DNA of 64,000 nucleotides from Chlamydoabsidia padenii (lineage: Eukaryota > Mucoromycota > Mucoromycetes > Mucorales > Cunninghamellaceae): contig JAIWND010000016.1 in assembly GCA_025330725.1 (NCBI GenBank), positions 310,001 to 374,000 on the forward strand, given 5' to 3'. Under the pieces are notes generated by a model. The model saw only the letters and a list, made by a program, of their open reading frames with translations, was not told the origin of the DNA and made no database searches. Below, piece by piece: positions 1-64,000 of this stretch (positions are counted from its first letter, which is position 1; every line of letters begins with the position of its first letter). The translations under genes and the position numbers were made by a program.

Positions 1-156
1 TGCTGGTATAAAGATAGGAGAGTTGTGAAAATATAATGATGTGATGATAATATGTACAATTAGGGGAAGCGACAGTAACCATGTAGATGAATCAACATGA
101 ACAAGACATACATGCCTTTCAAATAAAGGAAAAAAAAAAAAGGTTTAGGAGAGAAT

Positions 157-1117
157 CTATGTATAATTTAAGGTGTGATAGGGGTGGTGTTGATAACAGT
201 GGGGTTTGGTTTTTTTAGATGAATAATGTCCCTGAACCCTTTCATGGCGCCGCAAAGCATCCACTCGAGTGAATCTCTTGTTGCATTGCTGACAATAGAC
301 GAATGGGCGGTTTTTCAAATGAATCGATTGATGTCGCACGAGATCATAAGGTCGTTGGAACGTTTGGCCGCAGAGTGTACCATCTCCCACTGGCTGATCA
401 CAGCAATAGATGGATAGTTTTGATCGGGAGGACCAAACTCGGCTGTCGGGATTTGAATACTGAGTGAGGGGGGAGGGCGGTGAAGACGAGGCGGTGGTGG
501 AGGGAGATGAATGGGGACTGAAACTAGGAACATCACTGGGATATGATTTATCATCAATGACAAGGTACGAGTCGAGATCAATACCAGAGTCTTTACGTGG
601 TTGCTTGAAATAGTCATTATGCTCTCCAAGTTCATGCCACCACATTACTTTTGGTTTGATAAGAGGGGCTGAACTGTAATAGGTTTGATGATCAGGTTGA
701 AGTTCCAGAAACAGATCTAGAGTCAGTTGTCGAAGCGAAGAAAAGGCACTTTGAAATGACTCATTATCATGTACATGATACTTGTGATTATTGTCATATA
801 TATAGAGTTTATAATCATGCAAAGTGAATCGACCCTGACGAAAAAAAGAAAAAAAAAAAAAGTTAGCTTTTTTGTCGGGATGTGAATTTGCACATGTTGC
901 ATAAAAGTACCTTTAAAGACCGCTGTAATTCATTCATCAGATCATCATAGGTAGGATAAGGCTGACGATGACAAATTAGCTGAGCTTTTATAAAAGACGT
1001 GTTGTATTTCTTTTGCAAAAGAACTCTATCAAAGGAAAGCCGAGTTAGTCAGTTTCTCCTCATGATTCAATCGATTTTTTTCAAGTACCGAAAATGAAAA
1101 TCAGTTTGACCAGTCAT
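157..1117 (-). CDS. C2H2 zinc-finger protein, 3 exons
   Basis: Probable DNA-binding regulator of about 273 residues. My model has exons 1117-1089, 1025-911 and 834-157, with GT-AG introns of 63 and 76 bp; the frame is continuous across both joins and the ATG at 1117 opens a very short first exon. The N-terminal ~100 residues have no recognised domain (basic start, then a YPTYDDL stretch). A Ser/Pro-rich linker follows. Near the C-terminus are two C2H2 fingers, the first with a long C-x7-C spacing ending QSIH, the second C-x2-C ending RRHERVQGH. The last ~20 residues are His/Tyr-rich. No specific orthologue is recognised. The long last exon is secure; the first exon is the weakest part. Confidence 0.75.
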
Positions 1118-2092
1118 AAAGTAACAAGATCTTACAAGAAGAAAAGAGAGAAGAAAAAGAATCAGTCGCCTTTTCTTAAAAAGATCCCACAGTCTGACTC
1201 TGCATGAACGCTTGAAAGGGGTGGCAACAAGGGCGAAGAAGAAAGTAAAAGGAACATTTATCCGCCTTGTATCGAATAATCCCTGTACATACATATCTGT
1301 CATCTCCTCCTATCCCTTTCAAATGAGGGGAGAATAGAGAAGGAGCGAGAACATGTTACTTGGATCATCTCCTTTTCCATCTTCCTCCGTGGATTGAGAA
1401 GATGCCACCATGTGTTGACTTTGATGCTCATTTGGATGATGAAGTCACCTCTCCTACTCTTAAAGGGGAAAATGAGGTTCATGGCTTTGTCATTGTCATG
1501 TTCAAAAAAAAAAAAAAAAAAAAAAAGAGGTGGGTAAGCGAGGACACTGTTTGTGTGTAACATGTTAGGTGTCATAGTGATGATCATCACTCTACCAGAT
1601 ATATGTACCTTGTCATTGTTACTTCATTTTCATTACCCGAGGAAAACCTTATTGGGATGATCGGCGTAATGCAAAAAGTATAATTTTCAAACCCCGGATC
1701 ATATCTAATTGTCCATTTTTCAAAACGAAGCACACACCCACAAAGACACACATACATACATAGGCGATGTTTTTTTTAAGCCTATTAAAAGGAGAGGGAC
1801 AGAAAAAAAGGAGACATGATGTTTGGCCATCTTTTTTAAAAAGTGTTTTTATTATAGATGATTCATTTTAACAAGGGGGAGAGGACATCAGCGGGGAATA
1901 AACAGTCATGTAAGGTAAACCCGAGGATGAAGATTAGGAGATATATCCAAATAAGGAGGAAGAGGGAAATCAAATAGAAAAAAAAAAAAAAGAGAGAGAG
2001 AGAGAGAGAGAGTAAGAGAGTGGATGTGAATATAAAAGAGTAGGTCTAAACTAACAATGACAAGTAATTAAAAGTAATATGTACATAAAAAT
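1118..2092. other. Intergenic spacer
   Basis: About 975 bp between the zinc-finger gene start and the DENN gene stop. It holds an A24 run near 1505, an A13 run followed by (GA)n near 1980-2013, and a TTTCAAACCCCGG element near 1689. No coding region is supported. Confidence 0.6.
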
Positions 2093-5000
2093 CTAAAATA
2101 GAGTGGAGAGATCAATAGGGAAGCGGTCATCTACATGGATATGGTCCAAGTTGGAGAGATTAGCCTTCAGTACATAATTAGGGCCATCAAGATACTTACA
2201 TATACGGTCAGGTCGGGCTTCTGGTGGTGTGATCCAAATCACTTGTGATACTCTATACGAGTCATCCTAGATAATACAACTCAAGATGGTTAGTTTTGGC
2301 TATTTGTGAGATATTTTACACTAACATTTAAAAAAGGAGTTTCTTCTTTGACAAACTTTAGTTTGGACCGATTTCGTTTCAACTTTATGAATTCATCAAA
2401 CATGAGTATTTCCGGGTCATTCTTGGGTTTGCTGAGACGATCGGTTATAAACTGTGTAAACATTTGTGACCCTGCCAATGTAGACAAGTATGCCTAGAAT
2501 AAAACAAAAAGTGAGTGAGTCTTTTAATTATCATCAAAAGTGTGTTTGATTTTTTTTACCCTTGTTTCCTTGTCAGAATGTTTCAAAAAGGCATCTTTTG
2601 AAAAATATGTCGATGTCCTGTGGTGATGACCAGCTGCATTAGTGTTGAGAAGTACCGACGAGTTGTTGGAGATAGGGTGTTCCATTGGATCCATAAATCC
2701 AGATCTATAACCACATAAGAGAGAAGCAAACATTCGTAAAAGTGAGTCTTGTATCTTGGTTTCGTCAAAACAAGCAGGCAAGCATGGATGGAGGATTTGA
2801 TCTGTGCAGGAATCGTGTGTTACCAAGTGACATTCTATTCACAAAAACAAAGAGTATTGTTAGTAATCAGCTCTATTCCTTTTTGGTTTTTACCTTGACA
2901 TATTCTATAGAGCTCCTGAATAGGTGCACCCTGATCGACATGTTTTCCACAAAGGCACCGATAACCTTGGAAAGAAGGGAGTTCTTGAGGGAAGAGAGTG
3001 ACCATGATATGCCCCTCGATATGTTTGATGTGCCTTGATATCTCACGAGGAGCCCCGTGTTGATAATGTTGATCATAGTTACCATTGGACCCGTAATTCA
3101 TCCCTGTGTTGACTGGAGTGGCTGCGGATATTGTTGATGGTATCGATGCGGTGTAACTTGACGATAAACTAATATGCGATTGTTCTGGTGTATGCTATAA
3201 AATCAAAAAGAAAAAAGAAAAAAAAAAGTTGATAAGTTAGTAAAGACAACTTCCCTTCTTTTAGTTTCTTTTGTATATACACATAAACATACCTGGAATG
3301 CAGCTCTTGGTTTGGACATAGCACCTCCCTGAATTAAAAAGAGATAAAACATGTTGAGCACAGCTTTTTTCTTTTCCATCCCTGATGTCCCACTACCTCC
3401 ACTCCTTTTTTTTTTTGTTTTTTTTTTTTTTTTTTTTGTTTCCCGTACATACCTCTGCTAAAAAAGCCGCATCTTCAACAGGAGTCGGTATTCTTGGTGG
3501 TGGCGGTTCCGACATGCGATTTTGAGTCTTGTAAAGTGATGAGCCATTGTATTCTTTAGTGCTGTTTTGTCCAATGGATTGTGGTTGTAATAGTTTTGGT
3601 GTATTAGCTGGCATAGAGGACCGTTGTTGAGGTCGGTTGCTGTATAAGCTAGCCTGGGTGGTGGGGCTTATAGGAGATGATGCATTGGTGCTGTTGCTAC
3701 TATGTATAGATGATGCTGATGACGGTGATGATGATGCTTGAGGGTTGACAGCCAATTTGGCAAAACTTGGTAGTTGTGGTAATGTTTGCTGTGATAGATC
3801 CGGCGTTCCCATCGGCTGTGACTGGACTGATTCGTTGGAGCTTCGGTTGCTTGTTCCTGAAGAGTTATTGTTCCATAGGCCAGATGATCGAGGTAGTTGC
3901 CATCCCACCTTGGAGCTTGACCAAATAGACGCTGTGTCAGATGAGCTATCAGATAGGCGATTTCTTGATGCAGGCGTTTCAAAGGTTTCTTGTAATTTGG
4001 ATCTGTTGCAAGATAAGAGTAATCGTCCATTAGGAAAGGCCATTTGAACCGACAATGGGACACCGTATGGCACACGACAGCGATTGTGAAGTGGACAATG
4101 TAATTCGAGAGATGCTTGCAATTTCCTTCGTTGTCGTTCAGGTAGCATTGGCGTACGTGTGCTTTGGTGTATAGTGTTACTGTCCAAATTTACAATACAG
4201 GCCTATTTCAATGAATATACAAGTATCGGGTTAGAGACTGCTCGTAAATAGAGAAAGTGATCATATACGCTTACATCATCAGGAGCGGCTTCATCGATAT
4301 CATTCAGATCACCCTGAAAACCAATGATGTAAGGTACGGGAGCCTTGAAAAAGAAACAAGAGTTAGTAAGGACATTGTTGTTCTTTATTATTATTATTAC
4401 CTGAAGACAGTTCAAGAGCCGTTCAGGAAGCAAAGGGATGAAGACGAATTGCCAATAGAAGGGAAACAACAAGTAACGAAATGCTTCACAAGCCAAAGAA
4501 AGCATACCACAATGTTGAGAAAGGAATACCACCTTGCCTTCAGCCAGAAGAGTCTATACAAAGTATTATATCAGCACCATATTCATACCACAATATGTTG
4601 ACCTACTTACCTCCAAAACCACCAAGATCAAATGAGGAGATAATGCCCTGAATATAGGATACAAAGAGAACTAATGATAAGAGAAAGGTTAGTACATCTT
4701 TCCTTCCTTTTATTGTAATAGTGAGTTATTAACCTACGTTCTTTAGCAGTGGTACTTCGTTCATGGCTGGTCTTGATATATACAACGATCGATCGTTAAT
4801 ACTGAGTCCAATTTCAAACCGCCCGGGAGGAGGTACAGGTACTTCGTTGATCAAGTTGGCTATGGCACTAGAGAAAGAAAATAGTTAGTTTCTTGGTATA
4901 ATATAATTTCCTTTTTAAGAGTATATGCGCATGACTTACCTTCCTACATCAATCGAAAAGTCCTTGTTTTTCTTTCCCCGCACGCCCACCACAGAGTCCA

Positions 5001-6833
5001 GCAAGATCTTGATCCAATCCCCATAAAGTTCCAACCAAGGCATTCGACCAAGCACACCTACACTTTTCGGCACCCAGATTTGTTTCGCTGTGCAAGTAGA
5101 CAGTTTGACAGGTTCAAGGAGTTCGGTGTATAACGCGAGACTCTCCCAAGACATCCGTATTTGCTCTTCCAATTCATTTCGTCGTTCCAATATTTCAGCT
5201 GTAGTTGATTTACCAGTCCAGGATGCCAGTTCCATATTGTACTTTTCTTGCTGAAGCAGTTCATGTTCTATTTTTTCTTTAAGATGTTTCCCATATTCAA
5301 CAGTGCTGTTTGTCTAATAAAAAGATGATGGCATTGCTTAGTATCAATCACCTATATCGGGTTATCCCCACCCATCCACATTCTTACCATACAATGGTTT
5401 ATCCAAAATTGAAGAGCTTCATCTACAGGTTCCATCAATTCATCCGGTAAAGGTTCATAAAAAACACAGCAAGTCCCATACCTTGTTGATCCAGAATCAT
5501 CCGTCATAGCCTAAAATCAAGACCAAATGGTTTACAAAGACAAGTCAGTATTAAAATGATGACCAACCAACCTTTCCTCCGTGCACCCCCCTTCATTTTT
5601 TTTTCCCGAACTTACAAAGGAGTGGATTTTTTCAGGTGGAGGTTCGTCACCGTAATATAGAGAGATGTCATGTGGGAAGGAAAACTATGTGAATAATGAT
5701 ATATAAAGGTAACAATAGTAATAATCAAAAAAAAAAAAAAAAAAAAAAAAAAAGTTAATAAAAAGATCTCCTTAAGGGTATACACCCCTTTTAAGGGCAT
5801 ATTACAATGTCTATTCTCTTTGATACCTTACCATGGACAAGTAGGACGGGAATGGGATTGTCGAGTCTTGAGAAGGATACCGCATGAGGACAGTAGGAGG
5901 ATATTTGACATCCAATAAATGAGGTATGGTTGGTTGATCGTCGACCATTGCATTTGACAGTTGCACTTTTTGTTGTTCACTGTTTTTGTCGTCGGAAGTG
6001 GCGGTTGTCGTTTTTGCTGATTGAGACAAAGAGTATTGTCGTTGTCGGCGTTGTGTATGTGTTCGTTTAACTATTTATAGCATTAGAAAGAAGGATGATT
6101 GGTTAGTTCAATTCAAGTAAATATATGGAAAAGGATTACCTGAAGAAGTAATGGAATCCTTCACCCTTTGCCATGAGGTATCGTGTATAGAAGTGCGTTT
6201 TTCTGATCTATTAAGGTAGCCAGTGTTGACACTTGCACGTCTAGATCTTTCTAAAGAAGTTGTTGTTGGGCTAGAAGTTGCAGGAGGATGAGGTTGAGGA
6301 AGTGTGGGACGAGTTGGAATGGATATAACACTACCACGGGCTACATCGCGTTCCTTGTCGAAATTGTCGATTACAGCTTGTACATGATCCATTACACTGG
6401 TCAAGGAATCCGGTTGTTGTTGTTGTTGTTGTTGTAAAGAGGTACCAGTACTGATGGAAGTAACCAATTCGTTGTTGTTTTTTGTCGTTGGTAATACAGG
6501 AAGGCTTTGACCTCTTTTGCGAGCAAGACCGCCAGGAGCCAAAGTTGAATTAATAAGATCTGTGTTGTCCGTATTAGAGGTGGTGCTTGGTGGTGGGCCT
6601 CGAGGTAAATTTGAGCTTGATGGAGTTGTGTCAATAGTAGATGAAGTCATTGAAACAGTCTTAGAAGTGGTGGTAGCAGCCGCAGAGTTTTCTTGGTTGT
6701 TGTAGTAAGTAGCGTCGGCATCAGTAGTTTGTCCATTTTTCACAGAATTATAAGTAGATAAAAGATCGACATCACGAAGACCTGTTACAAAGAAGTAGTC
6801 AGCTACCGTAGACTGGGTAGAACTAACTGCCAT
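2093..6833 (-). CDS. DENN-domain protein (probable Rab GEF), 15 exons
   Basis: Tripartite DENN protein of about 1204 residues; the family acts as guanine-nucleotide exchange factors for Rab GTPases at membranes. Exons: 6833-6140, 6070-5832, 5684-5616, 5510-5388, 5313-4940, 4867-4738, 4670-4611, 4553-4401, 4343-4275, 4202-3453, 3328-3293, 3194-2894, 2834-2560, 2493-2326, 2266-2093; all joins keep frame. uDENN starts at once (VADYFFVTGLRD, residues ~9-20), is split by a ~260-residue Ser/Thr/Gln-rich insertion and resumes at YPPTVLMRYP. cDENN (~535-645) has the LSPHLILVVLETLLAEGKVV helix pair and FPFYWQFVFIPLLPERLL. dDENN lies at ~1000-1130 with LLRMFASLLCGYR. A Cys/His-rich C1-like segment (CLC..CQECHLVTHDSC) sits between cDENN and dDENN. 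The ATG at 6833 is preferred over an upstream in-frame TTG. Confidence 0.85.
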
Positions 6834-7453
6834 TCTTTGAAACAATAAAAAAGAATAAAATGATGAAGGAAGAAGAAGAAGAGTAGCTGTTGTTGTTTTT
6901 TTCTTTAGCGGTTTTTATTGTGAAAATCGAGCCTTTGTCAGTCCGCTGATCGGCGGGACTTAAAAAATGACTTGTATCATGCAAAAGGAACTTAATTGAA
7001 GGGCACAGATGTCACTCGAGTGAGGTGAGGGAGTGGACCATGTTGGACCGAGTATCTTGATTACATTACAGAACCCAAACTCAGTTGTACACAACAACAG
7101 CTAGCTCAGTTTCTTGATTACTTCGTAAATCTTCGTATCAATACACAGTTACAATGAACTCTTTCTTTACATAAAAAGAGTCTACAATGATCCAAGTTTA
7201 TTCATAGCATACCAGAGCAATACTATATTATTTGTATCAAACTTGATACAATGATAATAACACATCACAACCATTATGGTCACTATCACCAGGGCATTCC
7301 CTAGAGGATCACTTTGCTTATCCATCATCAATCATATTGTATTACAGTGTAGAGACTTTTACTTTATTAGTTTGAAATAAATAAATAAAAAGAGGGGTGT
7401 ACATATATACAAGGGGTAGTAATCAATAACTATACTAGTTTCTATGTCTATTA
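6834..7453. other. Intergenic: DENN promoter and 3' flank of the Emi1-like gene
   Basis: The part next to 6833 is the DENN promoter; GGCGGGACTTAAAAAAT at 6952-6968 is a variant of the recurrent promoter element, about 120 bp upstream of the ATG. The remainder is AT-rich with AAATAAATAAATAAA at 7374-7391. No coding region seen. Confidence 0.5.
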
Positions 7454-7954
7454 CTAAACACGAAGTTCCCATACATCTTCTGAGCTTCGTTGTTTTTGCT
7501 TTTCCAGTCGTTTTTCTTCTTCCCTTTTGCGAATCATGGCCTAATACAAAAACATATAAATAAAATTAGTTAGTCGGTGTCATTATAGAGTAGTTATTAG
7601 ATCTGTTGCACTTACATCAGCGACACTAGCAGACTTGGTTTTAGTTGACAAGCAAAACTTAAAGTCATCGTATTTCGCACCACAGTCTTTTTTGGATCCA
7701 TATCGATAATAGTTAAGAGCTTGAGATCTTAAGGCTAGAAGGCAATAAAAAGAAGAAGAAGAAAGTTAGTTTTTGTTTGCAGGTTTACAAAGCAGTTTTT
7801 TTTTTTTTTTATCTTTACAATAACATTGCCAAACCTGGTTAAAAGCATCAGAAGCACTACAGGTTGTGAATTCTTTTCCTTGATTGTTTTCGATTTCTTC
7901 AAAGAAGGCGGCGGTATCTTCATCATGTGTGTTATCTACTGGTGGAGGTACCAT
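7454..7954 (-). CDS. Emi1/DUF3128-type small cysteine-motif protein
   Basis: Small protein of 113 residues, exons 7954-7819, 7734-7616, 7540-7454. The spliced centre reads QVWQCYSLRSQALNYYRYG then DCGAKYDDFKFC. This is the pattern of the DUF3128 family, which includes yeast early-meiotic-induction protein Emi1: a Cys-Tyr next to the first splice junction, a YYRYG block and a C-x9-C pair. The C-terminus is a basic, Glu/Lys-rich helix. Molecular function in the family is poorly defined; an intermembrane-space-like twin-cysteine helix is possible but not shown. The ORF read through intron 1 without splicing is an artefact because the family block is only restored by splicing. It is transcribed away from the flippase, with a 662-bp shared upstream region. 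Confidence 0.8.
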
Positions 7955-8616
7955 GACGTTTGTTGATTTATATGGGTCAAAGTGAGAAAGGGAAAGAAAA
8001 CAAAAATAAAAATAAAATTCAACTGGTCAGCCCGGCGGCGATTAAAAAAAAGAGAGAGAGAGAGAGAGGATGCCGAAACTATAAAAAAAAAAAAATAGAG
8101 GGGTTAAATTTTTGCTCCTGTTCTATTCATTTACTTTAGCACTGCTTATATATATATGATTGTCGAGATACTAATGCATCGGCTTCATGATAGTCAGTGG
8201 GGCTAAGATTCTGAACAGCGGAGCCACGTGTTCGGGGCTTCAAATTGGTTTCCCTGATCAAGTAGCAGTAAAAGCAGATAAAAGATGTAAGGCATGGCGG
8301 GGGGTTGTTTTTTTTTTTCAAAAAAAGAACATTTGTTGAAGATTGTATAATGATTGTGATGGGGTATTCTGTTCTCACTACTTTTAAAAGGTAAACTTAA
8401 CGACTTGGGCTCTATAATGAGCAGTTTGATAATTCTAACTCCGACTTATATCCCCTTTATTTGAACTTTTTTTTGATTTTAAACCTTTTCTCGTCTTTCT
8501 TCCCAAGCCCCGTCTCTATTTATTCTTCCTCTTTTTATATCTAAAGAATCCCTTTCCATTCCTTTTGCTACTCTTATTCCACCTTTTAATCTTATAACCA
8601 TCCACACCCACCAACA
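7955..8616. promoter_or_regulatory. Divergent upstream region, Emi1-like (-) / flippase (+)
   Basis: 662 bp between two divergent starts. It contains (AG)n at about 8051-8069, A13 near 8081, a CGGCGGCGATTAAA segment at 8033-8046, and a C/T-rich stretch at 8465-8590 leading to the CACCAACAATGG start context of the flippase. No gene seen. Confidence 0.5.
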
Positions 8617-11600
8617 ATGGCTCGAAAGCTTCTGCCTAAAGGAAAGACAAAGACAAAAAGTGCTTTCCCCACCGCTTCAACCGAACGAAGAACCATCTAC
8701 GTCAACATGGATATGCCGCCTGACGAATTAGACGACTATGGTCAACCTACTCGTAGCTTCATTGGCAACAAAATTCGAACAGCAAAATATACTTGGTACA
8801 CCTTTTTACCCAAAAACTTGTTTGAACAGTTTAGAGGGATTGCCAACCTTTACTTTTTATTCCTGGTCATCCTTCAAATGTTCCCTCTATTCAGCACTTC
8901 GGCATCACCCATCCTGGTCATTTTACCTTTGGCTGCCATTCTCATTCTTACTGGTGTCAAGGATGCTTTGGAAGACAATAAACGACATAAAACGGATCAA
9001 GGTGTAAACAAGGCTACCACTTGGACCTTATCTGGTTGGACAAATGTCAATATTCCTATTTATAAAGTGGCTCGTTGGCGGCGATGGATTCATGCTACCC
9101 GATCTTGGCTTAAATCACTCTTGAATCCATTTCGGCGGCGTGACAACCATTTCGACGGCGATGATTACGACAATAGTAACGACGATCATCAGCATTCTCT
9201 CAACCGTGAACGAACGAACCAGTCCATCATATCTTCAACTCCTACCATACAAATCCCACAACCAACATCACCCATCTCTTCTCTTCGACAGACTATTCGA
9301 TCCAGCACCACATCATTCAGTCGTGTCTTCCAACGAAACCAACCTTATCGACCGGGACTAGTGCCACATTCAGTGTTGCGGAAAAAGAAGAACAAGAACA
9401 AGAAAACACAGAAATCTCCTCCACCAACCAAGAAGAAACGACATGAAATGGATCGACGATGGAAACGGACTCTATGGCAAGATCTACAAGTGGGTGATTT
9501 TGTCTTTTTACGAGATGATGATCCTGTACCTGCTGATATGGTGGTACTCTCGACGTCGGAGATTGATGGTTTATGCTATGTGGAAACTCAGAACTTGGAT
9601 GGTGAAACGAATCTCAAGATCAAACATGGACTACAAGCAACAAGTGATATCAATCGACCTGAAGACTGCGATGGATCTAGTTTTTATATAGAAAGTGAAC
9701 CTCCTCATGCCAATCTCTACTCTTATAATGGTGTACTCAAATGGAAAATATCAAGCATGGATCAGATTGACGAAGAAGACGAAGATGACGATGAAGATGA
9801 CGATAGTAGCAACAAGAATGATGGAGTCTCACTAAAACCACCAGACAACAACTATTCAGCAACTAGTCAACAACAACAACAATCTATAAATGATGTCTCT
9901 CATGAAAAGACCGAAGCAATCACCAGTAGCAGTGTCCTTTTGCGTGGTTGTGTCTTGCGAAACACAGATTGGGTTATTGGCTTGGTCTTATTTACTGGGA
10001 ATGAAACCAAAATCATGTTAAACTCTGGAAAAACGCCAAGCAAGCGTAGTAAAATGGAGAAGGCGACAAATCCTCACGTAAGTTGGAACATTTGTAGTAC
10101 AAACTAAATATATGTACTAGTTACTAACCGCACAGTTTCCCTTTTTTCTCTTTTTAGGTCATAGCCAATTTTATCCTACTATTTGTTTTATGCTTGATAT
10201 GCTCTATTGCCGCAAGTGTTGTTTACTCAAGCCACACCTCCTCGACTTACTTTGAACGCCCGGATGCTGAAAGCGCTGCTATGGAAGGCTTCCTCACATT
10301 TTGGTAAGTTGTCAAAAAACATCCCTTGTTATGAAAATCATGCTTGGTACTAACTTTTTATTTTTTATTTTTTTATGTCAATTTAGGACTACTCTTGTCA
10401 TTTATCAAAACATTATTCCCATCTCACTGTATATATCCGTCCAGATAGTGAAAACTGCTGCTGTAAGTTACTCATTCACCCTAAATCGAACGGTCCTTTA
10501 CTGACCTCTTATATATAGGCATACTTTATTCATACCGACATCGATTTGTACAATGACCGACTTGATCAGCCATGTATACCGAAAACGTGGAATATATCTG
10601 ACGATCTCGGGCAGATCGAATACATCTTCTCTGACAAGACTGGTACTCTGACTCAAAACATTATGGAATTCCGAAGATGTACGATCAATGGTGTTATTTA
10701 TGGACTTGGTGAAACTGAAGCTTCTGTTGGTGCCCAACTTCGCGATCAAGTGGATACTGATGGGTATGAAGAAATGGGCGAAGAAACAACACGTATATCT
10801 GATCATTTGGACCTCGAGAAAGCCAGGCGGGACATGTTACGGAAACAAGCATCTCTCTTTGAACATCACTATATCAACACAAAATCATCTTTTGTCGATC
10901 CCAAGCTATACGATGATTTGGCTCGAAACGACATACAATCTCAATCGGTGGTCCACTTTTTTTCTGCCTTGGCATTATGTCATACTGTCATTGCCGAAGT
11001 GCCTGACCCTGATAAACCCTATGAAATTGTATACAAGGCACAATCTCCTGACGAAGCAGCATTGGTGGCAACAGCAAGAGATGTCGGGTTTACTTTTGTC
11101 GCCCGTGAACAAGATACGATGATTATGGATGCTATGGGTGAGCGACGGGAAATGACGCTATTACACGTCTTGGAATTCAATTCGACTCGAAAACGGATGA
11201 GTGTTATCATGCGTGGTGGTGATGGACGTGTGGTGCTAATCTGCAAAGGTGCCGACTCTGTAATCTATGAACGACTGGATATGGATCCTGGTAATGTGAC
11301 ACTGGAACAACAACTCATGCGGAACAATACGTTGAAGGATCTGGCAACATTTGCGAACGAAGGCTTACGGACTCTCTGTATTGCAAGTCGGGTATTGGAC
11401 GAAGATGAATATCAGGATTGGGCTGCGCGATATAAAGAAGCTTCCAACAGCATTCACAACCGGGAAGAACAAATGGAAAACGTATGTGAAGACATTGAGC
11501 AACACTTGACTCTTATTGGCGGTACTGCTATTGAAGACAAACTACAAGAAGGTGTACCTGATACGATTGCTGTGTTGGCCAAGGCTGGAATCAAAATCTG

Positions 11601-13613
11601 GGTGCTGACAGGGGACAAGATTGAAACTGCGATCAATATTGGGTTTGCCTGTAATCTTCTGACCAAGGACATGCTACTTTTAAGTGTCAATGCTCGGGAT
11701 GAACAAGAAACTCTGGAACAGCTGCGAAACTCTCAAAATCAAGTGGATCACGTCTCGGGAAATCAAAAATGTGCATTGGTTATTGATGGTGAATCTTTAA
11801 AGTTTGCATTGGAGGCGCCTGCCCGAGAAGAACTACTCCGATTGGGTACACAATGCATGGCGGTGGTGTGCTGTCGTGTCAGTCCTATGCAAAAGGCCAA
11901 GGTGGTGAATCTTGTCAAGAAGGGTCTCAAGGTGATGACACTCTCTATTGGTGATGGCGCAAATGATGTCTCGATGATTCAAGAAGCTAATGTTGGGGTG
12001 GGGATCTCTGGAGAAGAAGGACGTCAAGCTGTGATGGCTTCTGATTATGCCATTGCTCAATTCCGGTACCTCAGCAAACTTCTTCTGGTGCATGGTCGTT
12101 GGTCTTACTTGCGTACCTCGGAAATGATTTTGACCTTTTTTTACAAGAACATCATGTGGACATTGGTATTGTTTTGGTATCAAATCTTTTGTGGGTAAGT
12201 TGTAGAATAAAATGGGGCTGGCGGGGATTTGAATGTGTCTTAACGCCGTGTTTTATCTCTTTTAGATTCTCGGGTACAATGATGTTTGATTACTCATATA
12301 TTACATTGTATAATCTGGTATTTACATCTCTCCCCTGTATCTTTGCTGGTGTATTGGATCAAGATCTTAAAGCCGAATACTCATTCAAGTTTCCACAATT
12401 GTATCTTATGGGTATCCGCAACGACAAGTTTAAACGATCAAGATTTTATTTGACGGTGTTTGATGCTATCTATCAGTCAGCCATCTGCTTCGGTGTGCCT
12501 TATCTTATCTTTATTGGTGGAAAGATGAGCAGATCTGGATACGACACAGAAGGCGTCTACGAACTCGGGACTTTTATTGCGGGTATTGCGGTGATTATTG
12601 CTAATGCATTGGTGGGCTTTACTATCTTTAGCTGGACTTGGGTGATGGTGCTGGTTATAGTCATATCTTCGGCAACTTTTTTTATCTGGACTGGTATTTA
12701 TGCTCAAATCATGACCTTTACATTCTATGGCGAAGACATACTCTTTCGGGAAGGTGCGTTTTGGCTCTGCTTGATTATCACCTTTGCAATATGTATGCTA
12801 CCTCGTTTCATTACCAAATACTATCTGCACATGGAACGACCCTTTGACAATGACATTATCCGGGAAATTGTTCTTTGCAACAAGAACAATTCTAATGACA
12901 TCGAACAACGTCCTCACACAAACTTTTCACCCTGGGAAAGTTTGAAACACAAGACACATCAAGGTAAAACACTGGTTGAACTGGAGGAAGAAATGCCCAT
13001 CACTCTGGTACGAACACAAAGCGATCTATCACGCCAAGACAACCTTCAGTCAATCCAACAAGATACAACAACAACAATAACAACAACACAAGACGAGACA
13101 ATGATCAACACAATGACGGAGGCAGAATACCACAATGTGTATGTACCAACCGAACCCACACCAGCTCATCCACGTATCGATCGATCGGGCACAGGCACCT
13201 CTGGCAAAAGTGAAATCATGTACATGCGATCTGGGAAACGGGCATCATTCACCGGGTTTGCCTATTCATCGGATGATGCGTCTGCCTTTGATGCACATAG
13301 GAAATCTGTCTATCGGGTTCGGCGACGAAGTAGTGGATCTGATCAACGACACCGGCTACGCAACTCTTATGTTGACACTGTACTAACTCCTCCGAATCAA
13401 GAATCACCATCACATGGCGGTAAAGAACAAGACTGGATGCCTTTGGATGGATTCAAGCTACGACGATACGAAACTGAACCTGATCCTCACCAATTGACAA
13501 AAAAGGCTGCACCAAGCTTACATTGGGTCCGCGCCGTTAAACAACGTATGGCCACTTCGACTTCTCGGCCTTCTGTCTCTGATGATCATGAATTGGTGGA
13601 TATCTCTCATTAG
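8617..13613 (+). CDS. P4-ATPase phospholipid flippase (Dnf/Drs2 group)
   Basis: Aminophospholipid-translocating ATPase of about 1568 residues that moves phospholipids from the outer/lumenal to the cytosolic leaflet. Exons: 8617-10077, 10158-10303, 10387-10462, 10519-12194, 12266-13613. Seen in order: the N-terminal FEQFRGIANLYFL of TM1-2; actuator motif DGET at ~328-331; the PISL motif of TM4 (IIPISLYIS), diagnostic of P4-ATPases; phosphorylation site DKTGT with D600; KGAD with nucleotide-site Lys ~804; hinge TGDKIETA; and GDGANDV at ~1039-1045, followed by the C-terminal membrane block. The RTIYVN start resembles yeast Dnf1/2 more than Drs2. A ~130-residue basic, Ser-rich insertion lies between TM2 and the actuator domain, and a long Asp/Glu and Gln-rich loop follows DGET. 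A CDC50-type beta-subunit would be expected elsewhere in the genome. Confidence 0.95.
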
Positions 13614-14984
13614 TTGTGGTTATCACATTTTACTTCTTATAGATATGTATTCCCTCCCCTTCACGTTTATATAGTTATAGATTCTCATGTAGTTTTTTTT
13701 TTTGCCCATTCTTTCCTCTCCTCTTCATTATACCAAATAAAAAAATCATATCATTTCTTTGTCGTCCATTACTTGTTAACGTGTCCACATCATCATTGCG
13801 GGATCTGACATTCACATTGTCGGAGTTGAAACGTCTTTTTGCATGAATGTAATTGAAATTCCGCTTAGTAATCGTGAAACTCTCATTGGAAGAAGATGGG
13901 CACAAAACCGATTTGGTAATTGTACCATATGCATCTTTTTGAACTTTGTGTCACGAAATTGAAACAAAGTGAGTATTCATGACGTATACGACTGAACACT
14001 AGCAAGAAAGGAAATCGGTTTTCATTATTGCTTTTTTTATCTTTCATGCAATGATCAGCTTGCTTTTACAAAGATTGATCTATCCCTTTGAACCCTTTTC
14101 TATGCTATCCTCGTCCACCCCATACAAGTAGATATGTACATAGTTCTCCATTTTTGTTAGCTTGTTTATAAAAAGTTTGTATGGAGACGATCCGATTTAG
14201 AAGACAAATGTAAAGGTCATTTGGTCAACATCATTCCAATATCGCCTACTGATAAAGAAAAGGAAAAATCAAGCAATTACAGTTTCACTGTAATGCAAGG
14301 CATACTATTGGTTCTTTCTTAAGGATCGCTATTATTATTCAGGGCGGAATGAACAAAAAGACAGCTCAGTGATATGTGATTGGTGCAACCCATCTTTTTC
14401 AACATGAAGGATTATCATCGTTTTGCAAAACTTTGTTTGATGAGAATATCAGAACAACTCTTATTATCTCTCCCCCAATGGAATCTATCGACGCACTGAC
14501 TCGGACTATTGAATTTAAAAAATGAGGGCTCCCCCCATTTTCATGACTCGCACAGACAGGGCGTGAAGGAGTGTGAGAAAATAATTATACTTCAAGCCCC
14601 GCCAAAGGGTCTTCGTAAAGTGTCGAGAATGACATTAATGAATAGATCAAATCATCTGATGTCTCTCTTAAATCTGCTTAAATATGTTAAGAATATGGTA
14701 TGTTGTTTTTGATCAAGAGGTTTGGAAGAGAAGGCAAGTATCTTGCTTGAGTCATGCAGATGTTCGGGATTTGAAAATGAATGTGATTTCCAACGGAGGG
14801 GGTCGAGGTTGCCGAGACCTTTTTTTTTTTGGGCTGGGGGTCAAAAAGGCATGAACTCAAAAACTTTCATATAAATTCAAAAATAGCATGTGCGCCATTT
14901 TCTCTCTTTCTTCTTTTCCCTTTTTCACAACTTTTATTACAACTACTTTTTTACATTTCCACTTCTCCTCTCTTTTACAGCACA
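13614..14984. other. Intergenic: flippase 3' flank and promoter of the beta-trefoil gene
   Basis: About 1.37 kb without a supported gene. 13614-13800 is a T-rich 3' flank. TTCGGGATTTGAAAA at 14763-14777 matches the recurrent promoter element, about 210 bp upstream of the ATG at 14985. A T10 run followed by GGGCTGGGGG lies at 14821-14840. The last 80 bp are C/T-rich, as upstream of other genes here. Confidence 0.5.
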
Positions 14985-15261
14985 ATGGAAAACAACAACA
15001 ATACCTGGTTTTATATTCAATCTACTAAAACTGGTCATGTCGTATCTGCTTGTCGACAAATTCAAAATGGTGAAGTGGAAGCGGCAAGATCCCAAGTACA
15101 CGTCTATGCTCCCCTTCAAACTGATGACGAACTATGGACTTGGTCAGGACAATACATTCGAAACAAAGCCACTAGTCTTGTATTGGACATTCGAAAAGGT
15201 AAGTCTCCTAACAAAACAAAAAAAAACAAAATTGTCTTTTACATTCATCGTCTCACTTTCT

Positions 15262-15305
<44 letters not shown>

Positions 15306-16170
15306 TACATTATAGGTCGTCTACGGTTGATTGAAGACACTGAAATATGTTTGTATCAAGAAAAACCTCTGGAAGCGGCAAGTAATCAACTGTGGGGGGT
15401 GCGCGATGCAGCAGCTAACTCGTCATCAACACTGTCACATGGAAAACTGATATACTCAATCTCAAACGCCGACTGGACCTTAATGCAAGACGGAGACAGG
15501 CTTTTATTATACCCTCAAGAACCTCTTTTATCTTATGATACTTGGGACTTGGTTGCTGAAGGTTGTCTACTGCCTTCTTTATCTTCTTCCTCACCTACTA
15601 CTACTACCTCTGAATGGAATGGTCCTACTACACCTGGCAACATATCTTCTCTTGATTATGACTATCCACAAGGTGGTCTTACTCCTGCTAAACGTGGCTC
15701 CCAAGGCTCAGTCAACTTGTATTCGATGGATAGTTTTAAAGATTATCATGATCGACTATATCGTGAAAAGGATACTCACCTTAGGTAAAGTCATGTTAAA
15801 ACAAAAAAAAAAAAAGTAGGGAAGGCTGATGATTAACTCGATTATATTGTTATAGTGACAAGGCGATCAGTATGGCTATTGCTTATCATTCTTGGATAGC
15901 AACAACTTTAGATCCCATCAAGGAAGATGATGAATCAAGTCGAATTCAACTCCAGAATCAAGCGGAACAGGAGGTAATACGAAGATTGGGGGGGGGGTGG
16001 TTACATACATACTCGGATGATTAAATGTTTTTGGTTACTTTGGTGTATATTTTTAGGCCCTGGATTTGCTGCTATCGGATCAATACCAAGATCACCACAA
16101 AGAAACTGTCATCCATCTTACAAGTCGCTATGTCACTCTACTCATCGATCAAAAGGTCTCTACATCATAA
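14985..16170 (+). CDS. Beta-trefoil (ricin-B-like lectin fold) domain protein
   Basis: Predicted ~304-residue cytosolic protein; no signal peptide at the chosen ATG (14985). Exons 14985-15198, 15316-15784, 15856-15973, 16057-16170. The first ~115 residues carry beta-trefoil repeats: TWFYIQSTKTGHVV, DELWTWSGQYIRNKATSLVLD and NQLWGVRD resemble the W/QxW and iRn.atglvLDi signatures of CBM13/ricin-B-like domains. That fold usually binds carbohydrate; it does not by itself imply a toxin. The C-terminal half is Ser-rich, then helical and acidic (AYHSWIATTLDP; SDQYQDHHKETVIHLTSRYV). Intron 1 contains 40 uninterrupted T. The 3' end is uncertain: either stop at 16168-16170, with AATAAA near 16336, or a long intron 16156-16470 joining a 14-codon exon that ends about 16512. 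Confidence 0.7.
15264..15303 (+). repeat. T40 homopolymer inside an intron
   Basis: Fills most of intron 1 of the beta-trefoil gene, immediately before its acceptor (TATTACATTATAG). Confidence 0.9.
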
Positions 16171-16880
16171 CCTCCCCTTCTTATATATTATACTGGTATA
16201 GTTTTTATTTTATTTTATTACCTTTCTTATTGTTATTTCTAAATCTTCATATATACATATTGTCTATTCCTTCCCCTTTGTTTTTACTCACCTGTATATA
16301 TTGACTTCAATCATGTTTTCCTGTATATTCAATTTAATAAAACATGGTTTTGTAGTTTGATTAGTGGATTCGATCTTGCTGATTTGACAACAATCTTACT
16401 TTAATACTGTATAATGTCTATGTCTCAATTTGGAAATCTACTCACATTCTTACTGTCTCTTTATCAATAGGTTGCATCATCAATTGTCCCTGACTTTACC
16501 AGATCCATCTAGGGCTCGACCTTTGCAGTTTCTTATGATCGGGGTTTGCAAATAAGCCAATGAAAATCTGCCTCCCTCCCCTTCTTGTGAAAGAAACACT
16601 TGGCACGCAAAGCAAAGAGGTGTAGCGTCCTGATCATTCGTTACAAAAAATAATAATCATAATCATCAGCTAAAAAGTTAGATACTAACTGTTATATTTA
16701 TGATACTAAAGAAGATTGTCGATCAACACCAAGTACTGTATCTTCCCCTTTTTTCTTTCCCCTTGCTCGTTGTCGGGACTTGTAATTATAAAATTTTGAA
16801 AGCAAGCAAAAGGTGTAAACCACCATTTCTCTTGTTTTGTTTTTCTTCCCCTCTCTTCCCCTCTCTCTTTTTTATATATA
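16171..16880. other. Intergenic: 3' flank and carotenoid-oxygenase promoter
   Basis: AATAAA near 16336 could be the poly(A) signal of the upstream gene. A possible alternative last exon (16471-16512) is described under that gene. TCGGGACTTGTAA at 16773-16785 is a promoter-element variant about 100 bp upstream of the ATG at 16881; a C/T-rich leader follows. Confidence 0.5.
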
Positions 16881-18179
16881 ATGTCGACTGTAGAAGATAC
16901 TGTTAAAAGTGCACCCACCAGCAGTCTGGATTACCAGCATGATGACGACAACGATGAAGAAGGATTCACAGTAATTGATGTCAGCTCCTCATCATATACC
17001 AGCGACCCCTCCGAACCTTCATCTCACCATACCGACGAAGATACCAACAAGATGCCTCATACAGAAGACAATAGACCCAGCAGCGATAAAAGTCTCTCTC
17101 CTACTGATCAAGAAAAGGATATCCTAAACAGCACCGACTCTAAAGAAAAGGTACCTAGTATTGATAAGGCCGACATTCTGGCTGACGACACCCGCAACAT
17201 AGATTCCCTTACCTCCAACACTGTCACGACAAACAACTCTGCTGAAATACAAACCGACACCATTACTGACAGCACTAATGTTTGGAACGACAAGGCACCT
17301 GATCATGCGACACCGACTTTGGCCATCTCGGAAGCAACTCATGATCCTTGGAAAGAAGAATCTCAACAAGCCAATCTCCACCATCAAGACGACGACAATA
17401 TTCAGGTGGAAAATGAAAAAGATTATGCTGAACTTGTCCAGGCTACTACTGGAGCTGCACCTACTACCATCCAAAAGGCAACACCACCTATTTTGGATAC
17501 TGAAACATCCCATCGAAAGGTAAGCGATATGAAAAAATAAGATAGTAACTGCAACTCTCATACTAATCACATTTTTTTTTCTTTGTATCTTTAGGGCTTC
17601 CAAAATGCAACAGATATGGATCAAATTGTCGACCTTGAAGTATCTGGACAACTTCCTGATTGGCTCACAGGTGAACATTATACTATTGGTCCTGGTATCT
17701 ACGATGTGAAATATCTACGCAAAGTGGAAATCGATGGTGAAATTCAACATGCCTCAAGCTATTTTACCTTTGGTCATTGGTTTGATACGTAAGTCAATAA
17801 CAAATAGATGTATTCCTCTTTGTTGACTCAATTGAACTTTTTTTCTTTCCCTTCCTAGGCTACCTCTGTTGAATCGATTCGATCTTAATGGACCACGCAA
17901 TACTATTAGTTATCGAAATCGCCTACCAAACAGACGCTTGATTGAAAAGATTAGGGAACATCATGGCTACACACCACCTCATCCTGCAAGCGTATTCAAG
18001 ACTAACAGCAACCAAACCATCTTGTCCAAATTCATGAAATCTAACGCCAAAGCCTTGAAACCTGATGCGGAATTGTGTGGTGCTCGTATCTTGCCAAGTA
18101 TCCCTGGTATTGTTGGTCGTCTCTTTGCACAAAACTCGGCTAAACATGTAAGTCCTGACTCGTTTATCATAAAATCACT

Positions 18180-18220
<41 letters not shown>

Positions 18221-19645
18221 ATTATAGATCCAAGAACTGGATCCATTTGATCTTAGTCCTACTCGCCTGTTTACGTGGGATGAAATCAATCCTAAATTCA
18301 AGGGGTACAGCTCATGTCCTAATGGCCAATTCGATTCTCAAACTGGTGAATATATCAACTTTACTATGGAGGTGGGATACCAATCGTCACAATACCACTT
18401 CTTCTCCATCTCTGATCGTGATCCTCAAGGTACTGTTATTGCCACTCTCAATGCTCCTACTGCGTATGTCAACAGCTTCTCGATTACACCCAAATATATC
18501 GTTTTTGTAAGTAACTTATGAAAATAGTGAAATATAATAATTGTTATTGTAATCCTTCCTCTTTTCTCTCTCATCTGTAGGCGCTCTTTCCTATGATTGC
18601 TAACACTAGTGGTATGAAATTCTCTTGGAACGAAAGCATCTTGGATTCATTCAACTTTGCACCCAACGAATCTACCCTGATTTATGTGATCTCTCGGGAA
18701 AAGCGAATGGTTTCGGCGGTCTTCCAAACAACATCCTGTTTTGCTTTCCATCATGTCAACGCCTTTGAAGATGTTACACAACGTGGCAACAATGTTTACC
18801 TGGATATGATCTGTTACTCCGATGACACCATTGCTCATCAACTAACCACAGGCTCTCTTCGACATCCTGACACAATGCGTCCGTCTCGATTGGCTGCTTC
18901 CGAAGTCCGACGCTATGCTCTTATCAACATTGAAGAAGAACATTTGGCTTACCTTGCCAATCAATCCTCTCTTCCTGGCCGTGGTAGTAACAAGAATAAC
19001 ACAGGCGGTATCTCGGGTCGATTCAGTACAGTGTTTGGCAACATGCTTCGCAATACCAAAAAACAATCTATTCCCGATGCAGCAACTACAGCATCTTCTG
19101 GTGATAATTCCGCCTATGCCTGGATGCCACTTGCGTCATATGAATTACTGGTCCAACCTTCCTTGGAATTACCTCAGATCAATCCCGATTACAATATGAA
19201 TAATTACAAGTATATGTACAGTCTTGGATTCTCTGCTGCAACTTCAATCATGGATGGTCAAATATGGGATAGTATTGTGAAAACGGTAAGGTCATTAACT
19301 CTACTAACATGGTAGTACCTGAACTCATATTGAACTTTTCAGGATGTCAGCAAAAAAGCCATAGTCGCATCTTGGCATCAAGAACATTGTTATCCCAGTG
19401 AAGCAGTGTTTATTCCTCGCCCAAGAACAACACCGAGTGACAATAAACATCAAGGCGATAATTATCTGGAACAACAACTTCAAGAAGATGACGGTGTATT
19501 GGTCAGTGTGGTAATGGACTCGGCACGTGCAACATCCTTCTTACTGATTCTGGATGCAATTACCCTTCATGTACTGGCTACGTCGGATCTTGGCACTTTG
19601 GTTCCCATCAGCTTTGCTCATGGTACATATAGACTTCGTCACTAA
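16881..19645 (+). CDS. Carotenoid (apocarotenoid) cleavage oxygenase
   Basis: Non-haem iron dioxygenase of about 802 residues that cleaves carotenoid or apocarotenoid double bonds. Exons 16881-17519, 17595-17788, 17859-18147, 18228-18506, 18581-19285, 19343-19645. The first ~210 residues are acidic, Ser/Thr/Asp-rich and look disordered. The catalytic domain starts at QLPDWLTGEHYTIGPGIYDV and contains HASSYFTFGHWFDT, the iron-ligand block FHHVNAFED (His ~524-525), and the C-terminal VPISFAHGTYR, whose His is the usual last ligand. Sequence alone cannot separate CarS-like, AcaA-like or Tsp3-like roles of the mucoralean beta-carotene-to-trisporate route; membership of that group is inference from fungal lineage and length. 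Intron 3 has a (CT)n tract at 18183-18216. Confidence 0.88.
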
Positions 19646-19989
19646 ACACCCCCCCATCTCATCTTCTACATTCCTTTTATTACTCTCCATCATTGTTTAT
19701 TATTACTATGCTTTGTCTTTAACGTTTTTTATAAATTAAAGCCTATCTTTATCATATAATCGCATTGTTGTTTATCCACACCACTTTATCATAATAAACT
19801 TGTCATATACATGATTAAAAGAATGTTGAACCAATTTGAGCTTGAAGTGACATTTTGCATGAATGAAAAGGGCGGTTTTTAAATTTTAAATCCCAGTGAT
19901 GAAGTCCCTTGTATGGAGCAATACAGCTTTACGATCGTTTTGACCTGTCTTTTGTGAAAAAAAAAAAATGATGTAGTAAACTTATTTTA
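19646..19989. other. Intergenic AT-rich spacer
   Basis: 3' flank of the oxygenase gene, then the start of the repeat island. It contains GGGCGGTTTTTAAATTTTAAATCCC near 19870-19893, a two-sided version of the recurrent element. No gene seen. Confidence 0.5.
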
Positions 19990-20300
19990 CCCTTTGCCTT
20001 GAATCTTGGGAGAGCTCTACTGCTTCAATGGACAAGTGATGCTCTTGACAAAAGTGACCATGAGCATTCCTTAGCCTATTTCCAACAAACTTTATATAAT
20101 GGCCAATGTACCAAGTCTCTTGTATGGAGCAATACAACCTCACGATCTTGAGGCAATACTGGTCCATACAGTGGACTTGGTATATTGACCATTATATAAA
20201 GTTTGTTGAAAATAGACTAATGAATGCTCATGGTCACTTTTGTCATTAGCATCACTTGTTCATTGAGATAATAGAGCTCTCTTGAGATTCCAGGCGAGAG
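19990..20300. repeat. Fold-back element, family A copy 1
   Basis: Near-perfect inverted repeat with almost no loop: the left arm (about 19995-20140) is the reverse complement of the right arm (about 20150-20298). Shared landmarks are AGAGCTCTA, CAATGGACAAGTGATGCT / AGCATCACTTGTTCATTG, GTGACCATGAGCATT, AACAAACTTTATATAATGG and CCAAGTC...TGTATGG. A transcript would fold into a ~145-bp hairpin. Confidence 0.8.
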
Positions 20301-20392
20301 TAAGCGGTTTTTGAAATAAGTTTGGTCTTGTGTGTCAATTTTTCATTCTGCCACTTTTTTTTTACAAGTCAGGGTAAAACAATCTTGAGGCT

Positions 20393-20870
20393 ATACTGCT
20401 CCATACAGTGGATTTAGTATATTGACCATTATATAAAGTTTGTTGGAAATAGGCTATAATGTCTACATCGCCACTTTAATCATTAGCATCCGTGGACAAT
20501 TGGAGCAAATAGAGCTCGTACCAAAATCCCATGCGCCTGGCAATTCCCCAATAGAGATCAAATCATGTTCCAGACTAAAAGTAAAGAACTATAAGAATGG
20601 ATTTGATGTGGATTCTTCCAATACCATTTGGAGACATCCCTGAAAGGGGACGGTTTCACTTTTTTCACGTCTTCCCTTGTGGACCGTTTCCGCAAAGAGC
20701 GGGTTTCAAACCCCGCACACCCTATGATTCCTTGTAAGAGCTCTACCGTCTCAATGGACAATGGATGCTCATCAATAAATGGGCCATGAGCATTGCTTAG
20801 CCTATTTACAACAAACTTTATATAGAACACCAAGCGCCAAGTTCCTTGTATGGAGCTGTACAGGCTTGCA
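20393..20870. mobile_element. TIR element (MITE-like), family A copy 2
   Basis: About 480 bp. The left end GGCTATACTGCTCCATACAG...CCATTATATAAAGTTTGTT is answered at the right end by AACAAACTTTATATAGAAC...TTGTATGGAGCTGTACAG. The unique centre (GCCTGGCAATTCCCCAATAG; GGGGACGGTTTCACTTTTTT; GCGGGTTTCAAACCCCGC) is shared with the copy at 29555-30015. No transposase ORF, so non-autonomous. Confidence 0.75.
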
Positions 20871-24536
<3,666 letters not shown>

Positions 24537-25205
24537 TTCTTCACGTTTATGCAAAAAAATCATTTTCAACTCCCGACATTTTCAAAGCAGCTGCTGTCAC
24601 TTTTTATCCCGCTTTTTGTACTTCCTTGTTATCATCATTATAAAGAAGATAAAGTTTACAAGGACGTTTCGAATATGCATTGAGGACACTGTTGATTAAT
24701 GAATGCCTAATGCTAACTATATTTGAAACATTGACACAAAGGAAGAGAAAGGCATCCATCTTGTTTATTTGTTCTTTCAAGTGTAATTATGATGATGGAT
24801 TAATAAGATAGAAACGCCAAAAGTCCAAAATTAGTGATCCGATATAAACAACCTTCCTGATCTTTTTTTTTTATTTGTCTGGACTTCGTTTTCGGAACCA
24901 GACCTTTTTATGCAGAAGTGATTTTCAAATCCCGCCACCCGTCATGCAACTACTGCCACTTTTTATCCTTTTTTTTGTAGTTCTTTGTTATCAAAAGAGA
25001 AGTACGTAAATGAGCGCTGTTGTTTTATATATTTATATATATATAAGAGGGGCTTTACGAGGGTGTTTAGAATAGAGGATGGAAACGCGCGAACGTCGTC
25101 GGTGATTCAATACATAATAACAACACCACATGAAATATTGACACAAAAGGAGAGAAAAACATCCTTTCTTTGTTTATTTGCTCTTTCACGAGTAATTATG
25201 ACGAC
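24537..25205. repeat. Diverged tandem duplication, two ~300-bp copies
   Basis: Copy 1 (about 24537-24815) and copy 2 (about 24890-25205) share, in the same order: TTTATGCA followed by a CAA.TCCCG element; GCTGTCACTTTTTATCC / TACTGCCACTTTTTATCC; TTGTTATC; and ATTGACACAAA..GAGAAA..CATCC..TTGTTTATTTG.TCTTTCA. Each copy carries one promoter-like TTCAAATCCCG variant and no credible ORF. Confidence 0.7.
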
Positions 25206-25408
25206 GAAAAACTAAGAGAGGAACTCCCTCTCCCCCAAAGTTAGTATGGGAAAAAGATAAGAAAGGTCCAAAAGTAGGAACCATCCAATTAAACAACCAA
25301 CGCGTGGTTCCATCAGATTTTGTTTTTATTTTCCAAATCCTTCCATCGATAAAAAAAAAAAAAAAAAAAAAAAAGAAAGCAAAAGGAAAGGAGGGAAAAA
25401 TCGCCAGT

Positions 25409-25432
25409 CGGGATTTCAAATGTCTATAAAAG
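25409..25432 (+). promoter_or_regulatory. Promoter of the repeat-exon gene: CGGGATTTCAAA plus TATA box
   Basis: CGGGATTTCAAA at 25409-25420 is followed by TATAAAAG at 25425-25432, about 110-130 bp upstream of the ATG at 25542. A long C/T-rich tract (25440-25490) lies between, as at other start sites in this window. Confidence 0.6.
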
Positions 25433-25541
25433 AGGTCCAATTTTCCTTTTCCCTTTTCTTTTTTTCTTTCTCTTTCTCTTTCTCATTCTCACAAACACAA
25501 ACAAACACACTATTCTTTTTCTGCAATATACAATTCCCAAT

Positions 25542-26366
25542 ATGTCTCAAAACAGTAAGTCAACTCATACCAATGTTTTTACCCTATGTTGGTTTTGACA
25601 CTTTTTAACTTTTTGTTTATAGTGAAGCGACAAAATACTTTTATGGAAATACCTGATGATGAACCTGAACGCATCCCAAAGAAACGCAAACAGCTTACTG
25701 CTGACGAGGTTGAACCTGCCCCCACTTCTGGTACAGTGTCCCCGTTTACCTGTAAGTCAACCCAAAGCAATGTACTTTTTTTTTTTTTTTTTCTAACATC
25801 TTTTTACTCCTGGTTTATAGTGAAGCGACAAAACACTTTTCTGGAACCCCATGATGAACCTGAACATATCCCGAAGGAAATCAAACAGCTTACTGCTGAC
25901 AAGGTTGAACCTGCCCCCACTTCTGGCACAGTGTCTCAGTTTACCTGTAAGTCAACTTGAAGCAATGTACTTTTTTTTTTTTTTTTTTTTTCTAACATCT
26001 TTTTACTCCTGGTTTATAGTGAAGCGACAAAACACTTTTCTGGAACCCCATGATGAACCTGAACATATCCCGAAGGAAATCAAACAGCTTACTGCTGACA
26101 AGGTTGAACCTGCCCCCACTTCTGGCACAGTGTCTCAGTTTACCTGTAAGTCAACTTGAAGCAATGTACTTTTTTTTTTTTTTTTTTTTTCTAACATCTT
26201 TTTACTCCTGGTTTATAGTGAAGCGACAAAACACTTTTCTGGAACCCCATGATGAACCTGAACATATCCCGAAGGAAATCAAACAGCTTACTGCTGACAA
26301 GGTTGAACCTGCCCCCACTTCTGGCACAGTGTCTCCGTTTACCTGTAAGTCAACTTGAAGCAATGC

Positions 26367-26416
<50 letters not shown>

Positions 26417-28601
26417 CTTTTTACTCCTGGTTTATAGTGAAGCGACAAAACACTTTTCTGGAACCCCATGATGAACCTGAACACATCCCGAAGGAAATCA
26501 AACAGCTTACTGCTGACAAGGTTGAACCTGCCCCCACTTCTGGCACAGTGTCTCAGTTTACCTGTAAGTCAACTTGAAGCAATGTACTTTTTTTTTTTTT
26601 TTTTTTTCTAACATCTTTTTACTCCTGGTTTATAGTGAAGCGACAAAACACTTTTCTGGAACCCCATGATGAACCTGAACATATCCCGAAGGAAATCAAA
26701 CAGCTTACTGCTGACAAGGTTGAACCTGCCCCCACTTCTGGCACAGGGTCTCAGTTTACCTGTAAGTCAACTTGAAGCAATGTACTTTTTTTTTTTTTTT
26801 TTTTTTTTTTCCTAACATCTTTTTACTCCTGGTTTATAGTGAAGCGACAAAACACTTTTCTGGAACCCCATGATGAACCTGAACATATCCCGAAGGAAAT
26901 CAAACAGCTTACTGCTGACAAGGTTGAACCTGCCCCCACTTCTGGCATAGTGTCTCAGTTTACCTGTAAGTCAACCCAAAGCAATGTACTTTTTTTTTTC
27001 TAACATCTTTTCACTCCTGGTTTATAGTGAAGCGACAAAACACTTTTCTGGAACCACATGATGATGAACCTGAACACATCCCAAAGAAAATCAAACAGCT
27101 TACTGCTGATAAGGTTGAACCTGCCCCCACTTCTGGCACAGGGTCTCAGTTTAGCTGTAAGTCAACCCAAAGCAATGCACTTTTTCTTTTTTTTTTTCTC
27201 ACACCTTTTTACTCCTGATTTATAGTGAAGCGACAAAACACTTTTTTGGAACCACACGATGATGAACCTGGACACATCCGGAAGAAAGGAAAACCACTTT
27301 CCGCATTTGCCACCCATTATTGTATGACTTCTGAAATTCTGGCTAACTCCAATATCGATAGGGATCCTTCCTCCGTTTCTGATATGGTTTCTGCTTCCAC
27401 TTCTGATATGGTGTCTTCCTCTACTTCTGATATGGTGTCTTCCTCCACTCCTGGTGTGGTTTCTGCTTCCACTTCTGATATGGCATCTGCTTCCACTTCT
27501 GATATGGCATCTGCTTCCACTCCTGATATGGCATCTGCTTCCACTTCTGATATGGTGTCTTCCTCCACTTCTGATATGTTGTCTTCCTCCACTCCTGGAG
27601 TGGTTTCTGCTTCCACTCCTGATATGGTATCTGCTTCCACTTCTGATATGGTGTCTTCCTCCACTCCTGGAGTGGTTTCTGCTTCCACTCCTGGTGTGGT
27701 GTCTTCCTCTACTTCTGATATGGCATCTGCTTCCACTTCTGATATGGTGTCTTCCTCCACTCCTGGAGTGGTTTCTGCTTCCACTCCTGGTGTGGTGTCT
27801 TCCTCTACTTCTGATATGGCATCTACCTCCACTTCTGATATGGTGTCTTCCTCCACTCCTGGAGTGGTTTCTGCTTCCACTCCTGGTGTGGTGTCTTCCT
27901 CTACTTCTGATATGGCATCTACCTCCACTCCTGATATGGCATCTGCTTCCACTTCTGATATGGTGTCTTCCTCCACTTCTGATATGTTGTCTTCCTCCAC
28001 TCCTGGAGTGGTTTCTGCTTCCACTCCTGGTGTGGTGTCTTCCTCTACTTCTGATATGGTGTCTTCCTCTACTTCTGATATGGCATCTGCTTCCACTTCT
28101 GATATGGTTTCTGCTTCCACTCCTGGTGTGGTGTCTTCCTCTACTTCTGATATGGCATCTGCTTCCACTTCTGATATGGTTTCTGCTTCCACTCCTGGTG
28201 TGGTGTCTTCCTCTACTTCTGATATGGCATCTACCTCCACTCCTGATATGGCATCTGTTTCCACTTCTGATATGGTGTCTTCCTCCACTTCTGATATGTT
28301 GTCTTCCTCCACTCCTGGAGTGGTTTCTGCTTCCACTCCTGGTGTGGTGTCTTCCTCTACTTCTGATATGGCATCTACCTCCACTCCTGATATGGCATCT
28401 GTTTCCACTTCTGATATGGTGTCTTCCTCCACTTCTGATATGTTGTCTTCCTCCACTTGTGATATGGTATCTTTCTCTACTCCTGATATGGTGTCTTCCT
28501 CTACTCCTGGTGTGGTTTCTGCTTCCACTCCTGGTGTGGTTTCTGCCTCCACTTCTGATATGGTGGCATCTGAAAAGCAGATTCCTCTAATTAGGCCCTA
28601 A
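25542..28601 (+). CDS. Tandem-exon repeat protein with octapeptide minisatellite tail
   Basis: No known family recognised. Model of about 800 residues: leader exon 25542-25554 (MSQN), then eight homologous exons 25623-25751, 25821-25946, 26020-26145, 26219-26344, 26438-26563, 26636-26761, 26840-26965 and 27028-27156, then a last exon 27226-28601. Internal exons are 126 or 129 nt, all phase 1-1, so any number can be joined or skipped without frame loss. Each codes for a ~42-residue unit like KRQNTFLEPHDEPEHIPKE. The introns between them are also near-identical (GTAAGTCAACTTGAAGCAATGTAC, a T tract of variable length, CTCCTGGTTTATAG). The last exon starts with a half-unit, then has 49 full octads of the type SDMVSSST or PGVVSAST. 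Unit 1 carries PKKRKQ, a basic nuclear-localisation-like motif. No signal peptide or membrane segment. Confidence 0.7.
25555..27225 (+). repeat. Tandem exon-intron modules (~195-220 bp, 8 copies)
   Basis: Each module is one symmetric exon plus one intron with retained GT and AG. Inner modules (25821-26965) are nearly identical in exon and intron. The terminal modules (25623 and 27028) differ: an extra GAT codon, and KKRKQ/KKIKQ instead of KEIKQ. Intron lengths range from 62 to 93 bp and vary mainly by the T tract (about 9 to over 40 T). Confidence 0.9.
27378..28577 (+). repeat. Coding 24-bp minisatellite, ~50 units
   Basis: In-frame 24-bp units alternate between TCTGATATG-type (SDM) and CCTGGTGTG/CCTGGAGTG-type (PGV) cores, joined by TCTTCC/TCTGCT and TCCACT. 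I count 49 full octapeptides and one degenerate last unit. Higher-order blocks of several units recur, for example PGVVSAST-PGVVSSST-SDMAS(T/A)ST. Confidence 0.95.
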
Positions 28602-29000
28602 ATAGGCTCAAGGGATATACATAGGCAAATGAACCGATCATAGTTGATTTATATAGAATTATAGTCTCACATAATAAATAGGTTTTTTATATATCCATCC
28701 AATAAAATAGGCCCTAAATAGGTGTTTTATATAGACAAACAATTTAATAGGGGTTTTATTTAAACAGCCAAGTTAATGGGTCTTTTATAACAAAGTCGAA
28801 TGTAACGTGAAAAATAGGGATTTTAGTTAAAAGCGTTTGATTTTACTGATGTGCTATACAAATATGGGAATACTATACTATGTTCAAGCTATACTAATCA
28901 TCTAACCTAGCAATCTCTCAAGACAATCATGTCTATGCATGGAGTTTCAACTATAAAGCTTCATGCTACTCGTATTATGCTATAGCATGATGGAAATACT

Positions 29001-29043
<43 letters not shown>

Positions 29044-29057
29044 AGTCAGGTTCAAAC
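28602..29057. other. 3' flank of the repeat-exon gene
   Basis: AT-rich. TAGGCCCTAAATAGG at the stop codon (28593-28607) recurs near 28708-28722, and ATAGGGGTTTTAT-like words recur near 28680, 28724 and 28748. A T31 run lies around 29008-29038. No gene seen. Confidence 0.5.
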
Positions 29058-29470
29058 GATCTTGAGGCTATACTGATCCATACAAGGTACTTGGTATATT
29101 GGCCATTAAGTAAAGTTTGTTGGAAATAGGCTATAATGTCTACATCGCCACTTTTGTCATTAGCATCACTTGTTCATTAAGCTAGTAAAGCACTCCCAAG
29201 ATTCAAGGCGAGAGTAAGCGGGTTTTGAAATAAGTTTTATCTTGTGTGTCAATTTTCATTCTCCAACTTTTTTTTTTTTTTTTTTACAAAAGTCAAGGTA
29301 AAACAATCTTGAGGCTATACTGCTCCATACAGTGGACTTGGTATATTGACCATTATGTACAGTTTGTTGGAAATAGACTATAATGTCTACATCGCCACTT
29401 TTGTCATTAGCATCACTTGTTCATTAAGTCAGTAGAGCCTTTCCAAATTTTAGTAGAGGCAGGCGGGATC
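29058..29470. repeat. Family A arms, copies 3 and 4 in direct orientation
   Basis: Two solo arms, about 29058-29230 and 29306-29470. Each reads GAGGCTATACTG.TCCATACA...TTGGTATATTG.CCATTA...AGTTTGTTGGAAATAG.CTATAATGTCTACATCGCCACTTTTGTCATTAGCATCACTTGTTCATTAAG. They are separated by a T-rich run. Confidence 0.75.
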
Positions 29471-29554
29471 TAAAAAAGTACGAAAAGGAACCAGACTTTT
29501 TTTTTTTTTTTTTCTTGCAAAGGACTGGTAAAAGTCATCGCAAGTCTGAACTGA

Positions 29555-30018
29555 CCGGCACAAGGGTCTTGCTACATTGGTCATTATGTAAACTTTGTTG
29601 GAAATAGACTATAATGTCCATATCGCCACTTTAATCATTAGCATCCGTGGACAATTGGAGGGAGTAGAGCTCTTACCAAAATCCCGTACGCCTGGCAATT
29701 CCCCAATAGAGATCGAATCATGTTCCGGGCCAAAAGTAAAGAACTATCAGAATGGATTTGATATGGATCCTTCCAATATCATTTGGAGACATCCCTGAAA
29801 GGGGACGGTTTCACTTTTTTCATGTTTTCCCTTGTGGACCGTTTCCGCAAAGAGCGGGTTTCAAACCCCCCTTACCCTATGATTCCTTGTAAGAGCTATA
29901 CCTTCTCAATGGACAATGGATGTTCATCAATAAATGGGCCATGTGCATTCCTTAGTCTAATTCTAACAAACTTTACATAATGGCCAATGTACCAAGTCCC
30001 TTGTATGGAGCTGCACGT
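29555..30018. mobile_element. TIR element (MITE-like), family A copy 5
   Basis: About 460 bp, same orientation and same unique centre as the element at 20393-20870 (CGCCTGGCAATTCCCCAATAG; GGGGACGGTTTCACTTTTTT; GACCGTTTCCGCAAAGAGCG). Ends are inverted: GGTCATTATGTAAACTTTGTTGGAAATAG against CTAATTCTAACAAACTTTACATAATGG. Confidence 0.75.
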
Positions 30019-30251
30019 ACACTACCCAAGACTTTTCCCGTTTATCACAAAGTGTCAAGTGTAAAATGTTACGTAAACAGGATCATTTTTATTACATTCA
30101 AGTTAAAACAAAGAATCATTTCTATAATATGATTAGACTATGGCTATAATACGGTAGCCAAATTACAGATCACACGCATCTTTTTACGTTGCCCTAGACC
30201 AATATTCGATGGGGAAAACAAAAGAAAGAAAAAAAAAAAAACGGACTTGGT

Positions 30252-30864
30252 CTGCGCACAACAAAAAGTCGGGATTGGAAATGTACACAACAAATTTTAT
30301 TGCTTCATCTACTACAAAACATTCGTCTTCACTAAAACCGTCGTAACTCGTGCATCAATGAATTTCTTTTTTGTTGTTGTTGTTGTTGTTGTTGTATGAG
30401 ATAGCTGAGGTTCTTCTCTTTCATTAGAGATAAAGAAATGTATGAGTCGTTATATACAAATTGGAGGGGCAAAAAAAAGGTATAGCAAAAATCTTTCTTC
30501 ACTAAAATCATCATAATTCATGCATCAATGCATCTTTTTGCTTGATTGTTTATTATATGGGATAGATGAGGCTGTATTCTTTTATTTGAGATAAAAAAAA
30601 ACATAGATCGTTATGTACAAAGTCGAGGAAAAGAACTTTCCCTCGGACCTCTTTTTTTTTCACTAAAATCGTCATAACTCATGCATCAATGCATTTTTTT
30701 CTTTTTTGTTGTTGTATGGATAGCTGAGATTCTCCTCTTTCATTAGAGGCAAATAAAAATATAAGTTGTGATGTAACAAAAAAAAAAAGATTCATTGATG
30801 ATGGTTTTAGTGAAGACGAATGTTTTGTAATAGATGAAGCAATAAAATTTGTTGTTGTGCGCAG
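30252..30864. mobile_element. TIR element, family B, with internal triplication
   Basis: Ends are inverted: CTGCGCACAACAA at 30252-30264 against TTGTTGTGCGCAG at 30852-30864, continuing inward as ACAAATTTTATTGCTTCATCT...ACAAAACATTCGTCTTCACT on the left and its complement on the right. The left arm has an extra ~20 bp including GTCGGGATTGGAAATG. The interior holds three direct copies starting at about 30330, 30500 and 30661 (CACTAAAATCGTCATAACTCATGCATCAATG). No transposase ORF. Confidence 0.75.
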
Positions 30865-31177
30865 AGTTAAGTCTAATTTTTAAACTCTGTTTTCATGCAT
30901 TTTCATATCTGGTAATCAGCATTAACTACTTTACATCATCAGTTAAGTATACCGACTATATAAAAATAAGAACCAATTACACATAAGTTTTAAAATGTAT
31001 TTGCTTAAGGTACCTGTACATAACAACAGGTGTGCCAAGTAGGAAGCTTCTAAAATAACTACCAAAAGAAGAAGACAGATGTTGATAAAAAGAGACAGTT
31101 TTATTTTATATTAGTAAGCAAAACAAAACAAAAAAAAAGGACAAATAGATAAATAGAGACTAAAGGAAAGATAATTT
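30865..31177. other. Spacer at the right edge of the repeat island
   Basis: AT-rich 3' flank of the PacC gene; nothing recognisable. Confidence 0.4.
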
Positions 31178-33707
31178 CTAAACAGTAATGGATTGAGAAT
31201 GACTATTTTTTACAGAAGTAGATGTTGATGGAGAAGAAGGTATATGGATGGGTGGATAAAGGCCAGTAGATGCTATTTTTGTATTTGATGCGGATTTCGG
31301 TGATGATGAGGTCGCCTTGTTAGATTGTAAAGTAGCATTCCACAATAGGTCGACCAGTTGAGCATGCCGTTTCCGTAGCTTGACATCTACATCTTCACTT
31401 TTCAAAGACATATTGCATAGTAGTCCCACCAAATCGACATACGATGATGCGGTTTTGTCTTTGTCATTGCTGATCTCGTCGTCTTCTTTGTTGGATTCAT
31501 CAATCAACGTGGCGTATATATTGTTTTTCGTCCTAGTGTCATCGAGGTGAAGTGATAATGCCGTGTCTGCATCTTGGTGATGGTTACTGTCAACCTCACT
31601 GGTGCTATCATTGTTGGTTTCATGACTTGTCGAACCCTGCTCTTCTTGTTTGACGATGCTTGAATCGCTGGTGATAACATTATCCAATGAGCTGTCGGTA
31701 GGTTTGATGTCATCATTTGATGGTGAAGTAAAAACGTTAAGCATGTGCATCATTTCTTTTTTAATTTCGTGAGAAGTGTCGAGTTTGTTGCAAGTCATTG
31801 GTTCGACATCAGTTCTGCTTGTTTCAAAACTGTAATTGGGCACTTGTTCTTTTTGTTGCTGGAGGTGTTTTGGTGTGAAATCAATTTCTTCATAAGGAGC
31901 AGGACCGTCAGTGGATGGAATTTGTACTACTGTTGTAGCTGTAGATGTGGGACCAGGTTTCCAAAACGAAGGTAGAATGCCACGAGTATCGTTGCTGTTG
32001 TTGTTGCCATTGATGGTAGTGACTTGAGACGGAGACTTGGTCATACTAGGTGTTGGTGGATGTTGCTGTTGCTGTTGCTGTTGACTAGATGAAGATAGAT
32101 CAGATCGTGGCGATGAAGTTGGAGGCGTGTTGACAGGTGAAGGCGACGGGTACAAAAGTTGATCTGATGTTGTTTCCAAGGACCAAGGAGAAGTGATAGG
32201 TTGTTTGATGCCCATAGAATCAAATATAGTATAACTTGGATATAATGCTTGATCACCACTATCACTCGCACTGCTGGTATCGAATTCGGGATTTGGTGTA
32301 GAGTTCATGAGTGCGGCAAGGCTTGAATAATCTAAAATGTCATTATCTTGCTGATTTTGGTGAGAGATTGATGCATCTGATGAAGAATTGTAAAGATGAT
32401 GATGTGATGGTGATGTCAAAGTATCAGGATAGGTGCAGTCGTTGGTGTGAATGTTTGCCGATAGTTGTTCAAGCCAGCGTTGTAGAGCACTGATTTCATT
32501 GGGTTGCGATACCGGCAAGGTAAAATCGGTTTGTTTTTGTTGCACCAAGTAGGAGATACTGTTCAACCGCTCCATCATATCTATTTAATTTGGAGTTAAG
32601 AAAGAGATGTATTAGTAAGGTTACATACCATAATGTTTTCGTCGCTCTTCTTTTCTTCTTCTTACCCATATCATAGTCAGGAGCCAAGGAATTGTTTTTC
32701 AGTACCTCTTGAAGCAAGTCTCGCAAAGGATCCTTAAAGGGCATATCATCGGTGCTGGTGTTGTTAAAAGTTGGAGTCCCATTGATGTAATTGTGAGATC
32801 CACCCGATCCCATACGATTGCTGCTGCTGCTGTCGGTCCGAATGCTGCTATTACTTGGGCTGCTACCTAAAAACAGATCAGAGTAATCACCCACCAAACC
32901 TATGTTGACAATAAAGTTAGCATCACACACTACCTTGATTTTGTATTTATTACCTTTATCCATCGTATACTGCTGAGGCAAAGTATCATTGGTAATAGTA
33001 GTAGTTGGCATCAATGGTTTTGGTTTAAGGTGTTCATTGGTCGAAGGATTTGTAGGAATACGTCGTCGTCGTCGGACAGGTTTGTACCCAGGCTGGTTGC
33101 TTAAGAGTGAGGCTACAAAGATACACACACACAGAGGTGATTTAGTTAAACATTATCAAATGAGAATCGAATGCCAAGACTTTGTTAGCTTTGTGTCATT
33201 GGTTCGGTTTCACACAAGTCGCTTGTGTTTATTACTTTACCTTGGTGTTCAATGGTATGAGTCTTTTCATGCTTCTTTAGATCCTGAGGACGCTTGAATG
33301 GTTTCCTACATTGCTAAGTAAAGTAAAAAAAAAAAAAAAAAAAAAAGAAGGCATGAGCTGACTTTTACTTTGGTTTCTTGGCGGTTAGTTAACTTACCAG
33401 GCAGATGTGAGCTATATAAATAAAGTCAAAGAGAAGTAGAGATTATGTTTAGAGCATCAAACAAATAAACAGGTACTTTATATGAGTGGTACTTACGTTT
33501 GAATGGCAAATGTACTTTTAGATGACTTGTGAGGTGATCACGTTTTGCCGCTGTAGCTCCGCAATCGTTCCAGTAACAGGTCAAGCATAGATTGTTGGTT
33601 GCTCGTCGCCCCACATGATCATCAGTTAGATGTTCAAAGAGTACTTCAACATTATCAAAGGGTTTTTTACAGTCTTTCCAACGACATATAAAGCGGTTTC
33701 TTGGCAT
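31178..33707 (-). CDS. pacC: PacC/Rim101-type pH-responsive transcription factor
   Basis: Three-finger C2H2 activator of about 697 residues, homologous to PacC/Rim101 of ambient-pH signalling. Exons 33707-33497, 33411-33398 (only 14 nt), 33313-33241, 33112-32954, 32899-32666, 32580-31178; all joins hold frame. Finger 1 spans ~8-31 (long-linker C-x4-C, HVG after it), finger 2 ~44-66 ([19 protein letters not shown]), finger 3 ~74-94 ([14 protein letters not shown]). The order and the KRDH / KRPQDLKKH words are the family hallmark. The micro-exon supplies the first Cys of finger 3, so skipping it destroys that finger. A basic run VRRRRR follows. The rest is low-complexity Ser/Thr/Asn; GLYPPI near the C-terminus fits the YPx[L/I] contact used by PalA/Rim20. 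Whether proteolytic activation occurs cannot be read from sequence. Confidence 0.92.
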
Positions 33708-34121
33708 GGTGATTAAAGCAAAAGAAAAAGGTAAAAAAAGAAAAGTCTGGGGATGAAATTTGACAAAATGCTACGATGCGGGATTTGAATTGTTTGATTT
33801 CTCAAAAGCTAATATGGTTTTCATATGATACGATAGTACCCATTTTTTGGGTGTTTACAATTATTGCTATTTCTCGTGATATAAAAAAATTATCGTATCA
33901 TATTTTTCTATGCCCCAATGATGAAGTGATAGGTGTTGGTGGCACACTCTGTAATCAGCATTAGATCTCTTTGTCAATGTACAAGCTATTCAGGGCTAAG
34001 AGGTCAAAAAAAGTCAAATTTGAAATCCCGAATTTAAAATCGCGGTCACCTCCTCCATTTTCATTTTTTTGTGTCTTCTCTTCTACTTTCTTCTTACTAT
34101 CCCAACACCACATACACACAC
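33708..34121. promoter_or_regulatory. Divergent promoter, PacC (-) / HDAC (+)
   Basis: 414 bp. CGGGATTTGAATT (33779-33791) lies 72 bp from the PacC ATG and TTTGAAATCCCG (34019-34030) about 92 bp from the HDAC ATG, in opposite orientations. Between them is a perfect 13-bp inverted repeat, ATATGATACGATA (33823-33835) / TATCGTATCATAT (33891-33903). Confidence 0.6.
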
Positions 34122-36833
34122 ATGTCTCTTGAACAAAAAAAGCGTGTCTGTTACTTTTATGATGGTAAAGATAAAGCACAAACATTTTAACAAGGCCAAC
34201 AGAAATGAAATAGAAAAGCAAATGAATTGTTGGTCTTTAGCTTCAAACAAACGAACACTCCTTAACAACTTTTTTATTTTTATTTATTCGACTATATAGC
34301 CAATGTGGGAAACTATCATTATGGTCCAGGACATCCTATGCGACCTCACCGAATCCGAATGACTCACGGTCTGGTGATGAATTACAAGTTGTATAAAAAG
34401 CTGGAAGTATTCGTAAGTACTCTCCCCATAAAATGGAACTGTTTAAATAGGATTGATTAACACAAACTCATTTTAACGTAGCGCGCCAAACCAGCCAATA
34501 ATTGGGAAATGACGCAATTCCATACCGACGACTATATCGACTTTTTATCCCGTGTGACACCTGAAAACATGGAACAGTATCAGAAAGAACAAGCAAAGTG
34601 TAAGATGAAGAGGATGAAGAAAAGAAACGACTCAATAGAATGGACCAACTCTTTTTTTTTTTTTTTTTTTTTAATAGTTAATGTTGGGGACGACTCACCA
34701 GTGTTTGACGGTCTATTTGAATACTGTGGACTTAGTGCTGGTGGCTCTATGGGTAAGTAGCCTTTAATGAATGACTTGGAAAAGGGGTGGTGGTAATGTT
34801 GACTGACTTGCGCATTGCTTATTGTAGAGGGTGCAGCTCGACTTAATCGTGGATTGTGTGATATTGCTATCAATTGGGCTGGTGGACTCCATCATGCGAA
34901 AAAGTCAGAAGCTTCTGGATTCTGCTACGTCAACGATATTGTCCTTGGTATTTTGGAACTACTACGTTATTATGCTCGGGTTTTATATATCGATATCGAC
35001 GTGCACCATGGTGATGGGGTAGAAGAAGCCTTTTATACAACAGATCGAGTCATGACGGTTAGCTTCCACAAGTATGGTGAATTCTTCCCAGGTACAGGGG
35101 AATTAAAGGTAAAAACCAAATAAAGACAATAAATATAATAGGTTGAAAACAGGTTTTCACCTTTATCTCTTTTTGTTTATTTTAGGATGTTGGCGTCGGC
35201 AAAGGGAAATACTACAGTGTCAACTTCCCCCTTCGTGATGGAATTGATGATGATAGTTACAAATCTGTCTTTGAGCCGGTAAGGAAAAGAAGAAAAAAGT
35301 AGGGAGGGAACAACAAAAAAAAAAGGAGATATGGATCGTTTAACTAGACTTTTATTGTTGTCATCATCATCATCAATTCTTTTGTCCTCTCTCTCTCTCT
35401 CTCACTCTCTCTTTGTAGGTTATTGATCGGGTGATTGAATGGTATCGTCCTTCAGCAATCGTATTACAATGTGGTGGTGATTCTCTCAGTGGTGATAAAC
35501 TGGGCTGTTTTAACCTATCAATGAAAGGTCATGCGAACTGTGTCAGGTATGTCAAGAAATTCAATCTTCCAACCTTAGTACTTGGTGGCGGTGGCTATAC
35601 TATGCGAAATGTTGCACGTGCATGGGCATACGAAACGGGTGTGGTAGTGGGTGAAGAAATCGGTCCAGGTAATATCAGTAGAGAAATAAAAAAGAACACA
35701 TCAACAAACATACTTAATACTCTTTCTCTTTATGAAATAGAAATGCCATATAATGACTACTATGAATACTTTGGTCCTGATCATCAATTGGATGTACGAT
35801 CAAGTAATATGGAAAATATGAACACTCCTGACTACCTTGAAAAGATAAAGTAAGTTTTTGAAAAACGATTTTATGCATGTAAAAGGTTTGGACCCCGATT
35901 AATTAGATGCACTTTATTATTGTTATTATAGAACTCAAGTATTCGAAAATCTCTCAAGAACGCTATTTGCTCCTAGTGTTCAGATGCAGGGTAAGCCAAG
36001 TGTAATTGATTGTAGCCAAAAGATTAACATTTTTTTTAACTAACTGCACTGATTTGGTTTGATTTAATAGAGGTACCAAGGGATCACGACATGTCGGACA
36101 ACGAAGATGAAATGGACCCTGATGATCGAACTCCTCGTAAGTGTTTACAAAAATACAACAACAAAGCCAATGTAGATCTCTCGTGGTATTAACTGATGAT
36201 GATCTTTTTTTTTTTTAATAGAACACTTATGGGACAAACGCGTCGTACCTGACAATGAATTCTATGACGATGATGAAGGTGAAGCACAAGGTACTACTTC
36301 CAACGCCAAAAGTCGGCATTATCAAAACCACGGAATGGATAATGACGACAAAAACCATCAACCCACCATCAAAAAGGAATCATCATCACAATCACAATCA
36401 CCATCAGAATCTAACGAACTACAAGAAGATACGGAACCCATGACATTAGATGCACCTCATTCAACTGTCTCTATGACAGAAGATGAAGAAATGCAAATTG
36501 CTGAAGCACTACAAGAAGAAAGCATACAACAAAGCGAGGAGAACATCAAGACTGATCATATGGAACTAGATGCCGAGGAACCCGTCTCGGAAATTGAAGG
36601 TAAGGAGAAGAAGAAAAGCCGAAATGAGGGATAGTTAAACTAACTTTATATTGTAGCATCTGTCGGAACCAACAAATTGGAAGCGGAAACTACTACTAAC
36701 GATATTGATAATGGCAACCAATCGGCTCTGGACTCGGCATCATTAGAACCAGCACAAAAGATGGCAGGAGATAGTGAAGAAGAAGGTGAAGTACTCTCTC
36801 CATTGCCAACAACAGAATCAACAGTCCCAGCAC

Positions 36834-36865
<32 letters not shown>

Positions 36866-36943
36866 ATCCCAACCACCTCAACCAGTCTCCCTGATGAAGC
36901 GCTCGAAGATGGAGAAATCGCCGATAGTCCTCAACAATCTTGA
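34122..36943 (+). CDS. rpd3: Class I histone deacetylase (Rpd3/HDAC1-2 type)
   Basis: Zinc-dependent lysine deacetylase of about 623 residues, the catalytic subunit of Sin3/Rpd3-type corepressor complexes. Exons 34122-34164, 34300-34412, 34482-34599, 34678-34752, 34828-35108, 35186-35278, 35419-35668, 35741-35849, 35932-35990, 36071-36136, 36222-36599, 36657-36943. Seen: [20 protein letters not shown]; the catalytic His pair in [19 protein letters not shown] (His ~138-139); [14 protein letters not shown] (zinc ligands); GGDSLSGD and [14 protein letters not shown]. The [15 protein letters not shown] block, rebuilt by splicing, is class I specific. After ~380 the tail is long, acidic and Ser-rich, with (TCA)n coding for polySer at about 36837-36864. 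Symbol given by family, not strict orthology. Confidence 0.95.
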
Positions 36944-37741
36944 TATAGAAGGACAACACTTTACAGCATAGTACTAGTTTAGTTATTACCGTTATCCCAC
37001 ATCATTTATTAAAATAAATAAAGGATTGATCCATCATCATGTTGTATCTATTTGGCGTGTGTGTTTAGTTTGTATTGGGTGATGATGAACATGGGTGAAC
37101 AATGTGGGTTGCACAAAAAAAGACGGGTAGATCACATATTTATGCAACAAGTCAAATTTACAAGCATATTTTAAACATGCTTCTACTAAAAGAGGTATCT
37201 ATGATATATTTATGTACGTATATGGTTTGTATACCTTACAGGATATGCTTTGCTTGCATGTATGTATATGTTTTATTTGGTTTATTGTATTACTTTTTTT
37301 TTTTTTTCTTTACCCTCTACCATCACCCCGTGTTTTTTTTTTTTTTTTTTTTTAATTTTGAAGGCATATAACTGATAGTAGCATAGATTGGATTTCTAAC
37401 AGGTATAGATTATAACAGACCTATCTATTCTTGAAAGGAGATTACAAGTAATGTCAGGTTTTTTTCTGTTTTACAAATTATAAGGGGGAGGCAAGGGGAG
37501 AAAAAAAAGACCAATAAGTTTGGTTAGGGAGTTGCCTTTTGGCGACACAAGCTCTCTCCCCTTGGTTTCCCCCCTAACAAAAAAGCGGCACAAACGAGGG
37601 GGGATGTCGGCGTTTAAAATATAGAGAAGATAAAAATAATCTGGGGGGGGGAACGCATTTCTTTTTCTTCTCTTTCCTTTTCTTTCCACTTTTTTTTCTC
37701 TTTCTTTTACCTTGTATGTGTATATCTTTCTAATAATAATC
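36944..37741. other. Intergenic: HDAC 3' flank and kinase promoter
   Basis: AAAATAAATAAAG at 37010-37022 is a likely poly(A) signal for the HDAC gene. T runs lie at about 37291-37309 and 37334-37353. TCGGCGTTTAAAAT at 37607-37620 is a promoter-element variant ~125 bp upstream of the kinase ATG, followed by a C/T-rich tract. Confidence 0.5.
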
Positions 37742-39202
37742 ATGCCTTCGAAAACCCTTACTCAATTAAACCCTTCCTCTTTACTCAACACAACCATTGA
37801 TCATGGACGTATTCAACTGAAATCGATTCTTGGTGTGGGGGCTTATGGTATTGTGTATCTCGGTCAACATCTCCTAAACCAACGTCAATATGCTGTCAAG
37901 CTACTCACCAACACCAAAGTCAGTAAAAGTGAAATCGCCATCCATTCACACCTCAGTGACCATCCCAACATTTTGTCATTTGATAAAGTCGTCCAACACC
38001 AAGGCAGGACATTTATCTTGCTAGAATATGCTCCTCAGGGCGATCTGTTTGCTTCGATCACACATCCGACTCGTGGGCTGGTGGGGAACAATGAAGCGAT
38101 CAAGTATATCTTTTTACAAATCTTGGAGGCGGTAGATTATTGTCATCAACGCGGGGTGGCGCATCGTGATCTCAAGCCGGAAAATATCCTCATGTTTCCC
38201 AATTGGAAAGTCAAGTTGGCTGATTTTGGACTGGCGACCTGTCAATCGGTGTCAGCTGAATTTGGTTGTGGGTCCACTTTTTACTTCTCTCCAGGTAAAA
38301 TACAATTCATGCATACTGGCTTTTTTTTTTTTTTCTAGTCGGACTGACTTTTTTTTTTTTCTTTTGTACTCGTAGAATGCCAAAGTGGTATGATTCGAAA
38401 TCACCAACGCATTAAAGGATACAGTACTCAACAAAACGATATTTGGAGTCTTGGTGTCATCCTCATCAACTTTGCCACCGGACGAAATCCATGGAAGCAA
38501 GCCAACATGCAAGATCCTACTTTTGCTGCCTATGTACAAAAACCAAAACACTTTTTCAGGCGTATTCTACCTGGCATCTCGGATGAATTGGATCGTATAT
38601 TGGGCCGTATCTTTTGCTTGGATCCTGCATTGCGAATCTCTCTACCTGAATTGAAATTCCGAATATTGAAATGTCAATCCTTCACTCGACAGGCATCCTC
38701 CTCTCTTCCACCCACGCCAATAGAACAAGATACTATCGATCGATCTTATTGCATGACACCACCACCACCACCGGCGGGAATGAAATGGTCGGGATCAATG
38801 GCGGAAACCATGTTGGCTTATATTCAAGGCTACACTGATGAATCTCCTAAACAATCACTTACTCCTTGTCATCATCCTTCACCCATTATTACCACTGCCA
38901 TTAAAAGTAATCCAAAGCAATACCAATCACCCCTGGAACAGCCACAAGAAGGACGTACACATCACCATCATTATCAACAAGACTATTCGTTGATGCATCT
39001 GTCTCATTCAAATACAACAACATTGAATGCGCCTTGCGACTCCTTGTCATCAAGCTCCTCATTGTCCTCTTCTGAATACTCCTCGGCCCTGGCCACTCCA
39101 GATGGGTCCAATCCTCCACAATCAGTCTTATCCTCCATGAACTTTAGCAAGCACAGGCAACAAAATGGATTGGTCTTTGGTCATCTTACTCACTATGCTT
39201 AG
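37742..39202 (+). CDS. Ran1/Pat1-type Ser/Thr protein kinase
   Basis: Protein kinase of about 459 residues; exons 37742-38294 and 38376-39202. Kinase landmarks: GVGAYGIVYLG loop, AVKLL Lys, HRDLKPENIL catalytic loop, ADFGLA, and the activation segment ending CGSTFYFSPE with the Glu completed by the splice join, then the DIWSLGVILINFATGRNPW helix. The STFYFSPEC block and compact size are typical of the fungal Ran1/Pat1 (S. pombe meiosis-repressing kinase), Sks1/Vhs1 group; related members act in nutrient or developmental control. Residues ~310-459 are Ser/Pro/His-rich and unstructured. The in-frame codon at 37712 is TTG, so ATG 37742 is preferred. Confidence 0.9.
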
Positions 39203-40538
39203 TGTCCCTTTTACTTTAGTTTAGTTTAGTCTTTTTTGGGGAAAGGGAGTGTTTTTTAAAAAAAACATTCTCCTTTCCTCTCATTGTATACTTGTTTTTT
39301 TTATATATACCATACTTTATTCACATTCCCCCTTTTGCCTCAACCTTATCTTAAAAACTTACTTAATTACATCCAATAAAAGCTTTTTTTTTTACCCCTG
39401 AATACCAAAAAGAAAAAATGCGCATATATGTCGGAATTTAAATCTATCGACGGGGTTGGTTGATCTATTTTGAAAAAAACGGATCTTGATTAAAGAGGTG
39501 ACGTGTAGAGTATCTACATATCGGCGATCAGATGAACCGAATGGAGTGCCTCTAGTAAAGAAACATGAACAGGTAGATAGATAGGTAGCTCAATACATGC
39601 CTGAAATAAAATTGGATCTTTTTCATTTGACATCATACCTCGTTCATTCTCCTGTAACAAGCTGTATCATCCTATCATACTCAGAACTTTTTTTATCTTT
39701 ATGTTATTGCTTCTCAGTACATCATGACATACAGAAAATTCTCGCACTCACCCTTTACGTTCTCCTTTAGAAGGTGGGTTCCCTCGAATGGAACATTTAA
39801 TCAGTGCACCCCCAGTATACAACTTGGAGAAAAAGTGCTGCAACTATCACCTTCTTTTTTGAAAACACACAGTAGGGCCAAGGGACTTTTGTTCCGTTTC
39901 TCGTTCCTGATTTGGGACTGAAGCAAACCGCATGATTTTTTTCAAATACCGACCTCCTAAAAGGGATGATCAGTGCTCAACGCTTTGATTCATTCTACCA
40001 ATGCGGCTCATTGTAAAATGTTTGCTTGGGCAAACTCCGACATCCCCACCAAAGTAGGTAATGCAGTTGATTCGGCGATGGCTTATCTATGCGATCGAGG
40101 TTTTCATGCAGAACCCGGTTTTTATTTCGATTGTTCAGTGTGCTTTCAAGGCAAAGGAATCTATCATTACTCTTTACTACTACCATATTCAATGAATGAA
40201 TGAAAAGAGCAATTGTCGAAGAAAGCATAAAGATGCATCAAAGAAATGCATTTAAAGATGAAATCCATCTAATCAATGAAACAACAAAGGATGGCCTACA
40301 TTTAACAAACACATATATAGCCATTTAAGAGTTTCTCCTTTATATAAATCAATGTTTTGTTATACCCTGGCAAACAAAAAAGCCGATTTTTGTTTATTTT
40401 TTATTTTTTTTTTAAAAAAAAAGACAAGACAAATACTAAACTAAGATAAAGTGGGGTAAGATGTGGTATATCCTAAATGAGGTATGTGGGTGTGTGATAA
40501 TGATATATTAAAAGTATACGGGAGGGGAAACTATCCAG
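39203..40538. other. Intergenic, no gene seen
   Basis: About 1.34 kb between the convergent kinase and NTF2-like genes. CCAATAAAAGC near 39371 may be a poly(A) signal. TCGGAATTTAAAT near 39430 and TTCAAATACCG near 39940 resemble the recurrent element. Short open frames (39724-39921, 39973-40203) lack motifs and splice partners. Confidence 0.45.
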
Positions 40539-40592
40539 TTATTGATTCATCGGTGTTGATGATATATGTATATTTCCATTGGTTAGTGCGAC

Positions 40593-40632
<40 letters not shown>

Positions 40633-41449
40633 GATTTCCAGATGGACGCGTTTTCATGTGCCAGTCTTCTTGCCGCTTCATCGATTTCATGATCCCTATC
40701 CGTAAGCAATTGAGCAGTTTCATTGGCAGAATGAAGCATTTGACCAGAATAGACCAATAATTTGCCTGTCATGGTTCGAAGCACATAATCATACCATGTT
40801 GATAACAAGGGAATCGATTCCAATAATCCTATGGTGTATATATATATATATATATATATAATAGTGATGAGATAGATGTCAAGTTGCTTATATATGCTAT
40901 TACCTTCAATAGTCCAAGTTTCTTCATGACGATCGATTTTCCATAATCCACTTTTCACATCAGTTTCTCGGAAAAACAGGGTGGTGATCATGGGGACTTT
41001 TAATGTTATCCAAGGGAAGAGCCGCGGGTGTAGAATTTGAGTCATATAAACCACACATGTTTGTCCATCAAAACATACATTATTGATCTGTGGTTCGCTT
41101 TTATTTAATGCTTTCCACAATAAGAAGACACTAGATGCAATAAGAAGAAGGATTAGAATTCTAGGCAGTAAAAAGTATAACGACTTACTTTTTGATATTG
41201 TAGTTGCCCCGAAGACAAAGTATAGGAGAGATAAAGACAGCTTCTTGAAAGTAATATATATTGAGCATCTTTTGCCTTCGAGCATCGTCAAAGGAGAATA
41301 TATTGGACACAACATCTACATACACATTATCGTCAATAATAAAGAAAATAGGTTATGAGCCAAGACAAGGTATTCTTTTCTTCTCAAGACTTACTGTTAA
41401 TTAGTTCTTCACAACAATCACCATGTTTTGTTTCTTCTTCAAGATCCAT
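40539..41449 (-). CDS. Conserved hypothetical protein, NTF2/SnoaL-like
   Basis: About 232 residues; exons 41449-41395, 41315-41189, 41130-40904, 40828-40539, all in frame. The N-terminal two thirds have the helix-then-curved-sheet pattern of SnoaL/NTF2-like proteins: FSFDDARRQKMLNIYYFQEA, then strands with CFDGQTCVVYMTQILHP and TTLFFRETD, then GLWKIDRHEETWTIEG, which reads like the final strand pair. No catalytic residues are evident and no function can be given. A C-terminal helix (LLTDRDHEIDEAARRLAHE) is followed by a polySer run encoded by (CAT)n at about 40592-40630. Its start lies head-to-head with the CENP-L-like gene, 181 bp away. Confidence 0.7.
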
Positions 41450-41630
41450 TGGGAAGTTTGGTATTAATGACAAAAAGGAAAAAGAAAGGCAAAAGGCAAA
41501 TGGGGAACATTGAAAATCTGGCAATTGGACCGGGATTTGAAAAATAGGGGGCACGCGATCCCCATTTGAAAAATAGAGACAAAAATAAAAAGACGCCTCT
41601 CTTCCTTTTTTTTTTTTTTTTTTCAAAAAT
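41450..41630. promoter_or_regulatory. 181-bp bidirectional promoter
   Basis: It separates the NTF2-like gene (-) from the CENP-L-like gene (+). CCGGGATTTGAAAAAT at 41530-41545 lies 81 bp from one ATG and about 85 bp from the other. A T21 run sits just before the plus-strand ATG. Confidence 0.6.
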
Positions 41631-42792
41631 ATGGATTTGCCACGAGACGATGGTCTTGATCAACTTGGTAAGTTGAACAAAATAAGCAAAAACACATATA
41701 TACATAGTAAAACTGACTCTTGTGCTAATAGTCTAACATGCTTGATACTAGATGTTTTATTCGATCAAACGTTTACACTCTGGCGTGCGACCCCTTTGGT
41801 ATTCTTCAGAAGCAAGACTGTCCCTGATATGATGTATAGCTTAAAAACTCATTTAGCAGATACTCTTGGTATGGAATTGAACAAGATGAATACAATTAGT
41901 AGACCTGATATCAGTACGGTGTTGGATGCTAAACTTGAAGCAAAGAATGTAGAAGACTGGGATGCAGGTAAAATTAAAAAAGATAGACATGTATAACATT
42001 GACATTAATCATCACTCTCCTTCTTGAGGATATTAAAAAGTGGATAGATCAAGTCAAATATTGGAACTCGTTATATCCATTTGGCACAAGAATCGAGGAC
42101 AACCCAGCTTGTATAAAGTATACTTTTTACCTGCGACCTTGAACAGACCTGACGATGTGGTGGATGCCAAGGACTATCCGCTTCTTTTGGTCAAGATCAA
42201 TCAAAAGAAGGTTGCACAAACGGTGAAAAGATGGATTCAAAAGGAATTTGGATGTCATATCACAAATTTCCATGTATCTGGTAGTATCTTGACGGCTTTG
42301 GTGAATTGGTGGTCGGGCATTTTATTCAAGAATGGGATTGGAACTGACAACAAGAACAAGACATACTCCCTCGAACTATCTTATCACATCTCCTTCTCAA
42401 CAGACTTGACAAGTATAACCTTTAATATTACTTTGGATCAATTACAAAAGATGCAAAAATTGTAAGTTCTTCCTTTGATTTGATTTGTTTATTAACTTTT
42501 TTTTTATGATGATTACTAGAATACAAGACACTGATTTGACAATGATGGACCTTATAAAAGAACACGTTTATAAAACACTACGGATAAAGATGGACCATTG
42601 TATTCTCACCCGAGTTGGTACACCTATTGCTTATATATCTAATACTAGTCAAATGAAAGTAAGTAGAATTTACATCAGGCACATAGAATAATGACCAACT
42701 TCTTTTTATTATAGTTGTTGACAAATGGTCCTAGATCTCAGTATTTGGAGTTTCTCTCCGAACTGTGTGATTTGGCTGGCACTACCTTATAA
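41631..42792 (+). CDS. Possible kinetochore CENP-L/Fta1-like protein, with apparent frameshift
   Basis: Predicted ~294 residues. Exons 41631-41667, 41752-41967, 42048-42461, 42520-42658, 42715-42792. The early block LFDQTFTLWRATPLVFF and the later YPLLLVKINQKKV...NFHVSGSILTALVNWWSG loosely resemble CENP-L (Iml3/Fta1), a constitutive inner-kinetochore subunit; this is weak pattern similarity only. Exon 3 reads well as QVKYWNSLYPFGTRIEDNP..IKYTFYLRP, then hits TGA at 42140-42142. The continuation LNRPDDVVDAKDYP is in the -1 frame, so one T appears missing in CCTT at 42137-42140. Either an assembly error or a real break; a 29-nt intron from 42118 would also restore frame but is implausibly short. 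Exon 3 acceptor at 42046-42047 is chosen because the nearer one gives an immediate stop. Confidence 0.55.
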
Positions 42793-43378
42793 TCATTCCC
42801 ACCCCTCTCATTTTATATTCTTCTTTGTATAGTTATAGTATAGTCATTCTAAATAAATCAATAAATAAATTCATATATATAAGAATCAATCAAGAAAAAA
42901 AAAAAAAGGTAGGGATTTAGATACCCTTTTGACTCTGCCTTTTCTTCTTATCATAGTCATTATGTAACTTTACTCTTTTTTACTTTATGGACAGTTACGT
43001 AAAACGCCTTCCACCGGAATAAACCAAGTTAATCTTGACTCATGTCGATACAAATCCTTTTATTGATGGAAGACCTTCAGCTCTTTTATCATGCAGAATC
43101 GGGTTTTGCGATTAAAATCCCGACTTTGCTCAGGGGAAAAAGGTTTGGCGTAAATTTCTGGCCAGCTCGGGGGAGAAAGGTTGGGATTTGCAACTAATCA
43201 AGTCGCATGGTTAAACTAGGTGATATATGTATCCATAGAAAAATATGTGTTTTATTGTTGACAGTTTTTATTTTAAGATATTATACGGCTAAAGTAACTA
43301 TAGATTATAATGATAGGGGGGTCATGTCATGTATACAAACAAAGTATTATATAACTAATTAAATAGAATACCTATATT
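42793..43378. other. Convergent intergenic region
   Basis: AATAAATCAATAAATAAA near 42852-42870 is a likely poly(A) region. CATGCAGAATCGGGTTTTGCGATTAAAATCCCGAC at 43089-43123 is a two-sided copy of the recurrent element, here not at a promoter. No gene seen. Confidence 0.5.
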
Positions 43379-46300
43379 CTAGAGCGTTGATGGTTCATGG
43401 ATCATGGATTGTCGCCTCCATTCCATCTGTTTGGTGTATTCGTAGAGCAAGAGAGAGCCACTGACATGGACATTAAGAGATCGGATGACACCATACTGAG
43501 GGATTTCGATGGTATGATCTACTAATTGTAACAAGTCAGCTGGAATACCTTGTCGTTCCTTGCCCAGTAGTAAAACACACTTTTCAGGGAATTCATAGTC
43601 GTCCAACTTTTTACTATTTGTTGTCTGTTCCAATCCACACAGAGCGTAGCCTTGTTCCTTCTTTTGTCGTAAAAAGTCCGCCAGGTCAGGGGTTTGTACT
43701 TCAATGATAGGCATCCATTTCTAAAATATCATCAAGATAATCAGTATATATATATATATATATTAGTTGATTCAATTTAGATGATTTTATTACCTCTGAT
43801 GATACACTGATTGCTGTGAATGATGGATCGTCCTTGACCTACAATTATGACATTTTAGTTTTTTCCCTTACTTATTTTTTCAATATACCTTTAAATTATG
43901 CACCGCCAATTGTGATACATTAAATATTTCACATGTTCGACAAAGTCCTATAGGTTAACAATAATAATTAGTGAATGGCATTGTTAATCATCATCCCTTC
44001 TACTTACCAGCAAGGTTCGGTATACGATCTACTAGACTTGCAACGACAATAATATCATTCCTTCGGCGCTACATACAAGTCATATGATTAGAGAACAATC
44101 TTTTCATCCTTTCCTTTTCTTACCTTTTCTTTGACCAGAGCCTTTGTTAAATCAACATCAGTTTCTAGCATCATTTCCCAGGGAGTGATTTTCTTTTGAT
44201 AGGATCCAGACGAAAGGATTTCAGTACCACTATCACATTCTTCACCAAGTAATTCGGAAGAGTCAGCCGCAGAGTAGACAAAGACACGATCTGGATTTAC
44301 AAATGGACAATTGGATAGAGGTTTAGAATTGGCACGAATGAATGATTTCTATTTATATATGTATATATGAAAACTGGTTAATCGTATGGTATTTGTATTT
44401 CAATCTTGGACTTACCGAGCCAATACGTTCATTTTCGTGTACACCAAAGACATGAAGGTTTTCCCTGAAGATGTATTCAAGATTGTAATCGGCCACAGGA
44501 TCAAAAGTAGACATGTAGTATCGAGACTTTATCTTTTCTGACACCTTTACCCAGTCGCCATTTTGTTTTATAAAGGCAGCCATCACTGGAACATATGGGT
44601 TATTTTCAAGTCCCAGATCCAACCCACTATGACAAACATAGAAGACAAAAAAAATGGTGGTTAGTGAATATCAAATCAATCACCCACTTTTTTTTTTTTT
44701 TTTTTTTTTTAACTTCTTACCGTTCCTTATAAGCAGTCCAATTCCGTTCCCAAGAGCAAAAGGCATACAACCGAATGTTAAAGTTATTAGGAGTCATCCA
44801 TGGTGCTAAAAGAGGAAATATCTATATAGCAATAAAATAGTCAGATCTATATGTACATATAGCAAAGATCAAGTTATTTATTACCTTGTTGAAGTAGCCA
44901 GCCAATTCTTGTTGTGGTAGTTTTTCGCCCAAAAAGAATGTTACCGTTAAAACAGAGATTATAAAAGACGCTTTTGCATCAGCCTTTTCTAGTTGTTGAT
45001 AAACTAACGAGAGTTGTTCCGGGAATTGGAGTAATAAACGTACCATAGTCCACTAATTGAATAAAATGATGAGTTAGTTTGATGATGATAGTGATGATGA
45101 TGATTCTTAACTTACTTCCATATAAGATCGTACAGACATATTGGTTTCCTTTTGCATGAGACCAAGTATACGTTCTAGGTAATGTCTTGAAGTTTCTTTT
45201 TGTATAAATCTACTAATCAAGAGTATGCTGCACCATGATCGGATCTAATAAAACAAATGAGTTAGGCAAAATTCATCATTGTATATGTTATATTACCTTG
45301 AAACGATGTAGTGCCGTATTAGAAAATACTCCATCGTATAGTTCAGGTTTGTCATTGGATTCCACCATATGGTCCATTAAGCGGTCGGCGAATTCAATAT
45401 GTTGTTTGTTGGTATCATCGAGTCGTAAAAGCAAATCATTCATAAGCACCCGTGCATAATAATCATTTTGATTAAAATTCATTTCCGCTGTCCTATCAAA
45501 AGATGTTAAAAAAGTTAATAGACAGTTTTAGTATTTAGTTTTTCTACAACTTACCCTTCAGCTGCAGCAAGGACATGAGGGAATTGTAATTTGAGAGAGA
45601 TGGCGGCATCTAGTTTCTGATCATCACGATCCCTCATGGGACCAAATACCAATAAAGTTCCAAATTCCTTAACATAAGAGAGCATTGATTGATTGGATGC
45701 CGGAGTATATGTTGACCAAAACGCATGTAAGAGACCTGCACTTTCCCCGACTAGTAAAGATTTCCATTCACCAAATTCCATTATTGTGTGCAATGCCTTT
45801 TAGAGGAGGGAGGGATATTATTATTCTAGAGACGTGATAAACATATCATACTTACCTTTTTCAAAGGACCACCATCTTGATTCAAGTCGGTATTGGAAAG
45901 TAAACATGGCTGTAATACCAATTGTATCAGGGATTTCACCAGAGTAGAGAATGTTTTTGAGCTGTCAACATAATCTTTGAGTATAGAGAGAGTATAGTCC
46001 ACCAAAGTCATCACTGAATCAGCTTGCTTTTCCCAAGACATATCAAGAAGGACATTGATGCACTCCAAGATTGTCCCCGCACATATATCTGATGCACTTT
46101 CCAAATGATCCATTGCCAAGTTGTAGAGATTTTCAGGATCAAAGATATCCGCACCAGGTTCATGTCGGATAATCTAGGGTATAAAGTCATTAGTTTTCCT
46201 TGAAAGATGATGTTATATAATCTGTGTGATCATTACTTACCATTTTTCCGTAAGACACCATTCGTCCCAGACATTCCCATTTATATTTGATAAAAGTAGC

Positions 46301-49300
46301 CATAGTATCACCCCAAGATCTATATCGAACAAGGTCAGGGGTGCGTGTGATTGTGAGGTTGGAGAGAGTTGATACCATGACAGAGTTCATTTGCAGACCA
46401 ATCATATCCTGTTGATATCCCAGTTGATAAGATATTCCCAAAAGACGAAGATAGGTAAGTTTGCATAGTTGACTAGTCGACGTAAGATCTAATCATAAAG
46501 TAACAAAATGAGTAACAAAGTGGTAAGAGTACATTTTATTTTACCTTGATCTTTTGCACATAGCAGGTCGAATGAGCTAATAACATACTTTTTTAAAAGT
46601 TCGGGTTTTGATTCATGGCCAAGGTAAGAGTGAGAGGCAGACAAAATTCGTTGTATCACCGACAGCAATAATTCAACCAATAGTTCATCTGTAAGAGGGG
46701 GGGGGATAGATCAGTAAATGTACATGTCTTTATATTTTGTGCATGATTTTTGATTACCTGTCACGTTGAGTTTCTCTGCATTGATAAGTTGATCTTCGCA
46801 ACGAGTCAAGATGGTCACGCATAATGAGTCTTGACATGCCATAAAAGAAGTGATATCTATGTCAACGTCCATTATTAGTTGAGGTAGGTTTTTATGACAC
46901 TCTATTTGATTACCTGTGATTGGCCCGAAACATGATTCAATACTTGCCCAAAGTGAGTCCAAAAGCACAAGTAATCGATTGAATGTTGGCAGAGGACTAT
47001 TAACAGGGTCAATAATATTAGTTTCTTTTTTTCCACCCCGAGTTCCATGTTAAACCTTACCTCGTTTGATCCAAAAGCCTTTCAGTCATCCCAGTAAACA
47101 AAGTGCATATAGTCTTCATGTCAGGTGTTCCATTGTCATTACTTATCAGCAATAAAGAGGTCTTTGCCAATACGTTTGCTTGATTCCGAAGTATTTCCAC
47201 AGGAGCTTCTACAAACACAATAATCAATAATCGAAGGTGACGGTCATTGCTTTACCTTGAGACATTTCATCACAAACATATGTGTCCACCCTCTTCTTGA
47301 GGTTTCCTAGCATGTTTTCGAGGGCCTATTATCACACACACACACACAAAATAAAAATAGAAGTGTGAGTATTCAAACAAGGGGTAAAACTGCTATACAA
47401 TCTTACCTTTTCCTTTGTCACCTTTTGTTCAAACCAATGCTTGAGACTTTGGTATTCATCAGAGTTAGATGTTAAAGGATAATCAGTTATAAGAGACGAG
47501 GTTGTTCTAATTTATTTGTTAAAGAGAGATTTGTTAAAAAAAAAAAAAAAAAAAGAAGAGATCAAGTGTTTCAACTTACTTTGCGACGTCGGAGAATGAA
47601 ATAGTTGCAGGATCACCAAAACGTACCAAAGAGGCAATACCAAGTTTTCGTAAAAACTGTTTCCGGCTATTGATGCTACAAAATATCAAAAGAGTTAGTG
47701 TTCATCATTACCTTTAGTTAGGTTAGCTTACTTGAATTGTCGATGACGATCTACCAAATACCGTAGAGATTTCAATGCATCCCCATCCCAGCAAGGAGTA
47801 GAATCCGATTCAGCCAAGCTTTCCATAACATACAGGATCAGAACAGGACTTTTGACAACATGAGCCAAATGATGAATGAGTTGTCGGAGGAATTGTTTCT
47901 ATTAAAATATCACATAAAATGAGAATCTATGGAATATAGTTAACTTTTATATATATATATATTTATTTACCTTGTCATTTGTAGATCCAAAGTGTAGAAG
48001 AATACGTTTCATGAATCCCTTCAAATGTTCCCCAAATGGACTAACCAAAACCCCTTGATTTGATACCGAGAATATGGATGTATTATCGATGGATTTCATA
48101 AAGGCGCCAAAGAAGAATTCCGGTTGAGAAGCCAGTTGTTTCAATGTCTCTGGCGCTTGTCGAGCAAAAATATATTCCCAGATGGCAATTTGGACAGCGC
48201 GAGTTTCATTATTGAATCCACGACAGAGCAAGAGAGTCCACCAAGAGGGATCGAGGCATGATATGGATCCAATAAGAGTTTCGAATCGATCGAGTACTGG
48301 TTCCACCAAATGAATCACCGATTCATGCATAATGTCATACAACAAAAACCAATCTTCCCACAAACTGGCATAGTCATCCGATTTATTTGCTGACCATACG
48401 AAATACTTTGTCCAAGTCGCGTTGGTGGTGGATGTAGGGTGTTTTCGAGAAAAGTCGATCAATCGTTTCAGTATAAAAGAGGTATATTTGCGCGCCAAAG
48501 AATCATCACTACGTAATCCACTCTATTTATAGACATGATAATCGTATTTTTGTTTAGTTTGATCAGTGTAAGATGTATTATGCTATTTTATATTACCTGT
48601 AATATAACGAATAGATCTTCATTATATCGAAGATCTAAGGGTGGGACCGAGTTGTCCAAATCCAAACCAAAGTAAGTATCAAAGAACTTTGCAATCAATC
48701 CATACGATTCACCACGCAAGAGATTGGTAGCAGGGAGACCAAATACTTCTAGTGTTCGATTCCAGAGTATCTATTACAAAAAAAAAAAGATAACTTAGAT
48801 CCCATTACTTTTATTTAGATATGATTTGATTTACCTGACAAGTTGCTGTATATTTTGTTTCATCAACCACAGTGTGCTTCTTCCATGACAACAAAGTAGG
48901 GACAAAATCATTCATTAGTTTGGCGCGGATAGTTGAATTGGTACATGGTAACATTGCAATAGATATGATAAGCAGTAAATCCAGCCAGCAAGTCAATAAT
49001 CCAGTCTCATCCTGTTGTTGTTGATGTAGCGCCTCTTGTACGAAATATATCATAAAATCCAAACAGCATTCCAAATCGAGTAATCCCATGGCCGTAAAGT
49101 CAGATAATGTCATCTTCGTCCCCATTGTTGTGGTTGTTGTGTTGAATGATAATCCACTTATGCTGCTGTTATCGTCCCCGTACATGACACTACTGTTGTT
49201 ACTGGCCCCATCATCCATACCATCATTGTCGTCATCGTCTTGTTCTTCTTCTTCTACGTCTTCATCATCTTGTAGCATTGAGATCCTTGATTTATATCGT

Positions 49301-49860
49301 CGTTGGCATGATTGTTTGAGTTTGTTGACACTAGTGAGTATATCCTGCCATAAATCGTGTGCTGGTGTGTTCTTGACCATATCGGTGATGAATGGAATCG
49401 GTTTCAGATCAACAAAATCAGGTTCAATATCCATCACCAAAGCCAATTGTCCAACCAGAGTTCGTAAAAGACAATATCCGAATCCCAAAGGCGAGTCTTG
49501 TGTATTGTCTTCTTTATCGCCACAATAAGATGAGGTCAAAGACATTACTGTAAAATGAGCAGCTGTCTTTGATACCAAGGACACACTCTCTGTTGATACC
49601 ATTGAATCATGGGAAAGAGTAGACAATACAAGAGGTCGAAGGATGGTGTCCAGACAAGTGTCCGTTTCGCGACGGTGATCTGCTGTTTTGTCAAGATGAG
49701 TACAGAGTACCGTAAGCAAGATTTGAAGAGTACCAAACCGGTCTTTTTCGTCCACCGTGCTTCCAAATTGAGTGTAGAGTTGTTCAATGTATGATTTCAG
49801 TTGAGCAGGATCGACATTGTTGGATAGCAAGGATTGTAAAGGTGCCGATGCGAAATCCAT
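43379..49860 (-). CDS. trm3: tRNA (guanosine-18-2'-O)-methyltransferase, Trm3/TARBP1 type
   Basis: Very large protein, roughly 1680 residues in about two dozen exons. The first four are 49860-48835, 48770-48597, 48522-47971 and 47898-47732; the last is about 43733-43379. The C-terminal ~180 residues form a SpoU-class (SPOUT, trefoil-knot) methyltransferase: motif 1 RIPNLAGLCRTCEIF (split by an intron near 43.95-44.03 kb), motif 2 CVLLLGKERQGIP, motif 3 IEIPQYGVIRSLNVHVSGSLLLYEY. With a >1000-residue helical (HEAT-like) N-terminal part, this matches Trm3/TARBP1, which forms Gm18 in tRNA. The N-terminus has an acidic insertion (DDEDVEEEEQDDDDNDG). An in-frame GTG lies upstream, but ATG 49860 is the first ATG and starts 182 bp from the divergent kinesin. 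Confidence 0.9.
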
Positions 49861-50042
49861 GGGTTGTTCCACAATATCTAGTAAGTAAAAGTAAAAAGGA
49901 TTTGGGGAGAATGCACCCCCTCAAAAAGAAAAAGAAAAAAATGTCGGTATTTAAATTTTTAAATTCAATGGGAAGAGGGCGCTCAACTTTAATGACTTTG
50001 AACCTTTTTCTTTCGTGTATAGGTTTATTAAAAACACCCAAC
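49861..50042. promoter_or_regulatory. 182-bp bidirectional promoter
   Basis: It lies between the Trm3-like gene (-) and the kinesin (+). TCGGTATTTAAATTTTT at 49944-49960, a variant of the recurrent element, is 84 bp from one ATG and about 83 bp from the other. Confidence 0.6.
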
Positions 50043-53000
50043 ATGACAAGGTACGTTATCCTCACACTTTCAGATTATATACTTTTTTTTTTTTTTTTAC
50101 TAATACTAGATAAAGTAGTGGTGATACTAATAGCTCATCAACCACTGATGGTGATTTACCTGATGCAACAATGACGGACCAGCAACTTTCTCGAACAAAA
50201 GCAACATATACCAACGATCAAAAGCAACCTGTCCTCAGGACAGCATCAACTATATCGACTATAACAGTAACCACACAACTTGATGATACAGCTTCAATCA
50301 AAAAGAATCCAGTACAGGTATAACAACAAAACGAAAATACACATATGACCCTTCTGCTGACTTTATTCTTTTTATCCTTTTTCATAGGCTTATCTACGTA
50401 TTCGACCACTTCCTTCAACTCGAGTAAATAACTTTTCATATTTACAAGTACTTGATGATGAACATGTATCTTTGATTCCACCTCAGGCAAGTCAACAACG
50501 AAAACAAGTCCTACTCCTCCCACTCTCTGACCAAGGTCTTTATATATATGTATATAACTATAGGATTCCTATGCATATCGAAAACGACAAGGTGCGTCCG
50601 ACCAATATCAATTCACCAAAGTATTCACAAATAATACCAACCAAAAGCAGTTATTTGAAGAAACCACGTTACCACTCTTACAATCCTTCCTCCACGGTGA
50701 CAATGCCCTGATTTTTGCTTATGGGGTGACCAATTCTGGGAAAACTTACACCATGTTGGGAAACGAAACGGATGCAGGAATAGTACCAAGGACTATACAG
50801 TGTCTCTTTGACACCCTTCAGGATCGACTCTGTCAGGCTCTCTTGAAACCGGTGATGCATGGCACAGTCCAGGCTTACGAACTTGGCAGCAACTATAATG
50901 ACGAACACGAAAACAGATCTATCTTGTTAGATAATGGTTTACAGGCACCTGATTATGTAATGGTAATGGGGTAAAAAAAAAAAAACGATCATACAATCAA
51001 CTCACTTTTACACTCGATTCTTTAGGAAATATCAAATGAAAATACAAAGGGTAAGATCAATAAAACTGTAGAGGACGTATTCATGATGCTTCTCTAGTTT
51101 TACAGGTGGACGCGAGTTTTGAATATGGCATTTGGATCTCCTTTGCAGAAATTTATAATGAAAAGGTGTACGATTTACTTGAATCTCCTAGCAAGAAGCA
51201 AACGCAGCGACCATCTCTTCCTCTCAAGTATGAATATCGCAGTGGATACAAATATGTAGCTGGTCTCAAACATGTTAGGGTCAACACTGCCAAGGTATGA
51301 AATGAATGATAGGAACAAAAAGCCGTATTAACTGTTTTTATAAAAAATTCTTGATTAGGAAGCCTACATGGTGATACAAAAGGGACAACAAAATCGGGTG
51401 GTCTTCTCAACTTTGATGAACCAATCTAGTAGCCGAAGCCATAGCATATTTACAATCAGTCTCATACGGTGTCCATTAAACTCGGAAGGCTTTGTGATAG
51501 AGGCAAGTCAAGAAAGGAGAGGGGGACTTTTGTGTTAATTGAAACTCATTATTCAATGATTTGTAGGACCCTGCATATGCTACCCTATCGAAACTCTCCA
51601 TTGTTGATCTTGCTGGCTCTGAAAGATATCGCAATACATTCAATCAAGGTGAATATGGTATGGAAATTGATCGGCTATGATTAATCTGTATTCTATTCCT
51701 TTTAGGTCAAAGACTTAAAGAAGCAGGAAACATCAACAAGTCGTTAATGGTTTTGGGCCAATGCATGGAAGCCCTTAGAATGAATCAACTCAAAATCGAA
51801 TCTGGAAAAGTAAGCTTAAACAAACAATTATGCATATGTACTCATTTTATTATCATAATTATTATCATCTTATAGCGACCGGGTGTAGTTCCATTCCGTC
51901 AAAGCAAATTGACCGAACTCTTCAAGAACACATTTGAGGGTGATGGGAAGGTGGTAAATGACTATCCCTGAAGATTCATCATCTTAATGATCATTCCCCT
52001 GTCATACTGAATCATTTGCTTTTTTTTTTTTATGTTATAGGCGATTGTGGTCAATATTAATCCATTCGATACAGGGTTTGATGAAAACAGTGGTGTCATG
52101 AAGTTTGCTGCCATTGCCAAGGAGGTCACCACTGTACAACAACAGAAACATAAAAAGGTGCTTCCACATGATATATCGGAACCAGGTAATATAATATATG
52201 AACACCTTGGACATACTTTACTAATATCTATTTTTATAGGGCACAAACGACTACGAACAAGTACAACAGATTCCATGAATGAACTAGGTAAAGTTGCAAA
52301 TAAAGATATGATGTTTCAACTCTTTTATCCTTGTTTATGATGATCAACTAGATTCTCGAAGCATCCTCGATAGCCCCGGCCAATTATATGATGGTGCTTT
52401 TGTCAACAACCTTATGGAACAAATGGATTCTTTACGTGAAAAGGTAGGTAAACTCTTTATTATTCCCGTTTTAAAACTAATCATATTTGTTTAAAGTGGC
52501 TGGAGGCAGAGAAAAGGTGTGCCACATTAGAAATCGATACCCGACGACAAATTTCTCCAGAGGTGACAAATTGGAAAGACAGGTATATGTCTTTACTCAA
52601 AGAACAGGTAAGTAAGGTTACCATGGCATTGAATGGGATCAAAAGTAACATGATGACTTTTGGTTTATTAGGACGAAAAATTAGAACAACACTTGCATGA
52701 AATGTATCGGACACCGCCAGGTAATAGCACTGTTAAAAATGCTTTTGAAACTATATCGTTAATTTTTTTAAACAATATAGAAGGGACATCGTTGTTGATA
52801 TCGGTAAGTAAATATGGGATGATGATGATAATGAATACACTAATACGTAGTTTTACCAGGACCAGCTCAAAGCACAACAACGCCAGCTATCAAATGAAAT
52901 AGATAAACTCCATGCCCAATCAAAAGAACACGACTCTGAAACCCAGAAACTATTGGAAAAGGCAAGTTCACATCAAGTCCCGATGCATGGATATCTAACA

Positions 53001-53838
53001 CATCATTATTAAATAGATAACCCAACTGGAATGCGATAAACTTCAAGAGCAAGCGACGGTACACCGACTACACACCAAAATCACACAACTAAAATCTGTC
53101 ATCAATGGATATAGAAACAACACAACAGCACTTTCTTTAGACGATCCAACTCTAACAGCACCATCTTCTCAAGACCTCCAACGATCTGATTCAGGCACAA
53201 CAGATTCGATGGGCGATCACCGTTATGCAAATTTTTTGGAGCTCCGAAAGCAACTTCGTCGGAGTGTCTTTAAAAGGGAAGAGGTAAAACAAACGGTAAT
53301 CATGATGCATTTTTTATATTGAACCTCCATCTCTTTAGCTACTTGAAGACGCAGAATCCATACTTTACCAAATCGAACACTTTCAAGGTGTCACTTTTGA
53401 TCTTGTAAAGGTAAGAAAAACACGAACAAAAAAGAAGGATGGTACTAACCAAGGAACTCTTCTACATAGAATACGAAAATGGGAAAACTCCTGAAACTGA
53501 TTACTCAAGAGGAATTTAAAAGTGATCCATACTTGATTCAACAACGTGCTTTGGAATTATTCAAGAGGTTTGCACGCCTACCTCAACAACAACAACAACA
53601 AGACTCCACCCGCCCTGATCGCCAGCATACTGAAGATGACGAAGAAGATGATACGGATGCAGACGACACATTGTCTCAGGTAACACAAAGATCAAAAAGG
53701 CAACTATGATGACATTACCCAACTGATCTTTTTTCTTTAATACTACAGAAGGATGATCCTTTACATCAAGAATCAAATGACTGGGATACTACATCAGGGA
53801 CGTATCACCAATCATCTAGTAGGAAACGGCAAAGGTAA
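50043..53838 (+). CDS. Kinesin-6 family motor (MKLP/KIF20-like)
   Basis: N-terminal motor kinesin of about 847 residues, expected at the mitotic spindle midzone and in cytokinesis. Exons: 50043-50050, 50119-50317, 50388-50486, 50564-50962, 51026-51050, 51098-51294, 51359-51502, 51567-51648, 51706-51809, 51876-51953, 52041-52185, 52240-52287, 52352-52443, 52497-52607, 52672-52720, 52781-52803, 52860-52961, 53017-53283, 53339-53410, 53470-53679, 53749-53838. Motor motifs: AYLRIRPLP, P-loop GVTNSGKT (~156-163; the VTN form is typical of kinesin-6), NQSSSRSHS, IVDLAGSER. A long insertion follows the P-loop half, as in kinesin-6. The tail is coiled-coil (EQHLHEMY; QRQLSNEIDKLHAQ), then acidic with polyGln. 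Three introns begin with GCAAGT instead of GT. The stop at 53836-53838 could be bypassed by a further intron. Confidence 0.88.
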
Positions 53839-53934
53839 AAAAAAAAAAAAAAAAAAAACAGGCGATGATCGTTTTAGCGGATAAACTAATCACGACTAGA
53901 CTATTTTTAGAACTCTCCGGTGATTGGTGATCAT

Positions 53935-53942
53935 TGACGTCA
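53935..53942. promoter_or_regulatory. CRE-type palindrome TGACGTCA
   Basis: Perfect TGACGTCA 107 bp upstream of the ATG at 54049, next to an inverted CCAAT box (ATTGG at 53923-53927). Fungal bZIP (Atf1/CREB-type) and HAP/NF-Y complexes bind such sites; activity here is inferred. Confidence 0.5.
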
Positions 53943-54048
53943 ATTGCCAAGATTTCTTTCTCCCATCTTTTTTAGAATAGTATAAATATCTCCCACTTGT
54001 TATCATAATGTATTTTAATAAAAATAAAAATAAAAAAACTCATCTACC

Positions 54049-54225
54049 ATGCCTGCTATTAACCCTCAACAAGATACTACGGTCAAACACCCTCATCTCA
54101 CTCAAATCAACAATACAATCAAAGATGTTAAGGAATCCTTGAAAGAAACTGTCAAACATGTGGGTGTGTCGCATGAACAACACGAAAAACGGCCTCAGGA
54201 CGGCAAGACCAATCCAATGGAATAA
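54049..54225 (+). CDS. Small 58-residue hydrophilic protein
   Basis: Short ORF with a good start context (CTACCATGCC) and TAA at 54223-54225. It has a Pro/Gln start, a central amphipathic helix (INNTIKDVKESLKETVKHVG) and a charged C-terminus (EKRPQDGKTNPME). There is no signal peptide and I recognise no family. Support: an uninterrupted frame without low-complexity bias, a CCAAT box plus perfect CRE about 110 bp upstream, and AAAATAAAAATAAAA just before the start. It lies between the kinesin 3' end and the convergent Tps2 gene. It could be a stress-responsive small protein, but that is only suggested by the CRE. No RNA evidence. Confidence 0.6.
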   Translation: MPAINPQQDTTVKHPHLTQINNTIKDVKESLKETVKHVGVSHEQHEKRPQDGKTNPME

Positions 54226-54582
54226 ACCTCCACCCTTTTTATAAACCATTGTGGATATGTAGATATAGCTCATCATTGTATAAAATCTATTGTGTTGTAA
54301 ATAATAAAAACTGATTGTTTTGCCCTTTTAAAATGTCTACAATGTACAAGATGGTCCCCCAATGTACCAGTTGCCCAAAACAAACACCGGGATTTGAATT
54401 TAAAATTTGGACCCTGTTGTATCGGGGTTGAATGACCCAACTACGAAGTGGGTTACACGTGATCCACATTGACCAAGATTTTTTAAAAAAAAAAAAATCA
54501 TCACCATTTTATTTATTGGTAAGGATATATGGATAAAAACTATACTAATTCTACAAAAGACTATATAACACAAAGGAGTCCA
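54226..54582. other. Convergent intergenic region
   Basis: ATAATAAAAAC near 54300 is a likely poly(A) signal. CCGGGATTTGAATTTAAAATTTGG at 54389-54412 is a strong copy of the recurrent element, although no annotated start is nearby. No gene seen. Confidence 0.5.
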
Positions 54583-57500
54583 TCAAGTGGAATGCGTTGA
54601 TGCCAGTTTCTTTAAACAATCCACAACATCCGTACTTGATCGCACATGCCAATTCGCCATTGTTTTCTTTTCAGGTGACCCTACGGTGATAGAATACAAT
54701 GCCATGTCTGACCAAGTGGTAAGTACCGGTGTTGTTTTCCGGGCAAGTGGTGGGGGTCGTGTGTCTTGTGCAGATTCCTTCTTTTGGGCATGGTACGCCG
54801 AGCTGAGCATCCTAAACATGTCTTCGTCCGTCTTGTCATCCCCAGCACAAACAACGAGATCTGCATCGGCATGTTGAGATAAGATCCGTTTGACGATTTC
54901 ACCCTTGTTGATGGACATTGGACGGACTTCCAAATTTTTCTTGCCCACGAGGATCTCCACAGGTAGCTTCGAGACAATGGCATGTTCTAGATGGTTTTGA
55001 CATTCTTTGGCTTGAAATTCACTATATAAAAAAAGAAGAAATTGAGTTATCATTCATGAATGTATAGTGTTCTCCTTTCTTTTCATACCCAAAAGTCGCA
55101 TCTGCTTGTCGATAATGCCATGTGATGGATGATTTCTTGTTTTCAACAAAAGAGCCTTGAGTACGTTCGGTGTAGTAAGCAAAGATTTCAGCCACATCTT
55201 GTTTCCAGGACATATCCATATCATCGACAATACTTGACCATGTTTGACCATTAGGGGGTTTGAGATAACATCCATGTTCAGCAGAGAAACCGAGTCCCTT
55301 GACACTACCGAGCCATCCGTCAAGTGTTTGTTGATCCCTACCAGAAATAACCCAGACAATGTTACGAGGATCATCACACAGTGTTTGTAAGCAAGTCAGT
55401 AGGTCAGGTGATGGTTTTGCATCGCCAGGAATGGATACAATGGGAGTCAATGTACCCTAATAAGGTTTATAAGTTGGATGAATGGATTCATTACACATTT
55501 CACCAGTTTACTTACATCATAATCAAAAAACAAGAGTCGTTTTTTGGATCCAAGATAAGTGTTCACCAAAGAGTTAAGATCCAGGGCAGGTGTCGCATGG
55601 GATTGAAGTGATTGTTGTTCGCTAATACTGACCAATTGAGTGACAAAAGAATGAGCCCAAAAGGAAGCAGTATGCCTTGTAACATGTTTGTAAAGTTGCT
55701 AAAAAAAAAAGAGAGAGAGAGATAAAATTAAATATCATGACTAGTAAATAAAGACTGATCCATCTACTTACTTTGTGTCTTGTTAATTTGTCTTCAGGAG
55801 ACATCTTGAGTGCATCATTAATAGCCTTGGCCACTTCAGAGTAATCCCAGGGGTTGACGAGCATGGCAGCAGACAGAGAACCAGCAGTACCAGCAAATTC
55901 GGACAAGATGAGAGGACTGTGGTTTTGTTCATGCTGACAAATGATGAATTCAAAAGAAGTGGTGTTCATGCCATCACGAATACAAGTGATCAAACCAACG
56001 TCGGCAACAGAGAGTAGTGCATAATATTCATCCCGATCGACATCTTGATGATAATAGTGGACAGGGGTGAATTCCAAAGAGCCAAAAGTACTGTTGATAT
56101 GACTGACGGCTTCAGAGACCTTGGACTCCAATTTGGCATGATCCCCATAGGTAGGTGTCGCCACTTGAATCAATACCACCTTATTTCGCCATTCCGGATA
56201 CCGATGCAAGAATTGTTCAAACGCATGGAGTTTCTGTAGGACACCCTTTGTTGAATCGAGTTTGTCGCGTCCAATGATGATTTTCTTGCCCGCATACATA
56301 TCACGAATAGCCGCCATCTTGGGTTCCACACCAGGTTGTTTACAATAAGCATGTACTCGATCGCAGTCAATACCAATAGGGAAAGCACCCACCGCCACCA
56401 TTTGACCATTGTAGTTTACCCCCACCTGAGTTGATTCACATCCAAGTACTCGAGTACATGAAGAAATAAAGTGTCGAGCATAGGAATAAGTCTATTTCGA
56501 TAATAAATCAATTAATGAAAGAAAGATGATATAGTATACAATGAGAATGAAACCAGTTATTGTTTGCTTTACCTGGAAGCCAACCAAAGTACTACCCAAC
56601 ATACCACGTAGAATATCATTACGAGTAGTAAGACATCGAAGGATTTCAGAACTAGGCATGGTTGCATGGAAAAACAGACCAATGACGGCATTTGGGAGTT
56701 TAGCACGGATCATTTCAGATACAAGTAAAAGATGATAATCATGGATACAAACTATATTTTTAAAACAGAAATGCATGAGTTCACCATTCCTTCCTACACC
56801 CATATCCATATTACTTACTGATATCCCCTTCTTGATAGTTAGCGATGATGGTATCAGCAAATTGTTGATTCACCGCAACATAATCCGCCCAGAATTGTTT
56901 TTCAGACCGACCATCCGTAGCATGTTCCCCCACAATATAATGGAATAAAGGCCAAAGGACTAGAGAGAGGGGAAAAAAAAAAAAAAAAAAAGTTGGATCA
57001 CCCCCTTTTGTTTCCCATCTATTTTATTTTACTTTACTTTACTTACCCTCTTTACAATAACCTTCATAATGACCATGAGATTCCTTCTCCAAAAAGATGG
57101 GAATAATACGATCCGTATCCCATAAGAGTTTTTCCAACCTGGCTTTATCTTCAGGGAAAATCTGTCGTACGTCTTGTTTGGTACCCTTGACACGGATCGG
57201 ACCCGTCCAGCCGATATGGATAGTTTCATAGTTCTTGGCCAAGCTCTGTACACCGGAATAGAGAGCGGCATGACCACGACGTTGCACCACTGTCCAATCA
57301 GCCGCATGGAATTTGACACGCAAAGTATGACCCCGTTGATGATGTCGTGCCAGTTTGGAAACAGGAGCAGCCGCTACAGGGTCTTGTTTAGGAATGGCCG
57401 CGGACAATTGACGGCGACGACTACCAGGTGGTGATAGAGGTGGTGATGAAGGAATGACTTGAGGTCGTTGATCATGAGACTTTAGAATGTTGTATGGAAT

Positions 57501-57608
57501 CTGGTGGGTGACGTTGATGATGCGTCCACGAATAGTAGGAACGTGGCCTGATAATGGTAGATAATGAGCCACCTTTTCTGCCGTCAAAGAATCTGTTGCT
57601 TGAGTCAT
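54583..57608 (-). CDS. tps2: Trehalose-6-phosphate synthase/phosphatase, Tps2-like
   Basis: About 863 residues; exons 57608-57047, 56959-56819, 56751-56573, 56491-55772, 55698-55516, 55456-55089, 55021-54583. The GT20 (TPS) domain spans ~130-540 with VLWPLFHY, IHDYHLLLVSEMIR, VGAFPIGIDCDR, RDKLDSTKGVLQKL and the GLITCIRDGMNTTSFEFI / SEFAGTAGSLSAAMLVNPWD region. The HAD phosphatase domain follows with FFDYDGTLTP (nucleophile Asp ~593, DxD), VISGRDQ, and GDDKTDEDMF. In yeast Tps2 the phosphatase half is the active one. Here the synthase half keeps the nucleotide-sugar residues DGMN and SEFAG, so synthase activity cannot be excluded. Residues ~60-120 are a Pro/Ser/Arg-rich linker. Two promoter-element copies lie 106-139 bp upstream. 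ATG 57608 is preferred to upstream non-ATG codons. Confidence 0.93.
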
Positions 57609-58840
57609 AAAGTGAGTCCAAGAAAGATGGAATGGTTGGGGAGGGAATGTGTTATTGAATTTAAAAAAGTATAAAGTAAAGAAGAACAAAGAACAAAAAA
57701 GAAAAAGAAAGAACCGGTATTTTAAATATGAATGTCGGGATTTTAATGTGAGCGTCCAAAAGGAAATCAAGTTTTAAAGGAAGTATCTTGTCCAGAAATC
57801 GGTATTTTGTATCACATTCAATTCTTACATGAACAGCAAAATCGTCATAAAGAACATCTGACTAGAAACTTTATTATACAACAGTCCTTTGTTTGGATGA
57901 AGACAGGTGATCCTGAGCTGGACACTTTTTTTTTTTTTTTTTTGGAGTGATCATGCATATGTGCGGGAAATCAATTTTATATGGGTTTGTTTTAAAAAAA
58001 GGGGGAGGGCATTATTATCATATCTTGGAATGAGAACCTGGGAATCCATATTTTTTGTTGTACTGCCATTCATTTTACTATTGTGCTCAGGTTATCCAAT
58101 GGATCTAATCGATGGCGGATCCGATAACAGCAAGATGTAACCTATTCTTTATCATTCATTCTCAGTAATCAATCATGGGGTATGTATATCAAAATGGAGA
58201 ATAGGAGTGGGGAGAAAAGAAAATACAGTATTGGCAACAGATGTCATATTGTCTTTCTTATCATTCTGGGACAATTCAAATACTCTTTACTGCCTCCCCC
58301 TCCCCACATCAACATGGTCATTACATCACTAGACTGTCCCTTATTCTCGATTATTTTGTTTCAAATACCGCTATTCATGCCAGTTCGCCGCCCGAATTAC
58401 TGCTACTGATCGATCTATCCTACTTCTTTCCTTACATCATTTGCCCAATTGTAAGAATGTTGTACAACCATCGGCGAACCTCTTTGTACTCGCATTGTTC
58501 AAATCCCGAAACAACCTGTCGACATCCAATCTTACTTTTTTACAATATTTAAACCCCGAGCATTCATGCAGATTCTTGAATTGCTTCTTAATGTTTGATG
58601 ACTCTATTACTTTGAATCATTCAAAAATATCCATGATGAAACCAAGTACAAGGACTTTGTTCTTTATTAGATCAAGAAGAAGGCTTAACGATTTTCAGGG
58701 AACAATGCGGGATTATATATTCAAATTCCGGCATCATGAAAAAGGGGACAAAGAGATTTATTCAAACAATACAAGATTGGGGGGGGAGTAAAAAAGTCTA
58801 TAGGTAAAGTCTAAAGGAAGATAATGGATAGCAAGTATGG
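57609..58840. other. Intergenic: Tps2 promoter and unexplained spacer
   Basis: Close to 57608 lie CCGGTATTTTAAAT (57714-57727) and TCGGGATTTTAAT (57735-57747). Further on there are several element-like words with ATTCATGC nearby: CAAATACCGCTATTCATGCC near 58360, TCAAATCCCG near 58499, AAACCCCGAGCATTCATGCAG near 58551, and GCGGGATTATATATTCAAATTCCGGCATCATG near 58708. No coding region supported. Confidence 0.5.
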
Positions 58841-59188
58841 TTAATCAAAGGACCAAGTGATATCCACTCTGCCACGGGCCCGATCACCAATTTCATCAAA
58901 AGCAGCGGGACTCAAATCGATGGAATCGGCATCACAGGCAGGACAAGTATCGACGACTCTGGCGGAAACAGAGCCGTCATCGGTTTCGACTTGGATGGTT
59001 TCACCACATAGATCATGGTTCATGATGGCTGGACTGAGAGCCACCACGAATTCATCGTCCGAGCTTTCTTCACCGCAGGAACCCATACCGACATTATAAT
59101 AAGTGGCAGTTCCATAAGTACGTTTGACCAAGACAGGAGCAGATTGGGCCAACAAGGCAGTAGTGAGTAAAATGAGTGTGAATTTCAT
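58841..59188 (-). CDS. Small secreted DPBB / expansin-like protein
   Basis: Intronless, 115 residues. A signal peptide (MKFTLILLTTALLAQSA) is followed by a Kex2-type Lys-Arg near residue 22-23; the mature chain begins TYGTATYYNVGMGSCG. Then VALSPAIMN..LCGETIQVETDDGSVSARVVDTCPACDADSIDLSPAAFDEIG and DITWSFD. This is the double-psi beta-barrel pattern of RlpA/barwin/expansin-like fungal secreted proteins; GTATYYN, LCG, VVDTCPAC and the DLSPAAF block with its Asp are diagnostic. Such proteins act at the cell wall or extracellularly; enzymatic activity is generally not shown. It has its own TATA box and lacks the CGGGATTTGAA element, suggesting regulated rather than housekeeping expression. Confidence 0.9.
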   Translation of the reverse strand: MKFTLILLTTALLAQSAPVLVKRTYGTATYYNVGMGSCGEESSDDEFVVALSPAIMNHDLCGETIQVETDDGSVSARVVDTCPACDADSIDLSPAAFDEIGDRARGRVDITWSFD

Positions 59189-59607
59189 AATGAGTGGAAA
59201 GGGTAATAGAGAAAGGAAAGGAAAGGGTTTGAATGAGGATGGAATCAAGTTTAGTCAGATCAAATTGGGGTATTTATACTCTATTGAGGATGATAAACCC
59301 AACAATGAAATAATACAGTACAGCATCCTATTCATTCATCAAGACTAATGACAGGGAAAGAATTAGAGTTTTACTTTTTTTGGTGCAAGGTGACTATGTC
59401 CAAAACAATCAATATGCCGCTTGGACCCTACCCAGATCATGTTACCAAGGCAATTTAAGCACCCCCACCACAATCAAAAAAGACAGAATGCAGAATGACA
59501 TATTTGGTTTATTAATTTAATTGAAATGATATTGCTATACTACAATGAATATATCTACATTTACTATTGTTGTCAAACCGGCCTAGGCAAAACAAAGGGG
59601 ATATTGA
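59189..59607. other. Intergenic: DPBB promoter and 3' flank of the RanBP2-type gene
   Basis: Contains the TATA box given separately. The remainder (59341-59607) is AT-rich 3' flank with TTATTAATTTAATTG near 59509; no gene seen. Confidence 0.5.
59271..59278 (-). promoter_or_regulatory. TATA box TATAAATA
   Basis: On the minus strand, about 83 bp upstream of the ATG at 59188 of the DPBB gene; clear context GAGTATAAATACCCC. Confidence 0.7.
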
Positions 59608-60105
59608 TTATTGAGAAGAGGATCGTAATTGTTGTTGGATTTCACGTGGTGAGGGCCGTAATTCTTCGCACCGTTTACAAGTAAGTCGTTGTCGAAAGTT
59701 ATAGAATTCGCAGTGAGGACAAATCCAGTCTCCTCGTTGTGCTTGTCGTATAGTGTGGTCAACCTGTTGGGAGCATTCGCCACATTTGGATCGGTGAGCA
59801 TGATTATGAAACCGACAGTGAGGACAGATCCAATCGCCAGGTCGGAATCGTGGTTTAATTAATGGGCTTTTAGGTATGAGGTGTTTCGATTGAGTGGTGT
59901 TGTTTTGTAATAAGGCGAGCGAGCTACTGCTGTATGATCGTGGTAATTCCCTAGACTTGAATGAATAAAAATAAAGAGTGAGTTATAAATAAAAATGTTC
60001 CTTATTTGGTTTAGGACATCTTACCTTGGTTCTATTAGTAAAACAAAAGATGATTCTCTGTTGTGATGGGCGGTATAGTAATCTTGTTGAGAGGTATAAA
60101 GACAT
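59608..60105 (-). CDS. RanBP2-type zinc-finger protein, probably mitochondrial
   Basis: About 142 residues from two exons, 60105-60025 and 59955-59608. Two tandem RanBP2 (ZnF-RBZ) fingers: GDWICPHCRFHNHAHRSKC.EC and GDWICPHCEFYNFRQRLTCKRC, each with W-x-C-x2-C...N...C-x2-C. This type usually binds single-stranded RNA or acts as a protein contact. The N-terminus (MSLYLSTRLLYRPSQQRIIF, then TNRTKSRELPRSYSSSS) is basic, without acidic residues for ~28 positions, and ends in an RSYSS-like processing site, so mitochondrial import is likely. The open frame over 59583-59801 on the same strand is out of phase with this gene and is only a shadow. TTCAAATCCCGCC at 60173-60185 lies ~70 bp upstream. Confidence 0.85.
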
Positions 60106-60251
60106 TGTGACAAAGAAAGAGAAGACTAAAGTCCAAAGTCAAAAAAACATCCAACCCCACTTTTAATTTTTTTTCAAATCCCGCCATTAGGCAGCAGTAA
60201 GTGAAGAGGCAAAGATAGGTTTTTTTTATTTAAATAAATGAATGAATCATA

Positions 60252-63204
60252 CTATACTGCAGAGAATAATCGTATTACCAGATATAAAAAAGATCCCAAG
60301 AACCGAAAGACAGTCAGACCAGCATTTGTCCACGACACCACCGCCATATAAGTTGTTCCGGGAGAGGAGTGGAACAAGGAAGTATAGTCGGTCGAAGTCA
60401 CCACTACCACCAAGACAGTATTACAAGTAACCCACAAAAGTAACAGATAGGTACGGAATGATCTGTAGTAGTCTTCCAAAGATATCGTCTTTTGCTATAG
60501 AACGATGATAATCAGTCTTAGCTTGATCATGCATTCACCTTTCTTGTTTTACCTTTTGCTTTTTATCATTGGGGGACACCAATGCATGAAGAGCTGCTTC
60601 ATAGTCGAGGTTAATATCAAATTCATCGGCCGGTAATTCGAGTTCCACCGTACGATCCATTTCCGTCCTTTTCACAACCCCTAAATCACTGTCCATGCTA
60701 TTATCACCTTTGGTACCCCAACTAGTTTGCCATGGGGATAGATTAAAAGAGATAAAGAGGTTAATACATACATGTTGTTGCTATTTATCTACCTTGTGAT
60801 ACTTTACCTAACATCGTGTGTATTGCAAAAAGAGTAAATGGTGAGGACATTGACATAACATGGCATAAGTAAGAGGTAGGGAAAGAAGCTGGTAATCATA
60901 GGAATAGGGTCAAAATACAATAGACTGGCCACAAAGTAGAGTCCATAGGTAACTGCTAAAGATATAATCAAGTTACGTTGTTGTTCCCCTAATCCATCAC
61001 TACCCACTTGTCCCATGACTTGATATATTTGCCATATTGTGCCGAATAACATGTAAGCCATGATGAGAGCAAACCCAATGACACACAAATAAAAGAGACC
61101 TTTGGCACTATATATATATATATATAGGTAAGTAGTTATAGTTATGATTACATTTGTCTTACCCTTGTGGTCGATTGCCAATGGATGAGATAAACAAAAC
61201 AGTAATCAAGAATAGATAAAAGAATTGGAAAAAGTCGAATAATCGTAATCCCCAACCATTACCAAATGGATCAACTGATGGATCCGCCAGTCCTTTAGTG
61301 ATAAAGTAAAACGCAATATAAAAGTTACCCTATTATAATAACGAGTTAGTTCATAAACCTTTCCCTCCCCCGTATGTAATGTATACACTTACCAAAGCTA
61401 ACCAACTAAACCCAATGTTGATGATATTATAAAAGGCTTGAATAGAGAGCAATATAATTCTTGACCAAGAATGTCGACTACGACAAGGAATCATATAAAA
61501 ATGCCAAAGACTGTGAATGGCAGCAAAGAAGCTTCCATTGATCCACCGACGTCGTTGCGAGATGAATTCCTCCAATTGATGTGGTACATCGGTTTCAGCA
61601 AAAGCAGTTTTGACATAATGAAGTAACCATCGTTCGTGCCTTTTCGCCACCAGTTCAAAACACAAGATGCGATCTTCGGCCAGGTACATATTGCGTTCGA
61701 ATAAACCAGAGCCTTGGGTCGAGAAGTAACTGGCGAGTGGTCCTTGTTGGTTCACGTCGTTTTGAAGGGCCGAGTAGCGATAAGCAGAGAATGCGCCTGG
61801 CAGCACTGAGATGTATCCAAATACTGTTTCAAATGGTTTATCAAGGATATTGGACATCTAGAGAAGAGAAGGGATTAGTAGTCTTGTTTAAAACTGAAAA
61901 TAAAACTTGCTTACCTTGTATTCAAAGTTTTGAGCTGCCACCAATGGATGAAGGACTTGATGATTCAAAGTGCCCAGCATTGCTCTTATTTCCCCACAAG
62001 CACCAGCCACATGAGGAAGTCGATCAAATGCTTTCCACAATTCGTAAATAGAAGTATTACCTGGTCTAGTTGCAATTAAAAAGAGTGGTATGTGAGTCAA
62101 GTAGTCTGGGTCTTTGTTCATTCCTCTTCTTTTTTTTTTTTTTTTACCTAGTTCCTGCATCAAGTAAAACACAAATGCTTGGTTGAAGAATACGACCAAA
62201 AGCATTGAAGCACCAGCGATGAGAATCGATTTTCTTTGCGTTTTTTTCTTTAATGCATAGTAGGATTTGAACAGGCACGATTCCCTATTTTTTACAATGA
62301 AGATGACAAGATGAATGACCTGCTACCTTTTTTTTTTTGTGTGTGTGTTTTGTATACCAAACTTACCTTATCGGCCCCTTTTATGTTCATGTCACCATCA
62401 ATAGAGATTTGTGTCGTATACTATCGGAAAAGAAGAAAAGAGGGAAACATTTGAACATCGCACTTTTTTTGTTTCCCGACGGCGTTTGAATGATGAAAGG
62501 GGGGTTTACCTCGTACACATGTGCCTGAACTGGTACCTGATCCACTTGATTCTTAGCCACCCCAGGCTGGTACACTCCCATGGAAGCAAGAATATGAAGA
62601 ATACGAGGATGGATGACTTTACGACCATCGGCGACAATAGTCACCACCACCTTTTGCCATGCCTGTTCATGCCATGTGGAGGATTGTTTTAAACTGCATA
62701 AATGGGCAATGTTCTTCATCACCCCATGTAAAGTGCGCGCAAATAAAATATGATCTTCCTAAATCATAAAATAAGCACTTGATATTTTTTTTTTAAAAAA
62801 AATGGGTTTTTTTTCTGTTTCCTTACATTGTACAAGGTGATGATAATCATCAACTCGGTCTGTCGGTGATTCAATTGTTGTCGAAGCGTATATCCATGCT
62901 CAGCGAACTCATCGGCCGCACAACACACAGCTGTATATCGCATGGTTTTGAATTCTGGCTCGGTATTGATGGGGATGGCTTCTAATAATCTGTCAGCCAC
63001 TCTGCTTTCGAGGACAAGATGACCACGTCGGGTTAATTGGATGCGTCGAGTTACTTGTCGCCGTAGTGAAAGGCTGGGTCGGGGAGAGGAAGGGTCTTTT
63101 TTATCATCATCTACCGCCATAGTTGGAAAAACCATCTTGGCTAGCCATGATGTCCAATGGGTGTCGTTTGGAGTGTCTTTTTGGTTTCTAGGTGTATCGG
63201 GCAT
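60252..63204 (-). CDS. chs: Chitin synthase, division 1 (GT2)
   Basis: Plasma-membrane enzyme polymerising UDP-GlcNAc into chitin; about 770 residues. Exons 63204-62827, 62758-62510, 62420-62367, 62284-62148, 62065-61915, 61857-61393, 61329-61163, 61107-60808, 60721-60553, 60494-60252. Seen: family entry block [23 protein letters not shown], then LAEDRIL (EDR ~384-386), the catalytic QRRRW (~424-428) followed by [11 protein letters not shown], the C-terminal membrane segments, and SWGTKGDN rebuilt by the splice join at 60808/60721. The absence of a myosin head and the EDR/QRRRW spacing fit class I/II. The N-terminus is short (~125 residues before the GT2 core) with no transmembrane segment. 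A strong promoter element was not seen within 200 bp upstream. Confidence 0.93.
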
Positions 63205-63423
63205 CTTGTCTATCTATGTTCAAAAAAAAATTATATATATACATGTAATGGGGTATGTCTTTTATATATGTAGGATGTCTATCACAGTCAATTCATTGTT
63301 TAGAAGAAGAGATATACAAAGAAAAGGATTTCAATGTAATGATTTTTATTTGTAAAAAAGGGATTACCATATTAGGACAATGTTTTGCATAAATAAGGGG
63401 GGGCATAGCTAGGTCATTCTAAT

Positions 63424-63830
63424 CTAATCTAAAGCTAAAGTAATCTTTTGTATAAAAGGGACCAGTGGTGCTTCGGTGACGTTTGATAAGCGGAGACATT
63501 CTTGTTTTAATGATTCATACACTGTCGAGTCTCCTACTGTTTAAATAATAACAAGTATGAGATTCCTATTCAGTCTTGCTCATTCTTCATACTTACCAGC
63601 AATAGACACCTTGATTGCATTTTCTAGCATCACACAAGTATTGCATCTGATTTCAATAGGTAGACCAGCCAAGCTAATATCATCCACTATGACTTGTAAA
63701 AAGGATCTTGGTTCATCATCCTCTGTGGGGGGTTTCGCATTTTCTTTATCTTCATCCAGAGGAGCAGCCGGAGCTTCAGCAGCCAACAAAGGTAGAACTA
63801 TCATATATACATAAAAGCGTGGGTTAGTAA

Positions 63831-63879
<49 letters not shown>

Positions 63880-64000
63880 GAAACCAGTGATCCTTTTGCT
63901 TTATACCCACCTTCCGATAACATGTCCTTGGAAGCATACGAATCATGATCTGCCAACATGACCGTCAATGCAATAATACCGTCGTTTTTCAATACAGGGT
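63424..64000 (-). CDS. C-terminal part of an armadillo-like protein, cut by window edge
   Basis: Only the last three exons are present: 64000(+)-63911, 63797-63597 and 63536-63424, about 134 residues. The visible sequence is helical: NDGIIALTVMLADHDSYASKDML then VLPLLAAEAP, an acidic linker (LDEDKENAKPPTEDDEPR), IVDDISLAGLPIEIRCNTCVMLENAIK, ending PLVPFIQKITLALD. The repeat-like helices resemble ARM-repeat proteins, for example Rap1GDS1-type GDP-dissociation stimulators, but this is a low-confidence impression. The intron at 63798-63910 contains 44 consecutive A (T on the coding strand). Confidence 0.55.
63832..63875. repeat. A44 homopolymer (T on the coding strand) inside an intron
   Basis: Lies in the intron between the exons ending at 63911 and starting at 63797 of the edge gene. 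Confidence 0.9.

Follow-up and report, generated by a model that had tools for sequence, protein, structure and literature searches.

An Eight-Module Exon-Intron Array in Chlamydoabsidia padenii Probably Descended from the N-Terminal Tail of RCC1 by Nested Tandem Amplification

Introduction

Expansion of intron-bearing repeats is already known in fungi: according to the available text of the source, Cryptococcus neoformans CNN00420 gained introns in this way (PMC2395259). Arrays of symmetric exons are also already known on a large scale in Tetrahymena, where the accessible portions of PMC6564038 describe LRR gene arrays built from 90-bp exons, with equal-length symmetric exons, near-uniform intron phase and exon numbers that vary between close paralogues. 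Recurrent exon duplication inside a chromatin-protein gene is described, in the part of the paper at hand, for grass CENP-C (PMC549713). The tail of RCC1, the Ran exchange factor, carries a bipartite nuclear localization signal (NLS) and a chromatin-binding region, as stated in the available sections of PMC5645467.

C. padenii is a mould of the order Mucorales. Here we analyze a gene in a 64,000-nucleotide stretch of its DNA (the window), which corresponds to C8:310001-374000 in the 34.2-Mb assembly of 95 contigs used for all own-genome comparisons. The window gene is like the RCC1 copy on C15 in its exon 1-intron 1-exon 2 layout, and also in the tail motif KR[QH][NH]T[DF], the paired basic clusters and the STPG.V segment that precedes the propeller; it differs in that the propeller is absent and the tail is present in nine copies, and it should not be called a Ran exchange factor. 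As in CNN00420, near-identical introns have multiplied together with the repeat (divergence 4.7% for exons and 5.7% for introns). As far as the available text on CNN00420 goes, gain was confirmed there by population resequencing, whereas here the source gene and the intermediates lie in one genome, module numbers of 1, 4 and 8 are found in paralogues of one assembly, and the parent domain has been lost. The Tetrahymena arrays, as described in the accessible portions, comprise thousands of genes of an old LRR family in phase 2; the window gene belongs to one small family in phase 1, with a tail without known fold. Grass CENP-C differs in duplicating exon pairs, in having few copies and in the positive selection reported in the portion available (PMC549713).

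The SP7-like effectors of arbuscular mycorrhizal fungi, as described in the available part of PMC11333574, share with the window gene hydrophilic repeats, an NLS and an intron before the first repeat, but carry a signal peptide, whereas the window N-terminus, MSQNMKRQNTF, is hydrophilic by eye. Their signature Y[KR]Rx[AP]x[AP] is absent from the window protein, whose single tyrosine (residue 374, in THYCMT) lies outside the eight modules; an SP7-like identity was accordingly rejected for the gene. Intron gain from proto-splice sites is, from the text seen of PMC2891723, a different route, and the wtf driver repeats are described in the available text of PMC9562144 as coding repeats within exons and were not used as a comparison. 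Within the accessible portions of the Cryptococcus and Tetrahymena papers, we did not find the present combination, in which the source gene is known, the intermediates sit in a single genome, repeats are nested at two scales and the parent domain has been lost. One paper collection yielded neither a paper on tandem duplication of RCC1 N-terminal exons in Mucorales nor one on the C. padenii genome.

Results

The spliced model of the window gene has 10 exons and 9 introns, starts at position 25542, remains open to 28601 and encodes 800 residues (Table 1). After a 13-nt exon 1 come eight exon+intron modules and then a last exon of 1376 nt; from module 1 to module 8 the exons measure 129 nt, 126 nt (six times) and 129 nt, phase 1-1 throughout. 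The nine introns are 62-93 nt long, with a T run of 10 to 43 in introns 2-9 and of at most 5 in intron 1. Their location rests on two end patterns, GTAAGTC and, ahead of TGAAGCGAC, TTTATAG; the presence of these ends in 9/9 therefore holds by construction. Independently of the gene model, Tandem Repeats Finder (TRF) reports a period of 199 with 8.3 copies over 25615-27284 (score 2085). The spliced model and TRF together confirm, at 25623-27156, the eight modules with phase 1-1 exons of 126 or 129 nt that an earlier note had described, and its claim about the frame holds: as all module exons are phase 1-1, the frame would survive any change in module number and the skipping of any exon. At its 5' end the last exon holds a ninth module copy, which has diverged; behind it lie 24-nt repeats numbering 48.9 copies by TRF and 46 units by motif count. 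At bases 12-14 of the introns that follow modules 2-6 (25947-26839) there is a TGA in frame (GTAAGTCAACTTGA), so that retention of these introns would end translation; if retained, those after modules 7 and 8 run into a later stop, and that after module 1 is read through without one.

Table 1. Positions of the array, its parts and neighboring genes in the window.
Feature	Position	Strand	Remarks
Phospholipid-translocating ATPase	8590-12198		Pfam
RPE65-like enzyme	18581-19315		Pfam
TATA-like box TATAAAAG	25425..25432	+	by eye
Exon 1, ATG TCT CAA AAC A	25542..25554	+	13 nt; phase-1 end
Intron 1, putative ancestral RCC1 intron	25555..25622	+	68 nt
Module 1 exon	25623..25751	+	129 nt; KR...KKRK, bipartite-NLS-like
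Module 1 intron	25752..25820	+	69 nt
Module 2	25821..26019	+	exon 25821-25946, intron 25947-26019
Module 3	26020..26218	+	exon 26020-26145, intron 26146-26218; identical to module 2
Module 4	26219..26437	+	exon 26219-26344, intron 26345-26437 with 43 T
Module 5	26438..26635	+	exon 26438-26563, intron 26564-26635
Module 6	26636..26839	+	exon 26636-26761, intron 26762-26839
Module 7	26840..27027	+	exon 26840-26965, intron 26966-27027
Module 8	27028..27225	+	exon 27028-27156 (129 nt), intron 27157-27225; corresponds to C10 module 4
Last exon	27226..28601	+	diverged module copy (ninth), then 24-nt repeats; TAA stop 28599-28601
24-nt tandem repeats	27379..28565	+	8 aa, e.g. STSDMVSS, STPGVVSA
Dispersed repeat where RCC1 body was	28567..28880	+	last residues and stop codon
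RCC1 propeller remnant	28910..28951	+	40/42 bases as in C8 copy
Protein kinase	37640-38338		Pfam
Glycosyltransferase 20	55622-56491		Pfam
Chitin synthase	61351-61857		Pfam

The earlier note could not match the array to a known family. This part was not borne out: by homology, the window gene is a duplicate of RCC1, and its array is the amplified N-terminal tail, as found in several RCC1 duplicates. When the genome was queried with the DNA of one module, all 18 matches fell in the window array, in C10, at C8:108 kb or, as weak hits, in C15. Both C15 (28.3-29.9 kb) and C1 (302.9-304.4 kb) carry a plain RCC1 gene, in which a short first exon and an intron in phase 1 precede the tail and then the propeller. 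The C8 copy (106,016-108,166) has one module, a diverged copy and about 18 short repeats, followed by the RCC1 body; after removal of introns positioned by homology it encodes 624 aa, and Pfam finds the propeller domain (PF25390, E 1.7e-119; PF00415, E 3.3e-86). The C10 copy (100,471-102,689), of four modules with 44 short repeats, encodes 620 aa and lacks the propeller. A fragment at C8:405-406 kb retains 21 short repeats, a 3' segment and RCC1 remnants, with neither promoter nor modules. One genome holds a series of no module (C1, C15), one (C8), four (C10) and eight (window). In the C15 and C8 copies, module-like sequence passes directly into the RCC1 body, and exon 1 measures 13 nt in the window, C10 and C8 and 16 nt in C15. 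Both the N-terminal exons and intron 1 of the window gene were found to derive from RCC1. We consider it highly probable that the gene descended from RCC1 and grew by nested tandem amplification in C. padenii.

The seven-bladed propeller is absent from the window gene: no RCC1 family was found at E 0.001 in the first 405 of the 800 residues, and the rest of the protein consists of short repeats. Matches of the same 405 residues to Pfam FlgT_C, ERbeta_N and CHASE3 were weak, all below the cut-offs, and were attributed to chance. Among the 120 relatives listed, 5 carry the tail motif, including Absidia repens and Mucor velutinosus. The order of duplication was not resolved by a tree of nine RCC1 proteins, which left 5 of 6 inner branches open, so dates rest on pairwise divergence. 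RCC1 proteins from the C. padenii assembly have been deposited in databases; the C15 and C8 models (P0001, P0007) begin at MVFVFG, leaving out exon 1 and the tail, and the C8 model is also without its module and short repeats.

The origin of the module can be read from its 3' end. An alignment of the C8 module's final 15 exon bases plus intron with exon 1 plus intron 1 of C15 scores 71 and begins at the TG of the start ATG; 0 of 500 dinucleotide shuffles reached this score (mean 24.5, best 51). At the position of that ATG the module reads GTG. The alternative that the module end is a run-on of exon 2 scored 26, a value reached by 73 of 500 shuffles, and was rejected. On these alignments, the module consists of the tail of exon 2, then a copy of exon 1 fused to it, then a copy of intron 1. 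Because copies of the same phase-1 intron flank each module on both sides, its phase symmetry is automatic. The 24-nt unit appears, by eye, to derive from the RCC1 segment just before the propeller, as it resembles C15 GCTTCCACTCCTGGTATGGTCTTT / ASTPGMVF.

From the copies, which are observed directly, we infer four steps and their order. Tandem duplication of exon 1 (from just inside the ATG), intron 1 and part of the exon 2 tail would have produced the first module, and the 24-nt segment preceding the propeller would then have been amplified. The locus would next have been duplicated, one branch losing most of the propeller and acquiring a new stop from a dispersed repeat. Finally, unequal exchange between near-identical modules would have raised their number to four (C10) and eight (window).

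Over the 28 pairs of window modules, mean divergence is that given above for exons and introns, the intron value being computed with T runs of six or more set to 6. Introns are as similar between modules as exons, as the earlier note had observed, and its view that whole exon+intron units were copied recently and repeatedly is borne out. Modules 2 and 3 are the same over 199 bases, exon and intron, including a T run of 21, and modules 2-6 differ from one another at no more than 2 of 126 exon sites. Such identity could arise if assembly had expanded or collapsed a near-identical array, but we consider an artefactual module number very improbable, because the remaining copies carry distinct T-run lengths and single changes and because a four-module array exists in C10 and a one-module copy in C8; the exact number of eight could still be off. 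In the module tree, window module 1 pairs with C10 module 1 (support 0.989) and window module 8 with C10 module 4 (0.896). This pairing, together with the near-identity of modules 2-6, suggests that growth from about four to eight modules probably came later than the split of window and C10, unless gene conversion evened the copies. The window differs from C10 at 24 of 1841 aligned sites over 23770-25820, with more differences farther upstream (93.2% identity over 22473-23711), and from C8 at 43 of 892 sites.

At the 3' end, the new stop codon of the window gene sits within the dispersed-repeat stretch. The query 28562-28905 gave 21 genome matches, three of which are the window, C10 and C8:405 kb; six matches cover nearly the full span at 71-73% identity, one reaches 96% over 237 bases, and the rest are partial. 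RCC1 remnants lie 3' of the repeats, as two pieces in C10 and at C8:405 kb and as 42 nt in the window; because they are common to these copies, the propeller was probably lost before the three split.

The region 5' of the gene is common to the window, C10 and C8 copies. A segmental duplication comprises window 20142-25541, C10:95308-100470 and C8:107827-116750, the C8 match being interrupted by about 4 kb. Sequence similar to portions of window 20142-22563 lies after the gene in C10 and after the fragment on C8 (C8:406-409 kb), which hints at a former head-to-tail arrangement of the duplicated segment. Repeats of about 240 bp with poly-T, dispersed and locally tandem, occur at 19996-20490 and 29021-29680, their copies flanking the duplicated segment on both sides; they have at least 164 genome matches (40 of 501 candidates scored). 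A Pfam search for neighboring genes covered 8 of the 27 long frames in the window and gave no match for 2 of them. In the window, Rfam gave no match at gathering scores and ARAGORN no tRNA.

To what extent the gene is constrained was assessed by comparing window and C8 over exon 1, the first module and the non-repeat part of the last exon. We observed 2 synonymous differences over 66.8 sites and 14 nonsynonymous differences over 236.2 (tested against neutrality, two-sided p 0.55), so that, on few sites, no purifying selection was detected. Differences number 16/303 in coding sequence and 25/540 upstream (three bins, 24847-25399), with 9/200 in the bin that holds exon 1 and the 5' leader; divergence of the tail is close to that of the upstream DNA. 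In contrast, the RCC1 bodies are constrained, with nonsynonymous/synonymous ratios of 0.132 (C8-C15), 0.072 (C8-C1) and 0.065 (C15-C1), while the young tail copies are not detectably constrained on these few sites. The older comparison, between the C15 and C8 tails, gives a ratio of 0.483, and the older tail may have been under some constraint. Between modules, the ratio is 0.204 for 2 versus 8, on seven differences, and 0.793 for 1 versus 8.

A stop would arise from 11 of 3591 single changes within the 24-nt repeats and from 14 of 378 in a module; the open frame is weak evidence in the repeats, where stops arise so rarely, and better evidence in the module. Openness alone was set aside as evidence, as one other plus-strand frame in the 24-nt repeat region is also stop-free and long minus-strand frames exist; the reading frame is fixed by homology to RCC1, not by openness.

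Discussion

Judging from sequence, transcription and splicing of the window gene stand at near even odds. A pseudogene of the same RCC1 origin, unexpressed or untranslated, with modules and short repeats growing by unequal exchange in dead DNA, is a serious possibility, which we rate a little short of even; the estimate concerns expression and use and is compatible with descent from RCC1. The lost propeller points this way, as do the neutrality-compatible tail differences, the similar coding and upstream divergence from C8, and the related C8:405 kb fragment without promoter or modules. Consistent with it as well, a deposited protein was found by neither window-protein search, whether at E 0.001 among the 8000 candidates of 440-1400 aa sharing most words or at E 1 among the 8000 of about 213-679 aa. 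Against a pseudogene stand the intact start codon and frame, the intact splice-site pairs, of which pattern search gave 9 in the window and 5 in C10, and the kept upstream region, but the recency of the copying accounts for much of this intactness.

If the gene is expressed, expression would start from the inherited upstream region, and we propose that the gene evolves with little or no detectable constraint. Its product, if made, would probably be nuclear and, by composition, disordered, keeping the nuclear-import signal of module 1; it presumably could not act on Ran, since nucleotide exchange is not expected of a protein without the propeller. The second basic cluster reads KKRK in module 1 (with KR), KKIK in module 8, KKGK in the ninth copy and KEIK in modules 2-7. 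It is missing in 6 of the 9 module copies, indicating that the amplified variant is one without it.

Symmetric exons would permit a repeat protein under selection and with variable splicing, its function tuned by the number of modules or the choice of exons; the paralogues with four and eight modules and the low ratio between modules 2 and 8, on seven differences, fit such a protein. We consider this reading unlikely, however, since the symmetry already follows from copying of one intron and constraint was not detected between window and C8. In Drosophila, the basis of Segregation Distorter is a truncated duplicate of RanGAP. By analogy, tail-only nuclear-targeted repeat proteins might disturb the Ran/importin system in a dominant-negative or selfish manner, with module number setting the strength, an idea that we regard as extremely improbable.

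Under descent from RCC1 by nested amplification, the copies in one genome would show where the breakpoint lies, why phase symmetry arises automatically, how introns multiplied by tandem duplication and how the parent domain was lost. The near-identical tandem exons would also offer a clean place to ask whether all of them get spliced in.
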